A DNA stretch of 64,000 nucleotides from Halichondria panicea (taxonomy: Eukaryota; Porifera; Demospongiae; Suberitida; Halichondriidae): positions 3,787,502 through 3,851,501 of the forward strand of contig NC_087393.1 in assembly GCF_963675165.1 (NCBI RefSeq). Direction: 5' to 3'. The notes under the pieces are model-generated. The model saw only the letters and a program-made list of their open reading frames with translations, made no database searches and was not told where the DNA came from. The translations under genes and the position numbers were made by a program. Shown here piece by piece: positions 1-64,000 of the stretch; the stretch's first letter is position 1; every line of letters starts with the position of its first letter.

Positions 1-1259
1 CCAGCATACAATCATTTTATGAGTTGCTTGGAAACCATGTACTCGACTGGCAATAATGGAGTGGCTGTATCGTTCAAAGCAGAGCAACTCTCAACAGAAT
101 TTGAGCAATATTTCGAATACAAACGTGTTAAAGAATTGGTGAGTGCTATAATAATTATCGCAACAACTATATAGGCCCCTTCTTTATAAACCATAATAGC
201 TCTCTATAAATCTCAACGGATGTGCTCCAGCCAAGTTATAATTATTATTGTACATTGACAGTGAGTTTTTAAAAACTCAGGAGCATAATTTCTTATTGAG
301 GCGGGGATCCGTTTACAATTGTAATACTCATAACAATTAATACTGATGCAAGTGCCTCAATTTTTCTGTACGCAATTAGTTCAGGGCCGTAGATAGTTCA
401 AGTTTGCAGGGGTGGCAAAATTATAGCTGTACAATCAGTTTTACTAAAAAAAGTAAACTGTTATTTTTTTGTTCATGGCGACTTGTAACTTGCTGTAGCA
501 CCAACTTAGCTGTAGCACCAACTTAGCTGTTTATGGAGCAACTAAGGAAAAGTAGCTTGAACTAACAAGGTACTCTAGGATTTCAGAAAGAGCAGGACAA
601 AATAATAGGGCGCTGAATTTTCAAAAAAGGTCATCGCCGTTTCACACTGCATGCAATGAGCATGCACATTAAAATAGCCCTGCCCACACATCAATTGCGA
701 TAAAGTGTGCAGATAAAATTTATTATTAATTATTGTGGCTAAAACTAGATCTAGAATGCGGCCCTGTAGTTAGACACTGTTTTGGAGGTATCTATGGATT
801 TAGAAGCCCAATGCACTGATTTAGTATCCCGAGCATAGCGAGGGTACTGCAAGTGGCTGAGAGCTTCTAAATCACGTGGACACCGAAAAAACAGTGTCTA
901 ACTCAATACTAGTTGCGCATGCGCAAACCGATCACTTGGCAATGGGATATTAGGTATACTAAGTAAGTGGCAAGTATACTAAGTCCCGTAGTATACCTCC
1001 TCTGACGCACTTTTCCCATGCATGTACTTCCGATGTAGATCTTATCAACTAGTGTCTAATGATTGCTATGCATGATCTTTCATGAAAAGTATATACACGT
1101 GCTTGCATGAAACCTAATTGTTTATCTCTAGGGTCCGTCAATTTACTTTCAGTGTTTGTTTTGAATAGATAAATGCACTTCTTGTGAATTAGCTTATAGT
1201 TGTGCTTTAAAATCAGTCTCATTGCTGTAGCTCATTTTACCATTCGATCAAGACTTACT
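1..1259. other. Intergenic, no gene recognised
   Basis: No open frame here resembles a known protein. The stretch holds a 17-bp direct repeat in two adjacent copies near 492-528 and one small inverted-repeat element listed separately. The region from about 1090 to 1259 should contain the promoter of the large gene that starts at 1260, but I see no decisive TATA element. Confidence 0.5.
769..902. repeat. Short palindromic MITE-like element
   Basis: The two ends are inverted copies of each other: GTTAGACACTGTTTT at the left and its complement ending CAGTGTCTAAC at the right. The inverted similarity resumes further in around GATTTAGAAGC. The 134-bp size and absence of coding capacity fit a miniature inverted-repeat element. 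No clear target-site duplication was seen. Confidence 0.55.
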
Positions 1260-4200
1260 ATGAATCAGTTCATAAGTATATTTTTGCTGCTTCTGTTTCT
1301 GTACATCAATTTAGTACCCGTTTTTACTAAGTCAGTATTATGTGTCAGCGAAAGTAGTAACTGTAGTAAGTATACTGAGTGCAAAGATTGTCACCCTCTT
1401 CAATGGTATATGAAAAATGAATCATTCAAGTCAAATTCCACATTTTTCTTTCTTCCTGAACGGCACAAGCTGTGCAACAGCATGAACATAAGAAATGTAT
1501 CACGTTTGACATTAGAGGGAAGCAAACAGTCTACGAAAAGGAGTGAGATTGCTTGCTGCTTTAACAAAACTGGAGGAGGTGTGTCTTTTTTAGACGTAAC
1601 TAATGTAAACTTGACAAATATCACGTTCACAAAGTGTGGAATCGATAACAATTACACATCGGATAATTTTACCGTTCATGCAACTGTCTCTTTCCGTTAC
1701 TCATCCAACATTACTCTATCTGGTGTTGTGATCGACGGTAGCACTGGTTTTGGCTTACATGTTGATAGAGTGTACGGTTTCATCAGAGTCCAAGACTCCG
1801 TATTTAAATATAGTACTAACGTCAGTCACAATTGCAGTCACAATTGGACTTACAAGTACACAGGAAACGCAAGGTTCTATTACGGAAATGACTCTAAGAA
1901 AGGTTCGTCGTTAGTTATTAAAAACTCTAGTTTCCTATATGGACATGGTTACAGGTATAACGGTAGAAGACCTGACAGCACTGGACTTCTCATTCTTATT
2001 TATGCACCAGCAATTCAAGTCACCATTACAAACATCACCGCAAAATGGAACACTGCTCGAACAGGTGGGAACATTGGATTTGTGATAACCTATTTCCATG
2101 AAAATACAAGTAATATATCGATTAGTGGCAGTGTCATATCGCACGGAGAATCACTAAAAGGTGCTGGGTTAATGAGCTACATAAGATTGAATAATACACA
2201 TTCAAACAACTGCAATACGGATAATAACACACATAACATCGTGTCTGTCGATAATGTTCGTATGGCTAGCAATACTGGAGGAGCTGTGTACATACATCAG
2301 CAACAACTAAAGTACATTGACTGTACCCTGCAGAGAACTACATTCACCAACTGCATATTTCATAACAATACTGGGTATCGTGGAATTGCCGTGGCAATTA
2401 TAAAATTTTTGGTTCCGGGAATTCTACCTCACAATGCTGTACAGTTTGATGTCACATTCCAGAACTGTACTTTTTCGAACAATACTCTGAATGCACAACA
2501 GGATCTAGAATGGAAAATGCAGCTGAAAGAGTCTGTGATGATGCTGTTGCAGGCAGAAAGTGTAACTGTCATTGATTGCACGTTCAAGTATAATAATGTA
2601 ACTGCGATTTCTCTAGTTAACAGTAATCTGTGTTTCAAAGGTGTTATCTTGTTCAAGGAGAATAAAGCTATAAATGGTGGTGCTCTTAATCTTTGTGATA
2701 GTTCCATCATTTACATGAAACCTCCAACGCACGTTCAGTTTGTCAAGAACAGTGCCTCAGTATCGGGTGGAGCTATTTATGTTGAGCAGCGACGATTGGA
2801 TACTGACCCACCATGTTTTTATCAGCCCCTTGTTAGTCCAACATGGGATATATCTGAAATAAAGGAGAATTTTCAGTTTGAATATGTGGATAATAGAGCT
2901 ACGATTGCAGGAGATGCTTTGTATGGAGGGGCGGTGAGCTATTGTTATATGATTTGCGTTGTCGATCGCTACAAAAATTCTTCTGGCGTTTTCGATCGCC
3001 ACATAAATTCTTCTCTTCTATTCAGGGACTTGCATAACATCAGTAGTCAAAATGGCTCATCAATTGTCTCTTCAGATCCTTTTGATGTTATTTTCTGTGG
3101 CATAAACAGAACAAGTAGCAACAAAACTGTGTATATATATCCTGGAGAAAGATTTTCGTTGTTGGTTTCTACTGTTGGACAATGTAATGGCCATGCTCCT
3201 GCATTCATTGATGCAGCTGTTCTTAACCCTAGCCCTAACGTAAGCCTTCTTCAACCTGATTTACCTCCTTCAGAAGGAGTCCAGAAGATTTGCCAGGATG
3301 TTTCTGTCACAATATTCACGAACATTCCTAATGTTACTCTTGAACTAACGATCAAAGGTATACCAACGGCTAGCACAGCAGCCCTTAATCTTTACAGAAA
3401 CAAAAGAACTCAAGTTTTCGTGTCTCTAAAAGAATGTCCATGGATTTTCAAGTCCAATAAAAGTAATGGCTGTGATTGTGCTCCTATCATCAAGAACAAA
3501 GCAAGTGTTGTGTCATGTGACATTAACACATGCCCCTCCTTTAACAGAGGAGAACCAAATGTCTGGGTTGGCTGTAAGCCGCAACATGGAATGAATGATT
3601 CAAGTGCAGCTCATAGCGATGCTCCATGCAGCGAAGTAGTTGTTACTAAGGATTGTCCGACAGAACTTTGCGCTGATAATGTCATCAGGCTTACTCAACT
3701 GAATGCAACTAAGCAGTGCCATAATGGGAGGGAGGGCATAATGTGCGGAAGGTGCAAAGACGGCTATAGTCTGAGTTTAGGGCAAGAAGGCTGTGTATTG
3801 AATAGTGAGTGTTCGCATTGGAAGTTGTTTGTTTTGCTACTGGTGTTTGCGTTAGCAGGACTTTTCCTCGTTTCGTTTATGGCTGTTTTTAACTTTACCG
3901 TTTCTCAAGGTACAATGTATGGACTTCTCTTCTATATTAGTGTGATACATGTTAATCGCAAACTTATCTTCATCAAAGACAATTCTGGCCCAAGCTTCTT
4001 GGGAATTTTTGTAGCCTGGTTAAATCTTGACCTGGGGTTTGATGTCTGTCTATATTCCGGAATAGACGCATACCAAAAAATATGGCTGGAGTTATCATTT
4101 GTGTTGTACCTTCTTCTTCTCTCATTGCTAATTATTTCCCTAAGCCATAAGTTCATTTTCATCACGCGGCTCGTTGGAAGGAATGTTGTCAGTGTACTCT

Positions 4201-5024
4201 CAACAGTACTAGTGTTATCGTATGCAAAAGTTGCTCGAATTTCCATCAAATCTCTTAAATATGTTATCTTGTACTCCTCCAATGGTAACGAACTCAAAGT
4301 ATGGTATTATGATGGTACCATTCAGTATTTCCAGGGCAAGCACATTCCACTTGCAATGGTTGCCATTACCATGCTCGTTATCATATCAATTTATGTACTA
4401 GCTTTACTTTTCGTCCAGTGTTTGCAGAGAAGATCAAACTGGTGTATCCTGAGGTGGGTCAACCAACTAAGGCCCTTTTTTGATGCCCACGCTGGCCCCT
4501 GTAGAGACCACTACCGATTCTGGCCTGGTTTTCTTCTTTTTTGTCTTCTAGCTCTCTTTTCTCTGCGTGCATTTGCACATATCAGTGATCACACTCAGCT
4601 CTACTTAGCTCTTGGATTCTGTGTTTTCACATTTGTACTGGCTTGCATCTCTCCACACGGTGTATACAAAAAGTGGCCCCTGAATTTGCTCGAATTTTCA
4701 TTCTTCCTCAACCTAGGCTTTGTGACTGCACTAGTTCCTCTAAAACTGAAATGGGATTTAGCAAGTATTTCTGTAGGTATAGCTGCAGCCACGTTCATAC
4801 TTATTGTTGCATTCCATGGTTATCAACGAATCAGCGCCACAAGAAGATGGCAAAGGCTCGTTGGCCGAATTCAGAGAAGAAGGTTCAAACCGTATCGATA
4901 CATGAATATCAATGCAATTCCAAGAGATTACAGTGATGGTGAGAATAGAGAAGTCAATGAACACACACCCATCCTTTCCCCTCTCAACAATCGCCTCAGG
5001 GAATCCCTGTTATCGGATGACTGA
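1260..5024 (+). CDS. Beta-helix ectodomain polytopic membrane protein, member 1
   Basis: Intronless 1254-aa protein of an uncharacterised family; six members or part-members lie in this window. The open frame extends upstream of 1260 without an ATG, so the first ATG is taken; it opens a signal peptide (about residues 1-24). Residues ~50-600 are a Ser/Thr/Asn-rich ectodomain with repeated N-N/G-G turns such as GGAVYIH and GGALNLC, typical of right-handed parallel beta-helices, with many N-glycosylation sequons. A shared module follows (PPCFYQ, YPGERF, VGQCNGHAP), then a Cys-rich segment CHNGREGIMCGRCKDGYSL (~820-840). From ~853 to 1190 there are about eight hydrophobic segments. A conserved loop, RPFFDAHAGPCRDHYRFWPG, lies near 1070-1090. 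The cytosolic tail ends in an acidic dileucine-like stretch (RESLLSDD). Function unknown; a cell-surface or endolysosomal receptor/adhesion role is inference. Confidence 0.85.
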   Translation: MNQFISIFLLLLFLYINLVPVFTKSVLCVSESSNCSKYTECKDCHPLQWYMKNESFKSNSTFFFLPERHKLCNSMNIRNVSRLTLEGSKQSTKRSEIACCFNKTGGGVSFLDVTNVNLTNITFTKCGIDNNYTSDNFTVHATVSFRYSSNITLSGVVIDGSTGFGLHVDRVYGFIRVQDSVFKYSTNVSHNCSHNWTYKYTGNARFYYGNDSKKGSSLVIKNSSFLYGHGYRYNGRRPDSTGLLILIYAPAIQVTITNITAKWNTARTGGNIGFVITYFHENTSNISISGSVISHGESLKGAGLMSYIRLNNTHSNNCNTDNNTHNIVSVDNVRMASNTGGAVYIHQQQLKYIDCTLQRTTFTNCIFHNNTGYRGIAVAIIKFLVPGILPHNAVQFDVTFQNCTFSNNTLNAQQDLEWKMQLKESVMMLLQAESVTVIDCTFKYNNVTAISLVNSNLCFKGVILFKENKAINGGALNLCDSSIIYMKPPTHVQFVKNSASVSGGAIYVEQRRLDTDPPCFYQPLVSPTWDISEIKENFQFEYVDNRATIAGDALYGGAVSYCYMICVVDRYKNSSGVFDRHINSSLLFRDLHNISSQNGSSIVSSDPFDVIFCGINRTSSNKTVYIYPGERFSLLVSTVGQCNGHAPAFIDAAVLNPSPNVSLLQPDLPPSEGVQKICQDVSVTIFTNIPNVTLELTIKGIPTASTAALNLYRNKRTQVFVSLKECPWIFKSNKSNGCDCAPIIKNKASVVSCDINTCPSFNRGEPNVWVGCKPQHGMNDSSAAHSDAPCSEVVVTKDCPTELCADNVIRLTQLNATKQCHNGREGIMCGRCKDGYSLSLGQEGCVLNSECSHWKLFVLLLVFALAGLFLVSFMAVFNFTVSQGTMYGLLFYISVIHVNRKLIFIKDNSGPSFLGIFVAWLNLDLGFDVCLYSGIDAYQKIWLELSFVLYLLLLSLLIISLSHKFIFITRLVGRNVVSVLSTVLVLSYAKVARISIKSLKYVILYSSNGNELKVWYYDGTIQYFQGKHIPLAMVAITMLVIISIYVLALLFVQCLQRRSNWCILRWVNQLRPFFDAHAGPCRDHYRFWPGFLLFCLLALFSLRAFAHISDHTQLYLALGFCVFTFVLACISPHGVYKKWPLNLLEFSFFLNLGFVTALVPLKLKWDLASISVGIAAATFILIVAFHGYQRISATRRWQRLVGRIQRRRFKPYRYMNINAIPRDYSDGENREVNEHTPILSPLNNRLRESLLSDD

Positions 5025-5547
5025 ACATCTAAACAGTTTCACTTTGTCATTTTAGCTGATAGTGTATATAATGTACGTATATATGTTATTGTAGTCATGC
5101 ACTAGTCTTGTTTAACAAAAGTACTATGCTGTATAGTAGCAGGAGTACAATTAAGAGGAGTATCCAACTCCCACGCACATTCTATTCTACATCTTCCGTC
5201 ACTAACCACTTGTAGTTGTGTAAACTGTTAGCCACGAATGTGGGCTAGAGGTACTATGGAGTTGTATTTGATTCAGTATTCTGCTGGAAGCAACTATGCA
5301 TTTGCCAAGGCGAGGCAAAACACCCACGCGCGACTTTTGCCTAGGCAAAAACCCAGCCAAATCTTATTGCTGGGGTTGTTGCCGGACCAAAAATATTGCC
5401 GGAGTTACTGCCCCAGCAAACATATTGCCGGGGTTACTGCCTGGACAATACTCTAAATTGCCAGGCAGTAAGTTTGCAGCATGCGCAGATATTTTAATTG
5501 TCAGCCACAGCTAGTGGAGTTTTACAATAACATGGTCTTGCAAGTCG
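5025..5547. other. Intergenic with ~29-bp imperfect tandem repeat
   Basis: No gene recognised. About 5355-5465 contains three imperfect copies of a ~29-bp unit with the core ATTGCCGGGGTTACTGCC. The small open frames across it look like products of the repeat. Confidence 0.45.
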
Positions 5548-7234
5548 ATGGATTTGGTTTTAAGCCGTGTTTCAACCTTATTATCAGAGCTACAGTATCG
5601 TGTACAAGATAACAGCCTTCTAAATGCTAACATACTTAGTTATACAGCTCGAATCGAAGCTGCAATTACAAGACTTGGCTCTGGTCACCAGGTTCTGATC
5701 CAGGCCCTGCAATCGATAAGAGAAAGTCTTCCAACCTACCAGAATGGAAGTACAGACAGTGATATGTCTGCAACCCAGCCAACTCGATTGTATACAGGTA
5801 TTTTATTACATGCAGCTCAATATTCTTTGGCATTGTGTAGATTACATGTATAATATACTGTTCCAAATTCTTTGCCTTGGGCTTTGGACAAGAACGATCT
5901 ATTGTGCCCTAGCCTCGGCTAGTTTTACCTATAATAGAGCCCCCCCCCCCCCGAAGAAATGTGTTGGTTGCTTTTCCTGATCCACCTGTACACCTATAAT
6001 TATAAGCCGTTGAAAGTAGCATTAGTGAAACATAATTATAGCTATAGGGTGGATCATAAATTTTGTTAACTGTACGCACAGGTGGGAGAGGACAACCATC
6101 TTTACTCGTCAATGTGGAACAAATCGAGTTTCTCTTTTCGTTACATTTCTCTGTTCGCCAGATAGCTGGTCTGTTAGGAGTATCACAGACAACTGTTAAG
6201 AGAAGGATGAGTGTCCATGGTATGTGTGTGAGAGAATGCTATTCTCAGTTATCTGCTGCTCAAGTCGATTCTTTGGTCAGAGACATTGTTCACAGTCACC
6301 CACATTCTGGATACAGACTAGTGCAATCGTATGTAAATACACAGGGAGTGAGACTAACAGAGAGAGTTGTGAGAGAATCTTTAAGTCGGTTGGTGTTGCT
6401 TACGGTGGAGTCATCAGTGATGCATACCACGCAGAGTATATGCTGTATACCACATCCAAATGCTTTGTGGCATATAGATGGCAACATGCGTCTAGTGAGG
6501 TGGAGATTTCCAGTACATGTTGCCATAGACGGCTACAGTAGGCTAAGCACATATTTAGAGTGCTCCACTAACAACAGAGCTGCAACTGTTCTTCGGCATT
6601 TTACGAATGCAGTTTGTGTTTGTGGATGTCCACTATAGAGTACGATCCGATTTTGGTGGAGAAAATATAGAGGTCACCCAATTAATGGTTTTATTACGTA
6701 GTACAAATCGAGGGAGCCACATTACCAGCAGATCAACTAGAAATCAGCGCATTGAAAGACTGTGGCGAGATGTTTTTCTAAATTGTTTGAGTGTGTTCTA
6801 CGATACTTTTTACATGATGGAAGTTTCAAATATTCTCGATCCCGATATTGAAAGTCATCTTATGACCCTTCACTATGTGTACCAACCTAGAATTCAGGAG
6901 TCACTGAACTCATTTCGAACCGCATGGAATAATCATGGTATAAACTACTCACCGAGCAAGTCCTATGCAAATGTGGACAGCTGGGATGCTCTCTACTAGA
7001 GAAAGTCAGAGATTCAGACTACTTAACGTTTGTGGACTGTTCCAACTCTCACCTAATGATGATACTGAGAGTGAAGATAACTCTAGCAATGATGATATTG
7101 AAGATATTGACGATTCTCACCAAGAAATTATTGATATTTTCCGAAGATCTGTAGATCCATTAGCTATCAGTGACATACATGCAGTCGATATATACGTTCA
7201 AGCACTACAAATAGCTATGTCTCATCAGCAATGA
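5548..7234 (+). pseudogene. Decayed DDE integrase-core transposase gene
   Basis: Exon 1 (5548-5797) ends at a GT donor; exon 2 starts at 6082 after an AG acceptor and joins in frame. Exon 2 begins with a helix-turn-helix (FSVRQIAGLLGVSQTTVKRR). An integrase-core (rve) fold follows: first Asp in LWHIDGNMRLVRWRF, second in VRSDFGGEN, Glu in [13 protein letters not shown]. Downstream come a C-terminal MQMWTAGML motif and an acidic tail. This type of stand-alone integrase is widespread in aquatic animals and is related to IS3/retroviral integrases. The frame is broken at about 6635 (just before VRSD) and about 6950 (just before MQMWTAGM); the stretch 6390-6440 also looks scrambled. All three catalytic residues remain, so decay is recent, or some breaks are assembly errors. 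Confidence 0.7.
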
Positions 7235-7249
7235 TTTTAGTAGTTGTAT

Positions 7250-7460
7250 TCATCCTCCAATAATGGAATTAAAATTAATGAGAAATGATTAAGTGAATTG
7301 ACCAATCAATGGTAATGAACAATTAAGTTTTAATGAGAATTGATGCGAATCAATAATAGAGAATGATTGACCAATCAAGGGTACAAAACAATTAACGAAT
7401 AAATTTTCAAGAGGAATGATCAACCAATCAATTGTATATAATTATTATTATAAATGAACA
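7250..7460. repeat. Degenerate tandem repeat
   Basis: Three degenerate copies, spaced about 60-70 bp, of an AT-rich unit containing GAATGATTGACCAATCAA. They lie between the converging ends of the integrase and HECT relics. Confidence 0.4.
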
Positions 7461-7507
7461 AAACAACTTATTTTAGTTTTTAGTTCAGACCATGCATAAA
7501 TCAATGT

Positions 7508-8639
7508 TCAGAAAATAACAAAAGACCACAAGTGAGAGCTTCGTAATATTTCTCCAAATTCCTGAGAGAACTGAGTAAAAGACTCGTAAGTAGACGGTAG
7601 GTGAAGAACCATCCCACATGTTGTTACAGTTGGCCTTCTGACAAATGATGATGACGGCACAAAAAAATTAACACTCACAGTTTGGTTTACACAATGAGGA
7701 CTGCCAGTGACGAATCGAAGCAACAGAGACAAGGATTCAGTAGAGAGTGTGAAAATAAACCGGCGGAGGTAATCAAAACACCTAGATTCAGTACTGTTGC
7801 GATGTACCGGTTCTTCCACTATATTCCATACTTTCATATTCGTTGGAAGAAGCGAATGACAGAGCTCAATTCCTACGGCTAAAGCACAATATCTCCACAA
7901 GCTTGGATTTGCACACAACATCCCTCTCCTTATTTGCATAGTATGGTTGACAGACAAGAGCGTATTCAGCTGTGTGTAGTACTACCTCTCTGATGTTTTT
8001 TTTTTGGGATGACATCACAATTGAATCTCGCCAGCATCGGAATGATTACATTCTCTAATACTGCTGAAGTATCAGATATGTCATTTGCGGAAATGCATGC
8101 CTCAACTGCCATATACATGTTCTCTTGGGTCAATGTAATTTAAGAAGTAGTATATCATCAGGTGTAACACTTTGATCGTTGATAAGGCCCAGGAAAAAAG
8201 GTGAAGCAAAGCAAATAGGAACAAATCCCGTAAGCACATAACCGTGTGACAATAATTATACCTAAAGTGTAAAAGTACTTGGCTGATCGTGGAGTGAGTA
8301 TTGGAACTTTCTCTGCATTCCCTTCCATCATGCGTTGCTCAACAGCATGCCAAAATATTGGAAACAATTCCCACTGCCATCAAAACCTCTCTCATTGCGG
8401 AATGTGACCACAAGCTCCATATTTACAATACCTGGGTCTTTGATATAGAGTGCGAGAACATCCTCAACGATATTGTTTCGATTAACTTCGATGTGCTTTG
8501 TACCAGTATTAGTCAATGTGAGTGTGATAAAGCGTCTCCTTTCTTCTAACTGTTCAAGACTGTCAATGCTGAAAATAATTGGACAGTTCCTTGTAGACCT
8601 ACTGGGGGGGTTCCTCTTAAACCGTCTGTGAATGATCAT
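7508..8639 (-). pseudogene. Degenerate HECT-type E3 ligase domain gene
   Basis: Read on the minus strand, blocks in HECT order are visible. The N-lobe start is IEVNRNNIVEDVLALYIKDP followed by LVVTFRNERGFDGSGN (8639-8328). In another frame comes FWHAVEQRMMEGNAEKVPIL (8367-8250). Then LLNYIDPREHVYMAVEACIS (about 8150-8000), and a C-lobe with RFVTGSPHC and RRPTVTTCGMVLHLPSTYES (7957-7508). The Cys in TCGM sits where HECT ligases carry the catalytic thioester cysteine. The frame changes without an intron near 8367, so the gene is broken. It is convergent with the integrase relic and could have travelled with it. The closest architecture I know is the G2E3-like HECT group of invertebrate genomes. 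Confidence 0.55.
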
Positions 8640-9182
8640 TCCTTATGCGGTCATACCACTGAAGAAAATAAATGGGGGGGAAATATAGCATATCACATTG
8701 TTAGAATCATCTGAATGCAAGTCCACTCCTATATATTACACCTTTAAATTTTAATGTACAAAATTACGCCTTACTGCCTCAATTAAGCTGCATCCTTGGA
8801 CGCTCTCTTTCAACCCTTTCTTCCAACATTCTCTGTCTCTCCTGTACAGTAGCAGTGTTAATAAGTTATCAATGGGATGGCAAAGAGATCTTCCCATGGG
8901 TATCATACGATTATAATTATTAGAGACACGCTATAGCCTACGTAATACGTAAAGCAACATTTAAACATTATGGTGATTAAACAAAACTTCATACCCACTC
9001 TTGGTCAATTTGTAGGCTCTCTGCATAAACCTCGTCTTGCGTCGAAGTATCTCTGCCACCATATTTTCTTCCACTGTTTTCTTGTAGCCGTGTAGCCAAA
9101 ATTTAAAAACAGCATTGAAATTTGTCCCAAAGGGTGGTTCCAGCTTCGTTTCAATGAAGTATAATGTCATGAATCAAGCCGC
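8640..9182. other. Possible upstream exons of the HECT relic
   Basis: On the minus strand, 8961-9170 encodes a basic segment (EILRRKTRFMQRAYKLTKSG) and about 8787-8850 encodes a coiled-coil-like run (RQRMLEERVERERPRMQLN) that ends in a stop. Both could be exons of the HECT relic, but I recognise neither. Confidence 0.25.
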
Positions 9183-9455
9183 TTAATTGCACCATGAATT
9201 GTGGTGAACTGTTGGTATAGGTAAAATTGGCAGGTGTGTTTTGAAAGTTGTAATGCACCCCCTGTATGCAGTGTTTTTAACAAACGTGTAATTTTCTAAT
9301 TCAACTCGTCTAATCATACATCTTGTTCCATACCGCTCGTGATAAGCAATCTGCACACCCTTTCCTGATTTGGCCGTATTCCCCTCAAATGTTGTATTGA
9401 CAACTTTTAGTATTGTTCTGTGGAATGGACTTTTTGTGCAATAACTGCATATCAT
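9183..9455 (-). pseudogene. Fragment of a beta-helix membrane gene
   Basis: This 90-codon minus-strand frame aligns with part of the beta-helix domain of the adjacent gene at 9895-13668. It shares the pattern NTTFEGNTAKSGKG, a YHERYGTRC-like motif, and NYTFVKNTAYRGC. It has no signal peptide or membrane domain. It reads as a remnant of an additional tandem member of the family. Confidence 0.6.
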
Positions 9456-9894
9456 CGTAATTATTTGTACATTCTCTCAAACACATGTTCAATTGTTTGA
9501 GATCCTCTGCGTCCTGTTTACAAACCCCATAAGAGAACGGCACAGCTGCATGGCACTCAAGATCTGCGTTATTGCAGCTATCCTGCATTTATTATGTTTA
9601 CCCAATGCAGTATGTATATTATGTACTGCTGAGGAAGCGGCGACTGTAAGCAAGGAAATTGTCACTAAAATAGCACACACTTCCATTATTATAGTATATA
9701 CGATCAATGAATCACTCGTTTATATAGTGCATATAGTGCATGCATGACGATGAAGCTAATCAGTATTCAAAACAATGCACGATATATATACATTTTCAAT
9801 AACAACAGTGTTGATTATTACGTATAATTATTACTATATATGCGTGCACAAACTGATAAGTTTACACTGACTGCAACTAATGTGTTTGTAAATG
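9456..9894. other. Intergenic, no gene recognised
   Basis: AT-rich spacer between the family fragment and the 3' end of the next large gene. The open frames on both strands (about 9493-9747) resemble nothing known. Confidence 0.4.
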
Positions 9895-12800
9895 TTAGTC
9901 ATCTTCCAGAAGAGGCTCCCTTGGAGTTGCAAACTGAATTACTCTTGGCAACCTCTGATTCTGAATCAAAGGTTCATTCTCGTCTTGTGCACTCTCAGTA
10001 TTTTGCTCGGCTCTGAATCTGTTTTTTCTCGTGTTTCTCCTTGCAACAATTCTTCTCCAAATTCTAGTCGCACTAACTTTCTTGTAGCTGTGAAAACCGA
10101 TTATTAATAAGAAAGTGAAAGCAGCTATACTTATCGATGTGTAACCAATAGCTTTTCTTAATTCAGGATATTCAGGTAGTGCTGCAACAGCTCCAAAGGC
10201 TAATCCAAGGTTGAAGATGAAAGAAAACTCCAAAATATTCAAAGGCCATTTTTTGTACACTCCACGTGGGAAGACACAAGCTAGAAAAAAAAGAAATGTG
10301 CATATCGCGAGTATGATATTTGCCTTGTTTCTATAGCTATCTGCATGCCAAAATGCTAAGTACAGTCCCAGTCTAGCAAAGAGAAGCAGCCCTGGCCAGA
10401 ATCGATTGTGATCATGATACGTACCAGTGTTGGCATCAAAGAACGGCCTTAGTTTGTTGACCCACCTCAGGACAAACCAATTTGATCTTTTCTGCAGGCA
10501 CTGTATTAGCAGGAGGCACAGCATGTACCAAGATGCTATGGTGAACAAAATTAGTGAAAAAAGGAATAGTACTAAGTGAATCCCAACGAAGCAATATAAC
10601 GTTTCATCCATGAACCATACCAACGGGGTGTGATTGTCAGAAGACAAATAATTATCGTGACATTCCCATACTTTTATGGAATTTCGAACCAGTTTTGGGT
10701 AAGCAAACAGTATGATGGTAGCGAGCACGGGGACTACATTGCGACCAGCTAGTCGAGTGAACCACACAAACCTGCGACTCAAACACACGATCATCACTCC
10801 CAGCAGTAGCAAGTAGATCAAGAAGCCAAACTCCAGCCAGATCTTTTGGTACGCAGTCATTCCGTTGTAGAAGCATAAATTGAAACCAAAATCAAGGTTC
10901 AGCCATGATATGAATACTCCAAGACCGTAAGTCTTATCACTAGATGTGAAAAACGATTGAGAATTTGCGTGCATACAATTGGCATAAAAGAGAAGCCCAT
11001 GCACTGTTCCCTCAGCAACAGTGAAGTTGAATATGGTCAAGAAGCAAATGAGCAAAATTCCAGCGAGTATAAAAACAAAGATTAGTGCAACTGTTATCCA
11101 TTGATTACATTCACTTTCTGTATCAACACACGACATAACTCCAAGAGAGAGGGTGTAGTTAGACTGACAGCTGCCACATAGTCTCCCTTGTCTACCCTTA
11201 TTGCAGACCATGCTAAGGTCCTGCTTCCCAGGCTTCAGAGTACTTCCATTAGAGCAATGATCAACCTGACAATATTTACTAGCTTCTATTTTCTCACATC
11301 TACCTGTTTTGTTAATAATATCACAGCTAATCCATATTTTTCTGTCTGGGTGGTTCATATCATCATTGCCTTTAATGGTAACCGTTTTTGTGTCAATGTC
11401 ACATACGACCCTCGGCACAAGGTCTAATGGTGTTTGGCAGTTACACGAATTTTTATTATCCAGTTGAAAAAGAAATGGACAAGACTGCAGTGTGACGTTT
11501 ACTATCAATTTTGGGATTTTATAGTAGTTTGAACTTTCACTGACTAAGTTCGCTTTAAATATACCTATTTTGAGGCTTATAGTTTGATCGATTAATTCTT
11601 CTCCAGCTATTATTTTCAGTTTCATTTCTTGGCACAGAGCTGTTGACTGATTTATGCTTGCATTTGCTGGTGCCATCATGGCATGTCCTTTATCACTTTC
11701 TACTTTTAAACGTGATGGTACTTTATCATTTGTTTGACCTACTGCTGACACGTAAATTGAAAAATCCTGTCCCACATAATATGGTTTAATAAATATTGTT
11801 CTGTTTGAGCATTGTAGTGTGTCGTTAACATCACATATGCAAACACCATATGGATCTGAGGTGACTTTTGACTGTTCGTTAGGGTCAGAAAAATTGAATA
11901 TTTGCTTGTATAGCTCGAAGGAGTAATAGTAACTCTCTTCAGTGCTTTGATTGAAACGCAATTTGTGGTCTGTAAAACAATTGTCCACTGCGCCACCATA
12001 TATGGCATGGCCAGCAATTCCTGCACGATTACCATCGAAGTGCAGTATCCCCTTAGGCATGTCTGTGATGTTAAAAATTGATGGTGGTATCTGAAAAAAG
12101 CAAGGTGGGATTTCTTGTAGGCACTGATTTCCTGCGTATATTGCACCCCCTGCAAGATCAGCTGTGTTATCAGTAAAAGTAACTCGTGTATCATTGTAAA
12201 AGTACATTTGTGACGAGTCACAAATCTTGATTGCACCACCATAGCGGGCTGAATTCCCTTCGAATGTAATACTTTCTTTGAATCGCACTCCACTGTTAAC
12301 AAGCATGAGACCTGTGCCACTGTTGTTACTAAAGACAGTGTTTTGAATCACGAGAGTTGCAACTGAAAACACTTCCACAATTCCATCTTCATTATCCTGG
12401 CCATATTTTGGTGTCAACTTATTGTTTTTAATGTGGCTATTACTCAGTATTACTGTAAACTGTGGGACGTTGTGAAGTTCGTAAATTGGGACGTTGTGTT
12501 TTGAAATCTCCATAGCACTTCCTTTAATAGCAGTGTTATTTTCAAACGTGCAGTGATTTATCTCCACTAGTCTATTTGTGCATCCTACACCTTTTCTCTC
12601 ATAGTATGAAAGCACTAGGCCACCTCCACTCTTTGCAATGTTGTTTTTGAATGTTGAATTTGTTATGGTTACGGTTACGACCGTATACAGCAATGATTTG
12701 TTCTGACAGTCATTCAAATCTTGTATTGAATCTTTCTCGAACCAAATAAACATTCCTCCACCAGATTCGTTAGCTGCCCCACTTTCAATTGTAGTATTTT

Positions 12801-13668
12801 CGATAGAAACATAGCCTGTATGCTCAGCAAAATCGATGAAAATAATTGCTATGTTTCCACCAGAACTTCCTGTATTGTTGCTGAATGTGAGATTTGCGAG
12901 TGAAGCATGTGTATTGCGTTGCTTGATTAGCAAGTATAGTCCAGTTGCACTTTGTTTTGTTATTGTTGGTATATTGTTGGTAAAGCCATTTCGAAACTCA
13001 GAAGCAGTTACTGTCAAAGTGCTATTGACTTTTCTATTATCTGCACAATGTCTAAACCAGAGCACAGCATTACCATTCATGTTCCCAATGAACTTTGAGC
13101 ATGTGATCGAAATATCACCACAGACGTCGTCCATGTGAAGGCCATATCCTTTGCCGTCTCGGATTACTACACCATACATTGTAATGTGGTACGAGCAATG
13201 GAAAAAGACACCGCCGTAAAAATAACTATCGTTTTGGTGTTTTCCACAGCTTTTAAGGTTCATGTCTGCTCTGCATCCTTGAAACTCCAGGTTGTTTATA
13301 AAAATATTTGACGAGATGGTGAAGAGAAATCCCGACTGATTTCCACTGCATACCACAATGCTTGGAGGTGAATTAGTTGTTTGGTCTTGTTTTTCTCCAC
13401 ATTGAACACCTTTCATAGTCAAATTGTTCTTGTCAGAAAATATAATGAGACCACTCAAACTGTGGCTTCCAGGGAGAAAGATGATTGTAGTGTTGTCGAT
13501 AATGTTCTGTGCTTTGTCAACTAACAGATTTAGCTTAGAGTAGTTACTGCAGATCAAATTACAGCTTCCCTTTTCTTCGCCAACACAAACAGTTTGTGTC
13601 CATACCTTTGTTATACCAAGTAGATAGACCAAGATGCTCAATAAAAGAGCCCATTTAGTGTTCTTCAT
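9895..13668 (-). CDS. Beta-helix ectodomain polytopic membrane protein, member 2
   Basis: Intronless 1257-aa gene of the same family as 1260-5024. The start ATG at 13668 opens a signal peptide (~1-24, core LLLSILVYLLGI). Residues ~70-620 carry repeated beta-helix turns (NNIAKSGGG, NNTAIKGSA, YGGAIKICDSS, AGGAIYAG). The conserved middle module follows (PPCFFQIP, SDPYGVCICD, VGQTNDKVPS). A Cys-rich linker (NKGRQGRLCGSCQSNYTLSL, ~820-840) precedes about eight membrane segments from ~856. The loop RPFFDANTGTYHDHNRFWPG lies near 1073-1092. The tail has an acidic dileucine motif (ENEPLI) and ends REPLLEDD. It lies in the same orientation as its neighbour at 14566-18246, a local tandem pair. Function unknown. 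Confidence 0.87.
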   Translation of the reverse strand: MKNTKWALLLSILVYLLGITKVWTQTVCVGEEKGSCNLICSNYSKLNLLVDKAQNIIDNTTIIFLPGSHSLSGLIIFSDKNNLTMKGVQCGEKQDQTTNSPPSIVVCSGNQSGFLFTISSNIFINNLEFQGCRADMNLKSCGKHQNDSYFYGGVFFHCSYHITMYGVVIRDGKGYGLHMDDVCGDISITCSKFIGNMNGNAVLWFRHCADNRKVNSTLTVTASEFRNGFTNNIPTITKQSATGLYLLIKQRNTHASLANLTFSNNTGSSGGNIAIIFIDFAEHTGYVSIENTTIESGAANESGGGMFIWFEKDSIQDLNDCQNKSLLYTVVTVTITNSTFKNNIAKSGGGLVLSYYERKGVGCTNRLVEINHCTFENNTAIKGSAMEISKHNVPIYELHNVPQFTVILSNSHIKNNKLTPKYGQDNEDGIVEVFSVATLVIQNTVFSNNSGTGLMLVNSGVRFKESITFEGNSARYGGAIKICDSSQMYFYNDTRVTFTDNTADLAGGAIYAGNQCLQEIPPCFFQIPPSIFNITDMPKGILHFDGNRAGIAGHAIYGGAVDNCFTDHKLRFNQSTEESYYYSFELYKQIFNFSDPNEQSKVTSDPYGVCICDVNDTLQCSNRTIFIKPYYVGQDFSIYVSAVGQTNDKVPSRLKVESDKGHAMMAPANASINQSTALCQEMKLKIIAGEELIDQTISLKIGIFKANLVSESSNYYKIPKLIVNVTLQSCPFLFQLDNKNSCNCQTPLDLVPRVVCDIDTKTVTIKGNDDMNHPDRKIWISCDIINKTGRCEKIEASKYCQVDHCSNGSTLKPGKQDLSMVCNKGRQGRLCGSCQSNYTLSLGVMSCVDTESECNQWITVALIFVFILAGILLICFLTIFNFTVAEGTVHGLLFYANCMHANSQSFFTSSDKTYGLGVFISWLNLDFGFNLCFYNGMTAYQKIWLEFGFLIYLLLLGVMIVCLSRRFVWFTRLAGRNVVPVLATIILFAYPKLVRNSIKVWECHDNYLSSDNHTPLVWFMDETLYCFVGIHLVLFLFSLILFTIASWYMLCLLLIQCLQKRSNWFVLRWVNKLRPFFDANTGTYHDHNRFWPGLLLFARLGLYLAFWHADSYRNKANIILAICTFLFFLACVFPRGVYKKWPLNILEFSFIFNLGLAFGAVAALPEYPELRKAIGYTSISIAAFTFLLIIGFHSYKKVSATRIWRRIVARRNTRKNRFRAEQNTESAQDENEPLIQNQRLPRVIQFATPREPLLEDD

Positions 13669-14124
13669 TTTGAGGCTATAATTATAGTCTAACTGAACTC
13701 ATCTGATTCGTACTGCACGGTAGCAAATATAATCCCTGAAGTAACACTCAGTTATTCAACAGTACTCCTATAACTGGTAAACACTACCTGTGTGGCCATG
13801 TGAAGTTTACTCAGTATAAGTGTTCCCAATGTTATTTTTTAAAATGAAAGTAAATTAAAATTATGTTTACTGATATTCAATTGTAAGGGAAGCTAATATT
13901 CTATTATGTAACTTTCTATTAAACATTCTACGTGCTGTTTTTAATCTGCATATTGTTTTATGTACATGCATGTCCGTGTAGGTACACTTACTCTCTGGTA
14001 CTGTATTGTATACTAGAGTATTTTGCTGGGGTGAATAACCTTTGTGAATGAGCCAAATCAGCAGAAAAATTGACCCTTTGCGATCTAACTATTGCGTTCT
14101 GGCAAAGATGTTGTGTGTAACTAC
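13669..14124. other. Intergenic, promoter side of member 2
   Basis: AT-rich sequence upstream of the minus-strand gene that starts at 13668. No gene or clear core promoter element seen. Confidence 0.4.
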
Positions 14125-14440
14125 CCAGAGGAGGTACGACATCCGCGTGTCAAAGGAAGTTTTTAAACTCATATTCCTTAGGTCAAAGCTCAATTGCGTG
14201 TTACCTGCCAAACTTAAACATAAGCACTGGGCTATTTTTAGCTCCCAAAAGTCTGATTTGTGCACTGTTTTATCTAGGTTATAGCTATTAGCTTAATCAA
14301 CCATCGTTTCAGCTTCAGAATCTTCAGGAGGGAGGCCTGGAGTTGCTGTGAGTATCACTTTGTTTGATGTACTATTGAACTTTGACCCAGATATAATAAG
14401 GAATGTGGGTCTTTAGGACACGCGGATGTCGTACCTCTGG
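14125..14440. mobile_element. 316-bp MITE with 7-bp target duplication
   Basis: Ends are inverted copies: left CCAGAGGAGGTACGACATCC, continuing GCGTGTC; right GACACGCGGATGTCGTACCT, continuing CTGG. The flanks carry TAACTAC on both sides (14118-14124 and 14441-14447), a 7-bp target-site duplication. No coding capacity; non-autonomous. It sits between the 3' end of member 3 and the promoter of member 2. Confidence 0.75.
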
Positions 14441-14565
14441 TAACTACTAATACTAATTTTGATTTTAATTTTGTCTAAACATCAACTACAAAGAAACATT
14501 AAACATCGTTCATTCTATTGTGACTCTAGTTCCTATAGCTATGATGATAACAGGTGTCACCTGAC

Positions 14566-17500
14566 TCAATCTTCTAGGAGAGGCTCACGCAGAGCATCAA
14601 ATTTAATGACTTGGGCCATAATTTCAGGTCTGATCAGAGGCTCTCGTTCGTTAGTTTCAAACAGGTCAATCGTACTTTTTTGACTTCTTAAACGCTCTTG
14701 AATCTGTGCTACAATCTTTTTCCACTTTCGAGTGTTGCATAGCTTCTTGTAACAGCTGTAGACAAGAATCAACAAAAATGTGGCAGCTACTATTCCAATT
14801 GAAGTATTTGTAATTTCTTTAGTGTACTGCTTGTTCAAGTACAACAAGGCAGACGTCAAACCCAAGCAAAAAAAAAACCAAAATTCCAGAACATTTAGAG
14901 GCCATTTCTTATAAACACCACCTGGGAAAACAAGAAAGAGAAAGAACAAAAACACACAAACCGCTGTGATTGTTATCAACCCAAACTTGTCAGAATGTCC
15001 GAATGAACTAACCACTAGTACTCCAAATCTCACAAACAATATCAGCCCAGGCCAGAATCGGTAGTGGTCTCTACAGGGACCAGTGTTGGCATCAAAGAAG
15101 GGCCTTAGTTTGTTGACCCATCTCAGGACACACCAGCTGGATCCTCGTTGTAGGCACTGAAATAGCAAGAGACACAAAGTGAACAAGAAAGTGGCTATAA
15201 ATATGAGTATGCTCGTTATCATCAAAACAAGATGCTTTCCTTCGAAACAGTTAATTGTTGGGTCTTGGGACCATACACTCAGTGTGCTGTTATCAGTAGT
15301 GTATAAATTATGACACCTCCAAACTATTATGGAATTTCGGACCAACTTTGGATAAGCAAACAGTATGATGGTAGCCAGCACTGGAACAACATTGTGACCA
15401 GCTAGTCGAGTGAACCACACAAACCTGCGACTCAAACACACGATCATCACTCCCAGCAGTAGTAGGTATAACAAGAAACCAAACTCCAACCATATCTTTT
15501 GATAGACAGTCATTCCGCTGTAAAAGCATACTTGGAACCCAAGATCGAGGTTTAGCCATGATATGAAAACTTCGAAGAAATTTGGGCCCAGAGACGTATT
15601 GTGATGAAAATTGAAAAATGATTGTTGATTAGAATCAAAACAGCTGGCATAGAACAGAAGTCCATTGATAGTTCCCTCAGCAACTGTAAAATTAAAAACA
15701 GTCAAGAAACAAATAAGAAATATTCCTGCAAGAAAGAAAGCTGTAAGTAATATCATTAGTTGCCAAGACGAACAGTGGTCAGCTGTCTTAATGCATTTTG
15801 GAGTTCCAAGGGAGAGAGTGTAGTTAGAGCTGCAGCGTCCACAAAGCCTTCCTTCTCTTCCTTCTATGCACTGGCTGGTGTTTAGCTTTAGTGGAGTGAA
15901 AGTTCCATTTCTGCAATTCTTGCAACGTGTGCTGATTTCAATTTTGCTGCATTTTTTAAAATCAGTTGTAAAGCTGCTGCAATCGAGCCAAGTGTTGTCT
16001 TTCCAAACAGTCATCTTTGTTATGTCACATAATATTCGTTTATTTACACGCTTGATGATTGAATGACAATCACAGCTATTTGTAGAGTTCAACTGAAATA
16101 TCCATGGACAATCATTCATTTGTATTGTAGCCTTCAGCAAAGGTCTGTTGTAATAGTTGGATTGCTCTTTGGTGGGATTTAACTTAACAATTGAAAATCT
16201 CAAAGTTGGGCTTGTGTTCGGTTTTGAGAACACAGCTACTGTTATTGACTGGCAAGTAATTGTTTCAGGTGGGTGGTAGTCGTACATGGTTACCATGGTA
16301 TCAGGTGATGAGGAGCTTACGTTAAGAGGGGAGGGGATTGTGCCATTGGTTTGTCCAACAGCTGTCACATTCACGATGAATTTCTCACCAGGATATTTTG
16401 GTTCTATAATCAATTCATTTTTTAAACAGTAGGGAAATCCATTATCTAAGGCACATATGCACACACCATATGGATCTGAGGTAACCATGGAAGGAGTTTT
16501 GTGGGTAAAGTTGAAAATGGCTTTGTAGAATTCACCATGATGATCATTCCAATGTCCAGTATGCAACATCTTCAAGAAAAAACAATGGTCCACAGAACCG
16601 CCATAAATAGCATCACCTGCTACACATGCTTTGTTATTATTGAAATCTAGGGAGATTTCTCGATTGTTTGTCAGTTCAGCAGATGTTAAATTGCTAAGTA
16701 TCTGATAGAAACAAGGTGGAGCTTTTTCCAAACATCTGCCCCCCACATACATGGCACCTCCAGCTATTGTTGCAAAGTTATTTTCAAACTGAATATGAGT
16801 GCCATTTTGAAGAAATATCATCGATCTTTCACATACACGCAATGCAGCTCCATACGGAGCACTGTTGCTATGAAATACTGTTTTCCCTTCAAACAACACA
16901 TCAGTTCCAACCATAAGCAGAGCACTTCCGTAATTGTCAGCAAACACAGAGTTCTTTATTGTCATTTTGTCTAGTGAATACATATCAATTATTCCATCGC
17001 CATTGATTTGTTCAGAGTATTGATTGAGGTGGTTCTTGGCAACAATACAGTTGTCCATGGTTACGGACAGTTGTAGTGAGTAGTGCAGTTTAAAGCGGGG
17101 TATCTCATATTGATTGATCAAAATAGCTGCTCCAGTTTGTGCAGAATTATTGGAGAATGTACAATTGATAAAATTAATTTCAGTCAGAGTATTGTCAAGT
17201 CCAACTGATCCAGAGTGTGAGTTGGAAAAACCACCTCCCGATCCATTCTTGTAAGTTGCGTTATTGCCTTGAAATGTGGTATTGACAAATGTTATTTCAT
17301 TGGCTCGTTGCTGGGTGAGTGTGAGTTGATTACGATAGTTGTTAGAGTCGCTGTGTTCGAGAATAATATGTATACCACCGCCATGCTGAGCACTGCCATT
17401 TATAATAAGAACATTCATAAATTGAACTGTATTTGGATTGTCACGAAATATTTTCATTTTAATTTTGACATTTCCCCCAAATACACCAGAACCGTTTGCT

Positions 17501-18246
17501 ATGGTAACATCACGAATGATAACATTGACACTTGGCCGATTAATCCATATGATTAATCCTCTTCCGCTAAGTGCTTGTGAACTACTGATTGTGGATTCAG
17601 CTATGATAAACGACATCGAACTTGAGGGACTCGGACATTGATCGAGTGAAACGAACACTATCCCAGCATAGCTACAGGCATTTGAAAACCCTTGTAAGCA
17701 TCTCACGAATTTAGAACTTGTAATCTCAACATTACCGCCACAAACAGCATTGATGGAGAGGCTGTATCTTATGCTGTCTAAGACTGCCACGTGAGAGAGA
17801 AAGATGTTCTTGCTGTAATTGAAGTATAGTGCTGCTTTGTTTTTAGCTACAGAAAATCCACAGCCTTCGAATATCAGTGCGTCAATACGAATATTTGATG
17901 AATAGCCAAAATAGAACCCTGTCTCATTCCCAACACAGATCACCTTGCTCAAACTTTCGTTCATACAACTTCTCAGCTGTAGGTTGTTCTTGTTCAAAAA
18001 CGTTACAGTAGCACTGCTATGCCGTATGGAATCTAGTGTGTGATTTCCAGGGAGAAAGATGATTGCAGTATTATTAGGAACGCTTTGTGATCCATTTACA
18101 AACCACATCAAAGGGTGGCACTGATTGCAGTTCGGATGTGGGTCACAACTGCCATTGTCACTACTCACACAGTATGTCACATTGGGTGAACAAGACGCTG
18201 CCGTGCAGAGAAGACTCAGAATGATTGCAAGAAGTAGCTTCATCAT
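14566..18246 (-). CDS. Beta-helix ectodomain polytopic membrane protein, member 3
   Basis: Intronless 1226-aa gene. The ATG at 18246 opens a signal peptide (LLLAIILSLLCTAASC). It has the same order of parts as members 1 and 2. First come beta-helix turns from ~60 (SAQHGGGIHIILEHS, SAQTGAAILINQYE, TIAGGAMYVGG), then the module with PPCFYQIL and SDPYGVCICA. The Cys-rich segment CIEGREGRLCGRCSSNYTLS comes next. A membrane domain starts at ~825 and contains RPFFDANTGPCRDHYRFWPG near 1040-1060. The tail carries EREPLI and ends REPLLED. The membrane half is nearly identical in places to member 2 (GVMIVCLSRRFVWFTRLAG), so the pair is a fairly recent tandem duplicate or is homogenised by conversion. 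Confidence 0.87.
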   Translation of the reverse strand: MMKLLLAIILSLLCTAASCSPNVTYCVSSDNGSCDPHPNCNQCHPLMWFVNGSQSVPNNTAIIFLPGNHTLDSIRHSSATVTFLNKNNLQLRSCMNESLSKVICVGNETGFYFGYSSNIRIDALIFEGCGFSVAKNKAALYFNYSKNIFLSHVAVLDSIRYSLSINAVCGGNVEITSSKFVRCLQGFSNACSYAGIVFVSLDQCPSPSSSMSFIIAESTISSSQALSGRGLIIWINRPSVNVIIRDVTIANGSGVFGGNVKIKMKIFRDNPNTVQFMNVLIINGSAQHGGGIHIILEHSDSNNYRNQLTLTQQRANEITFVNTTFQGNNATYKNGSGGGFSNSHSGSVGLDNTLTEINFINCTFSNNSAQTGAAILINQYEIPRFKLHYSLQLSVTMDNCIVAKNHLNQYSEQINGDGIIDMYSLDKMTIKNSVFADNYGSALLMVGTDVLFEGKTVFHSNSAPYGAALRVCERSMIFLQNGTHIQFENNFATIAGGAMYVGGRCLEKAPPCFYQILSNLTSAELTNNREISLDFNNNKACVAGDAIYGGSVDHCFFLKMLHTGHWNDHHGEFYKAIFNFTHKTPSMVTSDPYGVCICALDNGFPYCLKNELIIEPKYPGEKFIVNVTAVGQTNGTIPSPLNVSSSSPDTMVTMYDYHPPETITCQSITVAVFSKPNTSPTLRFSIVKLNPTKEQSNYYNRPLLKATIQMNDCPWIFQLNSTNSCDCHSIIKRVNKRILCDITKMTVWKDNTWLDCSSFTTDFKKCSKIEISTRCKNCRNGTFTPLKLNTSQCIEGREGRLCGRCSSNYTLSLGTPKCIKTADHCSSWQLMILLTAFFLAGIFLICFLTVFNFTVAEGTINGLLFYASCFDSNQQSFFNFHHNTSLGPNFFEVFISWLNLDLGFQVCFYSGMTVYQKIWLEFGFLLYLLLLGVMIVCLSRRFVWFTRLAGHNVVPVLATIILFAYPKLVRNSIIVWRCHNLYTTDNSTLSVWSQDPTINCFEGKHLVLMITSILIFIATFLFTLCLLLFQCLQRGSSWCVLRWVNKLRPFFDANTGPCRDHYRFWPGLILFVRFGVLVVSSFGHSDKFGLITITAVCVFLFFLFLVFPGGVYKKWPLNVLEFWFFFCLGLTSALLYLNKQYTKEITNTSIGIVAATFLLILVYSCYKKLCNTRKWKKIVAQIQERLRSQKSTIDLFETNEREPLIRPEIMAQVIKFDALREPLLED

Positions 18247-18339
18247 GGCTGCTTTAACAGTCCGTTATGGATATAATGATAATGTAGCTCACTTATAATG
18301 AAAGATTTGCGAAAATCTAAAAGCTATATGTTTATACTG
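18247..18339. other. Upstream region of member 3
   Basis: Short AT-rich spacer between the start codon of the minus-strand gene and the 120-bp tandem repeat. No specific promoter element identified. Confidence 0.3.
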
Positions 18340-18692
18340 TAGAGCTATGGAAAGCAGATAGTGTTTGTATGTTCATTCCTTTTAGCATTTCTGGTAACAG
18401 CTGCAGCAGCCTCTAAAAACAAAAACTTTCCGACTTGACACTATGTACTACCCAACCTGTAGAGCTATGGAAAGCAGATGGTGTTTGTATATGTTCACTC
18501 CTTTTAGCATTTCTTGTAACAGCTGCAGCAGCCTCTAAAAACAAAAACTTTCACTTGACACTATGTACTACCCAACCTGTAGAGCTATGGAAAGCAGATG
18601 GTGTTTGTATGTTCACTCCTTTAGCATTTCTTGTAACAGCTGCAGCAGCCTCTAAAAATAAAAACTTTCACTTGACACTATGTACTAGACCC
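18340..18692. repeat. Three-copy 120-bp tandem repeat
   Basis: Near-identical units begin with TAGAGCTATGGAAAGCAGAT at 18340, 18460 and 18580. The period is 120 bp, a multiple of three, so a short plus-strand frame stays open and reads ALLVTAAAA-type repeats. It lies just upstream of the minus-strand gene starting at 18246 and could affect its promoter; I do not regard the frame as a gene. Confidence 0.8.
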
Positions 18693-19503
18693 AACAGTCT
18701 GAGCCATTGGACGATCAAATTGAATAAGAAGTCCCCATGCAGAATGTAAGGGGGTGGTTGATGCACTCGTGTCTTATATCCCTGTTGAATTTACTTTGAA
18801 CAGAACAATCACCCATGTTATTCGTGCACCTTAAAATCTTCTGGCACTGTTAACCACCAAGCGAAAGCGCTTGTTTATTGTAATTGTCTATAGTATGGTT
18901 GTACAGACACCAAGCAGCTAAATTTACAAAAAAAATACTCATGCAGTTTGCCCACAGAACTCCCTAACTACGGAGCTACCATGTTCGTAAGATGAACATG
19001 AGAGAGTCCTTTATTTGAGGGCTTAATTGATCGATGATATTCTAGCTTTTTTGTGCATTGTGTTCTCAACTTGTTGTATAATATGTACTCATAAGCCCCG
19101 TTATACACAAGGCCTTTTATCTGAATTACTATTTGTGTTCGTGTAAACAGGCCCAGTCTAGGTGTCATGTAAACTATAGAGCGGCTGAGATTTACTTACT
19201 GTAATGGGCCGGGTGCCTCGAAAATTTTTTGTTGTACAGAAAAACACTTAGGGTCCTGTGTATAAGAGGTGATCATGATCGAGGTTCTTCTGTTCTCCAA
19301 GCCATAAATCATGCATGCACACTATAGCTATAAGAATTACATTGCATGCGCAATTACAATTAAGTGTTAACTTTTATTTTTCATTGTGTGGCAGGAAATA
19401 TGGAAACTTCATATGACAGAAGTACAACTGGATACAGTGAACAAAAAGTCAAAACCAACGGTACATAAATAAAAGTTAACATGAACTGTAAGTGTATATG
19501 CAT
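18693..19503. other. Intergenic with a palindromic relic
   Basis: No gene recognised. About 19362-19484 is bounded by inverted copies of GTTAACTTTTATTT, about 120 bp apart, the form of a small MITE. The 3' end of the IFT70 gene lies to the right. Confidence 0.45.
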
Positions 19504-22500
19504 CTAATATTCGGTTAGTTGCAAGAACAACGCTTTGAGGAGCCTAGCTTGATAAGTAACAGTATTCCTTCCAATATCTATGGAGTCGTGCTGTAGGGGT
19601 TGCTCGGATACGGCCGGTATGTTGCGCCCATAAGCTGCATGAAATAAATGCAAAACAGCATTAAACAATAAAGTACTGTGTGTAATGGAGGCTTGGGCTA
19701 AAGGGATATAAATGCTGATTACGACTACATGTAGGAGCTTCATGTATTAGTGTACACTATAGAATTGAAAGGTTGTGGTGTGACATTGTACAATACTACA
19801 TATGCACACACCTTCACAGTGCTCGAAGAACTGAATAATGTCGCGAGCCACATCGTCCTTCAACATTATCATGTGCTTTGACTGTGTGAAAAATATGCAA
19901 TCACAACAAACACTGAATTTAATGTTAGGTTGTTATAATTCTTACCATGTTTTCAAGCAGAGAGCAGAAACATCTTTTTGCATAATACCAAGTGTCTGTA
20001 CCAAGCTGGTATAATTATAAGAAAGAGATAAGACTATATATAAAACAACATGTGAATAAGGATTGTACTTTTTTGCTGTATGGTTCCAAGCTCTTCATGA
20101 TACGAGCCACTCCAAACTCATAATTACCCTTGGCGCAGTACAGAGTGCTGTGTGTATGGTGAAGCATGTGTAAGACATCATATCATTACCGGCACAGCAG
20201 TTTCTCTTACCCAATCACTAGGTTGACAATACACAAGTGGTACAGCTTCTTGTCTGGTTCCTCGTAGGAAAGATCTTCCTACAACAGTATAACAAAATTA
20301 GTAGCTCGGGTCTAGAAGATAATAATTACACGTACCTCCTCTTTCTCAATTTTCTTCATTATTTCCTCGGCCTGTTGGAGAAGTAGTATGAGCAAAATGA
20401 AAACATGCAAAGGTTTCAATAAGCTTATACCTACATGGGTTGGTAAATTCTTAAGACATGCATCCAGCCTGTTTTATTGGTTTCCCTTGGGTGCTCATGA
20501 CGTAGATATAATGTACACATTTTTACTGTACTTGTAGTCGTAATGGTATAAAAACAATACACATAAACTGGCCAATACTCTGACTGTAGCATTATACAAT
20601 ACATACCTCCTCAGTGTGTCCAGTCATGATGTAGGAGACACAAATGTTTGCTAAAATGATTGCACTGACCCCAACAAGCTGTAGCAGATAACAACCTTGT
20701 TCTACGCACACACATAATTATAGTTAAGGATTGCTCACGTTGTCAAAGTGTTTCTTGACAATAGACTCATAGAACCCTGCTGCTTCCTTAAACTTTGTCT
20801 CCTAAATAGTAGACAGTAAGACTTTACAAATGTACAGGTGTTCAACTACTGTACAAGAATAATTATACTGCAGTAAATAATTATCACACGGTTTTATATT
20901 GTTACATTTCAAACAGTATGAGGAATTTACAAGGACACGTACCTGCATGAAGAGTACATGTGCCACATTGAGCTTCCACACGTCATGCTCACTGCAGAAC
21001 TCCACACTCTTCCTAAAGGTGGCCTCCACTTGACTGTAGTCTTCTTTGTCCCAGTAGATCTTGGCCTGGGTCATCAACACAGGGATGTAGCTATAAGTGG
21101 AACCAAAGAAACATTCTGTTTAGCTACAACAACAATTTCACAATAAGTGCCACTATAATAAGTAGGTTACAATCTTATAGTGTGCGTTGTGGCCCAAATC
21201 TCTAACAGCTAGAGCCCCCCTCCCCCATAACACACACTCACCACTCTAAAGTATCATCATATTCCTCCACCGCTCTTTTGACGGCCTCATCGTCATGGTT
21301 ATGTCGATGTTCCTGCACCTGCTTTGTGAGCTTACGTAGCTTCTCAGTGTGGTTGGTGGCAAGAGCATCCAGCTTCCGGAATGCCTGCATAGGGAAATAC
21401 CAAACTTCAATTCAGAATTTGTGTCTGACACTCATATAGGTATACGTAGCCAACGTATGTACTTTAAACCTCAATTGAAACTACCCCACATTTACTTTAT
21501 GAACTACGCACATGTACGTGAGGGTGTATCATAATAAACAAAAAAACATAGCTCACCTCTTCAGGGGAAGTCTGCTGAGTTATTTGTGCATCAATGAAGT
21601 CCCACAGGTAAGGAGAGAGGCACTTGTAAGTGAGGTGAGCATTCTCAGCCAGCACATCCGCAGCCAGGTCAAAATACTGGATGGAAAAAGAAGTACATGG
21701 AATGATTGGATTTGTACCTTTCTTCTATATACTGTAGGTGGACAATCTTATCACCCTCAAAGATAGTTAGCGAAATACATGTATTCCACTGGCATTTGGC
21801 CATGGTCTCATCACAGACAGTGGATTTGATTGAACCCATCACAGGTATAAACACACCACATCATAATAGCTACTCTAAATTGGACGTTCAAACTCTATTA
21901 GTTCATAAAGTTACAGTACATGAAAAAGGATGAGGAAAAATCCTAACACCGTAGTAGCTGCGAAATTTTAGAGGTGCTTAGTTTTCGCTGTTTTCGTGGG
22001 TTAGCAATCCTACATGAAAATTAAGTCCACAAAAATTATTCTTCAATTAGAATTATCTGCTATAACGTACAAAAATTAAAGGCGTGGCTTCCGGTAAGCA
22101 GTCAACCTACAAATATTATGTAACGAAACGCTTTTAGAAGCATACTTAGCTTTTTAGAAATATAAGTGCCTCGAAAATTTCGCTATACAGTAGTTGAATT
22201 GTGGCATCTTTAATCTATGCTTTAACAGAGCTACATGTACGTAATGCATTGGTCACTCATGATTTGAAGAGCAACTTAATGCATGCAAAAACTTTCACCA
22301 GTATAATATACTCACTTCATGTTTAATGTATAGGAGCAGTAGGTTGGAGAACGTCTCTGGGGGACAGGGTACTTGCTGGAGGAGGAACTGGAGCTTCTCA
22401 AAGCTCTGAGTCGGGCTCTCGTCAATGTTCATCAGGGCCTGGTTGTGCAGCGTCACTGGGTCCAGTTCCTGGGGAGAGGGAGGGATTATTAATCCTATTG

Positions 22501-24682
22501 CTCACACTGCCTCAGTGCGTATGTGTGTGTGTGGGGTGGGGGCGTAACAATTGAAATGTCAAACCTTGAAACAATAATTACAGGTGTTCGTAGGCTCTTC
22601 TCGGTTGAAAAATAATTGAGCACTAGAACGCTACATACCGTAGCTGGCATGCAGTACTCTACAAAGTGATTCCTATCCATACCTCTTCAGATCGTGGGGG
22701 CATGTCAGTGAGAGCCTCTTTAGCTGCCTCATCTGGAGAAGGAGAGGGTTGGTTTGGACAAGGGGTGGCTATAGTAGCTATTAACTCACAATTCTTGAGC
22801 TGGTACTCAATGGCAGCCTTTAGGTTGAACGTCTCAACCAGAGCAGTCTCATTAAGAACCTGCATGGAGATAGTGAGCATATAATTATATAATTATGTAC
22901 TGTTCTACATGTACATATACAATGTACACGTATTTTGAAGGGGTACCCACCCTCTCCCCCCCAAAAGCCTTGCATGAGCAGAAGGTCTCTATACTCACCG
23001 CTGTGTTTCCAACACTCCTCACATCCACACCTTCAGTCTGCATGCCCACACTCAACTCTGCATGGAGGAAATGTGACGAATTAATTTCAGTTTTCAACTA
23101 ACAATCTCCCAAGTCCCAAAATACAGTTGCCTTAGTGAGCTGTGAAATTACATTAAGACTCTAACTGCATAGCTGCATGGTACAGCGTGGAGTGACTGTT
23201 GACAGTGTACAATACCTGGGTGCTCTTTGATTCCTCTCTCAATGATCTCTGTGATGTACTTGAGAGCGGCAGCGTACTGTTTCATCATGTAATGGCACAG
23301 TGCTATACAGTAACAGGTGTCAGCATTGTAGCCCGTCACTTGCAGTACACTGTTGAAATGACTACATGCCTCACTGTAACGCTTCTCCTGCACAGAGAAA
23401 TGAGGACATGTACCGTATAAATCTCAGTCAAAAGCACAAAGATACGTTCAAAGGGTCATGTCTAGGTGCAATTAATCAACTTTCTGGGACCAACCTATGT
23501 ATTACAGTGTGGTACATTTCGTGCACACATTAAAGGACCGGTATACTAACCTTGAATAAGGTACAGGCCATGTTGAAGCTAGAATCAGGATCATCGGAAG
23601 CACACTGCTCCACAAGGGTCTGTACAATAAATCACTCGATTAGAGTGTGAGCAGTTCATGTTAGAAAGGTCACCTTAGCATTGGGGAGGTCATCTTCTGC
23701 ATACTTTATAGAAGCTTGAAGCTTTAAAATCTGCGTTAATTAAAACATAAGAACGTGATTACTACTGGATATAATTCTGAAGCTTGTACCGAAAATTACC
23801 AACAATAATACTCGATCATCTTCACAATATTTGAATTCGAAATGCGAAGTGACACTCTACATACCTGTGTATGGTAGGTAGGGTTCTCAATCTGACAAGA
23901 AGCCTTCATGGCCTCAGGGTAAGAACATGCCTTGTATAGAGCCTGTGGTGAACAACAGTGACGGATGAGATAATGGGGGGGGGCATGGCTACTGGCTGGG
24001 GGGACTGACCTGAGCATAGTAGAGTCGATAGTCGTCTACTTCAGGATGCAACTGAATGAGTTGCTCGTAACTAAGGTGGTGTATGTATGTATAATATATG
24101 GCCTATGGCTTTTGGAGTAAATGTATACAGATATGAGGATGAAAACTTAGAGCGGTGTGCACACAACATATAGGGAATGCGAAGTATTATTCCAATAAAG
24201 TACATTTTGAGAGCACCATTTGTATTGGGAAGGTGCGATGTTTGGAGAGGGATGATTCTAACTACGTATACATGTAATTGAGATGGTCCTTAGGTGGTTC
24301 CACTAATATAGTAAGGTGTAGGGGGGAACTAGTTTCAACTAGCATGCATGCGTGAATGTATCTGTAAACATGATTAGGATATTCAATCAGTAGGTACAAG
24401 GTGCGAGTGTGCTTCACTCACCAGTCTGCTGCTGAGGCAAAGTCTTGCACATGGAAATAGCAGAATCCGAGGAGGGATAGTGCTGCCCTGGACTTGGGAT
24501 ACTGTTGAAGTTCTAGACTCAATATCTGGATCACTTCACCATAGCGATGCTCCTTAATCTGAGCACAGTACACGTACACAGGTAAAAATCCATAGCATGC
24601 TATTATCTCTAGCTCTGCTTGACCTCACCATTCCATAAATGGTCTGAGTGTATTGTCCCTCGGGTACTCTCAGGTTAGCCAT
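19504..24682 (-). CDS. TTC30: Intraflagellar transport protein IFT70 / TTC30
   Basis: TPR-repeat subunit of the IFT-B complex, needed to build cilia. I assembled 22 exons on GT-AG boundaries (minus order): 24682-24629, 24558-24422, 24070-24010, 23942-23875, 23730-23674, 23619-23551, 23387-23216, 23057-22999, 22859-22790, 22732-22683, 22468-22316, 21676-21556, 21384-21242, 21090-20943, 20801-20739, 20678-20607, 20371-20336, 20278-20211, 20147-20069, 20005-19946, 19881-19812, 19634-19504. They total 1941 nt, in frame, 646 aa; vertebrate TTC30 proteins are about 665 aa. Signature blocks include ALYKACSYPEA, VDVRSVGNTA, TALVETFNLKAAIEYQLKN, FRKSVEFC, DVWKLNVAHVLFMQ and the C-terminal GRNIPAV..QPL..GRNTVTY. 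It is divergent from POLG2. Confidence 0.95.
21951..22190. repeat. MITE family A copy in an IFT70 intron
   Basis: About 240 bp bounded by inverted GCGAAATTTT-type ends. It is the reverse orientation of the element at 33170-33380; both share the GCGTGGCTTCCGGTAAGCAG core and the GTGGGTTAGCAATCCTAC edge. It lies in the intron between the exons at 21676 and 22316. Confidence 0.6.
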
Positions 24683-24783
24683 TTTTTCAGCAGTTTGTAT
24701 TCGTCTTTTGCCATAGAAACAGGGTGGCAGGTCAGCCCCCCTATGAATATAATTTACATGGCAATGAATATAATTATCTCCAC
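24683..24783. promoter_or_regulatory. Shared head-to-head promoter, IFT70 / POLG2
   Basis: Only 101 bp separate the IFT70 start codon (minus) and the POLG2 start codon (plus). Both promoters and 5' leaders must lie here or overlap the genes. No TATA element stands out. Confidence 0.6.
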
Positions 24784-27700
24784 ATGGCTCACTCGTTCAG
24801 CAAAATTCTGTCTCTATGTAAACGACGTGGGTTTCTCCTTGAGCTGCAGCGAAAATGCAACGGACAGAAGGGCTCCTATGTCTATGGTCCTTTAGGCGCG
24901 GAGCTAAAGAGGAACATCATCACCGAATGGTAAACAAGTCCACGTGTGCACATATCATATGAGGGCGGCTGTATATGAGGTATAGAGGGTTATTTTCGAG
25001 GCACTAAATTTTCCAAATGACCACACTCCTACAGTACAGAGTGTCTTTCAATACCGGAATACCGGAAAAAAAGCACAATTCCAAGGCACTAAATTTTCGA
25101 GTTCAATCTGCGAAAACGAAAATTTAGTGGCCAGGTATTCCTTAGACAATGTCATGTGAACAATAATTATTTTATACACAATCAAGTAAAAACTGTCAGA
25201 ACATCGATGTAAGCACTTATCATACTTATCATTTAGGTGGTATGCAGTGGTGACTTCCTCCAGTAATGTGCATGGAATCGACTTGAAGACAGTCATACCG
25301 CACGAAAACCTAAATGTGAGTAATTTCCCCACCTTTATACTGCTCATGTAAATTTGTTGTAGATTGCGACTACAGATAGTGATGACTTGATAAATAGAGA
25401 TACCTCAGAGACAACAGATGGTATAATTATATAGAAAAAACATAATTATTTTTATGGCTATAATAATATTAGATACACTGTCGTGTGTGTTGGAGACAGC
25501 CAAATGCATGGACCTTGAGCCTCCATTTGGCATAGCACAAGTTGGTAAGCAACTATTACTACGTACTGCACTGATCACAGTAGATACATAAAGCTCGTTC
25601 CCAGTAGGTTCTATGTTCAAAGAAGGTCTTCCATCTACACACCTCCCTCCTGGGTACGTATAGGGACTTTATATTTATCATACCCACTGATAGAGCTACA
25701 ATTATAAATTATGCACTAGTACAAGTTGTTCATGAGACTGTGTCTAGTGTCCTTAAATTTGATCGATTCCACTTTTTTGCATGAACAACCATTCAGGCAC
25801 ATTTTGCCATGTTATTATTAATTGCTCCACTTCCTCCCCAGATCATGTGATGGCGAGACAATGAATGTTCAGTTCCTCTGCCCCCCTGTCGAGGAGAGGA
25901 GGTGGTTCTCACAGTGGCAGAAGAAGAGACTGAGGTGGTGGAGGAAGGTACTGTAATCTTGACTAAACACACCTCCAGGCCATACAGTAACTTAATGTAG
26001 GCAGAATCCATTATGGCCTTTTAAAAAAGCTATTTTCCTATACCTTGTTAGAGTGCATTCACTTCTTACTTGATATTGCAGCCTGCAGGATAGTTTTGTG
26101 TGTTATTGTATGTCTGTGAAAATGAAAGGTTCCCCTTAGGTCAATATATATATACGTAATTCCATTTTTTTTACCTACCCTGTACAATTGCACTGTTTTC
26201 TTTTACGGTTATTGCTATTCAGTATTCCAGGAATCCGGAACGGTTCAGTCTCGGGGAGGGGACTGAGGAGGATGGAGCCTCCAAACAACAGTGCAGCATT
26301 CAAGTGAGTAGTGTACACCCAGCACACATTTAGTTTTACTGTACCAAAGTTGCTGTGCTGTGTGTGTTTGCTTCTGACTCTGCAAATGTTTTCAAATCTA
26401 CATCTCTGGAAATATGTATGAATATACCCCCATCGTCCCTCTTAATTAAATCATTACCTAGGTAACTATAGAAACAGCCTTTTTCTTGGATTAAAGGATT
26501 TATGTATTACATCATAATTGACATGCCTTCTCCTGTGTAGTACAATTTTCCATGGGGTGCTCAAGATGTGGAGAGCATTAGTAACCGAGGTGACGTGGAA
26601 TGGAGACAGTTAGTCGATGGAGTAGAGAGGAATGAAACCCTGCTAAAGGTGCATGCATGAATGTGGTACTCAACTTAATTGTACTCAACTTAATTGTGCA
26701 AGCCTCTTTAAAAGTGTTAAGCGTCACAATAGAGGGCAGTCAACCAATTACCTCTCTACAGTATTGACTTTTCTGTGTATTTAACAATTAATGGCAGCCA
26801 GCTGCTCCCAATTAATCATAGTTTTAAGCATGAGGTACGTAGTTAGTTATAGTGCCCAAACCAGAGCTGCCATTACTAGTTACACTTCAGATGGAGAAAG
26901 AGAGTCCTTCTTTGCTCTCTATGGCATCAGGTGTTGACAGAGGTGAGACGTCCTTGTTGAGAGTATCCACTGTATTACTGAACACATGCCCTCCTACCTG
27001 CAGCTCTCTGGGCGTACATGTGTGATGCTTACAGTGAAGTGGACAGGCCCCAAGCAGCAGTACACACAACAGTGAGTTTGTGAAAGTCCTTGAGCAAACA
27101 TTTCAAAATGCCTCTTAACCACACAGGTACTCAAACTGCATATGTCACTAGCCCCATACAAAGTGGCAGTGCTACCAAAAGACATAGACAACAGCAAACT
27201 ATGCATGGTAAAGCCTATCCTCTCCACGTCCGCATGTAGTCCTGTGTACAATTCGTGTGATTAGCCAACTATAATAATCATTATAACACGAATAACCTTC
27301 CCCAAAAAATATTTGCGTACCTAAGATAAGCAATGCTAGCAAATTACTGTGTTTTCTCCGGTCCCCCCACATGCAGTACTCTCGGTTGTTGAGTGATGAG
27401 CTGAAGCATGCTGGTATCCCCACCACCTACTCTGAAGCTGGACCATTGGACAACAGACTGACTCTGTGAGTATATACTGCAGTGCGTGCAAACTACACAG
27501 GGGAAAATTTGAATTTTAGACGATTACCAAAATCCAGTTAAACATTGTTCTATAATAGGGGCCCGGCTGCTTGTGCACACATTCATGGTTTGCACATAAT
27601 AATAGTAGTATGTAGTCATGCATGCAACTCTCGAGTTATCATTAATTTGTCTACATTTTTTCGCTATACATGCAGACTAGAAATTCACTACCTTCTTATA

Positions 27701-28202
27701 GGCAAGATGAGTTGGGCACTCCTTATCGTGTTATAACAGAGGCTGGTACTCTAGAGACAGGGATAGTCACTCTGCAAGGCAGGGACACCACCGGAGAGGT
27801 GGGTGGACCACCCTAACAGTATATAGTGATTATCGATTTGTTGGATCCCTTTTTAACTGATAAGTGGATGCAAGAGTAGATAATACATAGTACTCTTCTC
27901 TTGTCTCCGGCCCTGTAGAGATCGAATAGTTAGAGGTCTTTTACGTGTACAGTATTAGGGTGTGGAACAATTTTGATCAATTACCTAACGTATATATCTT
28001 GTGTTAACAGTACTCACAGAAGCCCCCTTAAACATATACATATCAGTACTATGTAACCAGAATGTCCTTCCGCGGGAAGTTAGAGCTTTACTGTCACTGT
28101 GTACCTACTAACATTGCCACACTCCCCCCACAGGAGGATATGAATGGCAAAGACGTTCTACTGTCAATTCAAAGAATGCTCTTTGGTGCCAGAATAAACT
28201 AA
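24784..28202 (+). CDS. POLG2: DNA polymerase gamma accessory subunit (POLG2)
   Basis: Processivity subunit of the mitochondrial replicase, derived from a class II aminoacyl-tRNA synthetase fold. Exons: 24784-24929, 25237-25315, 25363-25420, 25473-25544, 25608-25653, 25842-25947, 26223-26303, 26541-26648, 26891-26942, 27004-27071, 27127-27207, 27377-27465, 27702-27798, 28134-28202. They total 1152 nt, in frame, 383 aa. Family marks: SLCKRRGF and YGPLGAELKRNI in exon 1, WFSQWQKKRLRWWRK, YNFPWGAQDVES, LKLHMSLAPYKVAVLP, and a C-terminal anticodon-binding-like domain ending ETGIVTLQGRDTT. Human POLG2 is 485 aa; this protein is shorter, mainly at the N-terminus and middle. The frame is open upstream of 24784 but has no earlier ATG. 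The mitochondrial targeting peptide is therefore short or missing in this model, and a further 5' exon is possible. Confidence 0.92.
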
Positions 28203-28353
28203 CAGCTATCAATATGGCATTGTATTGCTCAACATGTCATCATCAATCACTACATGTACAACACCATCGTTCAAATTCATGACCTTGTGTTCTCATCATA
28301 ATTTCTTTGATCAATTGCATAACATAAAAAGTGTGTGTAGCTATAATTATCAT

Positions 28354-31016
28354 CTACTTTGATTTTCTGCCTGTCTTGCTAGTTGCAGTCTTGCCAGCCC
28401 CTTTCTTTGCATTGGTATTAAACCCTCGGGACGATTTCTTTACTCCTCCCATCTTGGACCTCTTGGTTGGTTTTTTCCCTTCTCTACCCTCCGACTTTCT
28501 CTTTCTGTGTGTCCTGGGATTAAACAAAGAGAGGGTGAGGGGCACGCAAGACAAACACATAATTATTTGTTGTCAAAAGGTCACTATAATTACATCACAT
28601 GCGACATAGAGTTCTGTAGAGTTTTACAGTAAATTAGTAGAGGGACAAATTTTCAACTGTATAATATCCCTGGTGTAATCTGTAGCTAGTCATGAGTTGA
28701 TCAGTATATACCCCTTGAGGTACATGTACAAGTGGTACGAGGGTATAAAGTGTAGCAGTGTGAATACAGATAAATGAGCGAAAATTAAGCGCTAGTACGA
28801 TGCCTAATTTCAATTGGGGTGGTAACTAAAGCCATGTGAAATAATTACAAATGGTCTAATAGCAATTACTAGTTGCATGCAGGATTATACAAATAAAGAA
28901 TTACGACAGATAAGCCCAGGAACAAAGCATTCGCATGCACACTCTTACTGTGTCTGCTCTGAAGCCAGATGGTCGGTAGTGGCTTTCTTGACATCCAACA
29001 CTTCCCTCTTCTTGCTCAACTTTGAAAGGAGGTCCAAACTTCTCTGTTTTTCAGCACCTGCATCTCCAACTACTGGTGCAAACTGGGGAGGGGGGGCAGT
29101 AACTACGGTTACATAGAATCAATGAATTTCGCATACCCTTCGTTTTTTCTCTCTTTTTTGCTCCGGCTCCTTAGGCTGTACGTACACCACACATTTACAG
29201 AATGCAATTGGATGCATTATACATGTAATTATACGCTATTGCAAAGGTACAGTAGTGCTGGAAATAATTAGTGTTTTAGCCAGGCTCCAAAAACATTAAG
29301 CATTTAACATAAATAACTGTTTCCGCGATATGATGGCCGCTCACATAAATAGCAATAGTCAGAACTACGGTAGCTAGCAAAACACTAATCTTCTACAACT
29401 TTGTTTACATATTATAGCTTCTAGAAACATGGGTAAAATGGACGAACTTACCAGAGAGGGTGTGAACTTCCCCACTGAGGCTGTGGAGGACTTGGCAGTA
29501 CCCAGCGCGCGTGTCAGCTAAGGAGAGTGGGTGGTCATTGTTAGAGCTGCATTCACTGATCTATATGCCGGAACGTACCTCGTGTTTTCCGAGGTTCTTT
29601 GTGAAAGGAGGAGGTAGGGGAACTGTGTGGCAATAATAAGGGAAGTTAGGGAAGTTACACCATTTCTGACTTACTATACACATACGTGTTAAATGATGCA
29701 GAGGCCCCAATGCTACTTTCCTAATTGGTTTGAACTCCCAAACTAGCGTGTACCAATATGAACCTTTCAGTCGTTTTCCCTTCTCTGCCTTGGAGATGTT
29801 GCTAAGTCTCTGGTATTCGTTCTTGGCAATTTTCTCGGCCCTCTCTTTGGAATGCTTCTCAAACTGGTCCTCATTAGGATCTGGTAGTCATAGAAACGTA
29901 GTAATCACAAGACAGTACAGTACCCCAGGCCCTCGACCTAACAGCCGAGAAGGTGAAAAATGCAACAGCATATATCTTACGCAGCACATGTATCTAGGCA
30001 CACACGTACAGTCTCATCCTTTAAAAATAGTCCTCACCCTCCTAACGGATAGAGCAAACAACCCCAACCCCCCTAGAGGTACAGCGTACCTGCGTTGTCA
30101 GGGACCTCCATCATCCAGTTCTGCTTGGTGTCTCCCACCCTATTGTATCCCCACCGCGGCTTCCACTCCTACACAGCAGCTGTAACCCATAGCAAAAATG
30201 AATGGGTGGGGACTCACCTGTGCCTGTTCATCAAACACCATCCTTGATCTTTTTTCTTTTCTTATTCCCTTCTGCTTGGCAAAAAGCTCCCACGTTGTAG
30301 GCGGCCTCGGCTTGGGAATCTGATACAAAAAAGTATTTATACAGTAGTCAGATAGAAAGAAAACACGCATCCCCCCAAAAGACCACCGATAGAAAGAAAA
30401 CACGCATCCCCCCAAAAGACCACCTTTCTATGATAAAATACACGTCATTTCATTTGACAGCGTTTATACAAAGTACAAAAGGCTATTCTTTAAATATCTG
30501 AGGAACTCCTCTAGAAACTACCAGCTTACCCGCTTCTCTCTGGGAAGAACTGTCGTAGGAGAAGGAAGCTACAAAGAGTGTTAAAATGAATGTAGCGATA
30601 AAGGTAACAGGAGAAGTTAACTAACACACCTGAGCCAAAATTAGTCCTTCATCAGTCTTCTCCACAGGTAACTAGGGGAAACAATATCAGCCAGAGGGAT
30701 GCCAGCCATAATGAACTCTACTAGCCTTTTTCGGGTTTCACTCACCTCCCATATTTTATTGAGAAGAAGCTGTGTGTTATCCCTCATGATAGTGTGCAAG
30801 TACTCATCTCTGTTCTTCCTATTAAGCAGAGTCACAATTTAATACCATAGATTGTGAAAAGTAGGAGACTTACTTCAGTTCATCTTCGTTTAAGTTGTTG
30901 AGATCTGTTGCTAAAAGATTTCCTACGTCAAACTGTAACTCTACTTCTTTCTCTACCTCAGTGCTCTTGTATTGAGCTTGCTGTGCAGCTAGAATACTCT
31001 CAGCTTCCATTGCCAT
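28354..31016 (-). CDS. RRS1: Ribosome biogenesis regulatory protein RRS1
   Basis: Nucleolar factor that with RPF2 brings the 5S RNP into pre-60S ribosomes (family knowledge). Twelve exons (minus order): 31016-30874, 30818-30746, 30671-30630, 30568-30530, 30319-30218, 30168-30090, 29880-29764, 29622-29579, 29517-29452, 29175-29137, 29082-28949, 28513-28354. They total 1038 nt, in frame, 345 aa (human RRS1 is 365 aa). Conserved blocks: VELQFDVGNLLATD, RDNTQLLLNKIW, LPREKR, WELFAKQKGIRKEKRSR, WKPRWGYNRVGDTKQNWMME, ADPNEDQF, and GTAKSSTASVGKF. The tail is Lys/Arg-rich as in orthologues. It is convergent with POLG2 (151 bp between stops) and divergent from LAMTOR2. Confidence 0.94.
30350..30423. 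repeat. 37-bp tandem duplication in an RRS1 intron
   Basis: Two adjacent near-identical copies of a 37-bp unit containing GATAGAAAGAAAACACGCAT. It is intronic and not expected to affect the protein. Confidence 0.75.
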
Positions 31017-31250
31017 GATTCCTACTGTCCTCTTCACATAAAACTCACTCCACGTGGACCCTTTATATTTGAAGTGATCTGCTCTAAGTCGCCCTCAATC
31101 CAGAGCGAAAACTCTGGGAGGTGTGGTCTATAGTCACATGAAGGTAACCTTTGACCTACATGTCGTTTTTAGGAAAGAGAACACACACTGGTACATGTTC
31201 TAGTACGTCTAGTCTAGCGCCACTGTTTGAGATCTGAGAAGATTACCAGC
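31017..31250. promoter_or_regulatory. Shared head-to-head promoter, RRS1 / LAMTOR2
   Basis: A 234-bp gap between the two divergent start codons (31016 minus, 31251 plus). No TATA box seen. The arrangement parallels the IFT70/POLG2 pair. Confidence 0.55.
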
Positions 31251-32660
31251 ATGCTGAAACCCAAGGCTCTTACTAAAGTACTGGAGCAGGCGAATACAGG
31301 AGGCATTACCTGTACACTGTGAGTCCAGTGAACACTAAATCAGCCCACTATATAATAATTATATACAAACGTGTTCCATGTATCACAGACTGTTGAACCA
31401 TGAGGGCTCTTTGATGGCATTTGCTGGCAAGACAGAGAGAAAGGAAAATGTGACAGCGGCCATTGCTGCTAATATATGGATGTCTAACGAAAGAGGGGCT
31501 AGAAATGCGTTCCCTGACGAGCCACTAGACTTTATTGTACTGGATTGCTTGGTATGTGCACGACAGGGCTTAGTTCAGGAATTTGACCAAATGCGTGAAA
31601 ATATGGTTTCCAAATATTAAGGAGATGATTAGCATTGGACACTTGCGTCTACCAATGGGGGACCCGGTATTCTCCCCCAGAAAAATCTTTTGAACGAATA
31701 TGATTTTCGAATGGGTTTGGTAAACTTCATACTTCATACCATAGTCCAACAACTAGTTTTGGTTATCCAACTTTAACACCAATGTGTGCTTATCGTATAC
31801 CGTAGTCCTAGAAATGTATGCTAGCAGTAGCATAAAAATGTGCATTTACTAAAAACGTTACGCAATCATCTCGATTAACGCCACGATTGTATAGGCCTAG
31901 AATAAAAGCCTAACTGTGCGATACAAATGTATGTGATAGACAGGCGCTTGCATAAATGCATTAGTTTGTATCACACATACATTTCTAGCACTACAGTAGG
32001 GATGGTTGGGCGATGGTATAGGGCTAAGGTTTGCAGCGACATTGAAGTTACCACAACCATTTTTGTCATTCCAGCTGCAAGCTAAGCGTACAAATATTGT
32101 ACATTGTAGATAATGTCTTTTCCTAATTTCTATACATTTTCTCTCAAGCATCGAAACAGCCCAGTTAAGCGTGTGAACCTTCGACCCCAAAGTCGCTAAT
32201 GTTAAGGGGGTGCAAGTACCAAATTTACCTCTTCCAAATAGGTCAGAACATTTCAAGCTAAAATAAACCCTGCAAAACCCCACCCCATAAGCAGTTTGTG
32301 TAGTGTGTAACATAGCTTATGTGTGAACGGAATGTTTGTGTGTACCAGCCATTGAACAAACAATCATCCATAGTGACCATCCATTTGTATATACTAGCAC
32401 TAGCATTGTGTGTACAGTATCATTGTGTCTGGAACTGTATCATTTCCCCTCTCACTCAGGAAGGAAAGGTAGCCATAAAGAGTGTGGCTAATCTCCTACT
32501 GTGTATATACGCCAGTGGAAATGTTGGTCTAGGACTGCTTAAGGCAAAGGTAATAATGACATCATCACTGTGGTTGCATGTTTTACTCGTTATTATTGTC
32601 CAGGCGGATGCTCTCTCCAAACATCTTGAAGCACCTCTGCTGCAAATATCTACTACATAG
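31251..32660 (+). CDS. LAMTOR2: Ragulator complex subunit LAMTOR2 (p14)
   Basis: Roadblock-fold subunit of the lysosomal Ragulator scaffold that anchors Rag GTPases and MAPK/mTORC1 signalling. Four exons: 31251-31318, 31389-31551, 32460-32549, 32604-32660. They total 378 nt, 125 aa, exactly the length of the human protein. Conserved sequence: MLKPKALTKVLEQANTGGI, LLNHEGSLMAFAGK, VTAAIAANIW, and VANLLLCIYASGNVGLGLLK, then AKADAL. The last intron is only 54 nt. This is the only full copy in the window. The 3' part, from the middle of exon 2 rightward, forms the left edge of the tandem segmental duplication and recurs as broken copies at 40751 and 60471. Confidence 0.95.
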
Positions 32661-33169
32661 CTAACTTTTTCAATAGTATACTTTCTAATGAGTTGTGTAA
32701 AATTATAAAATTATTTATTGTACATGTATGTCGTATGTCAAATCTTGTTGTGGACTTGTAAATGCTGTGAACATGATCTTGCATATGGATTTTACACTAA
32801 CACTACATTTTCTGTTCTGTGTAACATGATGCATGGCACAAAAGTGGTGTATCAACAAATTGCGTTCATAAACGTCCTTGCGTTTTTTGACTTGTTCCAA
32901 TCTTTGGAGAAAAACGATACAAGCAAAGTTGTACGTAGACACATCAAACACGCGAACTTTGTGAGTGTTGATCACGTACTTTGCAACAATAACATTTGCA
33001 AAAACCTAAACTGATCCTGGTACTGGTCATGTATGACACGTCCTTACTCATGCAGTAGTTAATAAAGGGTCAAATTTTTCACCAGCAAAATTAATGTTCT
33101 AGTAATCGTCTGCAGATGGCAGAACTGACTTAGTATAATTATAATGCATGGCATTGCACTGGTATACCG

Positions 33170-33380
33170 TATAGAGCAATTTTGTTTGAGGCACTTATAT
33201 TTCGAGAATGGCCTCTAAAAGCATTTTGTTCGTGGGTTGACTGGTTGACTGCTTACCGGAAGCCACGCTTTTAATTTTTGCACGTTGTAGCAGATAATTC
33301 TAATTAAAGAACAATTTTCGTGTAATTTAATTTCGTGTAGGATTGCTAATCCATGAAAACAGCGAAAATTTCGCGCTATA
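33170..33380. repeat. MITE family A copy, unit 1
   Basis: About 211 bp running from TATAGAGCAATTTTG to AAAATTTCGCGCTATA. Its inner core (TTGACTGCTTACCGGAAGCC) matches, inverted, the copy in the IFT70 intron at 21951-22190. Copies at the same place in units 2 and 3 were carried by the segmental duplication. Confidence 0.6.
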
Positions 33381-33654
33381 CGATTATGATGAGTAAAGAA
33401 GACAATGAATATTGACAAATTTGGTTATCTGCATAATATCTACATGTATATATTATACTCTAAAATAATATTGAAAGCACTTAAACATCCTATAACTTTT
33501 CTAAGTTATATTTCAGTTGCAACAATAGCAATCAACTATTCAGTATGTACATTCTTTACACTAAATAAGCAGCCCAAAATAAATTTGAATGCTTTTCTTT
33601 CAATGTAAACAGCGAAATGTTATGTATACAACATCACCTCTTCATGTCTTAATT

Positions 33655-33722
33655 GAATACTATTTAAGGAGTATAACTATAAGAAACCGTAAGACTAGGC
33701 AATACTTTAGCAGAAATATATT
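33655..33722 (+). promoter_or_regulatory. Putative core promoter of beta-helix gene 4
   Basis: A TATA-like TACTATTTAAGGAGTATA lies about 60 bp upstream of the start codon. It is kept at the equivalent place in units 2 (about 42930) and 3 (about 61548). Spacing fits a TATA element if the 5' leader is short. Conservation alone is weak support because the units are recent duplicates. Confidence 0.35.
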
Positions 33723-36700
33723 ATGATTTCGACAGCAATTTTCATCCTCAGCGCAACTGCGTTAGCTATAGTACTGCTTGCTCACGATTGTAATGGCAGT
33801 ATTTTGTACGTCAGACCAGACAATGGATCGAACACAACATGCCCAAGGAAACAATGCAAGACACTGGACCAATATGCAAATGTACATGTAAGTCATTTGA
33901 ACAATACACAGTTTATTTTTATGCCAGGATTGCACACTCTCAGTAAAAACTTTCGTATTGACTCTCTCATGAATATTGAACTCATTAGTATGAGCGATAG
34001 CAAAAATGAAACAGAAATTGCAGAAATTCAGTGTTATAAAGCAGCAGGATTTATTTTTAAGAATATAAACTTTCTCACTATCAAAAATCTGCAAATTTCC
34101 GCATGTGGTCAAATAATACCAGATAGTGTTTACAACAATTTAGAAAGCCCACTCTCCTTTCAAGCGGCAGTTGCTCTTAAAGATGTGGCTGCTCTAACAA
34201 TGCAATCGATAACCATTCGAGACAGTAATGGATACGGGATAGCTGCTGAGGGACTGTATGGATACTCAACAATGGAGGACTGCCTACTGGTGAGCAACAC
34301 GGGTGGCGAAAAATTCATAGGGGGTAATCTTGTACTGAAGTATGCAGATTGTCCTGTTATTGACACAAACGAGCAGGTTTATGTGGGAATTGTGAGATCT
34401 AAGTTCTTATATGGAAGTGCACATTATAGTAACGACAAACATGACCCACATATCGCACTTCAAACCAAAGCAACTGGCATATCTTTGCTCCTTTCCTGCA
34501 CAAATGTTATTATTAACATGTCAGAGGTGCAACTAAAGTACAACGAAGCATACAGCTTTTCCAGCAAAGGAGGAAACCTTTTCATTCTGCTCGGAAACAC
34601 CATACAATATACGAGCAATACGGTCATTGTGGAGAACAGTAACATTGACAATGGAACAGCGGTTAAGGGTGGAGGAGCATACGTTAGATTCAAGCAGCCT
34701 CCCCAAGAACCTGACAACATAACAGTTCCATGTGAAAACTTTGTTAGTTTTAAAAATGTTAGCTTTAATGGTAACAAAGGTAGATTTAAAGGAGGTGCTC
34801 TGTACATACTGTTCGAAACAGCAAGCATGTACAACTATTGTCCCAAGGGAACTGTTGAAATAGACAGCTGTTACTTTGTAGACAATATTTTAAATGCTTC
34901 CAAGGCAGACAGTGGCCTAGCTATCAACATCTATTGCTATTTGATCAACGGAGTGGAAGCAACATCTGTTCCCTTCAATATAGTGAGCATTACTCGAAGT
35001 CACTTTCTGGGAAACAAACTATTAACGCAGAAGGAAAATAGTTTCGATATAATTTCCGGAGGAGCCACTGTGTTCATTAGTAAACAGAGAAGACAAACAT
35101 TTATCAGTGACTCTAGCTTTGTAAACAACGGCAAAACAGCAATTTCGGCTTTCGGATCAAATATTGTGTTCAGTGGTATTGTGAACATAACAAATAATAC
35201 AGGCCTTGACGGTGGGGGCCTAGTTCTCTGTCAGTCCTCGTACATTTTGTTTGCCCCAAATACCACAGTGACGTTTGAAAATAACAGAGCCATTTTATCT
35301 GGAGGAGGCATATACGCAGAAGATCAGTGCTTACAATCTGAACCACTGTGTTTTTATCAAGTGCACAACAGTAACAAGTCGTTAACTAAACATCAAAGGA
35401 TCTCAATATTGGACACTATTCACGTGGTAATGATCAACAACACTGCTGGATACGCTGGAAGTCAGATATTCGGAGGGTTTATGGACAAATGCTATACAAC
35501 ATTTGGCAAGGACAATAAACTAGTATACAACAAGATTTTTAACGAAATTTCATGGCAAAGAAATGATTCTGATCTTTCCTACATCACTTCTTACCCAAAG
35601 CATATATGCTTCTGTGAAAACAAGCTACCTAACTGTAGCAAACACTACAAGAACATCAATATAACAATATACCCTGGTGAACCTTTTACAGTTAGTTTAG
35701 TAGGCGTCGGGCAATTCAACAACCCTGTTCCAGCAACAATCAAAGCAACCACCAGCCACTCAAGTGACAAGATGTACAGTCGTACAATAAAGGATGTCTG
35801 TACTTCTATGACATTTTTAGTAAAATCAGCACAACCGACTAGATTTGACAAACTTAGCATCACTGTCTCCTCTGACTTAGGTTACACAACAAGAAGCAGC
35901 CTACGATCGATCAACATTCACTATAGGTCTTGTCCTCTGGGAACGTACATAAACAACTCTGCCTGTGACTATGAAGACCCTCATTTCGAATACAGAGCTA
36001 ATAGCTCAACTATAAAAAAGAACGAAAATACATGGGTAGGATACTACAACGCTGCTGATCATTCCGACTCTGAAACCGTTAGTGGGTTCATACATTTCAA
36101 CTATTGTCCACTGTGGTACTGTAACAACAAAACAGTTATCAATGTTAATGAAACCTATTTTGATCAAAACTCTCAGTGTCATGAAAGGGAGGGCATTTTG
36201 TGTGGAGCGTGCTTAAAGCAACATAGTTTAGCTATTGCCTCTAGCAGGTGCCTTCGCTGTGACAACATCAGTCGATCGTACTTTCCTCTCCTAGCGCTAG
36301 CTACTCTGGCTATTACAGCTCTAGTACTACTCTTTATGCTGTGCTGTAATGTGACCATCACTGATGGCACAGTTAGTGGATTTCTATTCTACTCTAGTTT
36401 GTTCAACATCAACATAAAATTGTTTTTGAGAGTATCAAAACGATACGCATATCTTGCGGAATTTTTTGCATGGATGAATTTAGATATTGGTTTAACAACT
36501 TGCTTTTACGATGGGTTTGATGCATTTTGGCAGGCAATATTAAACTTTTTTATTCCTGTTTTCATTTGGTGCATTCTTGGACTTATCATTTTTGCAACAT
36601 CAAAGTCTAGCCGGATTACGGAGCTTGTTGGAGACAACCCTGTAAAAGTTCTAGCTACACTTGTTCTTATTTCTTACACAAAAATTCTTCAAACTGAAGT

Positions 36701-37706
36701 AGCTGTGTTTTCCTGTTCATCGATTGAATTTCGTACTAATTCTTCTAAAATCCTCAAGTACTACTGGCTCCCCGATGGTAATGTACCATGTTGGCAAGGG
36801 AAGCACCTAGCTCTGGTGGTGATTGGTGTTTTGTTTGGAATAGCTACTGTTCTGTACACTTTAATGCTCCTCTTTATTCAACCATTGCAAAGATATTCTC
36901 ATGTGAGGGGACTGAAATGGGTGGCCAAACTAAAGCCATTTTTTGACGCTTACACTAGCCCTCATGTGATCAAGCATCGCTATCGATTCTGGACTGGACT
37001 TTTACTCCTATGTAGAATGATTAACAGTATTTCGTTTGCTCTTTTTTCCCACCAAAACACATACAAACATTATGGAATTGAAGTCATACTCATTTGTTTC
37101 CTGATAACAAGCTTATTGGGGTGCTTCGGTGGAGTCTACAAAAATAAGTGGCTTTATGCTCTCAACTCTTCGTTCTACTTCAACCTCACTCTACTGTCTT
37201 TCGTAACATTTTATTCTCTAACCAAAAATTCTTCTTCTAAGAACAGTGCAAATATTATTCAAGAGATTGCCACCTCCATTTCACTAGGCATAGCCTTTGT
37301 GACGTTCCTGTTCATTCTTTCCTACCATGTGTACAAACGTCTGAAAAAGACCGGTCTGCTCGCTCGCTGTGCGGGAAGAATCCAGGGGACTCGATGTTGG
37401 AGATCAGCTGTCGGATATTGGAACAGAGGCAGGATACAATACGTAAGGCTGCCCCAAGAAGACCCTCAGGATCGAGAGGTGGACGATGATTTCAATGGAG
37501 AGAGAAGGCTCGATGACGATTGTCAGTGGGAGAGAGAACTACATGTAGATGTACAAGACAGAGAGCTCAATGGAGATCGCCATGATGACAGACAGCTTGC
37601 AAGAGTTTGTGATGACAATTGGGAGAACGGAGAGAGCAATAAGGAGCCAAATGCAGAAGAGCCATTCGATAAAGGTATTGTAGGACCTAGCGAAGACACA
37701 TACTAA
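33723..37706 (+). CDS. Beta-helix ectodomain polytopic membrane protein, unit 1
   Basis: Intronless 1327-aa member of the same family as the genes at 1260, 9895 and 14566, but a distinct subgroup. Signal peptide ~1-25 (ILSATALAIVLLAHDCNG). The beta-helix-like ectodomain spans ~60-600 (GGGLVLCQSSYILF, SGGGIYAEDQC). The shared module has PLCFYQVH and YPGEPFTVSLVGVGQFN. The Cys segment is CHEREGILCGACLKQHSLA (~820-840). About eight membrane helices start at ~852, with the loop KPFFDAYTSPHVIKHRYRF near 1069. Unlike members 1-3, the cytosolic tail is long and highly charged, with repeated Asp/Glu/Arg runs such as DRELNGDRHDDRQL, and lacks the dileucine ending. Unit 2 is near-identical. Confidence 0.87.
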   Translation: MISTAIFILSATALAIVLLAHDCNGSILYVRPDNGSNTTCPRKQCKTLDQYANVHVSHLNNTQFIFMPGLHTLSKNFRIDSLMNIELISMSDSKNETEIAEIQCYKAAGFIFKNINFLTIKNLQISACGQIIPDSVYNNLESPLSFQAAVALKDVAALTMQSITIRDSNGYGIAAEGLYGYSTMEDCLLVSNTGGEKFIGGNLVLKYADCPVIDTNEQVYVGIVRSKFLYGSAHYSNDKHDPHIALQTKATGISLLLSCTNVIINMSEVQLKYNEAYSFSSKGGNLFILLGNTIQYTSNTVIVENSNIDNGTAVKGGGAYVRFKQPPQEPDNITVPCENFVSFKNVSFNGNKGRFKGGALYILFETASMYNYCPKGTVEIDSCYFVDNILNASKADSGLAINIYCYLINGVEATSVPFNIVSITRSHFLGNKLLTQKENSFDIISGGATVFISKQRRQTFISDSSFVNNGKTAISAFGSNIVFSGIVNITNNTGLDGGGLVLCQSSYILFAPNTTVTFENNRAILSGGGIYAEDQCLQSEPLCFYQVHNSNKSLTKHQRISILDTIHVVMINNTAGYAGSQIFGGFMDKCYTTFGKDNKLVYNKIFNEISWQRNDSDLSYITSYPKHICFCENKLPNCSKHYKNINITIYPGEPFTVSLVGVGQFNNPVPATIKATTSHSSDKMYSRTIKDVCTSMTFLVKSAQPTRFDKLSITVSSDLGYTTRSSLRSINIHYRSCPLGTYINNSACDYEDPHFEYRANSSTIKKNENTWVGYYNAADHSDSETVSGFIHFNYCPLWYCNNKTVINVNETYFDQNSQCHEREGILCGACLKQHSLAIASSRCLRCDNISRSYFPLLALATLAITALVLLFMLCCNVTITDGTVSGFLFYSSLFNINIKLFLRVSKRYAYLAEFFAWMNLDIGLTTCFYDGFDAFWQAILNFFIPVFIWCILGLIIFATSKSSRITELVGDNPVKVLATLVLISYTKILQTEVAVFSCSSIEFRTNSSKILKYYWLPDGNVPCWQGKHLALVVIGVLFGIATVLYTLMLLFIQPLQRYSHVRGLKWVAKLKPFFDAYTSPHVIKHRYRFWTGLLLLCRMINSISFALFSHQNTYKHYGIEVILICFLITSLLGCFGGVYKNKWLYALNSSFYFNLTLLSFVTFYSLTKNSSSKNSANIIQEIATSISLGIAFVTFLFILSYHVYKRLKKTGLLARCAGRIQGTRCWRSAVGYWNRGRIQYVRLPQEDPQDREVDDDFNGERRLDDDCQWERELHVDVQDRELNGDRHDDRQLARVCDDNWENGESNKEPNAEEPFDKGIVGPSEDTY

Positions 37707-38086
37707 AACTAAATAACTGTTGTTGTTACATGCAGTAACTGTGTATCTTTCTAGCTAGAACACAATCACATGACATAATTATTGTGCATACAAATAGTAT
37801 ATAACATTCACACACATGCAGTTATGCCAGGCTTTGGTTCGTTTATAATAATGTGTACTAACTTTTTGAGATATTATGATGATTTTATAGTCATAAGCAC
37901 AAACAACAAGCGTAAACAAAGCAAGACAAGACAACGTTTGACTAAATCTGCTGTTGAGCACGTGCAATGACAAGCTGTAACAGTCTATTCTTGGGGAGAG
38001 TAGAAGCTAACCCGGAAACGTCATCTGCACATATGAAACACACCAGATTACTACACTGTTATGTGTGCCATTGTGTGTACTGTATG

Positions 38087-38264
38087 TATAGCGGGTAATT
38101 TCGAGGGTGGTGTAAAAACTTTGCGGATTTAATTTTCGTGGACTAATACCTTTTCGCACATGCATGCACGTGATATTAAAATTCGTGGGTGAAAAAATGT
38201 TTGCGATACATGCTTAATCAGCGAAAAACGCAAAAGTTTATACCCTCAAAATATACTCGCTACA
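38087..38264. repeat. MITE family B copy, unit 1
   Basis: Bounded by TATAGCGGGTAATTTCGAGG at the left and the inverted TACCCTCAAAATATACTCGC at the right. It lies in the last INTS15 intron. Its unit 2 counterpart is at 47365-47520, where the inverted ends match better (ACCCGCTATA). Confidence 0.6.
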
Positions 38265-40648
38265 CGGGAATATACAGTGTACACTATAGTACACAAGTGA
38301 AAAATGCAATATACATAATTATTAAGATAACACTTCATTTGTAGACACAAGTAATCTGCACAAATCATATCCATAAAATAATTCTAGAGATGGATGTACA
38401 GTTACACTGCATGTATAGTACATGTACATGTATACTGTAGGGGCATTATTTTCCTGCTTAGGCAAGCATATTATACAAACATAAATTTGGGTACGTTTAT
38501 GTATGTTTCATGAATGATTACAGAGCTACAATGTAGTAACGGAAAGAGGCTTACATCAAAAACCATAAGGTACAGTAATTACAATAAGTGCTAACCTCCC
38601 TAATCAACACACAAACACTCACCTGGTCTCAGGTTGAGCAGCCCAGAGGATAGAGATATCTGCAGCAGCTGTGCCAGCCTCTCCACACACTCTTCCATCT
38701 TCTCTGCCATCTCTTCCTCACCACGTTGCTTCCTGTGACTGTAATACCCAAGCAGGTTAGCAATCAGCATGGCCATTTCCTTTCCTGACATCTGGCAAGT
38801 TACCGGCTTTGAGAGTGAGAGAATACTTGAAAGTAGATCAGCATGTAATGACGTCAATATCATTTGCATGTCTTTATCGTCCAATGACTTTGAACTTGAG
38901 GTATCCATAGGTTCATCTCTTGAGTCTTTGCTGTAATTGGATCTAGATTTGGTCTTCTTAGCGATAGTCGGATAGTTTGGACAAAGAGGTGCCAAAACAC
39001 ACCACTGCATTAGTCCAGGTAGCAAACATTGTAGTACAGGCTTTGGGAATTCGGAATCAAAATTGATGGAATTGGAATGTACTAGTGGAAGTTCGGAAAT
39101 CTCCTTGTTGAGAAGAGGAGGCGGAGAGAGTAAGTTTGGATACGTTGATAGCCAATGGTAAACAATTTGAAGAATTCTGATTGGTGGATTAGGCTGTGAC
39201 GAATCCATGGTTGTTTTAGTGACTGCATAATTATACAGAAAGAAGAATTGTAATCTTGTAATCATGCATCCATATACATCTAGTGATATCATAATGGCTA
39301 TAGTGTACTGTAAATGTTCCAGTAGTTTACAGCCTGTTTGCAGGGAGGGTGCCACAAGCAGGTGAAAAGCTACCGGAAGTTTCTCTGCCCCTCTTCCAAA
39401 ACTCAGAGTCACAACCACACGCAATAGTACATGAATGTAATCGACAGTGAGCATAATACTAGGGGACACACCCACAATCATTGCTACTTAATTTGCTACC
39501 CAGCATTTCTTGCCATTTGGTGCAATCTAGCACAATACATGTAGTGCTATAAACATCCTACATGTATGATAATATTATGTAGCAAGTAGAATTTACTATA
39601 AAGCAATAATACATGCACGTACCACTGTAGAAGGAATGCAAGGATGTGAATGAGAGGGCCAGCTGCTGGGCAAAGTGCGGAGAGGTGGTGGGCAGTTGCA
39701 GTAATGGACCATATGCATCTGGGAGGAGTACGCAGAAATCATGGTAGAGAGTTTTCACAAGAGCAGCAGCCTCAGTGGGATGAAACTATAGTGGAAAAAG
39801 TGCATGCAATATTTGTACATATAGGACCTACATGTACATGTAACCAGTAAGTAAACTTAAAGAAGTAAGGTGTACATGTAGGGGTTTCTACAAGTAATTC
39901 ACATGCCACAACTACAGGAAATATACAGGTAGATAACCCCTTGCATTACATTGCATATGCATTGTAACAGCACATCACCTACCCAACTGGAAAACGGCTT
40001 AGGTTCAAGTGGGTACTACCCTTAAAACAAACAGCAGAGTGAGACTAGAGGCTCTGTGCGTACCCTCATCCAGATAGCAGTGCAGTTAGTTGAGGAAGTT
40101 GGGGCACTCTGCACTTGTGGCAAAGGACACCAGCCAAATTTGCCATTTGTGGGTGTGTCCTGCAGAGGAGGGTTGGGTATCAAACAACGCTCATGAATAC
40201 ATCACATAATTACAATGTATGTTGTGACAATAATAGAGTACACGACATGTACAGTAAAGTTGCTGAGCTGAAAACTCGGAGATATTTTTTACTTACAGTG
40301 CTGATCTTGAGGCTGCAAATATGGCGTCAAATATACAGTAGGACAACTCCATGCTCTGCTGGTTCTCTAACTGTCCGTGTATAGACAGCAACAACTGGAC
40401 CTCGTTAAAAGGCGGGAGGACAGGGGCACCCCCAGGGAAGATACTTGTAGCTCTTGGCTCAAACACAACAAAAAGGTCGACAAGTGTTTGAAGGTTGTCT
40501 CTGGTCAGCTGAGAGGGAGTGTCAGTGCTGGCTAGACAGGTGTTGAAATAACTGCGTGTGTACATGTGGAATTGGGTGTACATTTGTACTACATGTATAA
40601 ATTCTAAAGGGGGGAAATACGAGCACTGATACAGTGTATTTGTACACG

Positions 40649-40692
<44 letters not shown>
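40649..40692. repeat. (CA)n microsatellite in an INTS15 intron
   Basis: About 44 bp of CA dinucleotide repeats directly beside the splice donor of the truncated first INTS15 exon. The copy at about 60391-60412 is much shorter. Confidence 0.85.
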
Positions 40693-40695
<3 letters not shown>

Positions 40696-40750
40696 CTGTA
40701 GCAGTCTCAGCACAATATTGCAGGATGCCGGGAAATCGAGACTGGAGATA

Positions 40751-41965
40751 TGCTAATAATATGGATGCCCAACGAGAGAGGAGCTAGAAATACGTTCCCT
40801 GACGAGCCACTAGACTTTATTGTACTGGATTGCTTGGTATGTGCACGACAGGTTTAGTTCAGGAATTTGACCAAATACGTGAAAATATGGTTTCCAAATA
40901 TTAAGGGGATGATTAACATTGGACACTTGCGTCTGCCAATGGGGGACCTGGTATTCTCCCCAGAAAAATCTTTGAACGAATATGATTTTCAAATGGTTGT
41001 GGTAAACTTCATACTTCATACCATAGTCCAACAACTATTTTTGGTTATCCAACTTTAATACCAATGTGTGCTTATCGTATACCGTAGTCCTAGAAATTTT
41101 TGCTAGCATAAAATACTTGCATTTAGGCCAATTCTACAAAAAAGCTATACAATTAATTTATTTCCTTGCCACGATTGTATAGGCCTAGAATAAAAGCCTA
41201 ACTGTGCGATACAAATGTACGTGATAGATAGGCACTTGCATAAATGCATTAGTTTGTATCACATATACATTTCTAGCACACTACCGTAGGGATGGTTGGG
41301 CGATGGTGTAGGGCTAAGGTTTGCAGCGACATCGAAGTTACCACAACCATTTTTTTCATTCCAGCTGCAAGCCAGCTGCAAGCTAAGTGTATAAATATTG
41401 TACATTATAGATAAGGTCTTTTCCTAATTTCTATACATTTTCTCTCAAGTATCAAAACAGCCCAGTTAAGCGTGTGAACCTTCGACCCCAAAGTCGCTAA
41501 TGTTAAGGGGATGCAAAGTACCAAATTTACCTATTCCAAATGGGTAACAGAACATTTCAAGCTAAAATAAACCCTGCAAAAACCCCACCCCATAAGCAGT
41601 TTGTGTAGTGTGTAACATAGATTATGTGTGACCGGAATGTGTGTATGTACCAGCCATTGAACAAACAATCATCCATAGTGACCGTCCATTTATATATACT
41701 AGCACTAGCATTGTGTGTACAGTATCATTGTGTCTGGAACTGTATCATTTCCCCTCTCACTCAGGAAGGAAAGGTAGCCATAAAGAGTGTGGCTAATCTC
41801 CTACTGTGTATATACGCCAGTGGAAATGTTGGTCTAGGACTGCTTAAGGCAAAGGTAATAATGACATCATCACTGTGGTTGCATGTTTTACTCGTTATTA
41901 TTGTCCAGGCGGATGCTCTCTCCAAACATCTTGAAGCACCTCTGCTGCAAATATCTACTACATAG
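40751..41965 (+). pseudogene. Truncated LAMTOR2 copy, unit 2
   Basis: Sequence matching LAMTOR2 starts abruptly in the middle of exon 2 (from the codons for AANIWM onward) and continues through intron 2, exon 3 (41765-41854), the 54-nt intron and exon 4 (41909-41965). Exon 1, the promoter and the first half of exon 2 are missing. It marks the left edge of duplication unit 2, fused directly to the INTS15 5' remnant. Confidence 0.85.
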
Positions 41966-42483
41966 CTAACTTTTTCAATAGTATACTTTCTAATGAGTTG
42001 TGTAAAATTATAAAATTATTTATTGTACATGTAATGTCGTATGTCAAATCTTGTTGTGGACTTGTAAATGCTGTGAACATGATCTTGCACAATTAAGAAC
42101 ACTTACATTTTCTGTTCTGTGTAACATGATGCATGGCACAAAAGTGGCATATCGACAAATTGCGTTCATGAACGTCCTTGCGTTTTTCGACTTGTTCTAT
42201 ATAATCTTTGGAGAAAAACGATATAAGCGAAGTTGTACGTAGACACATCAAACATAATTATGCGAACTTTGTGAGTGTTGATCACGTACTTTGCAACAAT
42301 AACATTGCAAAAACTTAAACTGATCCTGGTACTGGTCATGTATGACACGTCCTTACTCATGCAGCAGAGCTCATGCAGTAGTTAAATCGCAAATAAAGGG
42401 TCAAATTTTTCACCAGCAAAATTAATGTTCTAGTAATCGTCTGCAGATGGCAGAATAATGCATGGCATTGCACTGGTATACTG

Positions 42484-42687
42484 TATAGAGCAATTTTTTT
42501 CGAGGCACTTATATTTCGTAGAATGGCCTCTAAAGGCATTTTGTTCGTGGGTTGACTGGTTGACTGCTTACCGGAAGCCACACTTTTAATTTTTGCACGT
42601 TGTAGCAGATAATTCTAATTAAAAAACAATTTTCAATTTTCGTGTAGGATTGGTAACCCGTGAAAACAGCGAACATTTCGCGTTATA
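42484..42687. repeat. MITE family A copy, unit 2
   Basis: Duplicate of the element at 33170-33380, carried by the segmental duplication; ends TATAGAGC and GCGTTATA. Confidence 0.55.
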
Positions 42688-42995
42688 CAATTATTGTAAA
42701 GATGACGATGAATATTGACAACTTTGTATAATAGAGTGTAATTATAGAGAGTAAGATATGCTGTTTGTTTTCATAATTATTTTAGTTGCAACAATAGCAA
42801 TCAACTATAAAGAAATGCAGTATGTACGATAGTTTTTTTTACGCTAATTAAGTAAATTTGAATGCTTGTCTTTCAATGTAAACAGCGAAATGTTACGTAT
42901 ACAACACCACCTCTTCATGTCTTAATTGAATACTATTTAAGGAGTATAATTATAAGAAACTGTAAGACTACCCAATACTTTAGCAGAAATATATT

Positions 42996-45900
42996 ATGAT
43001 TTCGACAGCAATTTTCATCCTCAGCGCAACTGCGTTAGCTATAGTACTGCTTGCTCACGATTGTAATGGCAGTATTTTGTACATCAGACCAGACAATGGA
43101 TCGAACACAACATGCCCAAGGCAACCATGCGAGACACTGGACCAATATGCAAATGTAAGTCATTTGAACAATACACAGTTTATTTTTATGCCAGGATTGC
43201 ACACTCTCAGTAAAAACTTTTGTATTGACTCTCTCATGAATATTGAACTCATTAGTATGAGCGATAGCAAAAATGAAACAGAAATTGCAGAAATTCAGTG
43301 TTATAAAGCAGCAGGATTTATATTTAAGAATATATACTTTCTCACCATCAAAAATCTGCAAATTTCCGCATGTGGTCAAATAATACCGGATAGTGTTTAC
43401 AACAATTTAGAAAGCCCACTCTCCTTTCAAGCGGCAGTTGCTCTTAAAGATGTGGCTGCTCTAACAATGCAATCAATAACCATTCGAGACAGTAATGGAT
43501 ACGGGATAGCTGCTGAGGGACTGTATGGATACTCAATAATGGAGGACTGCCTACTGGTGAGCAACACGGGTGGCGAAAAATTCATAGGGGGTAATCTTGT
43601 ACTGAAGTATGCAGATTGTCCTGTTATTGACACAAACGAGCAGGTTTATGTGGGAATTGTGAGATCTAAGTTCTTATATGGAAGTGCACATTATAGTAAC
43701 GACGAACATGACCCACATACCGCACTTCAAACCAAAGCAACTGGCATATCTTTGCTCCTTTCCTGCACAAATGTTACTATTAACATGTCAGAGGTGCAAC
43801 TAAAGCACAACGAAGCATACAGCTTTTCCAGCAAAGGAGGGAACCTTTTCATTCTGCTCGGAAACACCGTACGATATACGAGCAATATGGTAATTGTGGA
43901 GAACAGTAACATTGACAAGGGAACAGCAATTATGGGTGGAGGAGCATACATTAGATTCAAGCAGCCTCCCCAAGAACCTGACAACATAACAGTTCCATGT
44001 GAAAACTTTGTTAGTTTTAAAAATGTGAGCTTTAATGGTAACAAAGGTAGAGTTAAAGGAGGTGCTCTGTACATATTGTTCGAAACAGCAAGCATGTACA
44101 ACTATTGTCCCAAGGGAACTGTTGAAATAGACAGCTGTTACTTTGTAGACAATATTTTAAATGCTTCCAAGGCAGACAGTGGCCTAGCTATCAACATTTA
44201 TTGCTATTTGATCAACGGAGTGGAAGCAACATCTGTTCCCTTCAATATAGTGAGCATTACTCGAAGTCACTTTCTGGGAAACAAACTATTAACGCAGAAG
44301 GAAAATAGTTTCGATATAATTTCCGGAGGAGCCACTGTGTTCATTAGTAAACAGAGAAGACAAACATTTATCAGTGACTCTAGCTTTGTAAACAACGGCA
44401 AAACAGCAATTTCAGCTTTCGGATCAAATATTGTGTTCAGTGGTATTGTGAACATAACAAATAATACAGGCCTTAACGGTGGGGGCCTAGTTCTCTGTCA
44501 GTCCTCGTACATTTTGTTCGCCCCAAATACCACAGTGACTTTTGAAAACAACAATGCTACTTTATCTGGAGGAGGCATATACGCAGAAGATCAGTGTTTA
44601 CAATCTATGCCACTGTGTTTTTATCAAGTGCACAATAATAACAAGTCGTTAACTAAACATCAAAGGATCTCAATATTAGACACTATTCACGTGGTAATGA
44701 TCAACAACACTGCTGGATACGCTGGAAGTCAGATATTCGGAGGGTTTATGGAAAAATGCTATACAACATTTGGCAAGGACAATAAACTAGTATACAACAA
44801 GATTTTTAACGAAATTTCATGGCAAAGAAATGATTCTGATCTTTCCTACATCACTTCTTACCCAAAGCATATATGCTTCTGTGAAAACAACCTACCTAAC
44901 TGTAACAAAAACTACAAGAACATCAATATAACAATATACCCTGGTGAACCTTTTACAGTTAGTTTAGTAGGCGTTGGGCAATTCAACAACCCTGTTCCAG
45001 CAACAATCAAAGCAACCACCAGCCACTCAAGTGACAAGATGTACAGTCGTACAATAAAGGATGTCTGTACTTCTATGACATTTTTTGTCAAATCAGCACA
45101 ACCGACTAGATTTGACAAACTTAGCATCACTGTCTCCTCCGACGTAGGTTACACAACAAGAAGCAGCCTACGATCGATCAACATTCACTATAGGTCTTGT
45201 CCTCTGGGAACGTACATACACAACTCTGCCTGTCACTATGAAGACCCTCATTTCGAATACAGAGCTAATAACCAAACTATAAAAAAGAACGAAAATACAT
45301 GGGTAGGATACTACAACGCTGCTGATCATTCCGACTCTGAAACCGTTAGTGGGTTCATACATTTCAACTATTGTCCACTGTGGTACTGCAACAACAAAAC
45401 AGTTATCAATGTTAATGAAACCTATTTTGATCAAAACTCTCAGTGTCATGAAAGGGAGGGCATTTTGTGTGGAGCGTGCTTAAAGCAACATAGTTTAGCT
45501 ATTGCCTCTAGCAGGTGCCTTCGCTGTGACAACATCAGTCGATCGTACTTTCCTCTCCTAGCGCTAGCTACTCTGACTATTACAGCTCTAGTACTACTCT
45601 TTATGCTGTGCTGTAATGTGACCATCACTGATGGCACAGTTAGTGGATTTCTATTCTACTCTAGTTTGTTCAACATCAACATAAAATTGTTTTTGAGAGT
45701 ATCAAAACGATACACATATCTTGCGGAATTTTTTGCATGGACGAATTTAGATATTGGTTTAACAACTTGCTTTTACGATGGGTTTGATGCATTTTGGCAG
45801 GCAATATTAAACTTTTTTATTCCTGTTTTCATTTGGTGCATTCTTGGACTTATCATTTTTGCAACATCAAAGTCTAGCCAGATTACGGAGCTTGTTGGAG

Positions 45901-46982
45901 ACAACCCTGTAAAAGTTCTAGCTACACTTGTTCTTATTTCTTACACAAAAATTCTTCAAGCTGAAGTAGCTGTGTTTTCCTGTCCACCAATTGAATTTCA
46001 TACTAATTCTTCTAAAATCCTCAAGTACCACTGGCTCCCCGATGGTAATGTGCCGTGTTGGCAAGGGAAGCACCTAGCTCTGGTGGTGATTGGTGTTTTG
46101 TTTGGAATAGCTACTGTTCTGTACACTTTAATGCTCCTATTTATTCAACCATTGCAAAGATATTCTCATGTGAGAGGACTGAGATGGGTGGCTAAACTAA
46201 AGCCATTTTTTGACGCTTACACTAGCCCTCATGTGATCAAGCATCGCTATCGATTCTGGACTGGACTTTTACTCCTATGTAGAATGATTAACAGTATTTC
46301 GTTTGCTCTTCTTTCCTACACAAACACATATAAAAATTATGGAATTGAAGTCGTACTCATTTGTTTCCTGATAACAAGCTTAATGGGGTACTTCGGTGGA
46401 GTCTACAAAAATAAGTGGCTATATGCTCTAAACTCTTCGTTCTACTTAAACCTCACTCTACTGTCTTTAGTGACATTATATTCTCTAACCAAACACTCTT
46501 CTTCTAAGAACACTGCAGATATGATTCAAGAGATTGCCACCTACACTTCACTAGGCATAGCCTTTGTGACGTTTCTATTCATTCTCTCCTACCATGTGTA
46601 CAAACGTCTGAAAAAGACCGGTCTGCTCGCTGGCTGTGCGGGAAGAATCCAGGGGACTCGATGTTGGAGATCAGCTGTCGGATATTGGAACAGAGGCAGG
46701 ATACAATACATAAGACTGCCCCAAGAAGACCCTCAGAATCGAGAGGTGAACAATGATTTCAATGGAGAGAGAAGGCTTGATGACGATTGTCAGTGGGAGA
46801 GAGAACTGCATGTTGATGTACAAGACAGAGAGCTCAATGGATATCGCCATGATGACAGACAGCTTGCAAGAGTTTGTGATGACAATTGGGAGAATGGAGA
46901 GAGCAATAAGGAGCCAACTGAAGAAGAGCCATTCAAAAAAGAGGATAAAGGTATTGTAGGACCTAGCAGAGACACATACTAA
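42996..46982 (+). CDS. Beta-helix ectodomain polytopic membrane protein, unit 2
   Basis: Intronless 1328-aa near-identical paralogue of the gene at 33723-37706 with a full open frame. It has the same signal peptide, beta-helix turns, Cys-rich segment, membrane domain and charged tail. Differences are scattered substitutions, a 2-codon deletion near residue 52 (VHVS versus VS) and a 3-codon insertion near the C-terminus (KKEDKG). Open reading across 4 kb with mostly conservative changes indicates selection, or a very recent duplication. Function unknown. Confidence 0.87.
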   Translation: MISTAIFILSATALAIVLLAHDCNGSILYIRPDNGSNTTCPRQPCETLDQYANVSHLNNTQFIFMPGLHTLSKNFCIDSLMNIELISMSDSKNETEIAEIQCYKAAGFIFKNIYFLTIKNLQISACGQIIPDSVYNNLESPLSFQAAVALKDVAALTMQSITIRDSNGYGIAAEGLYGYSIMEDCLLVSNTGGEKFIGGNLVLKYADCPVIDTNEQVYVGIVRSKFLYGSAHYSNDEHDPHTALQTKATGISLLLSCTNVTINMSEVQLKHNEAYSFSSKGGNLFILLGNTVRYTSNMVIVENSNIDKGTAIMGGGAYIRFKQPPQEPDNITVPCENFVSFKNVSFNGNKGRVKGGALYILFETASMYNYCPKGTVEIDSCYFVDNILNASKADSGLAINIYCYLINGVEATSVPFNIVSITRSHFLGNKLLTQKENSFDIISGGATVFISKQRRQTFISDSSFVNNGKTAISAFGSNIVFSGIVNITNNTGLNGGGLVLCQSSYILFAPNTTVTFENNNATLSGGGIYAEDQCLQSMPLCFYQVHNNNKSLTKHQRISILDTIHVVMINNTAGYAGSQIFGGFMEKCYTTFGKDNKLVYNKIFNEISWQRNDSDLSYITSYPKHICFCENNLPNCNKNYKNINITIYPGEPFTVSLVGVGQFNNPVPATIKATTSHSSDKMYSRTIKDVCTSMTFFVKSAQPTRFDKLSITVSSDVGYTTRSSLRSINIHYRSCPLGTYIHNSACHYEDPHFEYRANNQTIKKNENTWVGYYNAADHSDSETVSGFIHFNYCPLWYCNNKTVINVNETYFDQNSQCHEREGILCGACLKQHSLAIASSRCLRCDNISRSYFPLLALATLTITALVLLFMLCCNVTITDGTVSGFLFYSSLFNINIKLFLRVSKRYTYLAEFFAWTNLDIGLTTCFYDGFDAFWQAILNFFIPVFIWCILGLIIFATSKSSQITELVGDNPVKVLATLVLISYTKILQAEVAVFSCPPIEFHTNSSKILKYHWLPDGNVPCWQGKHLALVVIGVLFGIATVLYTLMLLFIQPLQRYSHVRGLRWVAKLKPFFDAYTSPHVIKHRYRFWTGLLLLCRMINSISFALLSYTNTYKNYGIEVVLICFLITSLMGYFGGVYKNKWLYALNSSFYLNLTLLSLVTLYSLTKHSSSKNTADMIQEIATYTSLGIAFVTFLFILSYHVYKRLKKTGLLAGCAGRIQGTRCWRSAVGYWNRGRIQYIRLPQEDPQNREVNNDFNGERRLDDDCQWERELHVDVQDRELNGYRHDDRQLARVCDDNWENGESNKEPTEEEPFKKEDKGIVGPSRDTY

Positions 46983-47364
46983 ACCTAAATAACTGTTGTT
47001 GTTACATGCAGTAACTGTGTATCTTTCTAGCTAGAACACAATCACATGACATAATTATTGTGCATATAAAATAGTATATAACATTCACACACATGCAGTT
47101 ATGCCAGGCTTTGGTTCGTTTATAATAATGTGTACTAACTTTTTGAGATAATTATAATGATGATTTTATAGTCATAAGCACAAACAACAAGCATAAACAA
47201 AACAAGACAAGACAACGTTTGACTAAATCTGCTGTTGAGCACGTGCAATGACAAGCTGTAACAGTCTATTCTTGGGGAGAGTAGAAGCTAACCCAGAAAA
47301 ACGTCATCTGCACATATGAAACACACCAGCTTACTACACTGTTATGTACATGTATGTATGTATG

Positions 47365-47520
47365 TATAGCGGGTAATTTCGAGGGTATACTGTTAATTTT
47401 CGTGGACTCTATCACTTTTTGGCGCATGCATGCATGTGACATTAAAATTTGTGGGCATAAAAATGTTTGCGGTACAGCGAAAAAAGCGAAAGTTAATACC
47501 CTCAAAATATACCCGCTATA
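47365..47520. repeat. MITE family B copy, unit 2
   Basis: Inverted ends TATAGCGGGTAATTTCGAGG / ATATACCCGCTATA, about 156 bp, with an inner GCGAAAAAAGCGAAAGTTAA. It is the duplicate of 38087-38264 with a small internal deletion. Confidence 0.6.
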
Positions 47521-49181
47521 TACGGGGATATATAGTGTACACTATAGCACACAAGTGAAATGCAATATACATAATTATTACGACAATACTTCATTTGTAG
47601 ATGCAAGTAATCCCCACAAATCATATCACATTATAGATGTTACAGCTGCACTGCATGTACATGTATATAATATACTGGCATTATTTTCCTGCTCAGGCAA
47701 GCATACAAATATGAAATTAGGTAATATCATTGGGTACCTACATGTACATAGTTTAGCTACAAGAACAGTTACAGAGCTAGTAACGGAAAGGTAAACGGTT
47801 TAGGCTGGGGCATCTCTCATACGGCACAATAATTACAATAAGTGCTAACCTCCCTACTCAACACACAAACACTCACCTGGTCTCAGGTTGAGCAGCCCAG
47901 AGGATAGAGATATCTGCAGCAGCTGTGCCAGCCTCTCCACACACTCTTCCATCTTCTCTGCCATCTCTTCCTCACCACGTTGCTTCCTGTGACTGTAATA
48001 CCCAAGCAGGTTAGCAATCAGCACGGCCATTTCCTTTCCTGACATCTGGCAAGTTACCGGCTTTGAGAGTGAGAGAATGCTTGAAAGTAGATCAGCATGT
48101 AATGACGTCAATATCATTTGAATGTCTTTATCGTCCAATGACTTTGAACTTGAGGTATCCATAGGTTCATCTCTTGAGTCTTTGCTGTAATTAGATTTAG
48201 ATTCGGTCTTCTTAGCGATAGTCAGATAGTTTGGACAAAGGGGTGCCAAAACACACCATTGCATTAGTCCAGGTAGCAAACATTGTAGTACAGGCTTTGG
48301 GAATTTGGAATCAAAATTGATGGAATTGGAAAAGTTCGGAAATCTCCTTGCTGAGAAGAGGAGGCGGAGAGAGTAAGTTTGGATACGTTGATAGCCAATG
48401 GTAAACAATTTGAAGAATTCTGATTGGTGGATTAGGCTGTGACGAATCCATGGTTGTTTTTTAGTGACTGCATAATTATATAGAGAGAAGAATTGTAATC
48501 ATGCATCCATATACATCTAGTGATATCATAATGGCTATAGTGTACTGTAAATGTTCCAGTAGTTTACAGCCTGTTTGCAGGGAGGAAGCCACAAGCAGGT
48601 GAAAAGCTACCGGAAAGTTTCTCTGCCCCTCTTGATCTTCCAAAACTCAGAGTCACAACCACATGCAATAGTACATGAATGTGATTGACAGTGAGCATAA
48701 CATGAGGGGACACACCCACAATCATTGCTACTTAATTTACTACCCAGCATTTCTTGCCATTTGGTGCAATCTAGCACAGTACATGTAGTGCTATAAACAT
48801 CCTACATGTATGATAATATTATGTAGCAAGTAGAATTTACTATAAAGCAATAATACATGCACGTACCACTGTAGAAGGAATGCAAGGATGTGAATGAGAG
48901 GGCCAGCTGCTGGGCAAAGTGCGGAGAGGTGGTGGGCAGTTGCAGTAATGGACCATATGCATCTGGGAGGAGTACGCAGAAATCATGGTAGAGTTTTCAC
49001 AAGAGCAGCAGCCTCAGTGGGATGAAACTATAGTGGAAAAAGTGCATGCAATATTTGTACATATAGGACCTACATGTACATGTAACCAGTAAGTAAACTT
49101 AAAGAAGTAAGGAGTCTAATACCGCATGTACATGTAGGGGTTTCTACAAGTAATTCACATGCCACAACTACAGGAAATATA

Positions 49182-49918
49182 TAGACTGGAAACCACGCCC
49201 CTTTCTTTAGGGAAAGAGACTGGCCAGGTGACTATCAACGACTCGTCTTCATTGCGTACTGAATTTTGCGGAAGTGGTTCAGGGAAAAGGGTGTGGTCAC
49301 CAGTGTTGCGGTTTAGTATACTTTGGCTAGATCTACTGTACTCTAGCATGTCTAGCTCTAGCTCTAGCAAGCTAGCTAGCTCAGCCACCTACCAAACTTA
49401 ATTTCAATCACAAGTCAACTGCTGCAAAACTATGTCCAAGTCTGGAGCTAGCTGTCACGTACCTGGATGTACCTAGCTCTTGTCCTGTCTGTGGCAATGA
49501 TACCGCTGTAATAGAAACTCAAATGTTGCTGGCAATAGGGCAAAGCAAAGGGACTTTCCATAAACCAGTTGGCAGAGAGACAAATATATCTCTGCATCTC
49601 TGCTACTTCTGTCTGTTATTTTTGCAGTGGCCTTGTAGCTATCCAGGTTATAGCAACTTTAGAATTGCTTCATTGGAGAAGTACTGATAGACAACTTATA
49701 TCCAAACAGCTAGCTAAGTAGACATACAATTTATACTGCAACTGTACAGCTAAAAATATTAATACTCACATAATAATAGCTTAGTGTGCAATATTGTGGT
49801 TTAGATATCTCCCACGCATTCATGCACACACTACATTCCAAGCATTCCGTTGGGACGAGTCGTGATAGTCACCTGGCCAGTCTCTTTCCCTAAAGAAAGG
49901 GGCGTGGTTTCCAGTCTA
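49182..49918. mobile_element. 737-bp MULE-like MITE, 9-bp target duplication
   Basis: Comparison with unit 1 (empty site near 39918) shows a clean insertion. Terminal inverted repeats are about 60 bp, starting TAGACTGGAAACCACGCCCC. The target GGAAATATA is duplicated on both sides (49173-49181 and 49919-49927). A 9-bp duplication with long terminal repeats is typical of Mutator-like elements. No transposase frame is present, so it is non-autonomous. It lies in an INTS15 copy 2 intron, so it inserted after the segmental duplication. Confidence 0.85.
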
Positions 49919-50197
49919 GGAAATATACAGGTAGATAACCCCTTGCATTACATTGCATTGTAACAGCACATCACCTACCCAACTGGAAAACGGCTTAGGT
50001 TCAAGTGGGTACTACCCTTAAAACAAACAGCAGAGTGAGACTAGAGGCTCTGTGCGTACCCTCATCCAGATAGCAGTGCAGTTAGTTGAGGAAGTTGGGG
50101 CACTCTGCACTCGTGGCAAAGGACACCAACCAAACTTGCCATTTGTGGGTGTGTCCTGCAGAGGAGGGTTGGGTATCAAACAACACTCATAAATACA

Positions 50198-50276
50198 CAC
50201 CCAGTTCAGAAACCTTTTCCCAGTGGCTTACTGGAATACCGGAAGAACCTAATCACTGCGGTACTGGGTTTAGGTT
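50198..50276 (+). repeat. KDZ element left terminal inverted repeat
   Basis: Matches the reverse complement of 59845-59922 over about 79 bp with two mismatches and one gap. Inner part includes ACTGGAATACCGGAAGAACC. Confidence 0.9.
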
Positions 50277-50343
50277 TCTACATAGCGTTTCATTAGAGAA
50301 AAATCGGCTGAGCTAGCCCTACCACCACCCTAGTTGGGCGGAG

Positions 50344-50390
50344 CCCGACCGTCCCTGACGGGAGGTCGGGGGACATGCTTATATAGGATT
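50344..50390 (+). promoter_or_regulatory. Hairpin plus TATA module, left (zinc-finger exon)
   Basis: CCCGACC at 50344-50350 pairs with GGTCGGG at 50364-50370, with an inner TCCC/GGGA stem. A TATA box (CTTATATAGG) follows about 10 bp downstream, 155 bp before the ATG at 50541. The same module, inverted and with different stem bases, precedes the RecQ gene. Confidence 0.55.
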
Positions 50391-50540
50391 TGTACTTGTG
50401 TGTTATGTAATACTGCTTGGAGCATCATGAATATAATCATTTTAAGTGGGTGTTAAACGCAATATGCACCGCACTGCACCACACTGGCTGGCACTGAACA
50501 ACATGACTTTGCTACTAAATAAATAAAGTACTGAGCAAGA

Positions 50541-50786
50541 ATGGCCCAAGTGCTACAATGTTTTGGATGTGGGGATGAGCTATCAAGGCCTGGTAACAGA
50601 AGAGCTCTTGATGGTCCAGCTGGAAAGGAAGTGTTGGACCTGTGGACAATGCTACTGGAGAATGAGGAAGAACAGATGTGTGCTGATGTCGACATTAACA
50701 GTATTGTAAATGGCAGTGATAAAAACAGATTGCCCAAAATGTGCAGGAAATGTTTCGGTAGATATAGCAGCTTTCTTGAAGCACAG
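50541..50786 (+). CDS. Zinc-finger (C2..C2) N-terminal exon
   Basis: An 82-codon exon starting at ATG 50541 and ending at a GT donor (GCACAG/gtaata). It has CFGCGDE near the start and MCRKCFGRYSSFLE at the end. That is a four-cysteine zinc-binding fold like the ZAD or KDZ-linked Cys clusters at protein N-termini in invertebrate transposon-derived families. No downstream plus-strand exon is evident before the opposing RecQ gene. It may splice over that gene to the KDZ transposase exons from 52516 onward, or be an orphan exon. The TATA module at 50380 fits its promoter. Confidence 0.5.
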
Positions 50787-50829
50787 GTAATAATGAAAAT
50801 AAAATTTGTAATTAGCTGAAAGAAGTAAC

Positions 50830-52271
50830 TAAGTCTTAGGTCACACTGTCCACATAAACATGACTTAGAACAAATATCACAGCACAAGCAATTGAAACCG
50901 AGATCAACATGTTTGTAATTGTCAATATTTCGGAAAAGACTATCCCTTCTACAATCTGTAGTGTTGAAATTTGAAGCATATTCTTTAATCTCATTATCAA
51001 CTTGATGGTAAATTCTTGCCTTCAAAAGGGTTACACGTGATGGTTTACCATCTCGACCTGCTCTACCAGTCTCTTGTACATAGCTACTGATATCGTCTGA
51101 CAGGCCAACATGAATGATTTACCGAATGTTGGGACAATCAACACCCATACCAAATTCCATAGTAGCTACAACAATGCGAAGATTGCCATCACCCTTAAAT
51201 AAACGAATGATTTCAGATTTATGGGCTGGATCAGTGACACTTGTAAACATGTCCACGAGGCGAAATTCAGGAAGATCAGGTGCATCATCAGGATTTGTGA
51301 ATGCAGCTCCAAGGTAATCCTTAAAGAAGAGGTACATGTCACCACACACCAAAAGAACGTCCATATATGATTGTTGTGGGAAACTTGTTTCTCTCGATTA
51401 CCAATTTCTGGGCCAAGTTTTGGAATGTCTCTGGTATACTTTTGAACAATCCAACAGCATAAATCAAATTTGGGATTACTGGGACTCTCGTAATGACAAA
51501 TGGGTTTCTTAGGCCAACAATACGAGAAATGAATGAAATGTCACTTCGGGTAGCTGTTGCTGTTAGCGCCATCACATGAACTGATGTTGGAATGAGGCTG
51601 CGCACTTCTCTAATTCTCAACAGCATTTGCCTGAAAGTCTCACCCCTGCAATAATATTATTGGTACACATGTTAATAATAAACGATGAGTCAAATACATA
51701 CCATTTCTTCACACAATGAGCTTCATCGATTATCAAAGCCTTGAGTCTATTAGCATACACATCTCCCCCCAGAAGTCTTCTCCAATGCTTCTTGCTGATG
51801 ATCATTTCAGGTGTAAAGAATACTAGCTGATACTTTCCGTGGAAGATCGCATCCATTGTAGCTGCATCAGACATCTCGCCCGAGACATATGTGCTAGAGA
51901 TGCCTTTAGAACAATAGATGGCTACCTATATAATAATAGAATAAAAGCATCCAGCTTAGAATGATCTAGTTATGTGTAAACAGCTCATATGCACATGTAC
52001 GTATAATTATATGTATGTTCTATCTAGCCTTACATACCTGATCATGAATGATGGCCAGCAGAGGACTGGAGTAACTACTACTACTACTACAATAGAATGA
52101 CCTTTCTCCTTCTCCAATATTTTGTCAAATGCTGCAGGCAAACAAGCATAGCAAAGGCTCTTTCCAAATCCAGTAGGCAATACAGCAAAGACATCTCTGT
52201 CTCTCAGAAAAGAAGTGACTACTTCCAAGCTCGTTAGCAGCTTCTGTGACAACTTGTGTAACTTTCTCCAT
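50830..52271 (-). pseudogene. RecQ-like DNA helicase of the transposon
   Basis: Superfamily 2 helicase motifs occur in order on the minus strand: Walker A FAVLPTGFGKSLCY (about 52180), a DEAH box IIDEAHCVKKW (about 51715), ALTATAT (51550), motif V VATMEFGMGVD (51160), motif VI VQETGRAGRDG (about 51060). A RecQ zinc domain follows (TTDCRRDSLF, CCDICSKSCLCGQC, about 50960-50840). Several short introns are likely. The start MEKVTQVV at 52271 is in a different frame from the Walker A block, so the N-terminal part is broken. A GTA-trinucleotide run gives a string of valines after motif I. TE-linked RecQ copies are numerous in sponges and cnidarians (general knowledge). It probably aids transposition intermediates (inference). 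Confidence 0.75.
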
Positions 52272-52379
52272 TTTGCTCAAGGCAGCTCCGCCCAGCTGCA
52301 CACCCACCTAGCTAAGTGGGTGTTAACCAACCACTTGCAATACTGCAATCTGATTGGGCTGCACTCCTCAGTGCAGCAG

Positions 52380-52444
52380 TACAAATCCTATATAAGCGTG
52401 TCACCCGGCCACCCGTTGGGAACGGGTGCCGGGCTCCGCCCAGC
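52380..52444 (-). promoter_or_regulatory. Hairpin plus TATA module, right (RecQ gene)
   Basis: On the minus strand, CCCGGCACCCGTT pairs with AACGGGTGGCCGGG (52433-52404). It is followed by GCTTATATAGG (TATA at about 52396-52389), about 120 bp before the RecQ start at 52271. It is homologous to the left module but its stem bases differ while pairing is kept. Confidence 0.55.
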
Positions 52445-52515
52445 TACCACCACCCTACAGCTACAGGTGACAGGTGACAGGATCCAGATATCTGAACTAG
52501 GCTGAGTTGGTCATC

Positions 52516-55500
52516 ATGGCTTGGAGAATGAAGATAAAACTTCCAAAGCTGCAAATAACTCAAAGGCAAACAGGTTCAGCTGTGAGAAGGTCTGTTACTC
52601 CCAGGGGTCTGCCAAAGGCCAATCATGAGACTGCCGGAAACAACAGTGAAAACAAGCACTGATCATGAAGCCAATTCCATCCTGATTGACACCAGCACTC
52701 TTGATCAGAATGAAGACGTGGAGAACCAGGGTGCACGAAGTTTGCATGAGATAAAACAAATTGCTAATGCTGAATCGTGGGGGAAAATTAGAGAGCGTCT
52801 CTTAAAGGCTGCTGTTGAAAGTTCTATTCCTCCACCTGGCCAGTCTTGCAGTGTGTGCGCTAACTGTGCACAGTACAGATGTGTTGATTGTGGGCCTACA
52901 ATATACTATTGTGAGGCTTGTCTCGGAGATTCTCATTTGATGCGCAACATTTTTCACTGTGCTGAAATCTGGGAGGTAAGGATTGATTTAATTGTTATGT
53001 TGAGCCTGGTTACTTTTACAGGATGAAATGTACAAGCCAGTAACTATCGAGGGACGGTGTATTGATGTCTCTCCTAATCACCAATGTTCCACAAAGAAGG
53101 CAGTACCTCTTTGCTGTATTGACACAAAAGGTTAATTATACCAGTGCCATTCATCCAGTTACTAGTAATTACAATGCAGGGATTGAGCACAGAATCCAGT
53201 TTTGGTGTTGTGAATGTGAGACTGTATGTGAAACAATGATACAAGCTCGTCTATGGCCAGCAAGCCCAAGATTCCCAGAAACAGCATTCACTTTTGAGCT
53301 ACTAGACTGGGCCGAGTCGCTTCTTCTGGAATGTCAAGTAGCACTTGGTGACTTTTGCAGGTCATTATACTTTAATTGCCCACATTTAGTGAACAAGGTG
53401 TGTGGTATGATTTGATGTGATACTTTCATTACACTGTTTTTGTTTCTGTTAGAGAAGAGACATTTATGCTTCAATGATCGACGCTTTTGAAGAATACAGG
53501 TGCTTTTTATTAACAGCTACACTGTAAAAAATAAAGTGCGGTGACTGCACTTTTTTCATTTTAATGCCGTATAGATAGCGGATTATTTTCGGAAAATTCT
53601 CATATTTTTCGTATTTAGAGCATTAATCGTATGCGCAATAGAATGTATGTTATCTAAGCTGTAGAATATGAATTAGGTAGAGTTCATACGAAACATTGCT
53701 ATAATTATGTTACATTATGATACGTGGTCACATTGCCTTTCTATGACATACTGACTGTATGTCAGTATATATAGGTATTTGAATGGAACTCCGGCATATG
53801 AGTTTCGTGAGCCCAAAGCTTGACAGTGGCAACATCTGTCCAGCTTGTCCAAAGGTAAGTTGAAAGTACTTGTATTTCTGATCACCTTTCCTTAGAATGA
53901 CGGAAGCCTTTTCATTTCAATGGATGCTTTGTTTGGTCTACCCCAAAAAAAGTCTGCTGGGAAGAGCCACAGGCCTCCACTTTATGACTCTCTATTTTTT
54001 AAAGATCAAAGCAGTGTTGATGAGTATGTGTCAAATTCTTCCGAGATTAGGGAACTACACAGAGTATGTTTATCATTAATAAATGCCAGTTACTGTATCA
54101 CACACAGACTTGTAATGATTTCCTTGCTGGAAGTGCATTGAGATCTGCAAATATATACTGTGCCCTCGATGAGACAGCTGTGTTTGGATCTGCCTGTAGA
54201 CATGAATTTCCCCTCATGTTTATCAATTTGAAGCATGGTGAAAGGTAAATGTACCTGAACTGTATTTTTCATGCAGCTCTATTTAAAGTCAATTTTCAGG
54301 TTGTCATATGCAAAGTGGTTGCTGCTAGAAATGGTTCAGAATTATCCCACTCAGAAACTTAATATCATGTATGATATTGCTTGCAAGCTCCATAAAAACT
54401 TATTGGTGAGTTGTACAGGATCAATTATGGAGGTACATATATCCATTTATTACGGTATTTAGAAATCAGAGTGTTCTGAAGTCTTAGAGAAAATTGACCT
54501 GTCAATTCCATCGTTTCATGCATTTGGTCACAATGCACAGTGCCAGGTAACGTGAACATTTCAACCCTTGTGTTATGGTGTGTGTATTCATTACTTACTA
54601 GGCGGCTTATGGACCTACTCGACGAATAGACTCTCAGATGGTGAGGTAATGGAACGTTTGTGGTCATACCTGCGACGGTTCTCTCGAATGACGAAGGAAA
54701 TGCGACCATCTCACCGGATTGATGTACTCACTCACGCATTGTTGTTTTATGGATCTAGAACGAAGCAAAAATTAGTATTATATAAATCATAATAATTGAT
54801 GTACGTTTATGCAGGGACTTTGCTGGCTAACCGCTGGAAAAAGGCAGAAGGGCTTAAACTTGCTGCGCAAAGTTCTTATGAGGAACTCACATCCTCTTTA
54901 CCTTGTACTTACGCGTATATAGCCTCGGTCTTCCTGCCGAGTTATAATTATTGGAACGGCAAACAAATTATACGAAAACTCGGCCTGGGACCCATAAAAT
55001 TATTAATGTCAGGTGTATTAATTATTCTTATGTATATAGAAACTGTCACTGAGGACAATGTGAAACAGTGGGTTGAAGAGGATAGAGTTCTTATCTCTTC
55101 CTGTGTTGTGGCGAATTCCGGACAAGCTGACTGGAAGATCACCTATGTTCAGCTGCTGCACACTTTGTGTACAGAAGATCTGTCAACACTGCAATATATA
55201 AGGTGGCTTGCAAGCATGTCTATTTTATGTACCTTTACAAAACTATAGACTCAAGAAACAACTAGAGGAATTTGAAAAAAAGCACGGGATAGCTGCTCGC
55301 TGGGATACCAGTGACCCCCAGTACATTACAGCAAGATCAATCGACTTGAAAGAGAAGCAGCACCAATTGCAGCTCTCACTTTGGTCTACTGTTTGTCGAA
55401 GACAGTTTCTTGTGAAAACAAAAGCAAAGTATGCAGGTATAATTATAGTGACCCCTATGACCTGCATGTACATAATTATATACAATGTGATTTCCCTTAT

Positions 55501-56086
55501 ACATACATACACGTAGATGGTCAAAAGATTGCTAAAAGACTTTGCAAAGGAATTTCCAAAGAAACGAAAAAGGCCAATAAGATTCTCTCTGAACACCACC
55601 ACATTTCTCTACAATTGGACCCATCATACTCAAAGCCAAACATCTCACAAGTTCTTTCTCCAGACAGCACTGCATGTGTGGCAGCAAAGATTTGATGGAG
55701 CCCTTGTATCTACACATATGCCACAGTGTGTAAAACGTGATATCATCGAAGCATACTTGTTGAAAGAACGATGCAACAAAGAGCAGTGTCTCCTGAAAAT
55801 CGACATGACGAATGTCATTAGCTACTGGCAAGAAAAGGCTTCATGCATCACAGCTCTCATTCTTGAAACAAGTGGTACAGATGCTTTTAAAGTAGGCTGT
55901 GTGTGTCTTTTGAAGAAATGTTTGGTTGAAGTTGAACATAACTGTTCCAGAGTGACCGTACTTTTTTCTAATATTCTCAAAAACTCTGAAAGTGTTGATT
56001 CAGACTCAGAGAATGATAGTTCGGACTCAGAGGATGATCGTTCGGACTCAGAGAATGATCGTTCAGACATTGATGTAGATGATTAG
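52516..56086 (+). pseudogene. KDZ transposase
   Basis: Multi-exon transposase of the Kyakuja-Dileera-Zisupton type. Candidate starts are 52516 (MAWRMKIKLPKL, short frame) or 52625. N-terminal Cys clusters (CSVCANCAQYRCVDCGPTIY, CEACLGDSH) come first. Next are FWCCECETV, RLWPASPRFPETAFTFELLD and CPACPK (exon ending about 53854). The catalytic core has the first Asp in FISMDALFGLPQKKSAGKS (about 53924), the second in LNIMYDIACK (about 54370) and GHNAQCQAAYGPTRRI. The Glu lies in DGEVMERLWSYLRRF (about 54650), with MRPSHRIDVL after it. The C-terminus ends in repeats of SDSEND at 56086. Exon 53022 onward hits a stop unless the frame shifts near 53131, and other joins are uncertain, so I treat it as probably inactive. 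Exon edges such as 52975/53022 and 53854/53896 have good GT-AG signals. Confidence 0.75.
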
Positions 56087-56568
56087 ATTATTTCTATGCA
56101 ATCGTTGCATGGTTGTTCCACTTCATGATCACATGCACGTCACTTGCAAATAATATGCTGTTGTCAGAATGTTTGGTATGAATGCACATAATTATACAAT
56201 AGTTTGCATTCTTCAATGAAGTGATCAACGTTCTTTAATTATTATACATAATTATGTGTAATTATAAAAAATACACACTGTATAATTATTATAGTTTTAT
56301 GATGCGATAGTTTGGACCTATAGAGTGTAATAGTATACTGCCATGCAATAATGCTGTTAAATGCTTGCAGCTGATTATGCTGTACTTTGTGTCTCTTAAT
56401 TATTCCATGTCATGCATGTGCATATTAGTAGCTATCAAGTAACCATTTAATCACAATAATTATGACTTCACATTCATGGCATATAATTATTTCTAATAGA
56501 TGTAGCATAATAATATTCATGCATGCAGTACCATATATACAGTGTCAACATCACTATAACAGTACATA
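56087..56568. other. AT-rich spacer inside the KDZ element
   Basis: No gene recognised; very AT-rich with many ATAATTAT motifs. It separates the convergent 3' ends of the transposase (+) and accessory gene (-). Confidence 0.5.
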
Positions 56569-58094
56569 CTAATTAGTACACTGGCTTGAACAAAACCATT
56601 TGCGTTTCTGGAACGACTCATCGGGGCTAATACCCACACACTTCTTGTGGAACCACATTTTACAACTATCACATCTAATAATGGGTTTACTTCGATTATT
56701 TGGCTGCTTGCAATGGCAGTACAACTCAACCGTAACAATTTTTCGATAGAGGTTAGATGCAGGTACTCTCCTTTGACGTGTTTGAGGGAAACAATCTAGG
56801 TTCCCTTTAATAAAACCATCCTTCAAGTGTGTACGCATCAACTCCACATTTCTATGTGCTAAAAGTGGATCAGTGCTATGTACCAATTCCGTGGCATACG
56901 CAATGGCAAACACACCGCAATCACTACAATTTAGCTGCTTTTGCACGTTCATTAAGCAAAACGTAGTAGACCTTGTTGAGCAACGCCAGAAACTACAAAT
57001 TTGTTCAATTGTAGCAGAGCTGATGTCACTGTACATACTGTCGCACACTTTCAATGTACTGGTATCGCACCACACATTACTAACTGTTACCCAATGAGAC
57101 TTGCCAACGAGGATGATCTGTACAAAAGGTGTTCCCTCGTCAATGATTTTGAATGAGATAGCCCTTTGCTCAAAGAGGACATTTTACCAGCCGCTCAACT
57201 TATTGTCGCACTGTGATTTCAGCATAATTTGTGCGGCATTGATAATCCGATCATTCAACCACTCTACACTCGACTCCAAGCAGACTTTGTCCTCCTGTTG
57301 TAACGTGAACATTGGTGATTTAATCCATGCTTTCATACAAGGCATTACAGGACTGTCGCTGATTTCAATAGTTGATTGGTTTTTGCTGGTAGTATCTGTC
57401 TTAGCTTGGGAAGCTTGGAGAGCTTTTGTGAGGTTTTTTTTTATTTTTTTTTGCTTTCTTATCCACTGGTTGTGAATCAATCTCAATTGATTGTATGTTT
57501 TCATGAGATTGTACATGGTTTGCATGAGAGAGCAAATCAGAATCAGAATCGGATGATATCTCCGACATGACCCTAGATCGTTTCGGCTTGACTGAAGACT
57601 TGAGTGGCTCGGGGTGACTGCGTTTTGGCTTTGATTGTGACAAGAGGCCAACAGGGAAAGGTGGTGGACTGGCTGCAAAAGGCAAATCACCATGGTTACG
57701 TGGGAATCCCGGGATACTTGGACAGGGGGTACATATATATATAGGCATCGACAATTATATTATGGTTCATTATTAACATAATTATAGACTATAATTATAT
57801 ATATACATGCATGCATGCAGTGAGATTTTATATACTGGAAGCATGCAGTGAGATTTTATATACTGGAAGGATAATAATTATGATGATGCATGCCTGCCAT
57901 GCATGCAGTGCATGCTGACTCACCAACAGTGACAACAGCATGAAGCCAATTTATTACTTCTGGTGTGAATGCTTGTAACACATCTGATGTTCCCACAATT
58001 TGTGTGTACTCCATCCTAAGAGCAAAACCAAATCCACGAAAGCCAAGTTCATCAAGTTCATCAAACTGTAAATATTAATAAGAGTCACTGACAC

Positions 58095-58560
58095 TGGAGC
58101 ATCTAAAACCTATTATATATACAGGACTGGGGCACCTAAAACCTTACTGCAGTGCTGAACTGGGGCACCTAAAAACCTTACCGCAGTACTGGACTGGGGC
58201 ACCTAAAACCTTATTGCAGTGCTGAACTGGGGCACCTAAAACCTTATTGCAGTGCTGAACTGGGGCACCTAAAACCTTATTGTAGTACTTGACTGGGGCA
58301 CCTAAAACCTTATTGCGCAGTACTGCATGCATGGACTGGGGTATGGACTGGGATATGGCCTAAACCTTATATATATATATATATACTGCAGTACTGGATT
58401 GGGGCGCCTAAATTCTTACTGCAGTATGCATAAACTGGACTGCATGGGGCACCTAAAACCTTATAATTATACTGGAGTACATGCATGGGGCTGCATGGGG
58501 AACCTAAAACCTTACTACATTCAGTACAGGACTGGGGCACCTATAGAACCTACTGTATAT
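58095..58560. repeat. ~33-bp minisatellite inside the KDZ element
   Basis: About a dozen copies of a unit with the core CTGGGGCACCTAAAACCTTA. They are regular (33-34 bp) up to about 58320 and then more degenerate. It lies in an intron of the accessory gene. Confidence 0.85.
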
Positions 58561-58632
58561 AACAGAACAACTTGGCCGCATGATTCTCTGAGCTGCATGC
58601 GCATGCACCAGACGAGTATATAACTGCGTAAT

Positions 58633-58828
58633 TATAGGGGGTAAATTTGGCGATTTGGCGAATCAAAGTGAGGGTCGACAAAATTAAAAATTGCCTAGAT
58701 ACGCAGTCCCAGTATAATTTTATCGCACAAAGTTATAATGATCTCATGATCGTCAAATTAAGAATCGGCAATAATACTTCAATCGCCAAACAATATAATT
58801 ATATAGGCTCCCCAAATCACCCGCTATA
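58633..58828. repeat. MITE family C copy inside the KDZ element
   Basis: About 196 bp between TATAGGGGGTAAATTTGGCG and the inverse CCAAATCACCCGCTATA. The ends resemble family B (TATAGCGGGTAATTT), suggesting a common source. Nested in the transposon, so it inserted later or came with it. Confidence 0.55.
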
Positions 58829-59844
58829 TACGGTATGGTTTTATAATTAGGTGCTCTGCGTGGTTTAAATATAATTATAATGTGCTGTATGCGTATACAC
58901 GTATATATAATTAACATACCAGCTTCTGAATCTTCCCAAAACGTTTCTCAGCTTCTTTTAGGACACCTTTATGGGAGAGTCGCTCATTCGTTTCAGAACG
59001 TTCTCTCAGAGCTTGTTTCTCATCGCTAGACAAGTTATTATAAGCTTCACTGGCTTCCTTGTTAAAAACACCTGGATTTCCAGCGGTTGCAATGGCACTC
59101 TTTCCACCTGTGTGCATGCATGCAGAACAATAGAGTATCTTGACAATGTATGTGTTTGTATGTGGATGTCGTATACATGCATGTATATATGTCTAGACCA
59201 TGTATGCATGACGCTAATATATATATACCTTCAGATTTTCCGTACTCTTTTAGAAATTGGTGCCATGGCCCGCTTGACTTCTTCGGAATGTTGTACTGAT
59301 CAGAGGGACCAGATTCATCCGCATCAATGCCACCATGCTTAATTTTCATGTTTTCTCGGCGTATCCAGTTCTGTTCAACATCCATGAATCAATTCATCAA
59401 AAATACTACGTACTTCACTCAGTGAAAAAATGGTAATAAATCTACCAGTCCTATAGATCTGCATAGTACATGATATAGTAAAAATAAATGTACCCTTATC
59501 TGCTTCTCGTTGAGGCCTGTACGGTCCTTTGCTATTTCCAGGAATGGTTGCTTTTTTTGCCCCAACCTGTCATACCCTTTCGGTACAGCGACAGCAATAT
59601 TGTAGTTGTTGAAGTGGAGAAAGGGGCACATTCAGTTCTTACAGCCTCCATAGAAATAGTCACAGGTAAAACCGACAATGAGTGCAGTGAAAGAAAGGCA
59701 CCTTGATGGTTATATCTACATGTGATTGCTTAAAAGTCTTCTTTTAAGTAAGGGGAGGGGCTGGTCTACATGCAGAACTTAGCCTCGATCCCATGCAGCC
59801 CTTTCTCAATTGAGTGAGAGCGGCCTGGAATCGAGGCTATTGAG

Positions 59845-59922
59845 AACCTAAACCAGTACTGCAGTGATTAGGTTCTTCCGGTATTCCAGTAAGCCACTGG
59901 GAAAAGGTTTCCGAACTGGGTG
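59845..59922 (-). repeat. KDZ element right terminal inverted repeat
   Basis: Inverse of 50198-50276, ending GAACTGGGTG at 59922 and followed by the AAATACA target duplicate. Confidence 0.9.
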
Positions 59923-60470
59923 AAATACATCACATAATTACAATGTATGTTGTGACAATAATATTATTATTGAGTACACGACATGTACAGTATAAAGTTG
60001 CTGAGCTGAAAACTCGAAGATATTTTTTACTTACAGTGCTGATCTTGAGGCTGCAAATATGGCGTCAAATATACAGTAGGACAACTCCATGCTCTGCTGG
60101 TTCTCTAACTGTCCGTGTATAGACAGCAACAACTGGACCTCGTTAAAAGGCGGGAGGACAGGGGCACCCCCAGGGAAGATACTTGTAGCTCTTGGCTCAA
60201 ACACAACAAAAAGGTCGACAAGTGTTTGAAGGTTGTCTCTGGTCAGCAGAGAGGGAGTGTCAGTGCTGGCTAGACAGGTGTTGAAATAACTGCGTGTGTA
60301 CATGTGGAATCGGGTGTACATTTGTACTACATGTATAAATTCTAAAGGGGGGAAATATGAGCACTGATACAGTGTATTTGTACACGCATACACACACACA
60401 CACACACACACACCTCTGTAGCAGTCTCAGCACAATATTGCAGGATGCCGGGAAATCGAGATTGGAGATA

Positions 60471-60672
60471 TGCTAATAATATGGATGCCCAACGAGAGAG
60501 GAGCTAGAAATACGTTCCCTGACGAGCCACTAGACTTTATTGTACTGGATTGCTTGGTATGTGCACGACAGGTTTAGTTCAGGAATTTGACCAAATGCGT
60601 GAAAATATGGTTTCCAAATATTAAGGGGATGATTAACATTGGACACTTGCGTCTGCCAATGGGGGACCTGGT
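60471..60672 (+). pseudogene. LAMTOR2 fragment, unit 3
   Basis: The same fusion junction as at 40751, then the rest of LAMTOR2 exon 2 and the start of intron 2. The match stops at about 60672. Compared with unit 2, about 1.15 kb (matching 40953-42098, including exons 3 and 4) is deleted. Confidence 0.8.
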
Positions 60673-61607
60673 AAGAACACTACATTTTCTGTTCTGTGTA
60701 TAACATGATGGATAGCACAAAAGTGGCGTATCAACAAATTGCGTTCATGAACGTCCTTACGTTTTTCGACTTGTTCTAATCTTTGGAGAAAAACGATATA
60801 AGCAAAGTTGCACGTAGACACATCAAACATAATTATGCGAACTTTGTGAGTGTTGATCACGTACTTTGCAACAATAACATTGCAATAACCTAAACTGGTA
60901 CTGGTACTGGTCATGTATGACACAGGGTCCTTACTCATGCAGTAGTTAAATCGCAAATAAAGGGTCAAATTTTTCACCAGCAAATTAATGTTCTAGTAAT
61001 CGTCTGCAGATGGCAGAACTGACTTAGTATAATTATTTGCACTGGTATACCGTATAGAGCAATTTTTTTTGAGGCACTTATATTTCGTAGAATGGCCTCT
61101 AAAAGCATTTTGTTCGTGGGTTGACTGGTTGACTGCTTGACTGCTTACCGGAAGCCACGCTTTATTTAATTTTTGCACGTTGTAGCAGATAATTTTACTT
61201 AAAGAACAATTTTCGTGGAATTTAATTTTCGTGTATATAGGATTGCTAACTCGTGAAAACAGCGAACATTTCGCGCTATACAATTATTGTTGTGATGAGT
61301 AAAGATGACGATGAATATTGACAAATTTGTATAATAGAGTGTAATTATAGAGAGTAAGATAATTATGCTGTTTGTTTTCATAATTATTTTAGTTGCAACA
61401 ATAGCAATCAACTATAAAGAAATGCAGTATGTACGATTGTTCTTTTTACGCTAATTAAGTAGCCCAAAATAAATTTAAATGCTTTTCTTTCAATGTAAAC
61501 AGCGAAATGTTATGTATACAACATCACCTCTTCATGTCTAATTGAATACTATTTAAGGAGTATATAAGAAACCGTAAGACTACACAATACTTTAGCAGAA
61601 ATATATT
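60673..61607. other. Unit 3 spacer before beta-helix gene
   Basis: Counterpart of the spacers at 32800-33722 and 42100-42995. It contains the family A MITE (about 61053-61280) and the conserved TATTTAAGGAGTATA motif near 61550. No gene recognised. Confidence 0.55.
61053..61280. repeat. MITE family A copy, unit 3
   Basis: Duplicate of 33170-33380, with a small internal repeat expansion (TTGACTGC twice). Confidence 0.55.
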
Positions 61608-64000
61608 ATGATTTCGACACCAATTTTCATCCTCAGCGCAACTGCGTTAGCTATAGTACTGCTTGCTCACGATTGTAATGGCAGTATTTTGTACGTCAGA
61701 CCAGACAATGGATCGAACACAACATGCCCAAGGAAACAATGCAAGACACTGGACCAATATGCAAATGTAAGTCATTTGAACAATACACAGTTTATTTTTA
61801 TGCCAGGATTGCACACTCTCAGTAAAAACTTTTGTATTGACTCTCTCATGAATATTGAACTCATTAGTATGAGCGATAGCAAAAATGAAACAGAAATTGC
61901 AGAAATTCAGTGTTATAAAGCAGCAGGATTTATATTTAAGAATATAAACTTTCTCACCATCAAAAAACTGCAAATTTCCGCATGTGGTCAAATAATACCG
62001 GATAGTGTTTACAACAATTTAGAAAGCCCACTCTCCTTTCAAGCGGCAGTTGCTCTTAAAGATGTGGCTGCTCTAACAATGCAATCGATAACCATCCGAG
62101 ACAGTAATGGATACGGGATAGCTGCTGAGGGACTGTATGGATACTCAATAATGGAGGACTGCCTACTGGTGAGCAACACGGGTGGTGAAAAATTCATAGG
62201 GGGTAATCTTGTACTGAAGTATGCAGATTGTCCTGTTATTGACACAAACGAGCAGGTTTATGTGGGAATTGTGAGATCTAAGTTCTTATATGGAAGTGCA
62301 CATTATAGTAACGACGAACATGACCCACATACCGCACTTCAAACCAAAGCAACTGGCATATCTTTGCTCCTTTCCTGCACAAATGTTACTATTAACATGT
62401 CAGAGGTGCAACTAAAGCACAACGAAGCATACAGCTTTTCCAGCAAAGGAGGGAACCTTTTCATTCTGCTCGGAAACACCGTACGATATACGAGCAATAT
62501 GGTAATTGTGGAGAACAGTAACATTGACAAGGGAACAGCAATTATGGGTGGAGGAGCATACGTTAGATTCAAGCAGCCTCCCCAAGAACCTGACAACATA
62601 ACAGTTCCATGTGAAAACTTTGTTAGTTTTAAAAATGTGAGCTTTAATGGTAACAAAGGTAGAGTTAAAGGAGGTGCTCTGTACATATTGTTCGAAACAG
62701 CAAGCATGTACAACTATTGTCCCAAGGGAACTGTTGAAATAGACAGCTGTTACTTTGTAGACAATATTTTAAATGCTTCCAAGGCAGACAGTGGCCTAGC
62801 TATCAACATTTATTGCTATTTGATCAACGGAGTGGAAGCAACATCTGTTCCCTTCAATATAGTGAGCATTACTCGAAGTCACTTTCTGGGAAACAAACTA
62901 TTAACGCAGAAGGAAAATAGTTTCGATATAATTTCCGGAGGAGCCACTGTGTTCATTAGTAAACAGAGAAGACAAACATTTATCAGTGACTCTAGCTTTG
63001 TAAACAACGGCAAAACAGCAATTTCAGCTTTCGGATCAAATATTGTGTTCAGTGGTATTGTGAACATAACAAATAATACAGGCCTTAACGGTGGGGGCCT
63101 AGTTCTCTGTCAGTCCTCGTACATTTTGTTCGCCCCAAATACCACAGTGACGTTTGAAAATAACAGAGCCATTTTATCTGGAGGAGGCATATACGCAGAA
63201 GATCAGTGCTTACAATCTGAACCACTGTGTTTTTATCAAGTGCACAACAGTAACAAGTCGTTAACTAAACATCAAAGGATCTCAATATTGGACACTATTC
63301 ACGTGGTAATGATCAACAACACTGCTGGATACGCTGGAAGTCAGATATTTGGAGGGTTTATGGACAAATGCTATACAACATTTGGCAAGGACAATAAACT
63401 AGTATACGACAAGATTTTTAACGAAATTTCATGGCAAAGAAATGATTCTGATCTTTCCTACATCACTTCTTACCCAAAGCATATATGCTTCTGTGAAAAC
63501 AACCTACCTAACTGTAACAAAGACTACAGAACTATCAATATAACAATATACCCTGGTGAACCTTTTACAGTTAGTTTAGTAGGCGTTGGGCAATTCAAAA
63601 ACCCTGTTCCAGCAACAATCAAAGCAAATACCAGCCACTCAAGTGACAAGATGTACAGTCGTACAATAAAGGATGTCTGTACTTCTATGACATTTTTAGT
63701 AAAATCAGCACAACCGACTAGATTTGACAAACTTAGCATCACTGTCTCCTCTGACTTAGGTTACACAACAAGAAGCAGCCTACGATCGATCAACATTCAC
63801 TATAGGTCTTGTCCTCTGGGAACGTACATACACAACTCTGCCTGTGACTATGAAGACCTTCATTTCGAATACAGACCTAATAGCCCAACTATAAAAAAGA
63901 ACGAAAATACATGGGTAGGATACTACAACGCTGCTGATCATTCCAACTCTGAAACCGTTAGTGGGTTCATACATTTCAAGTATTGTCCACTGTGGTACTG
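61608..64000 (+). CDS. Beta-helix membrane protein, unit 3 (cut by window end)
   Basis: Starts at the ATG equivalent to 33723 and 42996. It appears open to the window edge (about 797 codons), covering the signal peptide, the beta-helix domain and the shared module. The Cys-rich and membrane parts lie beyond the window. It is a patchwork of unit 1-like and unit 2-like variants, for example lacking the VH insertion like unit 2 but with NNRAILSGGG like unit 1. One second-codon-region change (Ala to Pro in ISTPIFIL) lies in the signal peptide. Confidence 0.8.
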   Translation, partial: MISTPIFILSATALAIVLLAHDCNGSILYVRPDNGSNTTCPRKQCKTLDQYANVSHLNNTQFIFMPGLHTLSKNFCIDSLMNIELISMSDSKNETEIAEIQCYKAAGFIFKNINFLTIKKLQISACGQIIPDSVYNNLESPLSFQAAVALKDVAALTMQSITIRDSNGYGIAAEGLYGYSIMEDCLLVSNTGGEKFIGGNLVLKYADCPVIDTNEQVYVGIVRSKFLYGSAHYSNDEHDPHTALQTKATGISLLLSCTNVTINMSEVQLKHNEAYSFSSKGGNLFILLGNTVRYTSNMVIVENSNIDKGTAIMGGGAYVRFKQPPQEPDNITVPCENFVSFKNVSFNGNKGRVKGGALYILFETASMYNYCPKGTVEIDSCYFVDNILNASKADSGLAINIYCYLINGVEATSVPFNIVSITRSHFLGNKLLTQKENSFDIISGGATVFISKQRRQTFISDSSFVNNGKTAISAFGSNIVFSGIVNITNNTGLNGGGLVLCQSSYILFAPNTTVTFENNRAILSGGGIYAEDQCLQSEPLCFYQVHNSNKSLTKHQRISILDTIHVVMINNTAGYAGSQIFGGFMDKCYTTFGKDNKLVYDKIFNEISWQRNDSDLSYITSYPKHICFCENNLPNCNKDYRTINITIYPGEPFTVSLVGVGQFKNPVPATIKANTSHSSDKMYSRTIKDVCTSMTFLVKSAQPTRFDKLSITVSSDLGYTTRSSLRSINIHYRSCPLGTYIHNSACDYEDLHFEYRPNSPTIKKNENTWVGYYNAADHSNSETVSGFIHFKYCPLWY

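Follow-up and report, generated by a model that had tools for sequence, protein, structure and literature searches.

What kind of element is the insertion at positions 50198-59922 of this 64,000-nucleotide stretch of Halichondria panicea DNA (the window), and which of the genes between its ends belong to it? The sequence-only reading had proposed one transposition machine, in which a KDZ transposase travels with its own helicase, SUMO-type protease and chromatin reader. Our analysis makes another reading fairly probable as a whole: a Kyakuja-like, two-gene KDZ transposon whose accessory protein bears a Ulp1-PHD tail and into which an AcademH-like element was inserted later. For the anatomy of the element as read, our confidence is high.

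Boundaries, copies and class of the KDZ element

The KDZ transposon copy (family A, + strand) spanned 9725 bp at 50198-59922, nested element included. Its left terminal inverted repeat (50198-50270, + strand) started with CACCCAG, and its right one (59850-59922, − strand) finished with CTGGGTG. The arms were 96% complementary over 73 nt without gaps, and a gapped alignment gave 93% over 89 nt. The target site duplication AAATACA was present on the left (50191-50197) and on the right (59923-59929), and in the neighbouring tandem unit the target site is still empty (40170-40205, + strand) and reads ...CATGAATACATCACATAAT.... The bounded insertion described from the letters was thereby confirmed.

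The transposon of which the window holds this broken, relic copy is a two-gene DNA element belonging to the KDZ superfamily. The sequence-only reading had suggested collecting further copies by the 79-bp end; a search of the host genome with it matched 12 ends, which paired into six copies of 2.0-13.9 kb with shared ends. An immediate 7-bp duplication was read in the flanks of four of the six copies. In copy C4 the duplication was present, but after four extra bases, and the flanks of the 2.0-kb copy (one of the six) showed no target duplication. Transposase and second-gene matches were present in all five long copies, and each of the five had a frame-breaking change in the transposase, so none was intact. 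As a separate observation, the private changes longer than 1 bp among the copies comprised 34 insertions and 32 deletions, and 17 of the 34 insertions were tandem duplications.

The transposase gene (52516-56086, + strand) had 14 exons by copy comparison, with frames broken in the window copy. Exons 2-3 held a CxC2/CxC1 cysteine-cluster region (approximately 53022-53397, + strand), with Pfam scores of 43.8 bits for CxC2 (cut-off 27) and 27.1 bits for CxC1 (cut-off 26.9). The KDZ transposase core (54099-54564, + strand) was covered by two PF18758 rows of 31.4 and 33.6 bits (cut-off 26.6). With all three profiles above cut-off, the KDZ transposase with a Cys cluster named by the sequence-only reading stands.

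The KDZ group was read from the ends and target sites of three families. Family A had CA..TG termini and 7-bp duplications. In family B, a duplication and CA..TG ends were found in four of the six copies read, counting one further right-end base, which was G in three of these four and A in L017. The duplication was 7 bp only in three of the four and 7 or 8 bp in copy C8; the other two of the six copies read had no duplication. The one family C copy read showed a 7-bp duplication and CA..TG ends. These features fit a Kyakuja-like assignment, as the Kyakuja group of KDZ transposases has 7-bp duplications and 5'-CA..TG-3' ends (Kojima 2025, PMC12730594). A Zisupton- or Dileera-type identity for these families is unlikely. 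In its favour are the long inverted repeats of the window element, a difference from Kyakuja, for which the part of the source drawn on here reports none in two fungal families, from Laccaria (PMC12730594). Against it are the CA..TG ends and the 7-bp duplications, compared with 8-bp duplications reported for Zisupton and one Dileera family.

The nested helicase element

The helicase gene, named RecQ-like from motifs judged by eye and lying in several frames, sat in a nested AcademH-like element with TAG...CTA ends (50331-52446, − strand). Its pieces in the window gave a Pfam DEAD score of 25.6 bits, slightly below the cut-off of 26, and no helicase piece in the window reached its cut-off. The 9-bp duplication CCACCACCC flanked the nested element at 50322-50330 and 52447-52455, and all five other nested-element copies whose ends were read also had 9-bp duplications. 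At least 21 further near-full-length matches, at 94-100%, were found among the 40 of 331 candidates scored. Copy comparison showed the helicase block to be missing from all five other family A copies. Because of this absence, and because the block forms its own element with 9-bp duplications, the helicase lies outside the KDZ element proper. Helicase cargo of the KDZ transposon is ruled out, and the claim of an own helicase falls with it. The single machine combining helicase, SUMO protease and chromatin reader is therefore extremely improbable, even though the 79-bp ends of the window copy enclose all three.

The helicase and the 9-bp duplications make the nested element consistent with AcademH, which has a helicase and duplications of 9 or 10 bp (PMC10045372). 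It differs from AcademH as described there in being a 2.1-kb copy with helicase pieces only. Its two-gene relatives L048 and L049 also carried a DUF6589 gene (1.7e-39), a candidate for the Academ transposase, and L049 gave a Helicase_C score of 48 bits (cut-off 23.5). A Mutator-like origin, considered from the 9-bp duplications alone, was dropped, as AcademH makes 9 or 10-bp duplications too.

The second gene and its Ulp1-PHD tail

The second gene (56569-59651, − strand) was convergent with the transposase gene. Its exons lay at about 59651-59495, 59370-59229, 59107-58921, 58065-57924 and 57716-56569 (− strand), with junctions placed no more precisely than within one or two bases and the last one uncertain. 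The first three exons (58921-59651, − strand) encoded a homeodomain-like and HMG-box-like part with a profile match to families B and C. Comparison of the family A profile (three rows) with the B+C profile (two rows), both built from exons joined by eye, gave a probability of 96.2 and E 2.7e-9; the score was 63.1, and none of 100 column shuffles scored higher than 23.1. The family B second gene reached 24.1 bits for Pfam Homeodomain (cut-off 22.9) and 23.9 for HMG_box_2 (cut-off 22.4), and those of families A and C reached no Pfam homeodomain or HMG cut-off. A tblastn comparison of the family A gene with the family B and C stretches examined returned one chance-level row (E 0.72) and nothing else. 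In genome scans, the second genes of families B and C picked each other up at E 0.2-0.3; the B query gave three matches in C plus two weak ones elsewhere (E 0.24 and 0.56).

The tail of the second gene comprised a PHD finger (56587-56718, − strand; Pfam PHD 32 bits, cut-off 24) and a Ulp1/C48 catalytic region (approximate limits 56830-57270, − strand), which was stop-interrupted in the window copy and kept the H, D, Q and C residues. The Pfam Ulp1 row (about 56830-57045, − strand) scored 16.5 bits, below the C48 cut-off of 20.7. Pfam did not list the Ulp1 part for the longer second-gene protein of family A, and a C48 search of the whole genome, which gave 23 rows, did not include it. The Ulp1 residues H60, D78, Q113 and C119 did not vary among 11 sequences, of which two were nearly identical, and the PHD cysteines were nearly invariant among distantly related tail carriers. 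The tail profile matched SENP1 (E about 1e-9) and the PHD fingers of DIDO1, PHF2, TAF3 and SPP1. Within the bounded element, the sequence-only reading had also described a second gene whose product joins homeodomain-like, HMG-like, Ulp1 and PHD parts, and the matches in all five long copies agree with it.

With 107 of 247 candidates scored, 93 of the 98 Ulp1-PHD loci found sat outside family A ends, so the tail is not KDZ-specific. Among the same scored candidates, family A was the only one of the three KDZ families with the tail, and no tail match lay within 15 kb of 21 of the 22 other KDZ loci. The outside carriers included Mutator-like and P-like ORFs. We counted transposase rows within 6 kb of the tail loci, drawing on the full set for each profile (150 for rve, 26 for Mutator, 46 for PF21787). 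Among the 93 outside loci, a Mutator row lay near 8, an rve row near 10 and a PF21787 row near 2; one locus had both rve and PF21787 rows, and 74 had none, so most carriers have no assigned transposon group. Randomly moved loci gave means of about 0.3, 1.6 and 0.5 for Mutator, rve and PF21787, respectively. At the Ginger-like locus L013 a related tail adjoined an integrase match; the integrase match of L014 was below cut-off, and in L020 the Ulp1 ORF and a DDE_1 ORF were separate on the same strand and need not form a single element.

In a tree of 11 tails, labelled by neighbouring domains (for L016 and L011, tail similarity alone decided the placement), the three Mutator-group tails clustered (98), as did the three Ginger-group tails (100); the other nodes had values of 48-87, the near-identical pair excepted. 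Since each of these groups clusters, the tail acquisitions look old. Recent swapping of tails between transposon groups was unsupported by this tree. A search of viral contigs with one tail pattern found no relative.

How far the second gene and its tail are part of the transposon depends on two further readings. A carried host gene with no role in the KDZ life cycle is improbable. It would explain why the second-gene relatives L015 and L022 had no KDZ transposase by tblastn in the surrounding stretches, and why 7 of the 31 listed second-gene loci lacked a KDZ partner. But one of these seven was a deleted family A copy and two had family B ends, and a convergent second gene was found at 24 of the 27 KDZ loci in three families (5 A, 16 B, 3 C). 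Because of this convergent arrangement, we infer that the second gene belongs to the KDZ element as a genuine part. The sequence-only reading had named cargo occurring mainly outside such ends as an outcome that would count against it; this outcome holds for the Ulp1-PHD part and fails for the homeodomain/HMG part, as 24 of the 31 listed second-gene loci were KDZ-paired. The tail could be passive cargo, an exon of the host or of a foreign transposon caught by chance and unused in transposition. The 93 outside loci, the restriction to family A within the scored candidates and the broken state of the present copies speak for such a capture. We nevertheless consider it rather unlikely, because the catalytic residues are invariant, and the PHD cysteines nearly so, in distant carriers. 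L015, moreover, combines homeodomain-like, HMG-like, Ulp1 and PHD parts, so the fusion seems older than the six-copy family A.

Proposed mechanism and related transposons

In animal genomes, transposon silencing proceeds partly via SUMO-dependent chromatin repression. On the favoured reading, the accessory protein of the two-gene KDZ transposon gained its Ulp1-PHD tail, which would probably act against such silencing. We put forward the following mechanism tentatively, as a possibility somewhat short of an even case. The cysteine-cluster KDZ transposase of the first gene would cut and join the element ends. The homeodomain-like and HMG-box-like modules of the second gene probably bind and bend the element ends or the target DNA, and the accessory protein may recruit the transposase to the ends. 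The PHD finger, of a kind known from H3K4me3 readers, could set the complex on active chromatin, and the Ulp1-type protease could strip SUMO from silencing or repair proteins near the element. The AcademH-like helicase element landed later inside the window copy.

More broadly, the Ulp1-PHD module may be a tool common to several unrelated DNA transposon groups in this one genome. Here it would direct elements to active chromatin and remove SUMO-dependent silencing, sitting on a Mutator-like or P-like transposase ORF, near a Ginger-like integrase, near a psq-type DNA-binding gene or on the KDZ accessory protein. In the KDZ case, the carrier of the tail would not be the transposase but a dedicated second gene that is conserved and DNA-binding. 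We regard this proposal as doubtful.

Related arrangements are known from other transposons, as far as the portions of the sources drawn on here describe them. In Ginger1, Ulp1 is found at the transposase C-terminus, with PHD in one Hydra family (PMC2836005), and the Ginger-like L013 tail extends this likeness to the present genome. Ginger1, however, has a Gypsy-integrase-type transposase that itself bears the tail, whereas here the accessory protein bears it. Mutator elements and Cryptons likewise carry a Ulp1/C48-type protease, which in some CryptonS is a separate additional protein (PMC2836005, PMC3212892). Their transposases or recombinases are different, and a homeodomain/HMG partner is undescribed in those portions. 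Fungal Kyakuja families also carry an accessory chromatin-related gene, but there it is TET/JBP and here homeodomain/HMG with Ulp1-PHD (PMC12730594).

The two-gene KDZ plan offers a testable accessory factor for KDZ transposition. The same protease-plus-reader tail on unrelated elements of one genome would suggest a repeated counter-measure against silencing, comparable to the TET/JBP genes carried by unrelated fungal transposons (PMC12730594).

Boundaries, copies, and transposase of the element

The inverted ends, the AAATACA duplications, and the empty site confirmed the bounds of the KDZ element (50198-59922) as the sequence-only reading had placed them. The host genome comprises 131 Mb in 39 contigs; searched with the 79-bp end, it gave 12 ends, which paired into six elements of 9725, 8331, 7582, 7631, 2000, and 13888 bp, here called family A. 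The flanks showed an immediate 7-bp duplication in four of the six copies; in the 13.9-kb copy the 7-bp duplication was present, offset by four extra bases. The flanks of the 2.0-kb copy (L004, G000:C17:2331725-2333724), which carries an internal deletion, had no target duplication. Private small insertions were abundant among the five long copies, and 17 of the 34 longer than 1 bp were tandem duplications. Close to the left side of the element lies a unit (49182-49918) whose inverted ends, 56 bp long and perfect, enclose 625 bp.

The transposase gene, read from comparison of the family A copies, occupied 52516-56086 in 14 exons. Its cysteine-cluster part matched CxC2 (Pfam) and its core matched KDZ (PF18758), as had been proposed for this gene. 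The transposase frame is broken by one or more small insertions or deletions in every one of the five long copies.

L017, a copy of a second KDZ family (family B) outside the window (G000:C17:3855500-3865000), occupies a paralogous tandem unit at a point 13 bp away from the site of the window element, with duplications of AAACAAC and AAATACA, respectively. This nearness may reflect a preferred site or chance.

A separate helicase element nested in the window copy

The helicase had been taken as cargo of the KDZ element. Alignment to the other family A copies showed an extra block at 50333-52460 in the window copy, missing from all five others. As a lone genome query, this block gave at least 22 near-full-length places at 94-100% identity, the window itself included, which is a lower bound because 40 of the 331 candidates were scored. 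TAG...CTA ends and 9-bp target duplications were seen in the window copy and in the five other copies whose ends were fetched. Because the block is missing from the other family A copies, recurs across the genome, and has its own ends and 9-bp duplications, the helicase is part of a separate element (50331-52446) inserted into the KDZ copy of the window, and is not its cargo.

This nested element was AcademH-like, with a RecQ-like helicase and many near-identical places in the genome. AcademH elements are described as helicase-encoding, with duplications of 9 or 10 bp (PMC10045372); the nested element shares the helicase and the 9-bp duplications. In two longer relatives (L048 and L049), 99.8% alike over 4.5 kb, the helicase gene and a DUF6589 gene face each other in convergent orientation. 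The helicase reading is spread over several frames, through introns or frame breaks, both in the window and in a near-identical C11 copy.

The convergent second gene in three KDZ families

The second gene of family A, convergent with the transposase, had five exons at about 59651-56569, with approximate junctions and an uncertain last one. The Ulp1-PHD tail was placed after the homeodomain/HMG part, and the window copy showed a stop within the Ulp1 part. In the other four long copies, every second gene has one or more insertions or deletions within its exons. The intron that separates exon 3 from exon 4 holds about ten 33-bp repeats (58093-58527), which have matches in the other long copies.

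The host genome held two further KDZ families, B (such as L017 and L019, ends CACCCC...) and C (a C9 stretch, L033+L018+L037, ends CACCCGC...). Of the six family B copies read, four have a duplication when the right end is extended by one base, which is G in three of them and A in L017, and two have none; among the four, three fit 7 bp only, and the C8 copy fits 7 or 8. The one family C copy read had a 7-bp duplication. A GTF2I-like repeat (L018:1693-1920, +; Pfam 35 bits, cut-off 27) lies in family C on the side that bears the second gene.

A convergent second gene was observed at 24 of the 27 KDZ loci (5 A, 16 B, and 3 C), which were merged by hand from 53 KDZ rows, within an allowed distance of 6 kb for B and C and of 13 kb for A, because the C4 copy holds insertions. 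The remaining three loci were low-scoring rows (25.5-29.5 bits, one under cut-off). Conversely, 7 of the 31 second-gene loci were not paired with a KDZ locus. They comprise the deleted copy of A, two loci bearing B ends, two C-type pieces, and L015 and L022, whose fetched stretches gave no transposase match.

The family B second gene matched 18 B loci, three C loci weakly (E 0.26-0.31), and, also weakly, C1:7414121 (E 0.24) and C17:19701 (E 0.56). The family C query matched its own loci, one diverged locus on C13, a single exon on C5, and nine B places at E about 0.22, with no further matches. In tblastn of the A second gene against the B and C stretches, the only match was at chance level (E 0.72). 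Profile comparison by hhalign, with exon joins made by eye, related A to B+C with a probability of 96.2 and E 2.7e-9, and none of 100 shuffles scored as high. As to the homeodomain-like/HMG-like character claimed for this gene, family B scored above the Pfam cut-offs of both Homeodomain and HMG_box_2, and families A and C did not.

Distribution and meaning of the Ulp1-PHD tail

Eleven tails from the same genome, two of them near-identical, had H60-W61, D78, Q113, and C119-G120 in common. Their profile matched SENP1 and the PHD fingers of DIDO1, PHF2, TAF3, SPP1, and others; the PHD fingers of these four are H3K4me3 readers. The tail query gave at least 107 rows, merged to at least 98 loci (107 of 247 candidates scored), and 93 of these loci lay outside family A, so among the loci found the Ulp1-PHD part sits mostly away from these ends. 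The window family was not among the 23 rows of the genome search with the C48 model. Among the 22 other KDZ loci, the matches listed placed a tail within 15 kb of the C6 locus only (two rows), and this tail (L020) adjoins a DDE_1 gene.

Of the 93 outside loci, eight had a Mutator row no more than 6 kb away (about 0.3 expected when loci were moved randomly) and ten had an rve row within that distance (about 1.6 expected); 74 had no assigned transposon group. Among the carriers sampled, the L007 tail shared an ORF with a Mutator-like transposase (48.3 bits, cut-off 26.5), and the PHD and C48 matches of its own sequence were under cut-off. At L009 it shared an ORF with a P-element-like protein (Tnp_P_element 25.8, cut-off 23; C48 28.3, cut-off 20.7), whose matches to RNase H and PHD stayed below cut-off. 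The open frame there (L009:4562-8005, -) has 1148 aa and includes a P-element-type HTH and Ulp1 beside this PHD match. The L013 tail lay near an integrase (rve 40.6, cut-off 32.6). At L010 a Ulp1-PHD gene lay near a psq-type HTH gene between 398-bp inverted repeats (97.7%), with no further reading frame of at least 180 aa within this element-like unit (L010:2382-5323).

A search of an open-licence library gave no paper on a KDZ transposon with Ulp1 or a Zisupton with Ulp1. A Ulp1-type protease on transposons is already known, because Ginger1 has an established Ulp1, once with PHD (PMC2836005), and some CryptonS elements encode a separate C48 protein (PMC3212892). The window element is a Kyakuja-like two-gene transposon, present as a broken copy, whose putative accessory gene bears a Ulp1-PHD tail.
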